Shown here: one piece after another, positions 1-64,000 of the stretch
How the letters are laid out: the number at the start of each line of letters is the position of its first letter
Position numbering within the stretch: position 1 is the stretch's first letter
DNA from: Planoprotostelium fungivorum
Lineage: Eukaryota > Evosea > Variosea > Cavosteliida > Cavosteliaceae
DNA: 64,000 nt
Direction: 5' to 3'
Assembly: GCA_003024175.1 (NCBI GenBank)
Contig: MDYQ01000026.1
Span: 1 to 64,000, forward strand
Made by a program: the position numbers and the translations under genes
Notes under the pieces: generated by a model
The model's database searches: none
Told to the model about the DNA's origin: nothing
Seen by the model: only the letters and a program-made list of their open reading frames with translations

Positions 1-41
1 AACAAGTTGATTCGTGTTTATACAGCGCCTTTGATGTCCAG

Positions 42-3014
42 CTACTCTAGCTCTAATTCAAAGGGGAAAACAAAATTGGGGGGTTTGGTGTCTCCGTACT
101 TGAACGGTCCGAAGAATCTCGTGTACACGATCCTCGTTGACTTGTGTGCAAACAGCTTCGACTTCTCTTCGTTGATTCCTCTCAGCATCTCTTGGAATCC
201 ATTCAGATTCTCTGCCATCTGGCTTGACTTGACGCCTGAGGGGTACTTTCCCTTCAAATGGCCTAAATCTACCGGACAGAATAATTTGGTCACCAACTAC
301 CTCTCATTAGTTTTCTCTTTGTTTCTTCTCGTCTCACGTTGGAGTACAATCCGCTCATCTCTTTCTCTGTTCGATAGATGTACCACTCTTGGGTACCAAA
401 TGTGACGCGTATGTTGAGTGCCTGTCTCTTTCAATTTTTCGAAAGGTTTTGTTCCCTCACCACTGGTTTCTGGCTCGACACTCCCTCGACGAAGATCTGA
501 CTGGGTGATTGGGCTGGATCTTCAAGGTTGTTCACTGATGGACCCGCCTGTATCATTCAGTCGCTCGTTCAAATGGATGATCGATCTCCTCACCTTGACC
601 CTCATGGCGTTCGTCAGATTCTTGATCTTCTCTTGAGCGTACTGCTTATCCTGCTGTCTCTCTTTCTCCCTCTCTATGGCCGCCTTTCTCTTTTCGTTCG
701 GCAGTGCATTCTGATCGATGGCTCCGTTCATTTTCACCGCCGTGGTCCAGTAGTTGTTCTCGTCTGAACGAATGTCATTCATCTGAGAATCATCATACAT
801 TCATCTCACCGGGACCACTGGTTCGGAACGAATAGGTTCTGCTCTCAAGAATGATTTGGAATGATTTTCGCTCCTTTCTGTCAACCACAATGATTGCATT
901 CTTCAGTGAGAATGTTTCTGCCGCTACCAGATTCTAATTGTTCATCAGATGGATGACTCTCTCGTGACAGCGTGATCCGATTCTTCAATATGAGGTGGCA
1001 GGAAGTGAAGGAATTTCAATCACCTGATCGTAAATGGTGACGCGGCCATTCTCGATCATACATGACCTCTTCTCCCAAGCCACTGTAGACTCATCCTTCG
1101 TCTCTTGACCGACCACCTCCGGAGCTGTGATCATCAGATGACTCTCCTCTGACCGATGGTTCACCCCATTCCAGCACGCCCTTCATCACCAGAGAACCGT
1201 CGATCCAATTCAGATCTCTCGGAATCCTCAACGTGGACTTGGTGATGTTCTCCGGCATACCGATGGATGCTCCTGTCATTCGTTCAGCCTCACGAGAAGA
1301 TTTCCTCTCACTCGAATTCATCTTCTTCAGCTGCGGATTCGGAAAGAATTTTCTGTCTATAGCAGGAGAACCCAGTGACGTGGCATATTTGTTCGCCGCC
1401 ACTTGCTTGTTCTGTTCTCCTCATCAGCCTGACCGATCGCATCGTGATCATGATCATCACCTCCGAATCATACATCGCGCCTTGCTTCCCACGGATGTCT
1501 CTCGTGTCAAACTGCAGAAATGAATCTCGAAATTTGCTTCCATGCTTCACCTGTCGAGTTGAAATGGCGATTCTGCCTCTGTCTGATTTTTGGTTGATGG
1601 ATGGTCTGGCGTGTGACCAGTTGATGGGTGGTGTGGTGTGGTGTCTTCTCATCGTGGGATCCTTCTTGAAGATTTGCTTTGCCAGGGGACGTGACTTGAT
1701 CTCGTGCTGTTGTCTCATCAATGCGAGTCAAACGATGATGAGTGGTCTCACGTATGCAGATTCGCTCTGCGTGGACTTTCTCAGATCTTCTTCCTGTCAT
1801 TCAATTTCAGCTCCTCATCTGAAGCATCATCATCACCTCCGATGGCTCTACTGGCTCCTCTTCAACCTTTTCATACTCCTCGTATTCTTCTTGATATTCA
1901 CTCTCTTGGTATTCCCCTTCGTGATATCCTTCCTCGTATCCTTCGTAATACTCTTCGTTCCCTCCTCCATATTCCTCTCCTGCATATTCCTCTCCTGCGT
2001 ATTCCTCTCCTGCATATTCCTCTCCTGCATACTCCTGGTATGTGTATTGCTCTTCCATCATCTCGATGATGGGGATGGGTGTTGCCTGTGATTTGACGGG
2101 AACGAACAGTCGATTGTTCGATTGAATTGAGTCGTCTCGAGTAGAGACTGGCGTGCGTGGTATTCCGTGGGGAGTGTCGTAACACTTCTCCAAATCATCA
2201 TAGCTCTGTCTCTGTCATTGGGCTGCATGGCTTCTGCTCTCACCTTCGATTGTCTGAACAGTCGATTGTTACTCTTTGAATTCACAGATGATGGTGAGGG
2301 TGTGTTTGATGATGTCTCTGATGGCGATGACTTGTTGAATGGGGCTCGGCTTGGGGCTGGTGAACTGATCGGTAGAGGTAAATTTGTCGGTGGTGGTGGT
2401 GGTAGATTGGGTGGCGGTGGTGGAATTCTGGAGGGAGATGATGACATACTCGGTGGAGTATGAGAATATGTGTGGATCGGTGCCGGGAATTTCGAGAGAG
2501 ATGCGTTGTTCGGTGGCGGTGAGGGCACTCGTAACGGAGCAGCATTTAGTATTGGTGGAGGTATTCTAGTTGAGACGGGTGGAGGTGGAGGAATCCTTGA
2601 TGATAATGTGGGTGATGTGGGTCGAACAGAAGGAGCAGGCTGATTCGGTGGAGGCGGAGGGATCCTACCCGTCTGAGGGGATGCTACGCTCGGCGGAGGA
2701 GGCGGTACCCTTGATGTGCTCGAAATCACACTCGATGGTTGCGCTGGCGCTCGGTTTGGTGGAGTCCCTGCATTAGGAAGTGGTGGGGGTACTCGATTCA
2801 GTGATGGGGAAGTGGAACCATTTGATGGGGATGATCCTAAAGTTGGTGGAAGAGGAGGTATTCTGATGGACTGAGAAACAGTGTTGGCATGTATGCCGTT
2901 CAGAGATGGTCCAATCCTTGTGGGAAAATGAGATTGATTTGTTGGAGATCCAGAATTCGGTGGCGTGGGAGGGGCGCGCCCAGGAGGTCTAGGTGGCAGT
3001 CGCCCACTCTCCAT
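42..3014 (-). CDS. Proline-rich protein with PH and PX-like domains
   Basis: Exons can be joined in frame through 38-45 nt GT-AG introns into one gene. The N-terminal third (from ATG at 3014 to about 2200) is low-complexity proline-rich sequence with many PPPPP runs, the usual ligands of SH3, WW and profilin. Next comes a Tyr/Glu-rich acidic stretch with four AGEEY repeats, then a basic segment. A PH domain follows at about 1220-660: it opens with MKGVLEWGE, continues TVAWEKRSCMIENGRVTIYD and closes with ENNYWTTAVKMNGAI, the helix with its conserved Trp. A Glu/Lys-rich helix comes next, and the last exons (about 420-90) look like a PX domain (TFGTQEWYIYRTEKEMSGLY, then a KYPSG segment and a NGFQEML helix). 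PH plus PX points to phosphoinositide membrane binding; the proline region suggests an actin or SH3-linked adaptor. The PH call is good, the PX call is weaker, and no named orthologue is recognised. Confidence 0.6.
1969..2028 (-). repeat. 15-bp coding minisatellite, 4 copies (AGEEY)
   Basis: Four consecutive 15-bp units lie in frame in the PH/PX gene and encode AGEEY on the minus strand. One unit has a single silent change. The neighbouring Tyr/Glu-rich sequence (EEYYEGYEEG and similar) looks like older, decayed copies of the same expansion. Confidence 0.85.
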
Positions 3015-3527
3015 CGATGGAATCTATATAATATGTCTAACTCTTTCTACGAGTGCCGGCTGTCGCTTCTTTTCTCCGATCCGAGAATCTCGCCGCGGCT
3101 TCTCGATCTCTAAAATGGACTCGAGTTTGTGTCTGTTCACCAGGAGAGGGTTTCTCTCAGGTCGAGATTCTGAGCTTTGACTCACCTGACCCTCCTACGA
3201 CAATACCGCGATGCAAATGCCAAAATACGGGAAGTCTATATCTGCCCCCCGACCTTTGTCGAGTGTTCGTGGCCCCAGATGGCCGAAAAGGGGTGCTCAC
3301 GACGGGAATTTCTGAGTTTGGACGTCAGCACGTATTTTCAGGCAGTTCCAGCATCAGTGCCGAAGACTGAGAAGAGATTGTGAGGGATCGACATCAGAGA
3401 TTGCTGAGCAGCCATTTGGACGAGCACTATCGAAGTGATGAAATGGTGAAATGCTGCAATAATTCATGTCCGCGATGGCCCGTTGTATTCTGGTACCTGA
3501 CGGATTTCGGAAGAACATCAGCATCCG
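3015..3527. other. Divergent intergenic region, no firm gene
   Basis: This lies between the start of the PH/PX gene (minus) and the chosen start of the GRAM-RhoGAP gene (plus), so it probably holds both promoters and 5' leaders. Short open stretches on the plus strand (for example 3177-3383 and about 3371-3540) look partly coding and might be upstream exons of the RhoGAP gene. I could not join them in frame to the GRAM exons. Confidence 0.4.
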
Positions 3528-5525
3528 ATGAACTCGCCACCACAAGGTGAACCTAGATTGGTGGCGGAATGCGGACACAACAAGTACCATCAACCGAATA
3601 TTCGGTTTGCCAAAGAATCAGCCTTATTGGCTCGTATCTTTCCTACCGTCTACCATAACGATTACATCTTTGCTGGTGAGAATGTAAACTCAGCCTTCAC
3701 ATCGAGTCACTCACACTTTCATCAGTGGTCCCGTGTTACAGCGCCGGAAAGCTGTACACTGCGGTGAACGGAGCTGTATACATCGGTTTCAAACACATCT
3801 ATTATGTCTCTGCTCTCCTCAGTCTTACGAGAGTGAGTTGATGACTTCCATCCACATCATCCATTTGAATCGGCAAGTAATCGCATCGCCATTGAATCAT
3901 CTTTAGATGTGTTGGGCTTACGAGGATATGGGTACCATGGTCAAGAAAGACGGTAATGTCTTAGAATGCATGGTCCTAGGGTTCCGAGATCGTATCATCG
4001 TTCAAGAAGGGTACTCTCCGTTTGATTACACCAGACTGACATCAAAACAGAAACGCGAAGCCCCTAGAACCCATGACAATCACTCGAGACAACATGGCCA
4101 GCCTGACGTTCGGCTCAGTGAAACACGTGGAGTTTGTCTACCGTCTCATCCAATACCTGTGGAAGAAGCCACGGAAGGAGGTAGATGATGACCATGATGG
4201 GATGCCATGTTGATGTTCTTAGGTCTTCCACAGCGATACCAAGTATGTGAATTGGCGGGACGGTCTGATGAGCGTCTTATACGAGAACAAGAACCGAAAG
4301 ATGAGCATGGCCTTCCATGAGTTCAGACACGAGTCGACCGTATTAGAAGACGTCCCCACCATCTTTGGAGAGGACACGGCTGATACCATCGCGGGGAAGT
4401 TATATCTATCCAGTAAAGACCACCTCTACTTCAAGGGAAAACTATCGGGCCAGACATTTAAAGTCTGCATCGGGTTGAACGACGTCGCCTCCATCGAGAA
4501 GGTGAGAGGATGGAATGATCGTTGGGCTGAGACGAAACAGAAGGAGGGAGGGATACTCGAAGTGACGACCAACGATACGAACAAGGTGAGGGGAGAGATG
4601 ATTCGAGGCTGAGAGATGCAGGTTCACTTTGTACTCAAGGGAACGCACGGAACATCACAGGCTCCGCTGTTGGATTATTTCTACGAGGAAGTCACGTGGT
4701 ACTACAACCTTCTCATGTCTAAGACGAGGGTATACGGTGTACCTCTCTCGAAGGTGAGGAGGGAGAGCTGATGGTGATTGATTGAAATCAGTTGTGCGGA
4801 GAAGAGCCTTATCACTTGCCCAAAGTGGTGGTCGCTCTCAGTGATTACATCAAGAAGAACTGCCTGAAAGACGAGGGAATCTTCAGAGTGGCGGCCAGCA
4901 GGGCGGACATCATCAAGGCACAGAATCTCATCGACCACGGTCACCCCATCACCGATCAGGTATTTCTATTTCTATTTGTACATCCTCTCCTCTCCTTATT
5001 TCGTCTCTCTCGTTGACGAGAGAACAGATGTTGTCACAAGATTATTTAGCACCCGATCTGTTGAAGAAGTTCTTCCGTGACTTACCCAAGACGGTATTTG
5101 GATCCGAGTTATTCGTCTTCTTTGCTTCCATGTGGGAGGCAAAAGGTGGGGACGAGACACGATCGCAATGTTGATGATGAGCAGTGTCTGGTGTGGTCAC
5201 AGACGAAGAAGTGATGAACGGAATAGAATCCAAGATGAAGCTCCTGGGGAGGCGTGAATCACTCCTCATGGCACATCTGGCTGAGTTGGCAGACCTGGTG
5301 ACGCAGCACAGTGATGTGAACAAGATGAACCTGCAGGTGAGAGGAGAGAGACAAACGAGAGGCTGAGTGACTCAGAATGTATGTATTGTATGGGGTCCCC
5401 TCTTGTTCCGTTCAGATGATAACATTGGAGGTGATAAGACTGATTCCATCAAGCGGACCGTCTACCTTACAGAATTATTACAATTCCTTGTCATGCATCG
5501 GAAACGGCTTGTTCATGCTGAATAG
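3528..5525 (+). CDS. GRAM-domain RhoGAP protein
   Basis: A GTPase-activating protein for Rho-family GTPases with N-terminal lipid-binding modules. From ATG 3528 the exons join as MNSPPQ-ESALLARIFPTVY, then a GRAM/PH-like domain (CYSAGKLYTAVNGAVYIGF, YLW) over about 3600-4180. A second GRAM-like segment follows at about 4330-4500 (GKLYLSSKDHLYFKGKLSGQ). The RhoGAP domain runs from about 4620 to 5525. VPLSK and LPKVVVALSDYIKK lead into DEGIFRVAAS, which carries the catalytic arginine finger; LLKKFFRDLPKTVF supplies the conserved lysine/arginine helix; NVCIVWGPLLF is the last core helix. The usual Asn of the GPN motif is Leu here, which may change activity or specificity. The stop TAG is at 5523-5525. 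The start is the best in-frame ATG, but an extra upstream exon cannot be excluded. Confidence 0.8.
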
Positions 5526-5840
5526 ACAATCCTCTGTCTGCTTTGTCTTCTTCTACCATATTATCTAGAAACAAAAGAATGCATTGGGTAATGTTTATTT
5601 AACAGGTGGTAATGCATCTTTTCTGTGTTTGCCATTCCCTCGCAACTTGAACAGATGGAGGTATTTATCATTCATTTATTATGAACGTACAGCTGCATTG
5701 ACCTGATGTGATATTCCAGTAACAATTTGCAGATAAAAGAGAGAATCATACAAGACATATATTTGTACACGAAAGAGGAGCCCAAAATGGGAAGACGTCA
5801 GTTGTGAATCGCACTAGAAGTCAACTGCCTTGCATGTCAG

Positions 5841-7791
5841 TCAGGAGCGATCGCAGTGAGACTGATTCACCTTTGAACCAAAGAAAGCTGAATGAACAGA
5901 CTTGACACAATCGAGAGCTGAGGAAGAGTCGACCAGGAGAGCGATGGACCTTCCACCGTGTCCGTAACACACAGCGTAGAATCGAGTCCCTGGGACCATA
6001 CTGGAGAAGAGCTTTCCAATGTTCTGGGGCTTGGTGGCCAAGTGATCACCGATGATGACTACGATGGATAGATTCTTGATCACGATTGGATTGGACACCT
6101 GCATCTATCAGCATGATGGTGCGATGCGATCATCACAGATGAGACGATGCGACGATCATCGACGGAGATGATGAACGATGACGTCATTCACCTGCTTCTT
6201 CAGCCGCTCCAATTCAAACTCTCTCTCTAGACATTGAGAGCAATCGGAAATGGCCGAATCATCTAACGCAACGAGGACAGAGCGATCAGAGGACCCCTGC
6301 ACCGATAGCTTCGGTTGATGGCTGGAATTACTGATGGCCTTGAAGAACCTCTGACTCGCCGTGTGATCCAATGATGTACCCTCCATCTTGAGCAACCCTA
6401 TGTTATCGATACTCGAGAGACCTCTGATCGGCCAATCTTCGTGTACCTATCACGCATTCAGGAACGAGAGGGTCGAAAAAGTGAAGACGATCATGATGAT
6501 CGAGATGGAGATGATGAGAAGGTACCTCCGGCATGGGTTCGATGAGCATACCCCTTGCCGTTGGGTTGATCAAACTTCTGATCTGTATGGGAATTTGACT
6601 CTTCGAAGCCACAGCCAAGGCAGACGGCTGGACGAAATTGGCGCCGAAATAAGAGAACTCCCGAGCTTCTTCGTAACTCATCGAAGGGATCAGTATCGCC
6701 TCGGGCACCTGTTTCTCTCAGCTCTCGTCTCATTCGTTCCCCCTTCACCTTCAGAGGATCGGCAGAGAAGACACCAGGAAGATTTGTGAAGATCTGAATG
6801 CGCGATACACCCAGAGCTACACCCAACAAGCTGGCCGTGAAGTCACTCCCGTGGGCTCCATATTCGGCGGCTTTCTCTACGTCGACCAACTCTGTCCACT
6901 TTCAGTCTCTGATGATGTGACGAACTCGATGATGGTCGCTCACCATCAGAAGAGACGACGACGGGTATACCGCGTTGATTGTTCAGAGTAGAGAAATACT
7001 TTCGCGCTTTGTTGGATGATTTGCTCACGTCCACTGCATCGTGATGAGGATCACGCTACAGATGGGAGGTCACCTGTCTTGTGGGCGGCGGTGTCTTGGT
7101 TCACCAGAAATTCTCTAGCGTTGATGACGTAAGCCTCTCTCTCATTGTATAATAGTGCTTCGGTTAATAATATCCCTGCGATCTGTCGATTGGTCAATAC
7201 GTGAATCCATCATAGGAGATGGAAGATGTGCGGATGAATCGCGCCAAATGACATACCTGATCTGCTTTGGATGAAATCTCGTAGAGAGTCTGTGGTGTGT
7301 GAGCACCAACCCAATGGAGTCCCTGGAACAGATCCTTCAATTGGCTCAAGATCATTTCCACTCTTTCCATGATCCTCTCTCTCTTCCCTTCTGGAAACAA
7401 ACTCTCAACGACGGTATGATGACGTTGGCAATAGCTCTTGAACTGGTCTTCATGGCTCTCACTTCCAGAGATGGCAGAGCTGTTCACTTGGTTAGCACGA
7501 CGAGTTAATGTAAGGATCTCACTCTGCGATGCTCAAAAGTTGCTTGTGTGCTTGTTTGAACGCAGAGACGATGACTATGTATGGTAATCCGTCCCCACGG
7601 TTTTTAGGCGCTGGTGATCCTGGACGATCCCCTTCTCTTTCGATTCTGTCTTTCAAGATGTTGACCATCTGTTTCACCGTCTCGGCGGATAACTCTAATG
7701 AAGAGCCATCGAACTTGATTATTTCCCATACGATGGCCATGATGATGTCCTGTGTTCTATCTTGATATTGACTCTCTCGTTGCTGCATCAT
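5841..7791 (-). CDS. Aspartokinase-like protein with ACT domains, divergent active site
   Basis: Aspartate kinase phosphorylates L-aspartate, the first step to Lys, Thr and Met. The N-terminal exon (ATG at 7791 or 7788) gives WEIIKFDGSSLELSAETVKQ and YIVIVSAFKQ, the place of the family motif KFGGTS. The middle exons give EREAYVINAREFLV, RGIPVVVSS and GSDFTASLLGVALG, then IFTNLPGVFSADPLKV and MSYEEAREFSYFGA, all in family order. Two ACT-type regulatory segments close the protein (LLKMEGTSL... and SIVVIIGDHLA...). Two catalytic motifs differ from the consensus: KFGGTS reads KFDGSS, and the usual TTLGRGGSD loop is replaced by AEYGAHGSD. The fold assignment is firm; catalytic activity is uncertain. 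Dictyostelids are thought to lack this pathway, so presence here could mean retention or transfer. Confidence 0.85.
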
Positions 7792-7961
7792 AATGAGAAG
7801 ATGCAGATGGAGGTATGTGTGAAGACAAGTGTAGGTGTGACGAGAATCGAAAGGTAAACCTGAGAGATTGTATATTTAAGAAGATGCTCGTCGTCGGCTC
7901 AGGGAAATGCTGAGTCCCACTGACAGGACAAAATCTCTGCAGCATGCGATATCTGCGTGAC

Positions 7962-8259
7962 TCATCTACAAATGAAAACGTAATGAAATATTGACGCTAT
8001 CTCTATGTAATTTATTCGCGGTTGATCAAGAGGCACCGGGGCAAAGAAGACAGATGAAGACATCACATCTCTTCTTCCGTCCTGTTGAAGAGTTAGAAGA
8101 TGAAATAATGAGTTGTACGCACCCGAAAGATAACTTTGCGGGAGGAGAACCAAAACCCCTTCGATAATTACCGATGTGGAAATTGCTCAAGTCAACTGCC
8201 TCCGCTGATCTTGATCTATCTACAAGTGGCGACATCGTGGGACTCCCTACTGGTTCCAT
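7962..8259 (-). CDS. Small hypothetical protein
   Basis: ATG at 8259 opens MEPVGSPTMSPLVDRSRSAE. One intron near 8125-8076 allows an in-frame join to DVMSSSVFFAPVPLDQPR and a stop at 7962, for about 80 residues. No domain is recognised. It sits between the RasGEF 3' end and the aspartokinase 5' end, all on the minus strand. It could be an independent short gene or a misread leader of the aspartokinase gene. Confidence 0.3.
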
Positions 8260-8504
8260 TCAGTCCATGCCTGCGCACATTACGCACCAGGAGATCTGGC
8301 AACATGCCATGATTTGGAGGGAGATCGATGGTCATCCGAGGAGGGTGAGATGACACTAGTGAGGGGTCTAGGAATGGGTCTGGCTTCCGTTTTCTTCAGC
8401 TCTTCCGCGCTGTTGACTTGATAAATCCCCTTCGTTCCCTTCCTCTCCCTCCCCTCACTCTCTTCTATCCCAGATGCTCTCTGTCCTCTCTTCAGTTCTC
8501 TTCT

Positions 8505-11301
8505 TCAATGACGAATCACCTTTCTATCGTAAAACTTTGGTTGTAAGAATCCCGTGAGAGAGAAGAAAGACTTCTTCCTTGGCTTCTGGGGGCTGATGGG
8601 TGGCTGAACGGAGGGTAGAGTCTCTCTCCTGGGCTCTTTCGGTGTGGGTGGTTCCACCAGCAGAGAGGCCTTATAGCACTCGTCTTCGTCTGGTTCTTCC
8701 TCTTTCTCTCCGTGTAACAAGGCGTGGACCATCTTGTCTCTCGTCAGGTGACTGTACGGTGTCTTCTGAAACAACAAAATGTCCTACATGTGTGTGAGAA
8801 GGAGATGGACACGTGGATCACCTTCAACACGGAGGCAACTTTTCCGCATTTTTCAAAATTGATGAGATCTCCGATTCGATCTGGATGGATCTCTTCGATG
8901 ATCGTCAGATCGCTCAAGTAGATCCCTGTCTACGTCATCACACGTCATCACACGTCATAGCTCTCTCACCTAGGTAGGGTATGCAGGGTCGGCTGATATC
9001 ACGCCTCCTCAGGATCTGTCTCAAGTTCAAGTGACTTCCCTCGGGTGAGTACGTGTCCACCAGCCTCTGAAATTTTCTTTGGTGCTCCTCGTCTAATTTC
9101 TGTTTCAACGTCAATTCATCGCTGAGTGAAAATCAAACGACTCACCGACCACGTTGTACGCAATCTCCCGATGAATCCGGTACGTAAACCGAGGACGATG
9201 GCCAACAGTGCATTGTAGCTGTTTAATTCTTCCAGGTGTTCTACGACCTATCGATGGTGAGCACTCGTGGGATAAAGGACATCACCTGGATGAAGTGACA
9301 GACCAACATGGCTCTCAGCTCGATGTCTTGCTCGTGAACGATGGTGCTACCGACCATATTTAAACTGACCTTCACTCCTTCAGTCGATCGATCATCGATG
9401 AAACAAATATAACATCCACATCTCCTTTGATGTGATTCATCGATGGACTCACTCGATTGAAGCGACGGATGACATTCATGACATTGGGTGCCCTGTGTTG
9501 CTTCGTCTTCTTACTCCATGGTAGCCCGTGAAACTCTTTCATCTCCATCATTCTGAACAATCCGTGATCGATAAGGGTCATCTGCTCGGCGATGGTCTCG
9601 GGAGGTATACTTAACAATCGGTTGATGTAGTTTGTCTGTGGAAACATCGGCAGCTCCAGTACGAACGGCTCTAACTTCGGCTCTTCTCTCTATTCATCGT
9701 TATCGTCGATTTCATTCTCCTCTCACCTTTCGATGCACGATCTTAATGATCGTGTTGGCTGCCGTCTGAAGGGGATCAGTTGTGGTGTGTGGGGATGTAA
9801 CGTACCTCCATGCTGAGCTTCATGGTCTTCTCTGCGAAAGTCAAGAGACGAGACTGCATCTCTTGTTCGTCTCGAAAATCCCACCAATAGTCTTCGAGCC
9901 ACCGTTTGAGTACATTAAACACTCTGCACTCTCTCACTCTCGTCCTTCTCATCTGGTTCACCTCAATCGTACCGGTTTCACTAACGAAGAGACAAACACT
10001 TCTCTTTCTGATTCACTCATTGATGGTGGGACTTCTATACAATATCTATCGATGTGAGTTGAGGTGTGAGGTGATGAAATTTACCTCTCAATGAGGAAAT
10101 CTAAAAAGACTTCCGGGGTACAGAAATTACGATACGTAATCAAAAATTGATCCGCGAAAAAAGGATCTAGAAGAGATGAGAGGGCGTCATCATCATGAAA
10201 GGAGACATCACGAGAGTAGAGTAGAGACTCACCTATGAATTTAGGATAAGTCAGTCTCTCTACCACTTTGATCACTGTTCCCGCCTTCATCGTTGTTCCA
10301 TCATCTATCATCATCAGCCACCGTGACGACACAGAAGAGAGAATCTCACCATCGTAGATGATGTTATCTGGCGTATCTGGTGAAGAGAAGACGTGAGAGT
10401 GAGGTATCTTCGTCATCAGCTCTTCCATCTTCCTCTCCACGATGATCGACGCGGGTCTTCCGAAATCTTCCACTTGAGAGCGATTCACCAGACTGTTTGG
10501 AATCGACTGCGATCGATCAGCACACATCATCATCTGTAATCATCTCACCGCACTGCGACTCCTTCTTCCAGTAGATGAGCTGTTGGGGTGTGAGAAGATG
10601 TCTTGCAGGAGGATGTGTGTCTCTCACCTCGAATCTGATCGCTGCTTTCGGATGTAATCACCGCTCCTGTAGATCTCATCTTCTGAATATGAGCTGGCGC
10701 TGACATCCGCAGAGGAAGACCAAGAGGCGGTATCGAATCGTTGGACGTATGATTCCGGTACCACACCGATCTATGATTGATGATTGAGAGATTGACTCAT
10801 CAGCAGATTCTCACCTCTGCATTTGTGACTTTTTGTACTTTAAGCCAAGAATTTGGACAAGAGTCCAGAACTCTGACAACGTCACCTCGACTCAAGCTGA
10901 TGTCTGTATCTCCTGAAGACATTTGCTGTCCAGTGGCTTGATAATCCCATATGGCAGTAGCCAAATCGTGAACAGTTGAATGGAGAGAGCTAAGCAGGGT
11001 GTAACTGTCGTCTGATAGCTCCGAATCCAAAAATGACATTGGAACCACGCCCGGAGAGCGGTCAGGAATGGGATTCAAGTTCTTCTCGTCTGTCACAAAG
11101 ACTATTGATACCCAGGAATTTGGACAGAGCTCTTGAATGATCACTACATCCCCTTTCTTCATATCCACATCTGTGATGCCAGTAGACATTCGGATACCTT
11201 TGGCTTGATAATCATGACGGGCAGTTGCAATCGATCCAACCTAATCTCTGTCAAATGTGCGCCAACGGCTCCTCCACCTTGAGCTCCGCATCTATATCCA
11301 T
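8505..11301 (-). CDS. SH3-SH3-RasGEF (CDC25-type Ras exchange factor)
   Basis: Catalyses GDP/GTP exchange on Ras-family GTPases. The short first exon MDIDAELK (ATG at 11301) joins across a 38-nt intron to an SH3 domain (ATARHDYQAKGIRMSTG, GDVVIIQELCPNSWVSI). A second, similar SH3 follows (ATAIWDYQATGQQMSSGD, RGDVVRVLDSCPNSWLKV). The RasGEF N-terminal module is at about 10,330-10,080 (TVIKVVERLTYPKF, ADQFLITYRNFCTPEVFLDF). The catalytic CDC25 domain spans about 9,650-8,800 (PPETIAEQMTLIDHGLFRMM, ELNSYNALLAIVLGLRTGFI, GRLRTTW, GIYLSDLTIIEE). The tail is Pro/Lys-rich with SPQKPRKKSFFSLTGF. The two SH3 domains resemble each other more than typical pairs do, which suggests internal duplication. 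Confidence 0.85.
8932..8959. repeat. 10-bp short tandem repeat, nearly 3 copies
   Basis: ACGTCATCAC is repeated in tandem, with the third copy incomplete, inside a RasGEF intron. The ACGTCA core resembles a CRE/bZIP half site, but intronic position and simple tandem structure favour a chance microsatellite. Confidence 0.7.
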
Positions 11302-11604
11302 TGTTTGTCTCAGTTAGCGTTCTCCTTGTGTCCTCGTTGTCTCACGCATGGACTCCTCAGAGTATAGCAACTGTTGTCCGCCTCAGTATACTGGTAACCT
11401 GTCGCCTTAGCCTCATTGTAGTCTCCTCTTCATTTCCGTCGGAATCTAAACGTTCGTATCATCACTCAATTCCCTCTTACATCTCTATTATCATGACACA
11501 AGAGACTAATACAAGAAGAGAAGAGAATCAAACAAGTTTATCGACACATCAGCAACATCTCTTCCAAGTATTAATAGATCTCTATCTCTCAGACGTGTGC
11601 ATCA

Positions 11605-12335
11605 TCAAGCAAAACCCAGTGTTTTCTGCACCGTTCTCTTCACAATGTTCTCGTATTGTTTCTTGTCTGTCCTCCACATTTTCTGAACTGGAGTCAACTG
11701 GTTGGATTCTCTCTACCCTCACCGCGGCCTCTATGTTGGCTGGTGATTCATCGTTTGGTTCTGCAATCATGCTCACGACAGATAACAATATCTTCTCTAC
11801 GCTCTGTACAGGTGACCATCTCTCTGAAAGACGATCAGTGATCTTTCATCTTCCACCGTGTCTTTGTCACCTGAGGCGTTCTCGTAATGCATTGGGTCAT
11901 CTCCGGGAGGATGAAGGATGGAGATGCAGACTTCACCGTTGGGATAGACTGTGGCATTGAGTCAAGAAGTGGTATTGCCTCTCACCATTGGGATGCCACA
12001 TCTCCGTCGTGAATATCATCTTGGGAGGGCTGAGAGGATAATCTGTTGGAAATTTGAGGATGGCTATGAAGAGTCCTCCCTCATACGCAGTTCCTGAGGG
12101 GCCTCTGAAAGAGATGTCAGATTGGGGTTAGATTACACGAGTAAATCGAATCAAACGGCTCACATGATGGAGGCCTCCCACTCGAAAAAATTGTCTTCAG
12201 ATATCGGCCCAGCCAGAATTCCCTCTGGTGGGTTCTTTGTTAGCTCTGAATCGTGTCAGCGATCTCTACCATGACAGTCACCGATGTATTACCAATGTAC
12301 TCTTGCATTAGTCTCTTATAAGCAGTTCCAGCCAT
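11605..12335 (-). CDS. UBE2G2: Ubiquitin-conjugating enzyme E2, UBE2G2/Ubc7 type
   Basis: An E2 of the ER-associated degradation class. The joined exons read [20 protein letters not shown] from ATG 12335, then [26 protein letters not shown], and the catalytic segment [18 protein letters not shown] with the active-site Cys. The acidic loop after the active site, typical of the Ubc7/UBE2G/R group, is present ([10 protein letters not shown]...). The protein ends [20 protein letters not shown], then [20 protein letters not shown] and TLGFA. Length and order match the family. It starts about 660 bp downstream, on the minus strand, of the UTP20 stop. Identification is very secure. Confidence 0.95.
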
Positions 12336-12996
12336 CGTGATGATGTATTGCGAGAATGGAGGAAAATGTGTCCAAAAAAATTGGAGGATTCCTCGTCTAC
12401 AAGCAGGTTCACACCTCATCTTGATCACATTTCATCAAGGTGAGGGTCTCCATCTTGCATAAGAGAACTATAGGATATGATGTCAAGTAAAAGGTTTGAC
12501 ACATCAGCATCCTCCTACTCCTCTCCATCCGACAACCATCGCGCGATTTCTTGTGTGACCTCGAAGAATGGAGGAAGCACGTAAGGCCGTGCGTAGATAT
12601 AGAGGCCGTGCGATAGACACTTCGTCAAAGGCGTGGCGAATGGGAAAGGGACGGTCAACAGCTCAGGCACCAACTGCAGCTATTCCTCCGCCTATCTGTT
12701 TAGATCGGTGGCTCATGCATGCAGAAGATTACCCACAGTCGGAGGGGCTGCTCCTTTAGACGTCTTCTTTGTGAAGATATGACGAGAAGGCGGGTAGAGG
12801 CAGTATAGAACGAAAGTCATGGAGAGGAGAGGAGGTGTCAGTCTGGGTGTGAGAAGATGAAGACAAGTACACTGATCTGCGATTCATATAATACAAATCA
12901 TACAATGTATGATCCCCATCTGAAATCCATTCAGGTGCCATCCTCTTGGACATGATGATAACGCAAGAATGATCCACACGAATGAAATCAAACTCT
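12336..12996. other. Intergenic region between UTP20 and UBE2G2 genes
   Basis: No convincing gene. A plus-strand reading frame with a true ATG runs from 12568 to 12759 (63 codons, MEEARKAVRRYRGRAIDTSS) but shows no recognisable domain. The rest is non-coding in all frames. It presumably holds the UTP20 3' end and the UBE2G2 promoter. Confidence 0.5.
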
Positions 12997-15900
12997 TTAT
13001 TCTTCCAAAATCTTCTTTTTCTTGTGACTGGGCAGTCTGATGTTGTCCTCCGGTGCTCTCTGACTGGTCTCCACCTTCTTCTCGATCTTCCTCTTCTTCG
13101 CCTTCTGTCTCTCTTCCTTCCTCTTCTCTGCAAAACCTTCGGGGTCCAGCAGCTTCTCTCTCGATATGTCCTCCTTTCTCTTGTCCTTCTCCGCCGCAAG
13201 TTTCGATTGTTCCTAGTTTCATCATCAGAGACGCCATCATGCATCACGTCTCACCTTCTGGAACACTTGATAGAAGAGATCGTGACCGACGTGTTCTTTG
13301 ATGACGTCCAAGACTTCCTGGACCAATGTCTTCAGATCCTCCTGCAGCTTGTCCTTCTTCTTGATGAGGATGAGAGCTCGCAGGGCGGTGCGAAGGAAGG
13401 GCATGAGGTCCTCCTGTGGAATCTGGATGCACAGGGCGGCCAAACTTCTCGCGGCCATCTGTCTCTGTAGTATTCCTCCCTTCAGGAGGATGTGGTTCAA
13501 CCTCTTGAAGATGTACTCGGTCGAGTTCATCGTACTCTCCTGCGATGAGATCAGATGATGAACGATGATGAAAGAGATGGTTGACGAGAGATGAATGAAT
13601 CACCATTTCTGCCTTCTGCTCTTCGGGGGCTTCACACTCTTGATACTCTGACTTCTCGTGGCATGCCTTGGCCAAGAACAGCAGGTTTCGAATGGTCTGC
13701 TGAGCCAACTTTTCGTTCAAGAATGGACTGTTCAGTGTGGCCAGCAGAGAGTTGAGGAGGGAGAAGAACTTGTCCTTCTCGCTGATGCAAGTCTGCTTCT
13801 CCTCCCAATCTTCTGGCAGAGAGTTCAAGAAGTCACCGAGGAGACGACTGCTGATCTGACGGATCCACATGTGAGGGTGGATGATCAGCTCCACCACTGA
13901 TTCGAACACTTCCTGCGATTCATCAGATCTCATCTCATCTATGGATGTGAATGATCTCTAGATCGCGATGTAGATCATGGATGTATAGATCGATGATCAC
14001 CTTGTACTCTTCGAAGGGAATGTCAACGACGTGTCTTCTGATCTTATCCACCGTGACGAGGGTGTGATAGCATGTCTGCCACTCTTCATCCTTCTCCGGT
14101 AACTCTTCAAACTGTTCGTTCAGCGTGGCGATCCTCTCTACCTCTCCACGGAAGTGTCTGCGTTCCTTCAGCTCTCTTCTTTTTCTCCATGTCTCACCCC
14201 GTCAGCTTCTTCTCTAAGATGTCCTTCACGTGGCCCTTCAGGACGGTGGGAGCTGCCTCTGCGATGAATCCGATGACTTGGATTCCGGCGCGAGTCAACA
14301 AGACGGACTTGTCGTCCTTCGTCGTGAGCTGACTCTTTGACTTGGTCCATCCCATGCAGAGTTGGATGGAGGTCTCCACGTGTTCTTCACTCACGCAGCT
14401 GATGAGCTTCTTCATGGACTCTCCGATCTCTTTCCTGCATTCGGAGGATCCTTCGTTGGTGTATTGCAACACCATCGGTACGAACAATAATTCGTAGTGT
14501 TTCTCGATCATCTGAAGAGTCCATCAGAGAGACACACACGAGAAGAAGGATATATTATGAAAGAAGAGAAGAAGAGATGAAAGAAGAGATGAAAGATGTG
14601 AGTAGAGAGAAGGATAAGATCACCTGTCTGGGAAAAGACTTGAAGATCTTGAAACAGAGACGGAAGATCGCCTTCCTCGATGATTCGTATGGGTGCATCA
14701 TGTTCTTTACGATGGTGGTCAGGTGCTCCTTGAATCGATTCTCCTCCATGGGGAAGTGGAGGAGGTACTGAACGAACACCGATGACGTGTGCTTGTGCAA
14801 GATCGGATTGTTGATCGTCAGCATCTCGTTCAATCCTTCTGTCATCGCATCGTACAACTGGATCCATCAATCATCATTCACTCCCTCTCTCACCTCTGGA
14901 AGGTGGTATCCCTTCTTCACCAAGTTCTTCAGCAATTTGAAGTTGACTCCGTCGGTCATGAGTTGGTTCATGTCGTTGGTCAGATAAGCCACCAGATTTC
15001 TCAGCTGTAGCTCAGAGATGGAGAACTTGTCCTTGTTGTCTACCAACATGGAGATGACCGTGAGACAGTGCTGGGTGACGGTACCATCGCTGGCCCACTC
15101 CATGATGTCTAAGACGGCCTCGGCAACAAAGGGTGCGACGTTGTCGTCAGCCTCCAAGATTCCATACGGTTGAGACAGGATGATGCTTCTCATGGTGCAG
15201 AGGAGAGTGGCCGTGTGCCTCGATTGGAGACACTTGAGGAGGTGGGGAATGAATGGAACCACCATCGATCGACTGTGGTCATCGATCTGTCTCTTGAATT
15301 TCTTCAGAACAGAGTTGAAGAGGTTGAGTGCGAATTCTACGAGGTAGTGGCTGTTGACGATGCTGTACGTTCCCTGCTCCACCTTTCTTCTCTTCAGTTT
15401 CTTTCGTTTCATGATGACGAGAGACGAACCTTCTTGGCGGTGGTGTTATCGTAGCGGTAACCTTTGAGTGGAGGCAGCATGTGAGTGTGTTCCGCCTTGG
15501 TTCTCTTTCTCTTCTTGATGAGAACTCTCCTTCCGTCCTCGATGTTGTTATCTCTCAGCACGTGGAAGGCGTAGATGAATCCTTCATCGGCCGTCACCGT
15601 TGGATTCTTGATGAGACCACTGTGCAAGCTCTCCAATATTCCCTCCAACTTTTTCAACATGCCCACGTCCTCCGTGGTGCCTTTTCATCGTTCAATCTTC
15701 AGAGTGTATGATATGAATCACATGAGATGGAATGGAGAATAACATACCTAACAAGAGACGAATGGCATCGGTCGTGTTGTGGAAAGCTTTGGGGAAAGAG
15801 AGGAGCTGACCCAATATGCCGAAGACCTGGGTCACGTTGTTTCCCTTCATCTCCTTCTCGGTGCGTGATACTTCAGTGGCATCCAATCTCTCGGCCACTC

Positions 15901-18900
15901 GACCGATGACTTCTTCCAGGGCGATGCGTTGGATGATGTCCGAGTATCGATCGATGTCTCCGTTGTAGATGACTCTCTCCTGCTCATGGTTAATTCATTC
16001 CTCTCTCTTTCACATCTCACGTGTATCGTCTTCCCCTTCAGAACTTCTTCGTCTCCCTGTCTCTCGTTATACATCGTTTCATCGTGAATGTGTCATCAAA
16101 GAGTACGAAAGGATGAATGAGATACGCACCAGTGTGGATCCCTTCTCTCTTCCTGAAATCAACTCTTTGAGAAGGTAAGCGGCAGTGTAGATCAATACGT
16201 GTCTCTTGAATCCTCTGTCCAACATGGACTCCAAGGTTCTCATCATGAACCCAACGGAGGTGGGGCCCAGAGAACGAGCGATGGTCACGAGAGCCGCCCT
16301 GCATCGATCTCTCTCCTTCTCCTCTGCCTTACCCATCGTGTTACCGATCTCTGTTCTCTTCAGCTCCTCCCTTCCTTACACACTCACGCATGATGAGATT
16401 TCTCAGGGGAACCATGGCCTGTGACTTGGGTAACTGCCTCAGAGCTGCGGCAACGGCCGTCGTGACCATGACATTGAGTCCCTTCTCTCTTCAGTTGGAT
16501 TCTCTTCTCCTCTCTCACCTCCGTTCCTCTCTTCGTCTTTCTCTTGGTCAGTGTCATCAGTCTGGCCACCACCACGTCTCTCAGGTACGTCGTGTGTTTC
16601 TCGATGTCTGCATCACTGTTCTTCTCTTCTTCCTCTCTGTCCTTTGGTTCCGTCACTTCATCGTCATCCGATCCAAAGTCCATGCCTTGTGCTTCATCCT
16701 CTTCCTTCTCTCCTCCATCTTCATTGTCCTCTTCTCTCTCCCTGTGAAGAGATCAGTCGACACGGTGGATGAAGAAACTCACGCAGAGACTCGGAAGTGG
16801 AAACCGTCGGCGATTCTGCAGACGGCGTGGATGATGACCTTGTTCTTCTCGTCCAGCAGTGAGATGTAGTCGTTCAGAACGGCAGTGTATTCCTCCCACG
16901 GTAATCGTCTGCACAACGCCCTCAGGGCTTCACCCGTGGTGACGACGTAGTTATCGTCATCGGCCGTAGTCATGATGGACTTTACGATGGGTAAGAGGAG
17001 CTCTTTCATCGTCGCCTGTGTCTGTCAGGGATGAGGTGGAAGGGTGGCTCACCAGTTGGATCTTCCCTGCCTCGACTGCCTTGGTCAGTCTTCGGACACC
17101 TCTGGCTCTCCTGTGGATTTGAACGTGAGTGATGTTGTTAAAGAAGTTCTTCTCTTGGTCTTCAGGGTCTCCCATCGATAGATCGAAGAGATCTGGATAG
17201 ACGGAGGGGAAGTGTTTCGTGATCTATCTCGACATCAACCACACAAGTGATTTTTCTCTCACCTTTGGAATGATGTTGATGAACGTGTTCTTGATCGATG
17301 CGTTTTCACTTCCGAGAGCGTAGACGATACCACCAAAGAGTTTTCTCACGGCACCGATGATCGTGATGCCCTCTGCCTCTCCTTCCTCTGGCTCCTTCTC
17401 CTCGTCATTCATCCTTCTCTGATGACGTTGTGATGTGTGACTCACTTGTACCAGGGCCAACCTCTGAATGAGTGAATCGATGCCCAATGCACTGGCGTTA
17501 CGGATCGACAAATCTTCTTCGTTCGTGTGGAAGATGTAATTGCTGAGCAGCACGTGACACTGGTAGAGGTTGAGGTGAGGGGTGACCTCGTTGAGAGCCT
17601 TGAAGCCTTCGTGTCTGGCCTCAAAGTCGTACTCGTCCACTCTCTTCTTAGACCACGAGTTCGTCTTCTCTAGATCTGCACCGATCGCCTTCATGTCTTC
17701 GAGATATTCTGAACTGGCCGCGAAGAAAGCGGCCACCAGCAATCGACTGTGTCTCTGCTTCACCATCTGAAGTAACCTGTCGATGTCAATCATCCATCGT
17801 GTGATGCGACACAAATCGATGATCACCTCGATATGGCAACCATGTGAGGCATGGGGTGTGAGAGTAGACGCAAGAGAGGATGGAGATCCTTGAGGATCAT
17901 CATTCTCGTCGTCTCTTCTCCACACTTTCTGCTCATGATCAAACGGATGAACTGGGGCACCAACTTCCCCGCCCTCTCTGGATCCTTGGCGTGTGTGCTG
18001 AGCTTCGATACCACGAAGAGCTCCCTGAGCCCTCCCTCGTCCATTTCCTTGGCCTTCTTGTTCAAGATCTTATTGCTGAGGAAGTCAAAGAGGATGGTGA
18101 TCGATGCCTCTTCGAGTATGCTGTCGTCTCGGAGTAAGATGCCCTCCACGATCGTGACGATCCTCTGCGTGTTCGTCTCTGATGTGTTCTTCTTCAGCAG
18201 CTCGATCGTGTTTCGAATGAGTGTGGGGTACTTCTTCACCATGGAGAAGCTGATGTCCTTTGACGTCGCAGCTTGTAACATCTATCCGTATCATCAGAGG
18301 GTGATGAAGAGAGTGACTCACCTCTAAAGTGGGAGCTTGTACTAGATGCTCGTGGTTGATCGTGAAGAAACGATCCATGATCTCCAGCATGGACTCTTTC
18401 GTGTGCTGGAACTCGAACATGCTGACCAAGACAGATGTGATGATGTAGAGGTTCTGTACCGTGTCGTCGTTGAGATAAGTTCCTCCCATGAGAGCAGTCT
18501 GTGCGGCGGGAGAGTGGTGGATTTGATACATGTTGAGAAGGTAATTTCCTATGCTCGATATGTGTGGAATCACAGACAGACGGAACATCCTTTTCATCAT
18601 CAGTTGATTCATCTCCATAAGGATGACTCACTCTGTGATGGACTTGCAAGCTCTGAAGATGGAATCCTGCCTTCGAGTGAGACGAAAGATAGAAATACAA
18701 TCTGAAGAAGGAGACACACCTGAACACTGGTAGGGGGTAACTTGAGGTTGAGTTTGATCAGTTCATCGTGCGAGTAGACTCTCTTGGTGAGATCGGATAC
18801 GGTAGAGAAGAGGACTTGAAGGAAGACGTCCAGACCCTCCTGCTCTAATTTCCCAATGAAACGGATGAGACCGCGATCGATCCTCTCCTGTCCCTTTGCA

Positions 18901-21900
18901 CTGGACACCGTGGAGATCTTTCCGTAGATGATCTTGGCCACCATCTCGTTGAATTCTCTTCTCAACCCAGGCACTACACTCTCCACGTTGAAGATCTATG
19001 TGTCTGGGTCACATTCGACGAATTGAAATAACGACGGTGGAGGTGATGAGGTGACGGATGGTTCACCTGCATGTCTCCCTTCTTCATGGTGATGATGGAT
19101 TCTAAGATGGGCTTCTGTGTGATGATGTAGGGGTGGTTGTAGGGGAGTAGGGCATCGAGGGCTGCCTTGGAGATGACTGATTTAGGGTCTTGTAGGAGGT
19201 GGAATACGATGTCGTGGACTCTCTGTCCCTGGGGTAGTCCTCTCGGATTCTTCAGAGCGGCCATGAGATGGAGTCTGTTGAGCATCTGTCTCGTACTCTC
19301 CTTCTTCATCTCTCTCCTCACGGTCATGTTCTTCTTCCCCGTCACCTGTCTCATCTCACTCTCTTGTTGTCTATTTCTTATCCTCTTCTCTTCTTCTATT
19401 TAGATGGCATCTCCTCTCACCTTGTTCTCAATCTGCATGTTTCGTATGGGAATGAATTGTAGATCGTAGAAAGAGATGAGATCAGCAGAGACGATTCTAC
19501 CACAGTATCTCTCCAAGAGAGGTGCCACGGTGGGTAGAGTCTTCCACATCTGTGTGTCGTAGTCGCTGTCTCCGTTGCTCTCTTCACTCTCTTCTTCCCA
19601 CGCTTCCTCTCCCTTCTTCTCCTCTTCTCCTCCTTCTTCCGGGTTGAGTATGTGCACTCTCTTTGTCGATTCGCTCAGCTCCACTTGTAAGATGTGCCAC
19701 ACTGAGCTCCAGTTCTTGTTGGCCAGGTTCGTGATGGATCTGCGAGCAGCGGGATAGAGAGGAATGAATTTGACCCAGAATTGACCTGTGAAATATGAAT
19801 ACGAGATCATGAGCAGGATAGAGAGAAATAGGAGAGAGCAATCACCGAATAAGAAAGCGGAGATGATCTGATAGTGATGGACATCCAGTTGGTTCGATTC
19901 CAACACACGATCGAGATCGATCAATAGGACATCGAAGATTCTGCTGTTGACTGCCTCCTTCTTCTCGTCAAAGACTCTCTGCATGATATCGTAGATCTGA
20001 TCTCTTCAGCTCATTTCTTCATTCTTCTCCTCACCTTTGCGATGATTGGTTGAGTTGAATCGTAGTTGAGTTGATACAAGATCTTCATGGTGGTTCTCCT
20101 CAATATCGCCTTCTTCGAACACAGATTGAGAGTCACCTTCTCGATCAATTCCTTCTTCTCCTTCTCCTCTATCTTCTTGGCCATGCTGTTCTCATTCAGC
20201 CGTGTGTCATCGTCGATGGTTCACCTCTCCAGCGTGACGATCTGGCTGAAAGCAGAGACGAGATACTCATTCTGAGGGTATCGACAGACGTAAGAGATCA
20301 ATTGATTCATATTTACATTCTTCTCGTTCTTGCTCGATACGCACAGTTGAACCACTTTGCTCAACCAGAACAGATCTGATTCCTTCAGCACATCCATCTC
20401 ACTTCACCTCTCACCTTGTTCCGATTCGATTCGTGCACTCATGAGTGTCTTGACGGAGGATTGGAGTGATTTGACCGAGGAGGGAGTCAATTTGAACCCA
20501 CTGAGCGTAGTGAGGGAGAGAGAAGCATCGGACGTCTCTTCATCCATGGTCTCTCCTCTGTCCTCTCCCATCTTTTCACTCCTCGATGCGATGGTGCTGA
20601 GGAGGTGTCGTTGTATTCCTTCGTCACTGGGTACCTTGCTGAAGTAATCCCTCTTCTGAGCGTTGATCAACAAGTTTAACACTAGTCTCTTGTCCGTGGT
20701 GATCTTCTCGTTGGCATATCTGATCGTCAATGAATACATTACGAAATCGTAGAAGGAGTGATGAGAATGAGATGATCACCGGATGATACGGGAGGTGAAC
20801 ACATCGATGGCATCACCAAATACGGCCCTCATGTCCTCTTGACAAAATCGACAGACGGAGGGGACTGGTAATCTGAAGATGACGTCCAAGTAGGACACGA
20901 CCATCACGGGGGACGTACGATCACTGATCTCGTCGTCACACGATTTAGCCAGTAGGGTCAGGCAGCCATCGCTGAGATCTTCCCTCTTGTTCTCTTTCGA
21001 TAAGAGTCCACTCTTTGAAAAGAGACCGTTCAGTGCCGACTGAACCTTCTGCACACCTTTCTCCGTCAGAGAACAGTCGATCGCGTCAGACGATGAACAC
21101 AAGGAGATTCAACTCACTGGATATCTTCTTGGAGTGGATCCAGGGTAGAGACAGATCGACGAGGTGGTGGATGTATCGCAACCTCCTCTCTGTACATTCC
21201 TTGTTGCCCTTCTGAATCGTCTGGGTCATCTCGATGATGAGAGTGTTCCATATCGGATCACTGTGATTCTGATCCGTCCACGTTCGATTGTAATTCAAGG
21301 TGCATTCGATGACCTCGTATCGATCTGTATCTCTCAGTCTCCTCTCTCCCTCTCTCCACTCACGCCCTGCCGAGTTTTCCACGTCCAGCAGATGCAACAA
21401 CACACCGATAAACTCGCTCGTCTTCGAGAAGAGATCTGTGATGAATGAGAAATAAGAGATGAATGAGAAATAAGAGATGAATGAGAAATAAGAGACGAAA
21501 GAGAGATAAGAGATGAATGAGAAATAAGAGATGAGAGAGACGTACGCTTTCCGGCACCCCTCATGACGTGAGCGAATACCTCTCCGAGTCCTTGTTTGAA
21601 TTGTTCGAAATCGACTTCTTCTCTCTCTCCGTAGTCCATCATGATCGTCGCCACCTTATCAAAGGTCACCACGTCCAACTTGCGGAGGAGGAAGGCAAAG
21701 ACCTGTGCCGACCAACTCTTGACGTAATCATCTCTGTGAGAGACGAGGGAGTAGAAGTAGCTGAATGGGTCAACTTGTGGGAGAGACAAAGAGTTCACCT
21801 CCAGACGTGGTTGATGTCTTGTATGACGTGCTTGTGCAGGTACTTGAAGAAATAACCGATGGTCTGGAAGATGGATTCTAAGATCTCGGGCTGGAGTAAT

Positions 21901-22621
21901 TTCGAGTCTAACACTTTGGATAATGTCTTGATCGTCTCTTCCATCATGGGGTAAAATTCCTCTTGGAGGTCACGTGATAATTGACAAGCGAGACTGATGG
22001 ACATCAACATCGGCCATCGTCGACTGTCATCACTCACTTTAGAAGGGGGGCCAGGGCGAGACTGTCTGGTACTTGTAAGTGTTTGATGAGGATACCGTGT
22101 ATATCCTTCTTGTGATAGAGAATCTGTGCCAATGAATTGCTGATGGGGTAGACCTGAATGGAGTCAATTGACTTGTCACTTCTGATTTGGAATGCACCTC
22201 AGTGGAAAAGTTGAGAAAATCTCTGGTGAGATTGAGGTCAGTCCATTGATGCAGTGACTCTCTGAAATAGCTGGATGTCGGATCTGATAGTTTGATGGTA
22301 ATGCCTGATTTATAATGAGACGCTGATCATGCAAAGAAGAACACATCTGGCAATGACAACTGTTATACAATAGACCCCTACCTCCGATCTTGTGGAAGAT
22401 GTCCACATCTACCTCTGCGATCTTCTCATTTCGCCCTTGGTACTGAATTCGAAATGAGCTCAATGTCACAGATTGACTTCCTCTCGACGAAAAGATTGAT
22501 GTGATTGATGATCGGATTCATTCGAATGACTGACCTTGAAACGGTTTCCACTCTCTGAAGCTTGTTTCGGCTTCTTTATAAGACGCTTGGCTGCCTTATT
22601 GCCTTGCCTCTTCTTGGTCAT
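12997..22621 (-). CDS. UTP20: UTP20/DRIM, small-subunit processome component
   Basis: A giant HEAT-repeat protein of the nucleolar SSU processome needed for 18S rRNA processing. It spans about 9.6 kb with more than 20 short introns, consistent with the usual length near 2,700 residues. The N-terminal exons read NKAAKRLIKKPKQ, GNRFK, then SVTLSSFRIQYQGRNEKIAE and VDVDIFHKIG, the family opening. Around 17,160-17,060 lies the DRIM signature EKNFFNNITHVQIHRRARG followed by VRRLTKAVEAGKIQ. HEAT-like helices continue throughout. The last exon is highly basic (EKRKEERQKAKKRKIEKKVE ... LPSHKKKKILEE), a nucleolar-type tail, with TAA at 12997-12999. ATG 22621 gives MTKKRQGNKAAKRL; an in-frame ATG at 22663 is an alternative. 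Internal exon borders were not all traced. Confidence 0.9.
21441..21530. repeat. 18-bp intronic minisatellite, 5 copies
   Basis: Five tandem 18-bp units (ATGAATGAGAAATAAGAG on the plus strand; the fourth is diverged) lie inside a UTP20 intron. On the transcribed minus strand the repeat is pyrimidine-rich, like an extended polypyrimidine tract. It makes this intron several times longer than its neighbours. Confidence 0.85.
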
Positions 22622-22748
22622 CAAAGTTTGAGGAAATGATGCGGAAGAGGAAAGAAGTAACATTCTACACCGAGCCTTCTTTTCCTTTCCTCGCTTCTTC
22701 TTTTTCGCACATTCTTTCACTTTTGAGACACTCTGCACATGAGATTCA

Positions 22749-24290
22749 TTACGTTGCTATCTGCAACATGTTTCGAGCCATGTTCACAACGCTCTTCCAT
22801 TCTTGAAGACCTTCAGTCAGGGGATAGACGTGATAGTATTGCGTGGGCTCCGATGCTCTTCCATTAGGATCGGTCAGTGTCAGCTCGATGATGGTGCTGT
22901 CTTCCAGCATCTTCCTGTCCATGACTCTCTGTCGATCGTCAGCACATCGTGAAGGATGGAGTGCATCACGTGAAGAGAGGAAGGGCCGTAGGAGATGACA
23001 GCATCTAAGCGATGAAAGATGACACCCTTTGAGCCAGCGGGGAGCTTCCTCCAGGCATCGAGAGCATCCATCTTCCAGCCGATCGCTGAGATGAAATGGC
23101 GTACGACAAAGTTTGCAAACAATGGATTCTGCCTCACAATCAGCCGTGAAATGAATCGATGAAATGAATCGATGAAATGAATCGATGGAATGAATCGATG
23201 AAATGAATCGATGAAATGAATCGATGAAATGAATCGATGAAATGAATCGATAAAATGAAGAAGAAAGAAAAGAATACGAACCAGATATGTGATGCCAGCG
23301 GAGGTAGCACCACCAAGGATAGCCCAGAGGATCATCGAATAAGAGGAGAAGAATGAGCTGGTCCACAGAGAGAGGACACCACCGATCAATCCAGCCGAGA
23401 ACATACCGAGTGGCCTAACTTGCGTCGCCACAGCTCTACTCTCTCTTCAGCCACCGAGAGATCGCGATCGTCTCACGCTGCGATCTCGGAGAAACTTCTG
23501 AACGATCGATCGTTGATGATGGGACCGTCTGGATAGTAAGTTCTCGTCAGGGTGGCGATACCTCTGCAGATGCGATCAGTGATTCGTGTGATGATGGTGG
23601 GCGTGATTACCCTCCCAAACTGTGTCCGTGGAAGAGAATGTTTCTCGAAAGAACTCCCGATTGTAACAGATAATTCACGGCCCCCTTTCCATCATTGACG
23701 AGATCGTAACAAGTGGCAGCATAACCTTGGCTGCGACCTACGCCTCTGTAATTGAAACTGAGAACGCTAACACCGAGATCTAGGGCATAACGGATGAGAA
23801 AAGGAAATTCATCCTCGTAAAGGGCAGCGTTGGGATTGAACCAGAGGAGCCATCTGATGAATTGAGTTGTGAATTCGATGTCAAATCAAGAATAATAGAA
23901 TATGATACGCACTTTTGTTCCTGGGGTTCTAATCTATCCATGCGAGGATGTCTAAAGATAATGCCATCAAGATCGATTCCATCGTGAGTTCGTATGGTAA
24001 CTGACTCTGCTTCCTTGCATCTGTTTCAGTTAATCAGTCATCTATTCGAGTTTTACCGCTGATCACCTCATCATTATAATCGCCCTCGCTTCGTCTACAT
24101 TTCGACCTCTACTGCGTGCGAGGTATGTGGCAGGTACAAACAGCATAGGACCGAGCAACTTGTTTCGAAGTTGTAAGATCCCTACACTTAGGATCGTCGT
24201 GAGAATTGATTGCCTGAATAGGTAGTTCGCCCAACTACTATTCATGATACTGCTGATCGCCTCCATTGCGATCGGTGTTGGACTTTCCAT
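22749..24290 (-). CDS. Alpha/beta hydrolase with C-terminal membrane segments
   Basis: ATG at 24290 begins MESPTPIAMEAISSIMN, followed by a hydrophobic, probably membrane-associated N-terminus. Later exons read GIDLDGIIFRHPRM, WLLWFNPNAALYEDEFPFL, VSVLSFNYRGVGRSQG and NILFHGHSLGG, which carries the nucleophile elbow G-H-S-L-G. GPIINDRSFRSFSEIA is typical of serine hydrolases of this fold. After it come two hydrophobic helices (GMFSAGLIGGVLSLW, SMILWAILGGATSAGITYL). The C-terminal exon has SKGVIFHRLDAVISYG with a plausible late catalytic His/Asp region. Substrate is unknown. The intron after ITYL is enlarged by a 13-bp repeat. The gene ends 128 bp upstream of the UTP20 start on the same strand and is divergent to the EF-hand gene at 24366. 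Confidence 0.75.
23148..23251. repeat. 13-bp intronic minisatellite, 8 copies
   Basis: Eight uninterrupted units of GAAATGAATCGAT; one unit starts GGAAT instead. The array lies in an intron of about 160 nt of the hydrolase gene, where neighbouring introns are about 40 nt. Each unit contains the palindrome ATCGAT. There are no spacers, so this is not a CRISPR array. Confidence 0.95.
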
Positions 24291-24365
24291 TTTCCCCTCC
24301 TGAGGGTCTACAACGGATTTCTAAATTCGCAATCACCACTCAAGGCCAAGGAGCTAGTTGGCCTG
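24291..24365. promoter_or_regulatory. Compact divergent promoter, 75 bp
   Basis: Only 75 bp separate the start codons of the alpha/beta hydrolase (minus) and the EF-hand gene (plus). Both promoters and leaders must lie in this space or inside the coding regions. No TATA-like element is obvious. Confidence 0.4.
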
Positions 24366-25195
24366 ATGGGCTCGGCCACTTCTACCGCTAAGACAATCAA
24401 AGATGAATTCGCTCGCATCACGAAAGGAGATAAGAAGAAGGCGGAGCACTTGGTGATGGATGATTGCATCATTCGTCTGACACCTCACAGAACCTCTCTC
24501 ACTTGGTTCAATTCCAAGCAAAAGATAGAGATCACTTTGTCGATCCAACTCACCTCGGAACACTATTTGTAATGGACACCAATCTCGACGGAAAGTTTGA
24601 GTTGGATGAGATGATCCGAGTGGGACAGATGTATTCAGAGAGGGCAAGTCGTAACGTCATTCAAACAGACTTTCAAGTGAGACTCCATAATCACCATCTT
24701 CCATTCTCACGTTCGTTAGACTCAATTTCAAGCTTACACGACACTCTACATGTGGAATGCTGTCTCTCAGCCGGGAGGAATCGAAGTCTTTGTCAATTGG
24801 TGGGCGATCGTTTTTCACCGACCAACTCTGATGATCCAGGTTTGGCACCATATTTTCAGGTTGCCAATCCACTCAGATATTCGAACACCACCCACAGACA
24901 CCCTTCCTCCACCGAGACACCATCAAGATCCTTCACAAGGTAGGTCACTTCATTGACAGCATCTCCTGACGCTTCAGATCCTCAGCATCTACGAGACGTA
25001 CAGCATGGACTTCTCATCATACTTTGACATGATGCAACGGATGGGAGAAGAGATGGGACTGATGAAGCTTCATGAGGAAGAATTAGACGATTGGGTTCCA
25101 CTCATCGTGGTGAAAAAGTTTGCACGAGATTTCATCACGGGGTTTATCAAACTGATGAAGGAGCTGCACTTCAAGCCAGGGTTATATATAGAATG
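24366..25195 (+). CDS. EF-hand protein with N-myristoylation-type start
   Basis: ATG 24366 gives MGSATSTAKTIKDEFARITK; Gly2 with Ser at position 6 fits an N-myristoylation signal. A 44-nt intron in the second exon joins DDCIIP to KDRDHFVDPTHLGTLF. Then comes one clear EF-hand loop DTNLDGKFELDE (Asp1, Asn3, Asp5, Glu12). Later exons read AQFQAYTTLYMWNAVSQPGG, FVNWWAIVF and SMDFSSYFDMMQRMGEEMG, ending FARDFITGFIKLMKELHFKP with a stop at 25195. It probably binds calcium at a membrane. Family is not recognised. Splicing into the downstream hydrophobic reading frame at 25273 is possible, but I could not join it in frame. Confidence 0.65.
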
Positions 25196-25272
25196 ACGTC
25201 TCTCTGTAGCTCGTTTCTCTCTTCTGTCACCGTTTGGCCTCATTTTCAACCCAGCTGAAATCTTGGAGAAAG

Positions 25273-25473
25273 ATGGTCGCGATGTTGCTCAATCTGTGGT
25301 CTATCAGTCCACATGATGACGGTGATGATCTGTCATTCGAGATGATGATGTCCTACTTTGGATTTGCACTCTTACTGTACTTCTTCTGTAGAATCATCAG
25401 ATCTCTCTGGTATCGTGTTCGACTCACCAAACAGTTCATCACAGATGGTGTACATATCCCTGATGAAGATTAG
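25273..25473 (+). CDS. Possible small membrane protein
   Basis: A 66-codon frame from a true [22 protein letters not shown], then a single hydrophobic helix [16 protein letters not shown] followed by basic residues RSLWYRVRL and the tail [11 protein letters not shown]. The composition looks like real coding sequence. It may be a separate tail-anchored protein or the last exon of the EF-hand gene. Its 3' end overlaps the 3' end of the ARMC7 gene on the other strand by 35 bp. Confidence 0.35.
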
Positions 25474-26109
25474 GACATCCATCATCTTTTACTTCACCTC
25501 GCTTCGCCTGAAGATATTGACACAGAGTCCGGAGGGTATACATCGCACTGGTGACAGTGTTCTCGTTTGGACTGGATAGACATGAGATGATGAGGGGAAC
25601 TCCATCATTCTGCAAGATGATGGTTGCATTCTCTGGATCGTCGCATAGATTGCACAACCCCCCCATTCCGTATTCCACCAAACTTACATCCGTCTCGTCT
25701 AAACAATCTAAGAAGAGATCAATCACCTGTATCGCGTCAGAACATCACAGGATGTCGTGCTACCTGGAGCTGTCTCAAGATGGGATAATTAACTGGATCG
25801 TATGAGAAATTGGCGAGGTTTGCAAGAACCTGAGAAGATTGGGATCACATCAGGTCGAACATGGGAGTCGAATCACCTGCAACTTCTCTGACATCTTTTC
25901 TGAATCCACAAACTCGGTGACTAACGCTTGAATGTGTCCAAATCTGATCTGATCTCATTCTCTGTGACAACGAGATGGATCATCTACCTGCCTCTCTTGA
26001 ATTTCCCTTGTCTCTCCTTGATGGCATCCATCGTCGAGAAGAATGGAGTCTCTCTGTACTCTTCATCTGCCTTGTTATAGCGTTCGAACATCTTGTCTCC
26101 CTCCGTCAT
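25439..26109 (-). CDS. ARMC7: Armadillo-repeat protein, ARMC7 type
   Basis: ATG 26109 opens [20 protein letters not shown]. After an intron the reading continues [16 protein letters not shown] and [18 protein letters not shown], then [40 protein letters not shown] and [20 protein letters not shown]. These match the ARMC7 family pattern closely (LANFAYDP, VGGLCNLC, SCLSSP). ARMC7 is a small conserved protein linked by others to the spliceosome. The size (about 180 residues) agrees. The exact 3' exon is uncertain: either the frame reads through to 25439 or a last short intron is used. Confidence 0.85.
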
Positions 26110-26300
26110 CTCGCTGAACACGAAATGTTTCTTCGATTTACAAAAGAGAAAAAGACAAAGAGGCAACTACGATGGGTGACTCTGAACGACGATGAGACAA
26201 GAGGAGACGATTTCTAATGGTTGTATTTGGATTACATTTGATTGACCCGAAATATCCGCATCTTCAGAACATATTCGTTTTATGCACATCTTCTCACTAT

Positions 26301-27506
<1,206 letters not shown>

Positions 27507-27807
27507 GTTTACCGTGCTCAATAAGAGCTGTAAAAATAGGTCAATAAGTGTTTCTACGTGTGTTGAATCGATCTATATTCGTCGAAGGTGAATAGATGGA
27601 CGTCTTTTTGTCGAAAGATAATATTCAAATGACTTCAATGAGTCGTTCAAATGACTGCATTGGATCATATGCTGTGTACGGTCGACATTCACCCAGCATG
27701 GGTTATATCATTCGAGATGCGGATGATGCAAAGACCTAAGACAGAGACACAGAATGAATGGATGGGGATGGTAAATAGAGGATAACGTACGTTTCACGGG
27801 TGTTTAG

Positions 27808-28035
27808 ATGGGCGGATGGAAGATGGAGGATGATACGTGTGATCCGCGATGGGTTGAATCCAACCGAAAAATTGTTGACACCTGGATTCCCGCCAAAATT
27901 TCACACAAAATGATCCTCATCACCACTGACAAGAATAGACCCGCTCAATTGAGAGACTTTACTCTTCTTTATACTCTCAGTTCCACAAGTAGCCACATGC
28001 AGGCCACAACTCAGGTGAGGCCTCTCGTCGATCGT
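27808..28035 (+). CDS. Hypothetical short reading frame
   Basis: A true ATG at 27808 opens MGGWKMEDDTCDPRWVESNR and runs to 28035. If a GTGAGG donor near 28015 is used, a short extra exon would overlap the OST4-like gene on the opposite strand. No domain is recognised and expression is uncertain. Confidence 0.25.
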
Positions 28036-28042
28036 TGAGCAG

Positions 28043-28153
28043 TCATTTGAGGAGAGAAGGGTTCGAGGTTGCTGCCACATAGATATAATACCAACCTACC
28101 GAGACGAGGACCCCCAACAATGTGGCTAATCCCATGTCTCGCAGTAGCATCAT
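28043..28153 (-). CDS. OST4-like small membrane protein, 36 residues
   Basis: A complete single-exon frame: MMLLRDMGLATLLGVLVSVG, then WYYIYVAATSNPSLLK and stop. It has one transmembrane helix and a short polar tail. Size, the LGV segment at the start of the helix and the YxYVAxxxNP ending resemble OST4, the smallest oligosaccharyltransferase subunit (human OST4 is 37 residues and ends in YHYVAVNNPKKQE). OST4 stabilises the STT3/OST3 subcomplex in the ER. Assignment rests on short similarity and could be chance; another micro-membrane protein is the alternative. Confidence 0.45.
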   Translation of the reverse strand: MMLLRDMGLATLLGVLVSVGWYYIYVAATSNPSLLK

Positions 28154-28220
28154 GATGCTGTCTGTGTGTTGTCCGTTGTTGGGGCGTGTAGTTTGTGACA
28201 GCGTTTCTCTTTTCTTTTAT

Positions 28221-29140
28221 TTACGTGAGCAGCGGCCGCTCTGGTTTCTTGTTGTCTGAGAAGATTACAGCCATTCCATCGACAAACTCCTCCATAGACA
28301 CGTATCCGTCGCTGTTCTTGTCCATCGATTCGAACATCGACTTGGCTGTTGCTGTTGTAACCGTCCTGTGATCTCCCCTGGTCAGCTTGTCAGAGGTGGC
28401 AGACCGAGGGGGATGGATCACCTTGATAAATAGTTGACCTCCCTTCTTGGAGGCATAGGCGCTGCGAAATTCTTGTCTTGAAATCTCTTGATCTCCGTTG
28501 GTGTCCATCTCTATAAAGTAATCTCTCAGCATCAAGAGCGAATTGATGTCGAAGCGGTTCAGTCTCGCTGGCAGCCTTGGAGCGGGAACTGTAGACCTTG
28601 AGTGTCGAATCGATCACATCACTCACGTTTTATGGTTGGCCTTCGTTTCCTGGGCAGATCCAATTTCGGTGATCTGAGGTTGACCACTGGTGCGAATTGT
28701 TGTGTTCCGCTGTCTTTCTCCAGCATGGAGTTGCTTCGCCCCGGAAGATTAGATGAACTAACATCTCTTCTCGGTTTCGGTTCTACCAGAGAGACACTTG
28801 GAGAGCGATGAGGCCGATTGGATATGTTGGGCAGCTGTAAACTCTCCATCGGGGTAGGAGACAGCCTCGAAGTAGATGTCCTCAGATGCTCGATCACCAC
28901 GGTGTTATCTTCTGATTCTGAACGCTGCCTCGTAGACCTCTTCTCGAGCTCATTGGGATTGGTGCGGGTGGCTGATCTCGAAGAAAGAGCCTCAGGTTTT
29001 AAGACAGTGACCTCCCCCATCGAGTGAGATAAGACGAGGCTGGAGATTGGTGATTGTCTTAGGCTATCCACGGTGAGAGGCAGTCCGTATTGTGAGTGAG
29101 TGCAGCGGAATATCGGTTTCTTAGTTACAGTTTTGAGCAT
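28221..29140 (-). CDS. EF-hand protein with long disordered N-terminus
   Basis: ATG 29140 opens MLKTVTKKPIFRCTHSQYGL. About 170 residues rich in Ser, Arg, Pro and Asn follow. An intron near 28634-28590 then joins to LPARLNRFDINSLLMLRDYF and the first EF-hand loop DTNGDQEISRQE. After a 36-nt intron the second loop DKNSDGYVSMEE follows, then VDGMAVIFSDNKKPERPLLT and TAA. Both loops keep Asp1, the acidic or Asn positions 3 and 5, and Glu12, so calcium binding is likely. The N-terminal region shows no domain but many SP/SxS sites. It ends about 68 bp upstream of the OST4-like start and begins 42 bp after the receptor stop, all on the minus strand. Confidence 0.75.
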
Positions 29141-29181
29141 ATTTTTATTGATAAGCCTATGCCTGAACCTCCCCCTTTCAA

Positions 29182-32131
29182 TCAGATCTCGTCCTCCGTG
29201 ACCGTGTTGAGGTCTATCCACTGCCTCTCTGCAGCTCTCCTCTTCTTGTACGTCCTGTAAGCCCACGCTCCCAGTCCCACCACCACGGCCGTCAGCAAGA
29301 GGCTCAACACGACCAACCCAAAGATGACAGCACCTAAAGGACATGTCAGGGATCTGCTGTCGAGGGGAAATTTGGAATAAATCTCGTCTACCTCGTCTCC
29401 TCCCTGTCGTCGAGGTTCCTTCTGAGGACGTTGACGACGGCACGACGGTCACCTCAGTGAAGGCATCGAAGCGGGTGAGGTGACACACACTCACGTTCCA
29501 GCTCCCTCCCAATCCGTCGAAATCGTTCATGTAATCCTTCCCTTGACACGTTCCTGCGGCCAATCGATACACCCCAGTGCTGCCGTCGAGGTAGTAGAGT
29601 TCTGTCAACGTTCAGGTCTTCGATTCTTCTCGTTCGTCTCACCTGGTCTAGTTGATTCGTTCCACTGACCGATGGAGAAGGTGAAGGTGATGGGAGATGA
29701 GAGCTGATCGTCCGTCAGTGATGGAGGTGATGATGATGATGGGTGACACACGTGTGAAGAAGGAACGGGACCACCGAACTGTAGGGCCTTGAGATCGAAA
29801 GAGATGTTGAGAGCGGATGCAAGGTGTTCCGTATTTGGAGGTGAACTCAAGAAAGTGAAGCCCAGGCCAGAGACATCGGGCGTGAAGGTGTCTGGCTCAC
29901 AGCCAACGGTGACGCTGTAGCCAGGTCCTTGTAATGTCATGTTCGAAGTGATCGGCACGTAAACTGTCGAATGTCATTCAGTGTACAGATCGAATGATCT
30001 CACTCTGTCCAGGAGCCAGAGTCTGTATGTTGAGAGTGAGATTTTCACTGATGACATCGGGGCCAACGTCCATCTGGCATACTTTCGATATCGTGATGGT
30101 ATAATTCGTGGAGCTGAGAGGAATTAGAGTGACAGAGTGTGATGGACGATACCTCGATAGATTGTTGAAATAATAATAGTTGAGGTCCACGTTCTCTTCC
30201 GCCTCTAGATAGTTGGTATAAGGCGATATCGTGTAATTCAAGACTTCATCGATGGATGATGATTCCAGCTGTTTCAATGGTTCAGTGTGGCTCTTGAATT
30301 CGATGCCTCACGTCGATACAGTCATAGTTGAATGGAGAGAGCCAAATTCCGATGGAGCTGGGAGACAACACGACAAACTTGACGTGTCAGTTTGAATCGT
30401 TGTAATGTGTACTCACATCAATCTGTGGCTGAGAGGGCTGAGTGGCTTGGAAGGTATGGCTGGTGATATACGGATCGGATGACAGACTATCATTCGTGCA
30501 CATCTGAGATACTGTCAGCCACTCCTACATCACGTGGTGATTCACCTCTCTGACGGAGAGGTCATACGTGATGTAAGGTATGAGGTTGCCGATCGACAGA
30601 GAAGAAGCGTAGTAATCGTTGGACACCACGGTCATATTTTGCTCTCTACCCACGATGGTGAAAGTCCAGTTTGAGAATTGAGATCCGACGTCGTGACAAG
30701 ATGGAGAATCCAACGAGAGGTCCCACAGTAGAGTCATGTTGTTGTCCTGGTTGACGCTGTCTTTTCTCATCAGTTCTCTTCTTTGTCATCGACTCACTCA
30801 GATAAGGAGGGTAAGCTCTTTTCGGGTATGAAGTGAAGTTGCCTCCATTGAAGAGAGTGATGGGACTGTTGTAGATGGAGTTTGTGCAGACGAATTGAAT
30901 GTACAGACTATACGTGGTGTTCCACTGCAGAGGACAATCGACCTGTACTTCCTTCACTCTTCGTTCGATATTTCGTTCACCTCTTGGGAGAGAGTAGTGC
31001 TGGTGCAGTTGTACGAAGAATAGACGTCACGAATGACCCAGCCCACGTTGGTGCTGTTGTAATAGACGCAATCGTAACGAGAACGCGGCCCGAGGACCCA
31101 GCTCAGCTTGGCGTACGTCGCCATCTTGTGAACCTGATGAATATCAGTGTGGATCTCGTGGACATTCGACAGGCTCGTGTTGTACGGAAGTGTCATCACG
31201 TTCACAATGATGACAGGATGATGATGATCATGACGGTGAGAAGTGAACTCACAGAAGGGTAGAGGGGAGGAAAGGTACGGCCAGGAGTTACATAGTTGAA
31301 TTGCACCGGGGTGAATACGAATTTGGAGATGTTGCAGACTGCGTAGAAGGATAGCGAATAGTTTCTCGATGGTAGTACGCGCTGTGTGAAGGCTCCTGAC
31401 TGGATGAGAATGTCATCGAATCGTGGATCGAAACACACTTGAACTCGTAGGGATGTATGTCGTCGTGTTTTGGTAGATGTGGTCGGTCGCGTTAAGATAA
31501 AAGGAGACGGTGTCACCGGGTAGCATGGCACTGCAATTGTCCATCCCGATCTGGTTTCTGTTAGATGCTGTGAGATGGTGCTTCTCACTTGGAATAGCCA
31601 TCTGGCTGAGAAATAATCATCGTTAGTCGTTGGGGGATTTGATAGTGTGATGTTAAATATCGGGGCGTAGGTGGTTGTCGCTGCGTGGTCCTTAGTCATT
31701 CGAGATGGAGAGGGGCTCACCTGAGGTGGTGATCGTTCTGTTGATAGCGATCGAAGTAACAGCAGTACCGTTGCAGACTTCCCTCACGGATAAATAGTAT
31801 GACGTGGATTGAGATAGCTGATCTATCTGAATGGACCCATCTGAAAACATGAGCATCTCAAAGATGAGTGATTGTGCTCACATGTCTCGTTGGCTCCTCG
31901 CGTTTCGTTAATCATTACAAACTGGCTAAAGTCGCCAACTGTACTATCTATCGTGAAGTTCCAAGAAGAGAATGAGAGGTTGAGCGACTCGCAGAATGGA
32001 GGAGAGGACCACGAGACCATTATGCTGTGGTCGTGTATGATGTCAACATCTGGTTCCCACTGTAGAGATTGGGATGCAGATTGTGCTGCAATGGCTAAGA
32101 GGGCTAGAAGAATTGGAAAAAAGTTGGCCAT
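29182..32131 (-). CDS. Type I membrane protein with fibronectin-III-like repeats
   Basis: ATG 32131 starts a signal peptide, MANFFPILLALLAIAAQSAS. The ectodomain has several FN3-like repeats. Recurrent signatures are SIMVSWSSPP, a W-F-T-I strand (SSWNFTIDS, SNWTFTIVG), Y-x-L/V-S-V-R-E-V-(C/N) strands (SYYLSVREVC, TYDLSVREVN) and NTTYSLYIQFVC. Paired cysteines and many N-glycosylation sequons (NLS, NET, NGT, NTT, NMT) support extracellular exposure. A Ser/Thr-rich stalk precedes a single transmembrane helix (AVIFGLVVLSLLLTAVVVGL) and a short basic/acidic tail RTYKKRRAAERQWIDLNTV ending EDEI. No kinase or other catalytic tail is present. It probably serves adhesion or recognition (inference). 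Divergent from the TPT transporter gene, with 124 bp between start codons. Confidence 0.75.
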
Positions 32132-32255
32132 GTGTCTCGTTCGTATTCTCGTTCTGTTGTTGTGAACGCTCCTTTTCGGAAAGTTGGACGGGGTTTCACG
32201 AAAAAGAGAAGGATAGCTATCGTGTGACCACCTCGGGGATCAGAGCAGATATACG
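32132..32255. promoter_or_regulatory. Compact divergent promoter, 124 bp
   Basis: Separates the start codons of the FN3-type receptor (minus) and the TPT-type transporter (plus). No clear core element is seen. Confidence 0.4.
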
Positions 32256-33410
32256 ATGAGGGAAGAGACGCCAGCAGAGAAAATGCGAGAAGAGAGAATA
32301 ATCGAGGAGCAGACGAAACCTCCGAATTTGAATAGGCCTGTGGAATCAGTTTCCATTCCCGCTCACATCATCATCCCAGTATGGATGATCATCTCCACTG
32401 GTCTGATCATCTTCAACAAGCTCATTTTGACCACCTACGATTTTCGATTTCCCATCTTCCTCACAACCTGGCATCTTCTTTATGCGACTGTCGCCACACG
32501 GTTGATGCACTTGTTTAAATCATCCCTGGTCAAAGGAGTATCTGACGTGGACATGAGCTGGAAGAAGTGGTCGCAGAGTGTTCTACCTATCGCCGTATGC
32601 TTCTCTGGCTCTCTGATCATGAGTAATGTCTCTTATCTATACCTCACTGTCTCTTTCATCCAGATGCTCAAGGTGATCACTTCCCATCTGAGTTGATGAC
32701 CAACCATGATCTAATGTCCACAGGCTTTCAACCTTGTCTGCGTGATGCTGATCGGAGCTCTCTTTGGATTGGACAAGCTGACCCCTCGCTCGATCGGCTG
32801 GGGCGTTGTCGTCAGCGCAGGAGTGGCCCTTGCCTCTCTGGGAGAGATCAACTTCAATCTGACGGGAGTGCTGTCTCAGACTGTTGCCGTCCTCTTTGAA
32901 TCCTTTCGATTGATCCTTGTACAAAAGTTGTTATCCACTCTGAAGATGTCACCCATTGTATCACTGTACTTCTTCGCACCGGTGAGTTCAGTTGACACAC
33001 GCACATCTCACCTGGCAAAGGTTTGCTTCTTACTCAACACGATACCTCTGATCCTGTATGAGGAACAGAATCCTTTTGTGGAATTGCACAAGGTTGGGCT
33101 CTTCAGCTTATTCCTCAATGGAACACTATCCTTCTGTCTCAATGTATCGGCCGTATTTCTCGTCAGCGCAACATCTGGCCTGACCCTGACACTGGCTGGA
33201 GTCTGTAAAGATGTCCTACTGGTGCTTGGTTCCTCCACATTCTTTGGAAATGTTGTCACAACAACACAGTATCTTGGGTACTCAATTGCTGTGGCTGGTA
33301 TCTTTATCTTGAAGTCAGAGGATACTGTACGACAATGGACGAATTATGTTAAGGAAAAGATCGGCTACAGAAGAATACCTCCTGCTGCCTTGGATGAATC
33401 AGAACCATAA
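32256..33410 (+). CDS. TPT/SLC35-family sugar-phosphate or nucleotide-sugar transporter
   Basis: A multi-pass carrier of the triose-phosphate translocator family. ATG 32256 leads to a charged N-terminus, then helices IIIPVWMIISTGLIIFNKLI, FPIFLTTWHLLYATVATRLM and VLPIAVCFSGSLIMSNVSYL. The family motif YLYLTVSFIQMLK joins across a 51-nt intron to AFNLVCVMLIGALFG. Later helices include GWGVVVSAGVALASLGEINF, LVQKLL with KMSPIVSLYFFAP, SFCLNVSAVFLVSATSGLTL and LGYSIAVAGIFILKSE. The order and the VSFIQMLKA, SALT-like and KD-containing helix patterns match the plant KV/A/G, YML038c and Golgi TPT-like group. Transport substrate cannot be read from sequence. Golgi or ER location is likely. Ends 117 bp from the CARMIL stop (convergent). 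Confidence 0.9.
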
Positions 33411-33526
33411 AATCTGTATCATGATTGTGTAGAATGATGTCCGAAACTCACGTGAAATAATCTCCATCAGAGATTTGCACATAAAATTATTATTGGATAT
33501 TGGAATCCATCAATTGCAGATTCATT

Positions 33527-36306
33527 TTATTTGAACGATGCATTGCGAGCCAAACAGAGGGATATCTTCACGGCCGTTTTCTTCAACTTCATCTGCAATT
33601 CTCTTGGCAATTGTTGTACAAGCATCCCCAGGTCTGCCACAGGTATGGACATACTCTGCAGGGTCATATTCATCTTCAGCGCATATTTGATTCCCAGGAA
33701 TCTATCCCCATCAGTTTCATTTTCTTCTCCCCTCTCACCCCGTCAGACCAGTATCGTTACGATCCCAATTGAGCAATCGCAGCGTCGTGTTGGTCTGTAG
33801 AACCTTCCCGAGTCAGTCTCTTCCTCTTTCACCACCTCACCTTTCCCATGGCCACAGCTCCCGCGTTGCCCATCTGGTGCCCGGTGATGTCTAATTCCAC
33901 CAACTTTCGATTCGTCTCCAATGATTCGATGAGAGGAACTAATTCTCCTCTCAACGCTGAAGTCGTGCCCGGCTTGGCCATCAATCGAAGGGCTGATTCA
34001 CGTCAGCGCCTCCTTCTATCCATCTCCCTCTCACATTCGAGGGAGCAATCCGAATCGATCAATTGCGTGAGAGAGCGGACCACGGCATCACGGCTCGTCT
34101 TCATCTTGCTGGCCTTCAAGTTGTGATCGAGGATGAGTTTCTTCAGGGTGTGGTTGTTCCTTAGACCCAGAGCTAAGGCGGTGACTCCTTCGTCGGTCAG
34201 GTCGTTGTCGGCCAGGTTCAACACTCTGACGTTGTTCATCTTGTAGGCGATCTGTTCGACGTTGGAATGCGTGTCGATGTCGGTGCGTCTCACCCGTGAT
34301 ATCTCGATGGCTCCTGATAGACCGATGTTGTTGTGGGACAGATCGATGTGTAGTAATAGATTCTCGTTCAGGTTCGTTAATAAAGTAATGGTCGTATCGA
34401 TCTGTCATCATCAACATCATGCATCACCATGATGTCACGATCATGATCATCATCTCACATCGAGGTGTGTCTTGCTGAGAGACAAGTACTCCAACTGCGT
34501 GTCATTCTTCAAATACTCGATGAATGCATCCATATCATCCAAAACATTGTTCGACAGATCCAAAAACTGTATGGGTGCCCTCCCAAAGATGAGACCTTTC
34601 ACCACCACCTGATCCTTCTCAGTTCGATCCTCTCTCCTCCCTCACTTGTAGATTCAGCGTCTGCACGCCCGATAACACGAGAGTGGACAGGTTATCACTA
34701 GCAGCACTACACAGCAACATCTTGAGGCCTGCAGAACCTTCCGTTCCCACTGCATTGTTCGATACGTTCAAGTACCTCAATCTGATGGGGTCAGCTCATC
34801 GTCGATGTCGAACGCATCACTCGGATGTGACGGCACTGTGATTCGTGATGGCCGTGAGGACGGATGTGATGCCTCTCGGTGTGACGTTGGTCCCAGACAC
34901 ATCGATGTAATGTATTTTCGCTTCCGTCTGTAAGATGTACCTCGACAGTTGAGTCGCAGCCTGATGCCTTCAGTCATCGTGATGGACTCGTCTTCACCTC
35001 TACATCCATGGGTGTATTGGAGATGTCCAAGTGTGAGATCTTGGCCTGCACGTTCGTGCTGAGACCATCCAGCAGAATCGAAGCATCTCGACTCTGTACG
35101 CCACTGAAGACGATGAATCGAAGGGTGTCGTTGTACCGCAGCATGTCTTGGTACACTTGAATGACCTAATGGGTTCAGTGAAGAGACGACATCGTCGATT
35201 CACCTCCTTCTTCTCGATCTTACAATCTTTCACGATGAGAGTGGTGAACCACGTGTTGTACCTCATGGTGTGGAAGATTGGAATGAGATCGTTCTGTCTC
35301 GTTCATCTTCATCCTCTCACGAGTCTCTCACCTCGGTCATGTCGTTCTCTGGATTCGCAGTGTTGAGGTACTTTCTCAAATCGAGAGCGTGAGATGCGTT
35401 CGGTTCTTCTTCGTCGATCTTGTCCATGGCCAACCAACCTCCGTCCTTCAAGTGATTCACGTCCCAACACAGATCCTTGTGCACCGGAGAACGATAGTAA
35501 TCACACACTGCTTGGTACAAGCTGACGAAGCCATCACAGGGAGAGACGTCTGAGGGGGTCAGGATCATCTACAACGTTGTAGATGCTCATTACCTACGGA
35601 GATAATCGTTTGAAGTCTCTCCGGTGGCTCGACGTCGACTAACACTCTCATGTGTGCTGGAACGTTGTAGAAACTGTTGAGATAAGCTCGATAGACAGAG
35701 TTCAAGATGTCGTCGGCGAATTCACTGTTGAGCAAGATGCTGTTGCTCGTGAAGATGAGATCGACCTGACGTCATCAGCATCATCCAAGTGTGATGTTGT
35801 CGTGTCCACCTGCTTCCGATCGAACTCTGAGCTCTTGATCTTCTCTAACGTGACATAGTGTCCTTCGTTCATCACCTTTCCGTCTGTCGTCTCGTTATTC
35901 ATCGAATGGAAGATGTTTGTGTGAGATGAAGAGGATGATGAGAATAAGGATGAACTCACTGAGATCGACCAAGAGAACGCGATTGAGACCCACGATGAGA
36001 AAAACCTTCTGTTGCTCCCCCGCTTTGTTTCTATACATGACCCTCTGCATGAACAACGCTTCTTCCTCTCTGCTCCTTAATATTCCCTTCATCAGCTCTG
36101 TTCTCTTCAATCACCATACATAAAGACCACTCACTCTGCTCGTTCGCACTCAGTTGAGAGTAAAAGATCTTGTTCTTGTAGTCTCCCATCTTTCCCAACC
36201 CCCTGCGGAACTCTGAAGGGGTCAGATGATTCTCCACGTTCTGATGGAGCGTCTCACCTTCTCCATCCGGTGTCCCACTGAGGTCATCCATGCTCTTGGA
36301 TATCAT
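33527..36306 (-). CDS. CARMIL/LRRC16-type leucine-rich-repeat protein, short form
   Basis: CARMILs regulate actin capping protein and link it to myosin I and membranes. The N-terminal PH-like module is at about 36,060-35,700 (MYRNKAGEQQKVFLIVGLNR, HYVTLEKI). It is followed by AHMRVLVDVEPPERLQTIIS, CDGFVSLYQAVCDYYRSPVH and KDLCWDVNHL, then MRYNTWFTTLIVKDCKIEKK. These match vertebrate CARMIL blocks (MEPSERL, CGGFSQMYACVCDW, EYNQWFTKL) in order. LRR exons of the RNase-inhibitor type continue to NVRVLNLADNDLTDEGVTAL and LKKLILDHN. The end, MTLQSMSIPVADLG ... ARNASFK, corresponds to the start of the helical linker after the LRRs. The long C-terminal tail with the capping-protein-interaction motif is absent. 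The start is uncertain; ATGs at 36306, 36291 and 36414 are candidates. Confidence 0.8.
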
Positions 36307-36376
36307 TCCCTTGTCTCTGTCAGTGGTTGAACGAGCAATCATCATCTCACGTGTACGGCGTACAATTGACTGAATG

Positions 36377-37848
36377 TCACGACATTGAATTCCCTGGGAA
36401 CTGAACGATGTCATCGATGTGATATCTCAGAAGACAATTTTCTACGATGTCTCGTGTGATACATGGTGTGGGACAAGATATCATGTGAGATATCATATGT
36501 AACACACCCGACAGAGCTGTTGAAGATGGAACAGTACAGAGAGAGATGTAACGAAATATCATAGCTCGGTTGAATTGAGAGAAAGACTTGGCAAATCCAA
36601 AGTATCTCTCCTTCGAAGGATAATCTTCTTCCGTGATCGTGTGCTGACGTTGCGTCACGAAATTTCGATGAGATTTCCCACTCACGTGCATGAATTTTCT
36701 CAGCAGCTCCATGTTCCTCTTCGAAGTAGAAGAGAGGGCACCCGATTTTCCTAGAAATTCCTCTGGTGATGAGAGTGCAGAATTAAAGAAACCGAGCACG
36801 AGCACACGAGCGATCATCTCTTGCCAATTGATACTGTGCCCTTTCTCTCTTGAGTGCATTTTTTTCTCCTTCACTCACCTCTGTCGATCCATTCCTGGCT
36901 GACTTCTTTGATGCATCCGCAGATGGCTCTGATTCGATGTGATTAGATTGACAAATTCGTTTCATTTATAGACTTTTATATTTTGTAACGACGAAGACGA
37001 TCAGATGATGTGGAAGACAGATGATGATGAGGTGATGATGGAACACACTTGATACCCATGGGTAATGTGTCTGAAGATGCCTTACACGTGATGACATCGA
37101 GATAAATATCCATCTTCTTCTGAAACATTCTCTTGTTCTCCTCCAATTCAGCTTGATCCGTGAACCTGCGTGAAATCAATTCTTCATTCCTCCCATCCTC
37201 TCACTTTGGATTCAATTCCCAGGACAGTTTCGGTTGATTGATGTATTCTTTCAATATGTACGGTCCTATTTCTCTCATCAGCCTCCTTCACGTGCAGTTG
37301 ACTGAAACCCACCCACTCTGTCCTTCAGAAAAGAGAAACCGAGGCTCAATAGAGTGTAGGAGATGAATCTCACTGTGATGCCTTCCATGGAGAACAGATT
37401 GCCCCTGCCTCCTTGGAACACCTGTGACGATGGTGAGTCGTTCATTTTATGAGATTTCCATCACCTCTTCAAACTCGATCTCGATGAGTCTTCTGATGAT
37501 GCGGAAGATGGAACCAGTGACGAAACCCATGGAGATGATCAACTTGATCCCTTCGTCCGATGAATAATGTTCTGACATTCCTTTGATGACGTATCTGCTC
37601 TCATTAGAATTGAAGTCGAGAAGAGGACTCACTGTGGATATTTTCTGGACATGAAGAGGAAGAGTTCTTTCAGTGTCTCCGTCTCTCTTTCAGAGTAAAA
37701 GACGGATTCCTCTGATACGGGCAACAAAAATCCCACCTGTCTCTATGAGATAAAGGACATCACATCATGTGAAACTCACAGAGGAACGAACTGTATTACG
37801 ACCGTTACCGACAGAAGATAAAACTGTTGTCATTTGCTTTCCAGCCAT
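36377..37848 (-). CDS. RasGAP-domain protein
   Basis: ATG 37848 opens MAGKQMTTVLSSVGNGRNTV, which joins to VGFLLPVSEESVFYSERETE. The RasGAP domain follows: a putative arginine-finger loop FQGGRGNLFSMEGI, then YILKEYINQPKLSWELNPK and LEENKRMFQKKMDIYLDVIT. The later block is MIARVLVLGFFNSALSSPEE, then SSTSKRNMELLRKFMH and RYFGFAKSFSQFN. The helix pattern and the FFNSALSSPEEF block match the family region around FLRFxxPAxxSPxxF. The invariant FLR arginine appears as Gly (VLGF), so GAP activity may be reduced. The last frame to the stop at 36377 (PCITRDIVENCLLRYHIDDI) is outside the domain. The stop lies about 70 bp upstream of the CARMIL start on the same strand. Confidence 0.7.
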
Positions 37849-38993
37849 CTTTCTATCTCGCAGTTCTGATCGAAGATCTGGACTCGTAGTGATGTTCCTG
37901 ATGGGTCAATGGATATCAAATGATTCGACGCTCACTGATTTTCGCTCTCTTCATGCGATCTCGCCGTCCTGATATCTTCTTGTGATGCTAACAGACGAGG
38001 CGCGAGCTGATGGGAGGATGTTTCGATTCCAGCCAGAAGGTTCGTGCTACTTCTCGATAATCGTGGGTTGACACCCACGTGAAGAGATCCCATACTCTTC
38101 GATAATGCATTCCCCTGAATCGGTCAAAATTACCTCCCAAATCCACCAACCTTATCAGTCAGCCTTTGTATCGATCCCTTCCGATCTAGCATCTTTCGTT
38201 CATCTTTTACGCTTCAGATCACAGAGAGACATCACGACATCATCACCTTCCAGTAGTAGACTAGAGCCATTCAGTGGAGAGTGCATAAGGGAGGGGAGTT
38301 GACCTCAATGAGTGCCGCGAGATGACGAGCTCAGTGTCAACCCCGCACTTGACAGCCGAAACAGTCGCAGAACAAAACCGCGAGAGAAAGACAGGGAGCA
38401 ACGGTTGGGTTTACAAACAGGAGGATAAAGGTACACTGATAAAGAGGGGAGGCGCTCCTGACGATTTATCGTTTCGAACAGAATAACGCACACTCAATAA
38501 GTCAGTGGTCTGGAAAAGATAGATATAGTCTGCTGGAGTATTAATACTTAAGAGATCATCGCACACATCACCACCACATCGTGTGAAAACGAGAAAAGGC
38601 GACTTCAGAAGATATTGGACGGTACCTGAGAGGAAAGGTCACAGTGATGACCTGCTTGACCGCTGTCTGTGAGCTGTGCAACCGCGATCACAAATTTCTC
38701 GTGAAAAGGATCTGACAAACTTTTGTTCTGTGGCTCCACGACTGATCGTAGCAACTTGCCTCTATCACTCCGTTTAACGTCACACAGAGCTTCTCTCTAT
38801 CCTTCTTTGAGCCCAGAGAGGGAGAAAGACTACAAGATACGCTTAGAGGTCGTGATACACAGATGCCATGTACTAGAGCCCATCACTTTGCGATGTATGC
38901 CCCTATCCCTTGACTCGCAGGTGTGGAACCGTGCGGAACAATACTGTGATGGGTGATTGAATGCTCCCCACCAGAAGACCAAATAGTAAACAA

Positions 38994-39007
38994 CCAACGG
39001 CCGTTGG
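38994..39007. promoter_or_regulatory. Perfect 14-bp palindrome CCAACGGCCGTTGG
   Basis: The two halves are exact reverse complements around GGCC. It contains CAACGG in both orientations, which fits the Myb recognition consensus YAACKG, and also CGG next to CCG, the triplets recognised by Zn2Cys6 dimers. It lies about 630 bp upstream of the Zn2Cys6-PAS gene start. A role as a dimer-binding site is inference. Confidence 0.4.
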
Positions 39008-39113
39008 CTGTATCCATCGACTCGCACGAGGAGCTCCTTGGATCTCCCATTTGTCGACCTCCCACACTATCTATATATATCAAGTCCTGTGTGTCTTGAC
39101 CCGTTCACCTTTA

Positions 39114-39125
39114 CGTTAGCTAACG
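39114..39125. promoter_or_regulatory. Perfect 12-bp palindrome CGTTAGCTAACG
   Basis: Two exact TAACG half sites face each other around AGCT, about 510 bp upstream of the Zn2Cys6-PAS gene. It shares the AACG core with the palindrome 110 bp upstream. Regulatory function is inferred only. Confidence 0.3.
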
Positions 39126-39634
39126 CATTTACAAACGAGCCTTTCCCTCTTGCGACGCACCTTCAGAGTGGTTTTGAGATTCTGTTGTTAGGGAGAGGCA
39201 TTTTTTTTCGCCTGACTGTCTTAGATCGCTCCTTTGTAACTTGTTAAGGCGACGACGGGTAACCAGGCAACATCCAAAAACTCTGCCGTAATCCAGGAGT
39301 ATTTCTTCACACCAGACTCTCAGACAGTCCAAGGTCCCTCACTTGGCTTAGAGCTATCGATTCGACCTCCTGATCGCTCCCTCGTCAAGATCGATAGAGA
39401 AATCGGTGCCTCCTCTCTCACATTTCACATTTGAGAGGTCCATCTTTCAACAGCAGCAGCCAGAGTTGAAGCCAGCAGATCTTCAACACAGAGTCGCTTT
39501 TGCCTGTAATATTACTGTACACACACACACCATTATCCAACAGTGACACCTGTACCTTATCAACACCTGGTCACTTCGTCAGTATTTATTCTCAACCCAA
39601 CACCCCTTGTTTATAGAATCAACCCCCCCACAAA

Positions 39635-40918
39635 ATGCACAAGAGAAAGGCCAATCGAGTCCACAGAGCATGCTTCAGCTGTCGCAAGCGAAAGCAAGGC
39701 TGTGACGAGCAGAGACCATGCAAACGCTGCACGGAGAAGGGGATCGAATGCACAGAGGCAGAAGGACCGAGAAAGAGAAGAGGGGACAACAGGGGTTCAG
39801 ACGAAGAGGACATCTTCAGCGACGAAGAGCTCAGTGGGAGTCACGAGGACGGCTGCGTGTCCAGCAGTGAAGAGGGGGAAGATTCTGGCGTCGAAGCCAT
39901 GGACAGCAGCGAGAGTGCAGATGAACAGCCATCTGTGGTTCACAGGAGGGGCTCTCATCCATCCATCATCATGAGGACGCGGAGTCTCTCGACCTGCAGC
40001 ATGCCACCTTCATCTTCACCCCAAGACTCACCCATTCCGGGCACACCGAATCTGTCTGGACAAGAATCAGAGGGAGAAGACTTGCCAACGAAACATAGCC
40101 CACACTTGGCCCTCCTACTGCCATTCCTCTCCTCACATATGGATGAGTACTCCTCTTCAGAGAGCTGTCATTCCTGTTCTGAGGATGAGGAGGAACATGA
40201 TCTCCTCACATTGGCCAAATCACTCAAGGGTGAAGACTTCCCCTTTTTGAATTCTGGCTTCCAGGTGAACACCCTTGTCTCTTGACTCTCATTGTTGACG
40301 TCGAATCAGGATGACCATGATGGTTTATACAGAGACATGTGGTTCCAATTCTTGGGCCGAGCGAAACAAGACGACTCCCTCGTCAAAGAATTTCAGAAGG
40401 TCAAGGGTGTCTGGGCCGACATCATGCGATCTCTCCGCTCTCTCCAATGGTCGAAACTGCAGACGTAAGTCACTCTCTTTCGTCTTCCATCGACTCACCA
40501 TCTCAGTTCCCTCATCGAGATCGAAGATCACTTGTCGTCCGCCAGTGATGGAGAGGGCCCAGCGGTAGTCTATTGGTCCAGTGGTGGTCGCATCCAATAC
40601 TCGAACCAAGCCTTCTCGAAGTTGGTCGGCTTCTCCTCTGAAGAACTTCGACAGTGTGACCAGAGGAGGATGATATCCGTCCACAACTTGTTCCATCCAG
40701 AGGACAGCGTTAGAATCAGCCAGAAGCAATTGGACCTGCAGCTGCAGAACCGAGAGGACGAAGGATGTTACTACCAGACGAAGACGAGGCTCATCACGAA
40801 GATGAGGAGAGAGGTGGTGGTCAACACTTCGATATCGAACGTCAGAGACAGCTATGGGATGCCACTGCTGACGGTGGCTCACTTCTCCACTTGCGGACCT
40901 GATGTAAAGTCATTGTAG
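39635..40918 (+). CDS. Zn2Cys6-PAS transcription factor (AcuK/ERT1-like)
   Basis: A DNA-binding regulator. The N-terminus after ATG 39635 reads MHKRKANRVHRACFSCRKRK, and the zinc cluster ACFSCRKRKQGCDEQRPCKR continues with CTEKGIEC: six cysteines spaced C-x2-C-x6-C-x6-C-x2-C-x6-C, followed by the basic PRKRR. A long acidic Ser-rich region follows (likely an activation domain). Two introns lead to YRDMWFQFLGRAKQDDSLVK and a PAS domain near 40,520-40,890: VVYWSSGGRIQYSNQAFSKL, VGFSSEELR, and NTSISNVRDSYGMPLLTVAH. Zn2Cys6 plus a C-terminal PAS is the layout of the fungal AcuK/ERT1 family that controls gluconeogenesis. Outside fungi this fold is rare but known in amoebozoans. Convergent with a second Zn2Cys6 gene about 120 bp away. 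Confidence 0.85.
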
Positions 40919-41039
40919 AATACACTCCTTCCATCTACTTCCTCTTCTGTCCAAATCCATTGGTTCTGGACGTTCTTTCATTCCATGATGATGGTGATGG
41001 ATGGTGATCACTCTTCTCATCACTTGTGCCTCTTTACAT

Positions 41040-42351
41040 TTATTCTAAAAATCTGGGCTCTGGTTTCTGATGGAATACCACACCATCCAGAATCGATGGA
41101 GGCTGCTGATCTTGTGGCACCTGATCGGGCAACAATTGGATGATGAAGATTTGTGACAACCCCAATAGGTCCCTCTTGACCGTACAGACGTAGTTGGCCT
41201 TGTGGTAATGTGGCTCCTAAGAGGTTGAGGACAGCACGAGAGACTACACCACCTTCTCTTTCAAACTTCGATATTCGGAGCGGAAGTACATTTTCTCCTG
41301 CCACTCCTGATCCTGGGTTGCACAGGTGAAGACATGCTGACTGGCATCGGGAGATAAGATCTGTCGTTGACATCAGATGATGCACAGGATGTGGTTGAGA
41401 AGATCATCACGTGAAATAGAGAGGATGAGTCTGCATGGGGTAGTGGGTGGGTCCAAGAGAGTAAATCTATGGCAGAGGAATTTAAGTGTCGAACGCAGGA
41501 GGCACGATCGAAGATGAGGGTGGGGACATCGGAGAATGATGCCATCATGGTGTAGTTCTAATCAAGGTGATCGGTTGAGTCTTAACTTGTATCCTCACCT
41601 GTAGTTGCTTTTCAAAATCGACTAAGAGGTCTTCCTTCTGCTCTGGTGTGATGAATTTTCGCAGATCCCCTTGCTGTGTGGCTGTCATCGACGAGACTCA
41701 ACGCTCTCACCTTTATTCTTATCCTCTTCAATATCTCCATCATCTCCGTTGAAAGGTTATGACCACTGCGCGAGTCAACATCATTCTGGAATCTACAAGA
41801 TGTGACAGAAGGTGTTGAATGAATGTTCGCGCTCACAATTTCGTCATCGTGTTTCTGAGGTCTTCGTATTGTTCATCGGTTCGTATGTGCATGGATGGTG
41901 GAACTAGCTCCTCCGTATCAGGAACTAACATCTTCCACATCCGCTCCATATCTGTTGATACCACTGAAATTTAATCAATCGTCTAATTGCATCATCATCA
42001 CAATACCGGGGCTGGGTATGTTGCAAATAAATTGGTCAGCAGAATCATTTGAAGAGTGTAACGCAGTCGAAGCAGTCTCTTCTATCCTCCTCGACTTGGG
42101 TCCTTTCCTCGGTTTTGTTGCTGATTCAACGCACTCAAAACCTTTCGCCTTGCAACGAAAGCAAGGTCTATCTGGTTACTCATCACGCTTCAATCCATAA
42201 ATTGTATAGACCCACTGGTGAAATCGCACATCACATGGCTTTTCTTACATGCAGTGCACGCAACCCTGGGTGTTTGAGTATCATCATTTGTAAGAGGACG
42301 GATCGGTTGCATCGGGCGCGAGTCCGTTCGATCTGATTCCATCTTCCGCAT
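41040..42351 (-). CDS. Second Zn2Cys6 transcription factor, PAS-like C-terminus
   Basis: ATG 42351 (or 42342) starts MRKMESDRTDSRPMQPIRPL. The zinc cluster is split by an intron with donor GTGGGT. Joined, it reads ACTACKKSHVMCDFTNRPCF and then RCKAKGFEC, with perfect C-x2-C-x6-C-x6-C-x2-C-x6-C spacing, followed by basic KPRKGPKSRR. Downstream exons include FQNDVDSRSGHNLSTEMMEI and ITPEQKEDLLVDFEKQLQ. The C-terminal part, FSDVPTLIFDRASCVRHLNS, MYFRSEYRSLKEK and HKANYVCTVKRDLLGLSQIF, fits a PAS-like fold as in AcuK/ERT1. The CKKSHVMCD core is even closer to that family (CQKAHLTCD) than the neighbouring gene. The stop lies about 120 bp from the stop of the first Zn2Cys6 gene, tail-to-tail. Start is 58 bp downstream of the TyrRS stop. 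Confidence 0.75.
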
Positions 42352-42408
42352 CCAATTTACACGGGAACAAAGGGGCACAAATTAGATAAGTTCAGCTCAC
42401 AGACACGC

Positions 42409-44363
<1,955 letters not shown>

Positions 44364-44596
44364 GATTCGCAGATCGGGTCGATACCTGTGATCACATCAC
44401 GTACCTTGGCTACAACGCGTGGTCAGATTTTGTTCGTTTTTGGGACAATATCCAGCAGAAAGAAAGACAGAGAGAGACAAAAGAAGTAAGACGAGAGGTT
44501 ATCATCAGCGAAACGCATCGTCGTCACCTCAAACTCCTTAAAGCACGAATACAATTGACTTCCATTTTTGAGAAAACACAACATCAGCAGTAGAAG
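44364..44596. promoter_or_regulatory. Divergent promoter region, 233 bp
   Basis: Separates the TyrRS start (minus) from the RhoGEF start (plus). It has purine-rich plus-strand sequence near 44,458-44,490. No clear core element is seen. Confidence 0.35.
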
Positions 44597-47373
44597 ATGG
44601 CCACAGGAGCGAATGAGTCAGCCCTTGTGAGTCGAACATAATTTCTTGAACGGTTTCTAACGTAAACCGTTAAGCTACACGACGCTTTTAAGGGTCGGGT
44701 CACGACGGTGACTAGTGGCAATGTTCAACTATGGAACACGAAGCCGAAAGTGGATCTGATGCAATCAGTTCGAATGTCCACTGAGATCGCTTCCGAGTTG
44801 GAAGGATGGGAATCGTCAAAGACAAGGTGGAATCGCTCTTCCATCATGTTCTGAAGATCGACCAGTTACATGAGAAGAGTTCAACCTCTGTTGGACAAGA
44901 AGACGAAAGAATTGAATCAGCTCTTCTTCGATTATGTCAACAGTCTGAGAAACATCCTCGTCGATGAAGGTGTCCGAACGATCGATCGAATTACCATCGA
45001 CCTCCATCAGGTTTCAGCGAAGAAGTGCAGAAGAAGATGCTCCACGAAGAGAACAACAAGTTCAAGAAGGTTCGAACTCAGCTGTTTGGACAGATCAACA
45101 ACGCCAGTGTCGAAGTCTTATCAAGCGAAATCGATTCAAGAAAGAACCTGTTGAACATTGAGAATAAGATCATCCACATCCAAGCCATCTTCAGAGGCAA
45201 TCAGGTGAGATGAGGTGACGATCGGCATCATCTGAAAGAGGAGAAGGTCAGGAAGAAGTACAAGGCTCTGTTGAAGACCAGCCGAGTTCGAACCCAGATC
45301 GCAAAGGAAACATTAGAAACCGAACAAGTGAGGGACATCATGTCAACATCTCATGCCGATGATGATGATGATGCTAACGTTGACAGACGTACTACAATTC
45401 GATCAAGATGCTCGTCGATCTCTACGTGAAGCCATTAGAAGATGCATCGAGGACCACCGGAAAAGAGATCTTGAACATGAAACAGATCAACGCAGTCTTC
45501 TCCAACATCAAGGTGAGAGGAAGAGAAGGATTCAAATGAATTTTTCAGTTGATCGAGGGAGTCAACAAGGAACTTCTCACCGAACTGACCGAGAGATTAT
45601 CAAAGTGGACGCCCATGAAATGTGTCGGGGACATCTTCTTACGCTTCGCTCCTTACCTCAAACTGTACACGCAGTACATCAATAACTACAACTTGTCCTC
45701 CTCCACCATCACACAATTACCCGAACAGAACCCCAAATTGAAGGAATTCATGAGCCAAGGTGGGATGACAAAGTGTACATCTCACTCAAATCTCCAGCTC
45801 TGAATCATGCTGAGCTGAAGAAATTGGGACAGAACGCACTGTTCAACCTGCTCATCACCCCCGTGCAGAGAGTTCCTCGCTACGAATTACTCTTGAGAGA
45901 GTTAGTCAAGAACACTCCTGACGATCACCCTGATTTCAAGGACGTCTGTTCTGCCCTCTTCAAGATGCAGGACATCAATAAGCAGATCAACGATTCGAAG
46001 AGAAATTCTGAGAATCTAGAGAAGATCGTCAAAGTCCAACAGAAATTGGGGGCTCCCAACTTGGTTCAACCTCACAGGAGACTCATCAAAGAGGGAGGAA
46101 TGTTTAAGCAGAAGGAATCGATTGGAGGTGAGGTGAAGTGTCGATCGATCGTGATGATGTCAGGTCTGATGAGCGATCTCATTCGCAGTAAATTGGGATA
46201 CGAGAGCGACAACACGCAATTGTACCTCTTTAACGATTGTCTCGTCATCGCCAGATTGGCATCCCTGGGAGATTTCAAGTGAATCTCATGTCCCAAATCG
46301 ATCTGACACACGTCAGGTTCAGAAGCATGTACACTCTCGATCGAGTGAGAGTAGAGGAGGAGAAGATTGACTGACGTGCGACAGATAACGGTGAAATCGA
46401 TGGAGAAGAGCGGGAAATCCAACACGTTCGTCTTAGAGATCGGCAGCACGCACAGCGATGAAGAGTCGAACATTCCTCTCACTCTCAACAAGATTGAAGA
46501 CGCGAGAGAATGGGTCAAGACGATCAACACCACCATCCAGGCGTACAAGGACAGGAAGAACACCATCAAATTGGATGTACCTCCAGCCCAGCAGAAGAGA
46601 GCCTCCCTCACCTTCACTAGTCCTCCCAGTCAGTTGATTTTATCTCTCATCATCACATCTAAAAAAAACGGATGCGAGAGTAGAATCTGATGAACAACAG
46701 TGAGCACACCCACGACGGTGTCGAACTATCCCACATCCACGAGCAGCAGCTACGCTCCTTACGCTCAACCTTCTTCATCTGTTTACACCATCTCGACTTC
46801 ATCTTCCAACAGCACGGACAGCAACTTCACCGTCGAACCATCTACTTCGACCAACTTTGATTCCAAGTTCATCAAGGTGAAGTTCTCCTCTTGTCTCAGC
46901 TGAAGGAATCGACAGGTCATGGAAGATTTTGAGGCCATCTTCAAGTTGCAGGCGGAATTGTACCAAATTCCTCAATTCTTAGAGTTGCAGCCACCTCACC
47001 AGCTGTCGGCGCTGGAGGCCAAGTATCAGAATCTGAAGAACAACTTGGTGCAACAGAAGAACGTGAACGTGGAGTTGGACAAGATGTTGAGGCAAGAGAA
47101 GATGCTCACGTCCCTCTATCTCTTGGTCAAGGAGGGTCAGAAGTGGATCGATAATTTGAACGGATTCATCGCCACACACTATCAATACGGTTCCGCAGAA
47201 GGTGAACATATTTACCAGATGATGATCGCGATGTCGATCACGTCGATGATAGCGATGATGAGCTGAGATGAATGACAGGAGCAGAGGCTAACAACATGTC
47301 TTATTATTTGGGAGATTGGTACAGGCGACTTTGCACCTCATGGAACGAGCTGACGGATCTCTCGATGAACTGA
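44597..47373 (+). CDS. RhoGEF with IQ motif, DH and PH domains
   Basis: A Dbl-family exchange factor for Rho/Rac GTPases. ATG 44597 opens MATGANESAL; a 46-nt intron leads to LHDAFKGRVTTVTSGNVQLW. A coiled region follows (RVQPLLDKKTKELNQLFFDY, SLRN). Then comes an IQ motif, IIHIQAIFRGNQVRKKYKAL, a calmodulin-type binding site. The DH domain spans about 45,380-46,060: YNSIKMLVDLYVKPLE, LIEGVNKELLTELTERLSKW, APYLKLYTQYINNY and the conserved helix NLLITPVQRVPRYELLLREL. The PH domain follows (LIKEGGMFKQKE, QLYLFNDCLVIARL, DAREWVKTINTTIQAY). A Ser/Thr-rich linker and a C-terminal helical region end with SYYLGDWYRRLCTSWNELTD. TGA is at 47371-47373, directly touching the stop of the next, convergent gene. 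Confidence 0.92.
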
Positions 47374-48573
47374 TCATTCTCCCAATCTCCAGTACATGTC
47401 CGGCATCGTACATAAATTCGGATACTTGTGATTGAACGTCTTTGGCACCTTCATCTCGACGGACACCTGCTCTCTGTCATCTCTTCCCTTCTCTGTCTTC
47501 ACTCTCACTTGTGATAGAGTCTCTTCTAGTGGTAAGATCTTCTTCATCTTCGAAGGTGAATCGAACGGAGGGAAACCAAAGTGCTCGGGTTTAGGAAAGA
47601 CGCACATGTGGCTCATGAGAGTTTCCAAGTGCTTCTTGTAGACATCTCTTGGTCCGGTGATGGAGATCGTTCCACCCGGTCGGATGACCCTCTCGATCTC
47701 CCCGATGATCTGCTGATTGATCGGTGAATTTTGGAGGATGATCTGACGATCGATCAGGGATGACGCATCTTCTCTTCTCCTCACGTGATCAGCGAAACCG
47801 TCTTTGAATGGGAGTTGTTGAGCTTCACCCAGGATGAGATTGGGTATGACCTGATGATGTCTTAATCCAAGATTTGTATAAAGGAGTGTATGTGTACCTC
47901 TCTCTTGTAACTGCTGTCTGTCGTCGTGGGAGTATCATTTTTATCATCTTCGTATCTGTAGAGAGTGTGAGCGAGATGGAGGTGAAGAACCTTACCTCTT
48001 TGTGAATGAAGTCTGACTGCTGACGTTCAGATTGATAGCATTTGGATGGCCCAGGTTTCTGTCTATGAATCAGATGGAACAGTGATGGATGATGTTACCT
48101 TCCATAGTGAGTGTGTGGTCCTTCACCACCGATATCGACGATGACGGAGGCTTCTCTTGTCTTTTGATTCGGTCTCGATATCATGATGTGATCATAGGAT
48201 GTCTTCAAAGGTAATTGCGATCGAGAGGCCAGTAATCGACGTCGATTCATCGATGAAGTGGGGAACATCTCTTGATCTGTGAGTTTGTGGTCTTGTTTCA
48301 ATACCTGCACATCGATTTGTTGATGTTCACCCAAAGAGGATGATCGTCTCACCTTCCGCAACATCTCAGTTTGGCATGGTGCACCGCAATACTTTTGACA
48401 ATGTGATTGCCCCAATTTGGAGCCAATGTATAAACCCTCTTCACATTCAAAGGAATGATCCTAACATCATCAGATCCAACGCGAGATCTCTACCTCACGA
48501 TATCCCCGGGTGTCGAGAAGAGTGGTCGATAGCATGGTGCCTGTCCTTCACCACCGCAAGCTCGACCTGCCAT
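47374..48573 (-). CDS. Cys-rich protein with SAM-methyltransferase-like domain
   Basis: ATG 48573 opens MAGRACGGEGQAPCYRPLFS. After an intron, HSFECEEGLYIGSKLGQSHC and QKYCGAPCQTEMLRK form a cysteine-rich, probably zinc-binding, N-terminal module. Next comes EASVIVDIGGEGPHTHYGR, a likely motif I (VDIGGEG) of a Rossmann methyltransferase. VIPNLILGEAQQLPFKDGFA resembles the acidic post-II loop (AQQLPFKDGFADHV), and IIGEIERVIRPGGTISITGP matches the motif around the fourth strand (RVLRPGG). The C-terminus has HFGFPPFDSPSKMKKILPLE and ends PDMYWRLGE. Substrate is unknown. The stop complement TCA (47374-47376) is adjacent to the RhoGEF TGA, leaving no intergenic base between the two reading frames. 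Confidence 0.65.
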
Positions 48574-48743
48574 GATGTTCTTCCGAAGAATGGTAATGAA
48601 TTATTTGTTTTACAAACGAAATCCATCCTGTAAAGTGGAGTCTTTTAGTCGTCAACACTCAACGCACTCTCATTACCTGATGAGAAGCCTCAGACAACCG
48701 CATCCCACCTCTTCAGAAGACACGAGACAGAAGTCACAAGAGT

Positions 48744-50390
48744 TTATCGCACCATCATGATGCTGTCCGATTGCAGAGTCTCGTTCGTGGCCTTCGTCTT
48801 TGGTTCCATAGAGTATGATTTTCCAACCGAGCAGTTGTTGAGGGAGCACCCATCACCGATCTGAACTTCATTGCAGATGATGCTGTTCTGCACCACGCAA
48901 CTGCACAGTTCAGTCATCTACAACGAGTCATCATCACTCACTCATCACCGATGGTGACGTAATCCATGATGATGGAGTTGATGATCTTGACACCTACCCA
49001 AGTTCAGACGAGTGATACGTAACGTACGTACCTTTCCCGATCTTGACGTGTCGACCGATGATGGATTTCTTCACGCTTCCCTTGGGGCCCATGCTGGTGG
49101 AGCTACCCACTACACTCTCTGGACCAACTTGCGTGGCCACATCGACCAGAGCAGAAGAAGAGATGAAGTTGTTCTTTCCAGGTTCTTCTTCAGGAAGATA
49201 TCCAGTCGTTCCCTTGGCCATGGAAAAGTTGGCCGAGCGATAAGTGTCGAGCGTGTTGACTCGGATGCAGTACTGATCTTCGGACATGATGTAACCGAAG
49301 CAACCCATTCCATCTTCTCTCGACGTTCTCTTGGAGGATAGGATATCGGCCATCGATTCGTTCTTCTTCTTGATGAATTCTTTCAGGCCACCTGTGATGG
49401 TGTCATCGATCATCATCATGATGGTCGGGTGATGCGATGAGACTGACCGTTCTTCGTGGGGATCTTCTTGGTTCGTTGTAGTAGGATGAGGAAGGGGACG
49501 AGTTCTTGTTTGATGGAAGAAAGGTTGTAGCCTTCTTCTTTCATCTGGGAGATCAATTCTAACACCCAATCGGCAAAGATGAAAAAGTGAGCGTCTAACA
49601 GATTCGTGTATAGCGTGACATGTTGGCTCCTGGTTCACACATTAACAACAGATGAAATAGATGTAGATGGATATATTAAAATCATTCTCATTCGATGGAG
49701 ATCGACTCACTGTTTTAAGATGTCCTTTCGAATGGCTACGTGTTCTTCCAAATCGGCTGCAGCCGTGAGAAACATGACTTTTCCTTCCGCATCTAAACCG
49801 ATGAAGTCGTTCATCAACGTCTGTGACTTCTGTTTCGCCTTCTTCTCTTCCTCGGTGAGAGGTGCATTCTTCTTCAGCAACATCGTCACAGCTGCATTTC
49901 TCGTTCTGTGGATGTCTGCCATGTGATGGAGAAAGCTTTCTGATACGATCACGTCTCCACTGATGACAATAAAGTTTCTCTGTACTCCTACAGGTTAAAT
50001 CGTGTTCCTTCGCACATGTCGAAGCAACACACCTTGATCTTGTCTTTGATTCGTAGGAGGGCATCTACCGTTCCCACACTTCCTTTCGTATTCTCAAAGA
50101 TCAGCTTGAGTTCTCCCTTGTATATCTCTCCCACGTATTTATCCAACGCCTTCATCGTCTCCATGTTGGTCAAAATGATGGCCTCTGCATCGAAGATCAC
50201 GAAAGAGAAATATATTTTTTCAACGGATATCACCTGTGAATCCAACACGTTCTAATAATTCTAATTGATAAGAGATCAACGGCCGATTAGCCACGGGTAA
50301 CATCGGTTTTGTGAGTCCTTCAGATAGAGGAGTCAACCGACTTCCTGTACCACCGGCGAGGATCACGACTTGAAACTCTGGCTTGGCCAT
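48744..50390 (-). CDS. EIF2B3: eIF2B gamma subunit (nucleotidyltransferase/left-handed beta-helix)
   Basis: Regulatory-catalytic part of the eIF2 guanine-exchange factor. ATG 50390 starts [20 protein letters not shown], then [20 protein letters not shown] and [13 protein letters not shown], the pyrophosphorylase-like N-domain of the gamma subunit. Later exons read [20 protein letters not shown] and [15 protein letters not shown], then [37 protein letters not shown] and [20 protein letters not shown]. Hexapeptide-like repeats forming the left-handed beta-helix come last: [53 protein letters not shown] and [20 protein letters not shown]. The gamma rather than epsilon assignment rests on the absence of a W2 domain, the MAKPEFQ opening and total length. 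Confidence 0.92.
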
Positions 50391-50506
50391 CACTTCTATC
50401 AGGTAGTGGTGATGCTGATGTGATCTCGCCCTTTGTAGACGAATCCAAAAAGAATTTGTATTTCTCGCGAATTTCACCAAACGAAAGAACCTCCATCATG
50501 ATTCCT

Positions 50507-50830
50507 TCATTTCTTCGTCTTCATCTTCGTCTTGCACTTTGGACATTCTATGATCTCCAGCGTGTCCGGATACTTCAACGTCACTCCACAGCCTCCACAC
50601 TTCCCCTGCTTCGTCACGGCTTGTACCTTGGGTGGTGGTGTGCTTGTGACGGGTGCAGCGTGTTGATGGTTGTTGTTGTTTGGAAAGGGATTCGGTATCT
50701 TCTGTGGATCTTCTGGTGGTGGTGCGGTGAGGAAGTGGTTCGTTCGTATCTGTTGCAGTAACTTTGGTTTTCTCGTCACAGCAGGGCTGTTGAGTATCTT
50801 CTGGTAGACTTCGCTCCACTCTTCGGGCAT
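50507..50830 (-). CDS. Small zinc-ribbon protein
   Basis: From ATG 50830 it reads MPEEWSEVYQKILNSPAVTR, a short helical N-terminus. A Pro/Asn-rich linker (PNPFPNNNNHQH) and a C-terminal four-cysteine ribbon follow: GKCGGCGVTLKYPDTLEIIE, then CPKCKTKMKTKK. The C-x2-C...C-x2-C pattern with GVTLxYP resembles LSD1-type or eukaryotic small zinc ribbons. Function is unknown. It sits between the large AZUL/SWIM gene (stop only 28 bp upstream) and eIF2B gamma (start 117 bp downstream), all on the minus strand. Confidence 0.6.
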   Translation of the reverse strand: MPEEWSEVYQKILNSPAVTRKPKLLQQIRTNHFLTAPPPEDPQKIPNPFPNNNNHQHAAPVTSTPPPKVQAVTKQGKCGGCGVTLKYPDTLEIIECPKCKTKMKTKK

Positions 50831-50857
50831 CTGTTCGTGTTTCAATACTTCTCATCT

Positions 50858-53800
50858 TCACATGATGATCACCCCCGCTTTGATATACACAGTGTAAGCC
50901 CTACACATCCAATTGACAAAGAAGGCATAATCAGTGGAGGCAGTCACGTGTAATGCCATGTTGTCTCTGTTTGTGAATGAATGGAAGTGATGACGATGAG
51001 GTGACGTACACGATGGTTCGGACGAGGGTGACGGCGAGGTGAGGTTGGATGTCTGTGAGACGTTCTAGAATCTGCATGCGGGTGGATGTTGGTGTCCACA
51101 GAGAGAAATCAGCATTCTTTCCTGTAGTTGTCAGGGGACGATGATGATGTGCATGATGATGCGGTGTGATGAGATCACCTGACAGGAGAGTCTGTTCGAA
51201 GAGATGCCAGATACGATTCAAGACGGGAGCGTTCACGTGACCGTTGGAAACGGCCTCGACGCACAACAAGAGCGCCGATTGTTTCCTCTCTTCCGTTCCC
51301 GCGTTGATGATGACTGAGCTCGCATCGATCGTCAACCTTTCGTCATCAGATCATCATCATCAGATCATCATCATCTCCATCATCTCCATCATCATCGTGT
51401 GAATCTGAATCTCACCCTTCAGATAGGTAGATCTCCAAACGATCTCTCTCCTTCTGCATGTCCAAGTTGTTCAGTGACTTTAAATGCTGGATCATCTTCG
51501 ACTTGTGCAGGGGCCAATTGTCGCTCGTCTCCCTCACTCTCTGAAAGTTCTTCACGTTGGGCTGAGATTTGAAACCGGCCACGGCAAAATCAGCCGCCGC
51601 CGATGGCGTGGCAAACTCTTGTGCTACGACACAGAATGTCTCACAGATGAGACCTCTGTCAAAGTCACCGGGTGCCTCGATGGACTGCTTGGCCCACTGC
51701 AGGGCCAAGAGGGTGTCCTTCTGCAAGATCATCTTCGCTCCGTTGTAGAGCGATTCACTGCTGACAGAGAGGAGTTCGTGTGCGATGTCGAAGGCCTTCG
51801 ATCGATCCAACTGACAGATCTCCAGATCTTCATCCGATGCATTCAAGCTCATGCTCAGGAGCTTCATACCGGTATTGGTATCCGTCAACTGTGGTACACT
51901 GCCGTCGTCATCTCTCCATCTCAGTCGATTCGAATTCACCTGGCCGACTTCGCGCAGAGCTTGAGTGCGTTGAGTGGATCACTCGCCTCCAGCAATTTGA
52001 TCGTCTCGTTGACACAGTCTCTCAGGTAAGGTGGTTCCAGCAGCATCTGCATGAGATTCTCCTTCGTCCTCTCGATGAAATCTATCATGGAGATACCCGT
52101 GAGTCGTTCGTCGTACTCTGTGATGATGGAAGCTTCCTTTGCGTTGGGGAGTAAGAGTGTTCTCATGATCCACAAGAAGGATTCTTTTCGGCCGTTGACC
52201 GTGGTAGGGATTCCAATCACGGCGAGCCCGACGGCAGTTCTGTAGTCCTTCGCCTTGAAGAAACTCTCCCACAAGTTGGGCACGTTCTCCGTCAGGCTCT
52301 TCCTCTTCACCGTGTCGATCACTTTCCTCCTCTCTTCCATCAGCCCAGAGTTGTTTCCCGCGTAAATCTCCTTGTACATTCTCTCTATGAGGACTTTGAA
52401 CGCGTCCCAATCGTAGATGGTCCCCGACGTGTTGATCATGACGAGAGGTGCAGAAGCTTCGTGGCGGAGGAGCTCTTTGAATGTGGTCTGATAGACGTGA
52501 TCTCCGTGTTTCATCTTTCGGATGAAATCGAATAGGAGGTAACGGTGGGTCGTGCGGAGAGTGCCGACGAGTTCGGGTAGTTTGAATGGATGACCCTGTG
52601 TGTTGAGTTGTATGGCCACCCAGACGGCGACGAAGGATTGGGTGTGGGATTCGAAGAGGGAGGCAAAGTTGAATTCTTTCGATCTCTGGTCGACCACCAG
52701 CTTGGAGGCGAGTTGAAGTAGCAGAGGTTCGGAGATGGCTGTGCATGTCAATTTGTATGTACGGAGGAAGAGTTTCTTAGATAGAGACGAGTAGTTGTGA
52801 CTCACTTGTGGGCAGTCGTCTCAGTGTCGTGTGATCAATGTCCGATCGGTGGTGTGCGAGGGTATAGGCCGACAGTTTGAACAGAGAGGGTACGTTACCA
52901 TTCGATCTCATCTGCTCCTCCCTGACGTACCGTGCATCAAAGTAGAATTCCATCATGTTCTTCATGTGGGTGAGTATGACGTGATTGGGAGGCACGTCTT
53001 CCTTCATAGAGGAGACCTTCTTGATGCACTCGTAATAAGCCGTGGGGATCCGGAACTTGTGGATCTGGGCGAATTCGAGCATTTCCGTCGGTCGAAATTT
53101 GTCCATGGCAACGTCGAGGGCCTCGTGGTACCTCTCTAATTGGACGAGACAGTCAGCCACGTCCGTGTAGAATTCAGCGTAGCGTGCGAGGTTGTAGCAC
53201 TCTTGCAGGCGTGATTGATCCTTGAGGAATTGTATCCTGTATTCGGTCGTGCAGGCTTCCTCTTTGAATTGAATCTGTTCGTCTCCTCTCAACACTTTGA
53301 GCAGATCTGGGTGATCCCATCCGTTCAATAAGACCTGATCGAGTGAGTCGAGAGAACGGAGGATGAGACAATAAAGAGAAGAAGAGAAAGAGAAGAAGAG
53401 AAAGGGAAAGAGATGAATAGAGAAGATGGCTGACCTCTGAGATGACTACGAAGCCTTCCTTACGGGTGTCCAGGAGATTACTGTTGGCACTCATAACCAT
53501 CTCTGAAGTCCATCCTCTGATTTCTGAGGCCCATTCTTTTCGAGCTGATTCGTTCATCTTGTATCTCAGCTGTCTTTCCATCAATACATTCACTCTCTTC
53601 ATTCTCACCTTCTCGACGTAAAAGATCCACATGTGAATGAGAGCCTTCAGTTTCGCATCCCACATATCCAACAGTTGATTCGAATTGCTGATGACTCCGA
53701 ATCTGTACCTTTTCAGCATTCGCCTCCTCTTCTATCTCACTTGTCCTGAGATGGATTGCAAGTGGCCCAGTAGGATGTCAGTTCAAAGAGAGCACTGAAT

Positions 53801-56450
53801 CCATTGAAGGTGTGTTCGTTGTCGAGGAACTGTATGATGCGAGAGACCAGCAGATCGAATGCATCCTCCAAATCGAAGAAAGCTTCGGTGTTGATCAACC
53901 GAGGTCGATTCCAATGTCTCTGCTGGTGAGCCGTCGCAATTTCTTCTGGATAAGGTGTGTCGTACATTATCCACGGATCTTCATCCACCCAATCGGGTTC
54001 CTCTTCATCTTCATCTTCCTCTTCGTCTTCATCATCGATCTATGTCTCATCAGTGATGAATGTACATCGATGTGTAATCACCGAATCACTGTCCGATTGA
54101 GGATATGTGGATGCAACCAACTGTAACTTGTCGAGAGAGTCGCCGATGGTGTCGTTGAACCATTCTAAATTGAGAACAGGCTCCGTCCTCTGATCAGCTT
54201 TGCAGTATTCTGTGACTCATCAATCGATGTGATGACATGCATCGATGATCACCTTGCATCAAACGGTTTTCCATCATGTGTGGTTCTCTGAGAAAGTCAT
54301 CCAGGATGGATACGTTGGATCGATTGAGGAGAACGAGATTGATGAGAAAACTCTTGCTCTCTTCCGCTGATAATTTCACGATGCGATCTACAACGGTAGA
54401 GAACCGATTCACTTGCTGCGGCTGTCTCATTTGTCAGCCTCTCGATGAATGATATCATCGTTCTGATCAAGAGGTAGAAAGAGCCTCACATTTGCCATGA
54501 CGAACAATAGAGTGGCTACCACGTGAGAGCACCAAGAGGACATCAGGTTACAGCTGCAGCTGGCATCGACAATTTCAGCACTGTCGTTCATGAAGACCTG
54601 TATCTGTTCTCCTTCCTTCATCTTCCCCTCCACCCTTCCCTGGTCAGCCCCTTCTACTCTTCTTATCCCTCTCACCTTCTCCCCACAACAAAGACAGACT
54701 CCACTTGTTTGTCTGTCAGCAGAGCTTGGCCTGCATTGTAAGCAGCTGGGAGACTGTACATATGGATGACAGTCTCATCGATATCAGGAATGCTCTCTCG
54801 CTCGATGACGGATGTGACGTGTGGCTTCTTCGTGATGGATTCGGTGGGCTTCGATACATCCATGTCATCCCTCGTCTCTCTCTTCTCTTCCTCCATCGAT
54901 GTGGTCTGCATGGCATCTTCTGCTTGATCCTTTTCCTGACTAGCGGCTGAGGTCTTCTCTCCCCTGACTTCCAGCTCCATCGGCTCGGGTTGTGTGGAGA
55001 AAGTTTGGGAAGGTGGTAGAGATTCGGTGTCTGTATCGTTGTGTGGTGTAGAGTCTCTGGGCTCTGTCGTCGTCTCTGCTGGTGTCGTCTGGGTCACTGT
55101 GTTTTCCGTTGGTGCCGGTTGCGTCTGTGTCGCTGCGTCCTCTCTTGGTGCTTGGGTAGTACTCTCTTGTGATGTTTGAGGCTCTTGAGAAGCTAGAATG
55201 GTTCCCTTGTCTTGTGAAGATGTGGTCTCCTGTGATAAGGCACTCTCTTGTGATGGAAGATTCTGTTGTGTCGCCTCCTTCTCTTGTGAAGGGATAATCT
55301 CTTGTGTTGATGAAGAATTCTCTTGGATCTTCTCGGTGACTGTTTCTGATGATACGTCGATATGATTGATATTCAAAACGAAAACAGATCAGACAGACAC
55401 CATCAAGTCACCTGCTTCTTCCGTGTTCAACGTGCTCTCCTTCGTTCCTTGTGCGGCTGGTATCTCCGTTATCCTCTCTGCAGGCCCCGCTTGAACTCCA
55501 TCCGTTGACTTCTTCAGCGTCGGTGTATCTACGGTTATCGGCTTCTCAACAGATCCTGGTTGTCCCTTCTCGATGTGATTGGATAGGATGTCGATGTGTA
55601 GATCTCTCGTTCCAGTGCAGCTAAGACGCATGGCGAGTACGGCGGCGATGTTCGGGTTCTTGGGTCCCTCTGTTGGTGGATGAGGAGTGTGATCTCATCG
55701 CGATGAAAGAGGTGGAGAGACTCACGAGGACCAGAAGCACAAAATTGGCTGGTACATGCAGTTTGACCACATCCCTGTGTCAATTGTTGAAAGTACCTGT
55801 GTCACGTGAGCTGATCGAGGTGAAAAAGGGTGGCTCACGTTCGGATGAGTTCGTGGGGATTTGTCTTTTGGATTTTCCTCGTCGGTTCTTCTGAAGATGT
55901 TGTCTGTGACGAGAAACCGTAAGCGATGGGTGATGTGATGGCGTAATGTCACCTCGTCCAATTTCCTCTTCTTCGAATTATCATTCGACTGCTCTGTCGT
56001 GGGCTCTACGGCAGGTGGATCAATGGGAACATCCGCAGGCTCCATCTTGATTGGAATCATATTCACACGAGCGTTCGTAGGCTGCTCTTGAGCGTTCTCG
56101 CCTGTTTCTTCTTTCTTCTGCTGTTCATCTTCTGTCTTCTCTTCTCGTGATGCATCAGATGGATTGGGTGCATTATCAACGCAGAGACTCAGTGTGGGGT
56201 CCAGACATTTTTTAATGGCGATGGCCGCTGCTTCATTCGGTGCCAATGCATTTTCTACATCGAGTGAGATGTGATTTTACGACGAGAGTGTTGAACTCAC
56301 TGGCACCAGTGGCGCAATTAGGATTCACACAAGATTCTCTCTTACAACCCTGAGTCAATTGGACAAAGAGTCTGAAGTCATGTGAGCCTCACATCGACAG
56401 AATTCTTCTTACTTTTGGAACTTCAAACGAAACAATTCCTTTGCATCCAT
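50858..56450 (-). CDS. Tandem AZUL and SWIM zinc-finger protein, ZSWIM-like
   Basis: The exons join in frame through short GT-AG introns. After MDAKELFRLKFQK (ATG 56450) comes AZUL domain 1: LFVQLTQGCKRESCVNPNC, NEAAAIAIKKC and LSLCVDN. It has the C-x4-C-x4-C spacing plus a late Cys, as in human UBE3A. AZUL domain 2 (55,800-55,600) reads YFQQLTQGCGQTACTSQFCA, then NPNIAAVLAMRLSCTG, nearly the UBE3A text GCGNEACTNEFCASC. Next is a long SQ/TQ-rich disordered linker (about 55,380-54,860). A SWIM finger follows (54,650-54,530): EGEQIQVFMNDSAEIVD, ASCSCNLMSSWCSHVVATLL, with C-x-C...C-x-H. About 1,000 residues of helical, TPR-like sequence follow (CLVQLERYHEALDVAMDKF). AZUL binds the proteasome subunit RPN10/PSMD4, and animal ZSWIM8 is a cullin-3 adaptor, so a ubiquitin-proteasome role is inferred. 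No HECT domain is seen. One intron at the linker/SWIM border needs an uncommon GTTGTG donor, so two adjacent genes remain possible. Confidence 0.7.
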
Positions 56451-56572
56451 CCTCTGTGATCGCGTACGTGTATGTGATGGTCAGTGACAGAAACCTTGAA
56501 AAATTTCCAGGAAAACCGAACGCACTAATCTACAACGCTTCACCAACACATGACACGGTCGACTCTTTATGT

Positions 56573-59500
56573 CTATTCCCTCTTTGCCTTTCCATCGTCC
56601 TTCTCCTTGTTCGCCTGCATTCGATGAGTTCTACATCCATCGATATACCATACCTGTTGGTGCAGGTGATACTGGTGCATCTGCTCGGCGACGGCTCCCT
56701 GTGCCATGTGGAAGAGGTTTCTCAGAGTGGACTCTGCAACGGAACGAACGGGACCCAACATTCCAAGAAGGGACAGAACGTAAAGACCTCCACCCAAGAA
56801 GACGACCATGACCAACAGGAAGGGGTTCGAGACGACCGTCACGGCCTCATCGAATCCAAAGAAGATGAGGAGGAGGATGAGGAGGTAAGGGACGTTGCCC
56901 TGCTGCGCCGCGTGCTCTTGCTCGCGGACGGCCTGTCTGTAGATGCCCTGGGCGTTGCTTCTAAACTTCTCTCTGACCCTCTCCACTTCTTCCAGTGGCA
57001 TGACGATCAATTTGGGGTCCACCTCGTCGTAGTATCCTGCTGACGTCAGATCTTTCTTTCAAGTTGAATCACCCTTGTCTACATCGAGGAATTCCTTCGA
57101 ATCGTCGGCCTCGTCGAGACGTAAGACGGCAAAGTACTCGAGCAGCTCGTCTCCCTGTCTCCATCAGCATCATGCATGTGTCATCATCATCATCGTCTCT
57201 ACCTTCTGTTTGGCCTCTTGGTATTCCTTCGAGACGTCATCGCTGGGCTTCCATCTTCTGGGGATGTTATCCGAGTCCATGCTGAAGTTCTGCTCGAATC
57301 TGAAGGAGTGAGTGATGATGACAAGGTGAGTGATGATGACAAGGTGAGTGATGATGACAAGGTGAGTGATGATGACAAGGTGATGATGAGATCACCTCTT
57401 TGTGAGTAAGACATCGAGGTATCTGATCTTATCGGTGAATCTCTTCTTCAGTACGTCGAATTGGGCGGTCTGGAGGTCTGAGACCTTCTTCTCCGTCTCT
57501 TCTTCACTGATCTCGAATCCTGATCATCGTTCAGAACATCATGTGATCATCATGTCGATGATGATGGATGATGAAGGTGACGTACCCTGCAGGTGCTCCT
57601 TGAAAGACTGAACGTCCTTTGAGGTGAGATCAGCATATCGACTTCTGATCTTGGGCCACATGTCACTACCCGGGTTATCCAAGATGCGCTCCACGTGCTT
57701 TCCAAAGCCCGCGTTGAATTGTGCCTGATCGTCTCAATTCCAATATCTCTCCTTCACCAACTCACGCTGTGCTCGCTGATCAACTTCTCCAATTGGGACT
57801 TCTTGGCAATCTCAACGCTCTTGTTGATGGTGGACTTGAGCTCGCCGAGTTGTAGATCGTAGCTCCACTCTAATTCGGGGACGAGACAGGCTGGTGAGAT
57901 TAAGCATTCGTCACACACGATCGAAGTTCACCATCAGCTCGGTTGGAGAAATGCTCCACAGTGGAAGAGACGACGGACTCTTTGATCTTGTTGAAATCGG
58001 TGGCAGCCTTACCATCGGCAGGGAGACTGTCGTTCAATACCTTATTGAAGAAAACGGTCGATTTCTGTTCGTCTTCAGATGCGTTCCAAGGTCTCCCTTC
58101 ACCTCGATCAGTTTGTTGAGTTGGAGGGTGAAGAGAGAGTAGAGCATGTCGTTGGCAGCGTGAGACAACGATTCTCTCTTCTGTTGGGCCACAGTCTTAT
58201 CGTAACGCAGTGCCTGTTGATCGTATCCCTCTGTCCATCATAAACGTCTCAACACCAACGAGTTCGTCTGAAGGAGAGACTCACCCAGTAACTGTCTGTA
58301 AGCAGTCGTGGCCTTCAGACCGAAATCTTCCACGATGTCACCGGCTTCAAGAGTCTTTCTGAAAGGCGTGATCGCAGCCACAAAAGTCTTCTGAACGTCG
58401 GCCGAGATCTCATCACAACGGAAGATGGCCAACATGGCCTTCTGTGACGGAATGTTGAGATCCTTGTTGTCCTTGATCGTTCTCTATCGAGTGTCATCCA
58501 TCATCCCATTACATCCAACCACTCACCCAGATGGTAGAAGCGAAGATGGCGAGGCCGTCGGCAGGCACGTCTGTTCGGTGGGTGTCCTTATCAATTCCCA
58601 AGATGAAGTTCTCGTTGTTGGCCTCGAGGAATCTGTGTCTCAGATTTTCCACTCCACGGTTGAAATCTTCTTCGGCGAGAATCTTGTGAGACAAGGCGGT
58701 GTACTGGAATTCGAAGAAATCTTCGACCTTGGAGTTGGCGAATTCTTCGGGCTGTTGGATGTCAGATGATGAGATGATGAGATGATGATATGATGATGAT
58801 CCGGCTGACCTTGTTCAGAGTCTTCCAGATGTCGTACATGTCCTTGTTGATGGAGGCCTTGAGCTTGTCGAGGGAAGTATCCTTGGAAACGTGGTCACGG
58901 ATGACAAAGAGGAGGATCTTCTTGGCGCCTCTGAGAGTGAAGTGAGTGAGAGGTGATGATTGAGATGATGTCATGTGAAATGTCAAGAGTCTCACCCGGT
59001 ACGCTGGAACAATTGGAGGTTGAGCTCAAAGACAGTCTTGAGGAGGGAGATGTTTCCTGCATTGTATCTTCCAACGTCATTGTGCCACATGTTGACCAAG
59101 AGGACCTCAGATAAGGCCAAGGCGAAGAGAGAAGACTTTCTCTCCCAGCTCTGTCTCGGTCAGAGAAAATGAGAGACATCTATCACTCACGGCGGCAGCC
59201 TCTCCACGTTCTCTGGAGTCGGTACCCTCAACATCGAAGACAAGGATGTTCTCTTGTTGGGCCGAGTTGGTTCTAGCTCTTCCCATCCATACTCCTGTGT
59301 CGAGTTAGACACCATTACAAGATCAAGAGGCGACAGAGACATGGAAGGGTCTTACCTTGCGTGGTCTGTGTTCTTCCCTCTGAAGCCTCCATAACAGGGA
59401 AAGTGGTGCCAAAGAGGAGATTGAGAAGGGTACCTGTGACTCGATCAACGAGAGAACGTAAGGGGGTTACGCACTCTTTCCAGAGCTCTGGCATCCTAAG

Positions 59501-59693
59501 ATGGCGACTACGAAATAGTCATAGCCCTTCGTTGTTATCTCCCAATTCGACAGTGTTCCCTTGATCGAATCGATATTCCTTTTCAGTCATTAGATTTACC
59601 TCTATGATCGAAAATGTATCCTCACGTGAACTCTCCGTCCTTGTCTATCACTTGGATTAATTTATAAGGATCAAAACCCTCTTGAGAAGCCAT
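56573..59693 (-). CDS. SEY1: SEY1/RHD3-family dynamin-like GTPase (ER fusion)
   Basis: Mediates homotypic fusion of ER tubules, the plant/fungal/protist counterpart of atlastin. ATG 59693 gives [20 protein letters not shown]. The GTPase domain has [20 protein letters not shown] (P-loop, split by an intron), a Thr-rich switch I segment [20 protein letters not shown] (G3) and LFVIRDH (the RD guanine motif). A long helical bundle follows ([37 protein letters not shown]). Near the end lie paired hydrophobic hairpin segments ([40 protein letters not shown]). The C-terminus is amphipathic and charged ([13 protein letters not shown]). Order and length match the family. One intron carries a perfect 18-bp repeat. 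Divergent from the golgin gene, with 113 bp between starts. Confidence 0.95.
57308..57379. repeat. Perfect 18-bp intronic minisatellite, 4 copies
   Basis: GTGAGTGATGATGACAAG is repeated four times without change inside a SEY1 intron. On the plus strand each unit begins GTGAGT and ends AG, the splice-border letters used by genes here. The host gene is transcribed from the other strand, where the unit reads CTTGTCATCATCACTCAC. Confidence 0.95.
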
Positions 59694-59806
59694 GTTCGTC
59701 TTGTTGGTTGGGAAGTTATGATCTGCCGTGCGATTTGGCGGAAAACATCAACACAAAACAACGGCACAATTCTTGATTATCTCAGACAGTCTTCGAGAAC
59801 TGAGTC
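59694..59806. promoter_or_regulatory. Compact divergent promoter, 113 bp
   Basis: Lies between the SEY1 start (minus) and the GRAB-golgin start (plus). Both genes act in the early secretory pathway, so shared control is plausible but unproven. Confidence 0.4.
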
Positions 59807-61024
59807 ATGACCGATTTAACAGCAGAGGTGATTCAATCGTCCCTTCCCTACCAGGCACTATGTTTTCTGACGCGAATCATGCAGAATGAAAGATTGAAGG
59901 AACAGCTTGCGAAATCACAGAAGGATCTGTCACGACTCAAGATGCATCTTATGGAAGTAGAAGAATTGCACACGTCTGACACGATTGCTAAGGAGGATCT
60001 CATCACACAGCTTCAGCAGGAGTAAGACATCATATCCATCTCCATCCATCGCACAATAACTTCCCTTTCCCGTCTGTGACTCACCAGCAGATTGATCGAA
60101 GTGCGAAAGAAACAAGCCGATCAATCGATCCACGAACGCCAACAGAGTCACCTACAGGAGACGATACGTCAGCAACAAGAACAGCTCGCACAGTCTAATG
60201 AGGCATTGTCCAATCTTCAAAACGTATTGGAACAATTCCAATCCGATCAACAGGTTCTCATCGAGGAGAAGCTATCGGGCCTGAGAAAAGAAGTATCATC
60301 TCTGAAATCAGAGCTCGCAACCTCACAGAATGTCATCGCATCACTGAAGGTGATAATCGAAATGAGATCGATCGTTGACATCATCCAAGAATGTGGGAGA
60401 GAGATGTACGGCAGCAGAGAGCACCGTCCGTTCTCTTCAAGAAGAAATCTCACAGAAGACACGAAATTACATCAAACTACAAGAAGAAGGTGACTTCGAC
60501 TGTTCATGTTCCACTCACACCATCATCAGTCGAGCCTCTTCGCAAGGCATTCGAACAGACTCTCAGCCGTCTGACGAGTTTCGCGAAGAACGAAGAGAAC
60601 ATGATCGAAAAGTGAGAGATGTGCGATGACGCGTGAGACTGATGGAGGCAGACGCATGATCACGAGCCTCCTTCTCTCTTACTTTGGAGGTCAAGCGAAT
60701 AAGAAGGAAGTCTTAGAGCTGATGAGTAAGCTGCTGGGTCTGTCTGATCAAGAGAAGGCGGCGGTGAGTTTTTCTCAGTTTCCGATGGATTGAAGCGTTG
60801 TAGATCGGACTGACGAGCCGTTCGTCGTGGTCAGTGATACCTTTCATGGGCTCGAACGCAAACAAAACGGTCACCGCGGGAGAGAAGGTGAGAGGAGGAG
60901 CATGCGATGGAGGGTGATGTGTCATCAGAACATCACGGATCTGTGGGTCGATTTTCTCTTGCAAGAAGCGGAGAAGGTGGAGAAGGCCGAGCAGATACAA
61001 CAGCAGGGCAGCAATGGAACGTGA
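59807..61024 (+). CDS. GRAB-domain golgin, GMAP-210/Rud3-like
   Basis: Golgi tethering protein. ATG 59807 gives MTDLTAEVIQSSLPYQALCF, then long coiled-coil exons (NERLKEQLAKSQKDLSRLKM, QQEQLAQSNEALSNLQNVLE, GLRKEVSSLKSELATSQNVI). The C-terminal exons carry a GRAB (GRIP-related Arf-binding) domain: RRMITSLLLSYFGGQANKKE, then VLELMSKLLGLSDQEKAAIG. This matches the Rud3/GMAP-210 pattern RRxVTNLLLxFL...KxExLxxIxxxLxWxxEQxxxxGL. After it, NITDLWVDFLLQEAEKVEKA resembles the conserved LWxxFLxxE segment. GRAB domains bind Arf1-GTP at the cis-Golgi. The protein is short for this family (roughly 320 residues), so the coiled coil is much reduced compared with GMAP-210. TGA at 61022-61024. Confidence 0.8.
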
Positions 61025-61198
61025 TCTGAATTCAAATGGATGGAGTATCGTGCAGAGAATGGAGCGTACATTGTAAAATACAAACGTTCGTCTTCTGGCT
61101 ATGTTCTTTGCATTTGTGTTCACCTCATTCCACGATCTAATTTACGGTTTCAATCAGCAAGTTGATCATAGAATGACGTCGATTACAAGTTTATCTCT

Positions 61199-61759
61199 TC
61201 AAAAGACCACGAGTGAAAGGAGAGTGGCCACCAGCATCACGGAGACAGTGTGAACAGATGCATCTGAACCGGGGAAGATTTGGAAACTGAGATAATACAT
61301 GGACGTTTCTGTCAGATAGCCGGACGAGCCTGTGTAGCAACTGGGGATGTTGTGGACCTCCCCGTAGTACACTTTAGTATAAGAGGGAGCTCCGTTGCAG
61401 TCTTGACCCAAGAAGACCTTGTCGAAGCTGTCTTTCACCTGTTGCGGGGCGACATGAAACGATCCTCTAATGGACGTGGTCACTGAGTTCTGACTGGTGC
61501 AAGTCATGGGCGTGAAGCTCTCCACCCGCATCTGTTGTGTGCAATTCACATCAAAGTAGGTGAAGGATTGTGTGGCGGTGGATTTGGAGGCTCCGGTGCT
61601 CTTGCTATTCCCAGTGACTATGGCGTTCGGTATGCAGACGTCGAGGGCTGCCGCGGTGGCGTACATAGGGGTCTTGCAATCACTTGCGTAATAGGTGGCG
61701 ACGACCGCGTCAGCCTCGACGAAGGTGAGGGCGAGGAGGAGGATGAAGAAGCGCTTCAT
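61199..61759 (-). CDS. Secreted, probably GPI-anchored protein
   Basis: An intronless frame of 186 codons. ATG 61759 begins a signal peptide MKRFFILLLALTFVEADA. The mature part has about eight cysteines (YYASDCKTPMYATAA, DVCIPN, FDVNCTQQ, PMTCTS, GQDCNGAP, IPSCYTG) and N-glycosylation sites (NCT). It ends in a hydrophobic C-terminal stretch VSVMLVATLLSLVVF with no basic tail after it, as in GPI-anchor signals; a DASVH segment just upstream could hold the attachment site. Repeated C-T/S-x-P-M type segments suggest internal repeats. Likely a cell-surface protein; no family name recognised. Confidence 0.75.
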   Translation of the reverse strand: MKRFFILLLALTFVEADAVVATYYASDCKTPMYATAAALDVCIPNAIVTGNSKSTGASKSTATQSFTYFDVNCTQQMRVESFTPMTCTSQNSVTTSIRGSFHVAPQQVKDSFDKVFLGQDCNGAPSYTKVYYGEVHNIPSCYTGSSGYLTETSMYYLSFQIFPGSDASVHTVSVMLVATLLSLVVF

Positions 61760-61807
61760 GTTCGAGACGGTGTTCCTTTGAAGTGATAAAGCAGGTGAGC
61801 TTTTCGA

Positions 61808-61910
61808 ATTTGGGTCGGATGCCTTCGCATTTGGGTCGGATGCCTTCGCGTTTGGGTCGATGTCATTCGCATTGCGTCGATGTCAATTGCATTTGGGTCA
61901 TTACCTTTCG
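61808..61910. repeat. About 21-bp degenerate minisatellite, 5 copies
   Basis: Five imperfect units based on ATTTGGGTCGGATGCCTTCGC. The first two are identical and the later ones diverge. It starts about 50 bp upstream of the secreted-protein start codon, so it lies in or beside that promoter. Confidence 0.8.
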
Positions 61911-62967
61911 TGTCTTGGGAACTTGGATCCAACATGCGATCTACAGTCCATTATACAATTCGAAGCTTTTCTTTTGCACGATGACCTCTCTTCGACGACG
62001 GCTTCTTTAGACTCTGCTTGGCCTTCCATACCTACAATTCACTCAAGGCTCCTCTTCGCCTCCGCAACTCACGAGTCATCGTCCACTGCACAGTGGCCAT
62101 TACCTTTCCATCGGATCATCTTCTCATTACTGATCGAGTCGAACAGACGCAGGATGGCGAGAGACAAGACAACGTTGCGCTCCTCTACCACATCAAACGA
62201 CAGCAGTCAGCTCTTCTCTCTTCTCTCTGACGAATCAACGAGATCGAAGAAAGACTGTAGAGCTGTTGTCACTGTTGTGGCGAGCGAGAGACAGAGGCAG
62301 ATACCGTCAGACTCACCAACAACTCTCGCTGTTCTGTGCAGGCGCCAGTGCTTCTGCGCGACGTCTCTACAGAGCAGGGGGAACCGCACAGAGCCAGGCG
62401 TCGGACGTCTGCTCTGACCTGAGTGTCTGTCTCTTTCTCTTTGGAGAGGAGCAGCGCGAGGAAGGTATGCGAGTGTGGGTCAAGGATAAAGGACATGGCC
62501 AGACGTCCCAGGTACAGTCTCTGGCGTTCTCTTTCTCTCTCTCCTCTTCTGGACTTTTCTTCTGGTCTGCTATAATAAATATCGTCGTAAACACATATGT
62601 CGTTCTTGTATATCAGTAGCTTGAGCAGCCCTGATCGTATATTCATTTCGATCTACGTTCGTGGTCACGCAGCGAAGATAAATCGGTTTAATTGACCTTT
62701 CTGTGTTTCAAAGGTCTATCTTATTCTCTGTGGTCATACCTTCATGATCGACTCTGCACTTTGCACGGTGATCTGCAAGGACATGAGCGCCAACACCTCG
62801 CTACATATCTCATCAGTCTTCCACATCACATCTTCCGCATCACACCCCGGGTGTGATGTGTACGATTTTATCATTCACATCTCAATCAAGACTCCCTCGG
62901 TGTTTTCGTGCCGATTTTCATTTGTCGTGATGATGAGATCAACAGATGGAAGTTGGTTGATTCTTCT
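61911..62967. other. Region without a resolved gene (about 1.06 kb)
   Basis: Between the secreted-protein promoter and the 3' end of the PH/SH3 gene. Several frames are open on both strands around 62,000-62,620. A plus-strand frame at 62,060-62,230 (RNSRVIVHCTVAITFPSDHL, LLYHIKRQQSALL) looks somewhat coding, and 62,450-62,620 carries a hydrophobic end. I could not join them into one product. An inverted repeat occurs near 62,845-62,856 (CACCCCGGGTGTG). A small gene may be present. Confidence 0.35.
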
Positions 62968-64000
62968 TTATCGTAGATAAGGGTTCTCCAACTTGACTTT
63001 AAATCCTGGAAACCAACCCTTGCTCCCCGTTCTGTCGTTCGAACCGAACCACCACCCTCCGTTGTCTTGTTTCGTCACCTTTTCAAACGATCAGTACATC
63101 ATCTCTTCAAGATGATGAAGGAGATGGAGTACGATGATGGTCTCACCAAGATGACATCGTTGGATGAGAAATTGAGATCTTGTCGATCCGAACTCGTGTG
63201 GTCCTCTAACGCTTTTCCCTTCAATTTGACCCACGAGATGCTCGCTGGATTTGGCTTCGCCGCCAGAGGCTGCGCAAGCTTCACCGTTGCCCTCGGGCTC
63301 GACGATCCACTCGTAGAGGGTACCGCCTGGACGGTCGGTTGGCTCGTTGTAGTTGGGGCGTGAGCGAAGGCGGGTGCCATGGGTTTGGGGGGCTCCACTA
63401 CAACTGGATCGGATAATTTGACGGTGAGCCTGGCCGTTGAATTTGGCGTCACGTTTCTAGATGGATTCTGTTCCTTGACAGGTCTGATGACGGCAGCGGC
63501 GGCTGCGGGGGGTGCAGAGGTGGATTGGGGACGTACTGAAATCGAAGGTTGGCTGGTAGTGGCTGGAGGTTGGTTGTTTGTAGTCACCGGTGGTTGGCTA
63601 GTTGTAGCAGCTGGGTGTTGGCTAGTTGTAGTCACTAGAGGTTGGCTAGTTGTAGTCGCCGGTGGTTGGCTGGTTGTAGTCGCCGGTGGTTGGCTGGTTG
63701 TAGTCGCCGGTGGTTGGCTGGTTGTAGTCGCCGAGGGTGTCACCGTGGAGTTTTGCGAATCCGTTGCAGATAGACTCACCGAACCGATACGAGGTGAACC
63801 AGGTATCTGTGTGAACGACGTGTTCTGTTACGTATGAGTGCGCTCCTCTACTTCGATGCATCACCGCTCCCTCTGCTTCTGTGACCGTTTGGCTCATCTC
63901 GATGGCCAATCGAATGGCTGCCACCCACTCGTCCCTGTCTCTGTCGCTGGTTGCGGCTAAAAATAGATCCTTGTTCGTGATGGTTGGGTCTCCCACGACG
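62968..64000 (-). CDS. PH-repeat-SH3 adaptor protein (5' part outside window)
   Basis: Partial; the gene runs off the right edge. The first visible exon ends a PH domain: TITNKDLFLAATSDRDRDEW, then VAAIRLAIEMSQTV, with the conserved Trp of the last helix. A low-complexity region of eight-residue ATTTSQPP repeats comes next, then a Pro/Ala/Ser-rich linker. The C-terminus is an SH3 domain: KALEDHTSSDRQDLNFSSND, VILV, then after an intron KVTKQDNGGWWFGSNDRTGS and KGWFPGFKVKLENPYLR, with the WW, G-W-F-P and terminal V-x-L elements. The TAA is at 62968-62970. PH plus SH3 suggests a membrane-recruited signalling or actin adaptor. Full identity needs the missing N-terminus. Confidence 0.75.
63534..63735 (-). 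repeat. 24-bp coding repeat array (ATTTSQPP)
   Basis: About eight units of 24 bp in the PH/SH3 gene, minus-strand reading ATTTSQPP. The three copies nearest 63,735 are almost identical at DNA level, and those toward 63,534 are diverged (VTTTSQHP, VTTNNQPP). The gradient suggests recent growth at one end. Confidence 0.85.

Follow-up and report, generated by a model that had tools for sequence, protein, structure and literature searches.

A predicted tandem-AZUL, SWIM-finger protein with no detectable HECT domain in Planoprotostelium fungivorum

The Angelman-syndrome ligase UBE3A grips the proteasome through its AZUL domain; the RAZUL residues that contact this domain are named in the excerpted text of PMC7064531, where the human AZUL-RAZUL site is given as 12 nM. 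The excerpt of PMC12772957 adds that the AZUL of UBE3A also binds the UBA region of human UBQLN1/2. In ZSWIM8, a cullin-3 substrate adaptor, the SWIM domain organises the E3 superdomain (PMC13083262, in part). In this work we analyzed a window of 64,000 nucleotides from contig MDYQ01000026.1 of the amoeba Planoprotostelium fungivorum, in which two AZULs, a SWIM finger and a long helical region had been proposed to lie in the same reading chain. A literature search, with the Pfam and UniProt architecture tables outside its scope, found no paper describing a family of AZUL-AZUL-SWIM layout. The gene model was built from DNA and its transcript is predicted.

The modeled gene occupies positions 50507-56450 of the minus strand, with 20 exons, 19 GT-AG introns of 32-100 nt and a 1,649-aa product (stop included), and it places the AZULs, the SWIM finger and the helical region in one spliced chain as proposed. 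The original prediction had given a span of 50858-56450: its 5' end on this strand stands, while the 3' end moves out to 50507 and takes in a C-terminal zinc ribbon that had been missed. The predicted order is thus AZUL, AZUL, SQ/TQ-cluster linker, SWIM finger, probable solenoid helical region and zinc ribbon. Dynamic programming over splice sites returned a single stop-free chain from 56388 to 50510 with a score of 4719, compared with 1912 for the antisense strand and a best score of 2153 among 30 dinucleotide shuffles. A first version of this procedure had been unfair to the shuffles (0/30 got to the end) and was replaced by a local one, which set the gene apart from the 30 shuffles and the linker from 200/200. 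Ahead of the SWIM finger the model uses an intron at 54675-54635 (minus strand); acceptor 54598 was rejected, as it broke the frame and led to a stop three codons later. Poly(A)-like signals were uninformative: there were none after the gene's stop, none after the stop that exon 6 would meet on read-through, and one after a Sey1-like gene. Genome searches for a second copy, in which the best candidates only were scored, found none: the SWIM segment gave three matches, all of them this gene, and exon 16 one other match (E 0.27).

The two cysteine modules were located at 56181-56429 and 55596-55858, both on the minus strand. The search with PF16558, which would have refuted the proposal had it hit neither module, matched the two spliced modules independently above the Pfam cut-off of 23.8 bits (AZUL1, 45.8 bits, E 7.2e-12; AZUL2, 53.8 bits, E 2.2e-14). 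AZUL1 (aa 8-61, exons 1-3) carries ligands C22, C27, C32 and C61, a spacing identical to that of human UBE3A (44, 49, 54 and 83), and matched the UBE3A AZUL chain 6u19_B with an E of 6.6e-4. AZUL2 (about aa 153-207, exons 4-6) matched UBE3A chains (E 1.2e-7 to 7.6e-6). Its ligand positions are C168, C173, C178 and probably H207, with a His in the fourth ligand column of the alignment; the profile match stops at about aa 199, short of H207, and AZUL2 would count as a four-ligand domain only if H207 serves as a zinc ligand. Each core is encoded by a 71-nt exon (56301-56371 for AZUL1 and 55726-55796 for AZUL2, minus strand) between a phase-2 and a phase-1 intron. A six-frame PF16558 scan of the 36.9-Mb genome listed three matches, namely these two exons and, on another contig (C281), an AZUL exon that lies near a HECT domain, and all three AZUL core exons found share the length and the intron phases. 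The protein itself was proposed to have no HECT ligase domain. Consistent with this, no Pfam HECT match was seen at E<=1 in the full 1,649 aa, and the genome's 37 listed HECT matches all fall on contigs other than that of this gene (C200).

Between the AZULs and the SWIM finger lies the linker (54936-55307, minus strand), with 15 S/T-Q motifs in aa 282-405. Three SQ/TQ motifs within 100 residues suffice for an SQ/TQ cluster domain, and here 12 fall in aa 282-354. Over aa 269-460, the 15 motifs exceed anything seen in 2000 DNA dinucleotide shuffles, which averaged 3.0 and never went above 9, so that the SQ/TQ-rich linker is real by this measure; 10,000 amino-acid shuffles averaged 5.8 (p 0.0001). 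The motifs number 15 in the coding frame versus 2 and 2 in the others, use 10 different codon pairs and have no DNA tandem repeat found beneath them. Codon scores were rejected as proof of coding for aa 270-380, where the true frame scored -0.10 over all codons and -0.20 over synonymous ones, below another frame (-0.05 and 0.07); coding was judged by the SQ/TQ frame test in their place.

The SWIM finger (54505-54597, minus strand; aa 505-535, C-x-C-x6-C-x-H) is the weakest element of the predicted architecture. Against PF04434 (cut-off 19.6) the segment alone scored 23.3 bits, but scanning the whole protein gave only 18.2 bits, under the threshold, and the finger was missed when the genome was scanned with Pfam in six frames. 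Its proposed identity is supported by the segment scan and by a match to ZSWIM8 described below, but not at full length. The long helical region that follows (50873-53569, minus strand, exons 13-19) is probably a TPR/HEAT-like solenoid, and the protein ends in a FORGETTER1/LSD1-like CxxC-x14-CxxC ribbon (50525-50599, minus strand, aa 1620-1644). Against PF23548 (cut-off 27) this ribbon stays below the threshold, at 25.7 bits for a segment of 51 aa and 19 for the whole protein. One relative was found, a 1,062-aa JGI metagenome protein (P0001) with 34% identity to aa 470-1649 across 81% of that stretch. Protein searches gave no other relative (one of them was confined to the 7992 candidates with most words in common), and neither did genome contigs and viral contigs, one genome scan having used poor acidic patterns. 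A protein search with the N-terminal part had no match and missed UBE3A itself as well. Predicted structures reached a pLDDT of 48 for P0001 alone and 57.8 for P0001 with window exons; Foldseek and VIA-align returned generic TPR/HAT/HEAT proteins at low TM, from which we assign no family, and the absence of ZSWIM8 from the structural matches listed excludes nothing. A PDB profile search with P0001 plus the window sequence gave three weak matches (best E 0.46, SAC3), and NCBIfam scans gave nothing over cut-off.

That one gene encodes the AZULs, the SWIM finger and the helical region is well supported by the DNA, not proven. The competing arrangement would be two neighboring genes, a tandem-AZUL protein of about 270 aa and a SWIM-solenoid protein. 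Exon 6 could be read through as far as a TGA at 55391, exon 7 holds five in-frame Mets from aa 391 onwards, and P0001 has no AZUL part. Nor can the splice chain serve as proof of one gene, since the procedure is able to cross gene boundaries: on C281 its chain left the HECT region for apparently unrelated downstream sequence and skipped the AZUL exon. The stop-free stretch at aa 269-390 also means little on its own, as 242 out of 2000 shuffles were stop-free too. However, 14 of the 15 SQ/TQ motifs come before any Met in the SWIM-side frame, a number reached in that stretch by none of 2000 shuffles (mean 2.5, maximum 12), so the linker must be joined by splicing to exons upstream. In the exon-7 frame a stop at 55391 is followed by no ATG down to 54980, which leaves exon 7 without a start of its own. 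The pre-Met stretch is very likely translated and would need an upstream start. Intron 6, which separates the AZUL exons from the linker/SWIM exon (55346-55411, minus strand), is 66 nt long and gives less room than the gaps of about 120 nt read on each side of the gene. Taken together, we consider two genes highly improbable.

As to function, we give about an even chance to a non-catalytic proteasome-docking scaffold, encoded by this one gene, with one or both AZULs on Rpn10. The expected docking partner is available: the Rpn10 gene of the same genome encodes a VWA domain, a UIM that passes its cut-off and, at the tail, a RAZUL segment matching 6u19_A (E 2.8e-9). The best match to this tail was 8amz_W (E 1e-14), which we take to be plant Rpn10. 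AZUL-HECT proteins have never been detected in plants according to an excerpt of PMC5913265, so a RAZUL is not by itself a sign that an AZUL partner exists. PMC7064531 (excerpt) names 13 contact residues in RAZUL; compared by eye, eight of these were identical, four were hydrophobic exchanges and one was changed (A351 to Glu). On the AZUL side the contacts are not well conserved in any of the three AZULs: in the alignment AZUL1 has Lys and AZUL2 has Arg in place of L73 of UBE3A (with a gap of one residue, AZUL2 would have Met there instead), A29 and Y76 become Pro and Cys in AZUL2, and the C281 AZUL has Thr at 67, Lys at 70 and Ala at 76. The replacement of L73, the strong SQ/TQ cluster and the ubiquilin binding of human UBE3A would fit the same anatomy put to another use, in which the AZULs bind a partner other than Rpn10 (a ubiquilin or a lineage-specific client) in another pathway such as an SQ/TQ-signaled DNA-damage response. 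Against this, 12 of the 13 RAZUL contact positions are identical or hydrophobic, and positions 33, 37, 67, 69 and 70 are still hydrophobic by eye in both AZULs of the window. We regard a different partner as a real but less than even possibility.

The protein had also been cast as a ZSWIM8-like cullin-3 substrate receptor, which with its two added AZULs would hand substrate to the proteasome. ZSWIM8 chain 9rwz_N aligned gap-free with a 160-aa segment over 63 residues (E 0.0017), a stretch that takes in the SWIM finger and some 30 residues more and extends into the start of the D-domain; the SWIM-organised superdomain of ZSWIM8, together with the cullins and Argonaute-type Piwi domains in this genome, would suit such a role. 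The full protein, however, matched ZSWIM8 only at E 0.034, the 287 aa downstream of the finger had no PDB match at E<=10, and the TPR_ZSWIM8 profile gave no match in a search that lacked a positive control. The BC-box that such a receptor would carry upstream of SWIM has the consensus [APST]LxxxCxxx[AILV]. This consensus has no match in the 1,649 aa, although a degenerate box would escape this search. A receptor of this kind therefore seems unlikely, and distinctly so. The suggestion that two AZULs give avidity is likewise open to doubt in this form: the regulatory particle contains Rpn10 in equimolar amount (PMC7064531, in part), and avidity would therefore need two particles or a second partner, for example ubiquilin.

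In the docking-scaffold reading, at least one AZUL would bind the RAZUL tail of Rpn10 in the manner of UBE3A, the SWIM/solenoid part would bind a client or an RNA-protein complex, and ATM/ATR-type kinases might phosphorylate the linker and so control the link. The protein would bring cargo to the proteasome while itself ubiquitylating nothing, or alternatively would compete with the UBE3A-like ligase for the Rpn10 tail. More tentatively, and as less likely than not, we propose a class of HECT-free AZUL proteins that share the Rpn10 tail with a UBE3A-like ligase, kinase-regulated adaptors that bring SWIM/solenoid-bound complexes or displace UBE3A and carry two AZULs, one of them CCCH. If real, UBE3A would not be the sole protein able to use the Rpn10 dock. 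A protein with two AZULs and no HECT match, in a genome with a RAZUL-bearing Rpn10 and another AZUL exon near HECT, would point to a dock that is perhaps shared and can serve non-catalytic proteins, and what else uses RAZUL becomes directly testable. The natural variants (His in a ligand column, Lys or Arg at a contact site) allow the needs of the AZUL-RAZUL interface to be probed.

Compared with the AZUL-HECT ligases, UBE3A/E6AP and fungal HUL4A, the predicted protein has the same AZUL profile match, ligand spacing and N-terminal position, and its core exons agree in length and phases with the genome's own AZUL exon beside HECT; it differs in having two AZULs, no HECT match, and a SWIM finger and helical body instead, and AZUL2 differs from UBE3A in the His of its fourth ligand column. 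With ZSWIM8 (a CUL3 substrate receptor, PDB 9rwz, 1,866-aa chain) it shares the SWIM finger with its next 30 or so residues, a long helical body and a similar size, whereas the AZULs, the missing BC-box consensus match and the lack of detectable homology past the SWIM region set it apart. FORGETTER1/LSD1-type ribbons have the same C-terminal CxxC-x14-CxxC, and P0001 is narrowly over the PF23548 cut-off at 27.2 bits; the ribbon of the window falls under it, and the Pfam scan gave no further FORGETTER1 match. P0001 covers only the C-terminal two thirds, the ribbon included; the database protein starts after the SWIM finger and is both AZUL-free and SWIM-free.

Splicing of the minus-strand AZUL gene model in the window DNA gives a 1,649-aa open frame from 56450 to 50507, with 19 introns of 32–100 nt that are all GT-AG. 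The original prediction had placed two AZUL domains in this protein, and the profile search bears this out: both modules match Pfam PF16558 well above the cut-off of 23.8 bits (AZUL1, 45.8 bits; AZUL2, 53.8 bits), and both match UBE3A AZUL entries in the PDB search. AZUL1 has exactly the ligand spacing of UBE3A; in the alignment AZUL2 retains the first three Cys and has a His in the fourth-ligand column. As predicted for a layout without a ligase domain, HECT is absent among the Pfam matches of the spliced protein at E ≤ 1. The SWIM finger was recovered in a segment scan (23.3 bits, cut-off 19.6) and in a PDB search of the segment against ZSWIM8 (E 0.0017, 63 residues, ungapped), while the full-length protein as query falls below the cut-off at 18.2 bits (ZSWIM8, E 0.034). 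A FORGETTER1-like ribbon scores 25.7 bits as a segment, slightly under its cut-off of 27. A six-frame Pfam scan of the genome missed this SWIM finger and gave a single SWIM match elsewhere (contig C90, 51652-51732). In the metagenome protein P0001, a relative of the C-terminal two thirds, the C-terminal solenoid block (aa 711-969) shows 62% identity vs 37% over the whole protein, with no Pfam match at E ≤ 10.

A PF16558 six-frame scan of the whole genome listed three matches: the two exons of this gene and one on contig C281, ~1.9 kb ahead of a HECT domain on the same strand. We take the latter pair as the genome's putative UBE3A-like ligase; the splice-chain DP did not join its AZUL exon and HECT domain into one gene model. 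HECT, cullin and Piwi matches are partly paired with identical scores on different contigs (C173/C377, C364/C391, C208/C92), perhaps uncollapsed haplotypes or duplicated assembly. All three AZUL core exons are 71 nt long and flanked by phase-2 and phase-1 introns, which supports both the splice model and a common descent of the three domains. Pairwise identities, human AZUL included, are low (17–23 of 51–56 columns), and the duplication therefore does not look recent.

The weakest link of the model, and the point at which it might instead be two genes, is the 66-nt intron at 55411-55346 that separates the linker/SWIM exon from the AZUL exons. That the linker frame is open means little by itself: for aa 269-390, 242 of 2000 shuffles also lack stops. 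The linker (aa 269-460), however, has 15 SQ/TQ motifs, whereas each alternative frame has 2; the motifs use 10 different codon pairs in DNA in which no tandem repeat was found, and none of 2000 dinucleotide shuffles reached 15 (mean 3.0, maximum 9). The stretch is thus very likely translated in this frame. In this frame a stop stands at 55391 and the earliest Met downstream of it comes only at 54980, after 14 of the 15 motifs; the linker must therefore be spliced from upstream, where the closest coding exon is that of AZUL2. The splice-chain DP, which elsewhere in the genome also joined unrelated sequence, scored 4719 for the gene vs a maximum of 2153 in 30 shuffles, and for the linker scored above all 200 shuffles. 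Codon scores for aa 270-380 do not single out this frame (-0.10 over all codons and -0.20 over synonymous ones, vs -0.05 and 0.07 for another frame). We are confident, from these sequence features, that the AZUL and linker/SWIM exons form one gene. Its same-strand neighbors each lie ~120 nt away: upstream (56576-57058, minus) a gene whose product has a C-terminal Sey1/RHD3-type three-helix bundle (PF20428, E 1.7e-14), and downstream (50223-50495, minus) one whose product has an N-terminal nucleotidyl-transferase domain (PF00483, E 6.7e-11), perhaps an eIF2B subunit.

An Rpn10 gene was assembled from contig C173 (326800-329300, minus strand), with a VWA domain, one UIM above cut-off and a RAZUL-like tail; two further UIM-like stretches were seen by eye. 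The tail matches human RAZUL (6u19_A) at E 2.8e-9 and matches 8amz_W, which we take to be plant Rpn10, better than human Rpn10. In both AZULs of the gene, contact positions 33, 37, 67, 69 and 70 (human UBE3A numbering) remain hydrophobic, but in the alignment used L73 is Lys or Arg; in AZUL2, A29 is Pro and Y76 is Cys. The C281 AZUL also deviates, at 67, 70 and 76. PMC7064531 (available text) names 13 contact residues of RAZUL; in the tail, 8 of them are identical, 4 are hydrophobic exchanges and one (A351) is replaced by Glu.

With these predicted domains and an Rpn10 partner present in the genome, the best-supported reading is that the product may be a non-catalytic scaffold. The AZUL(s) would dock it on the proteasome by binding RAZUL, the SWIM/solenoid part would hold some partner as cargo, and the linker, with its many ATM/ATR-type sites, could be phosphorylated at them. 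The suggested ZSWIM8-like cullin-3 receptor appears unlikely: the SWIM finger is the one feature behind it, and no match to the BC-box consensus was found in the 1,649 aa. For ZSWIM8, the BC/CUL3-box and D-domain belong to the ligase unit (PMC13083262, available text). Two further points call for caution on docking at Rpn10: UBQLN1/2 are a second reported AZUL partner (PMC12772957, available text), and the Rpn10 tail fits a presumed plant Rpn10 (8amz_W) better than the human one, although plants are a group in which AZUL-HECT proteins were never detected (PMC5913265, accessible part). In the literature searched on both terms, as far as its text was available, we found no description of AZUL combined with SWIM; unpublished annotation may exist. 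According to the accessible part of PMC5913265, 84 of 258 HUL4-group proteins are AZUL-HECT, with 4 having other, unspecified structures.
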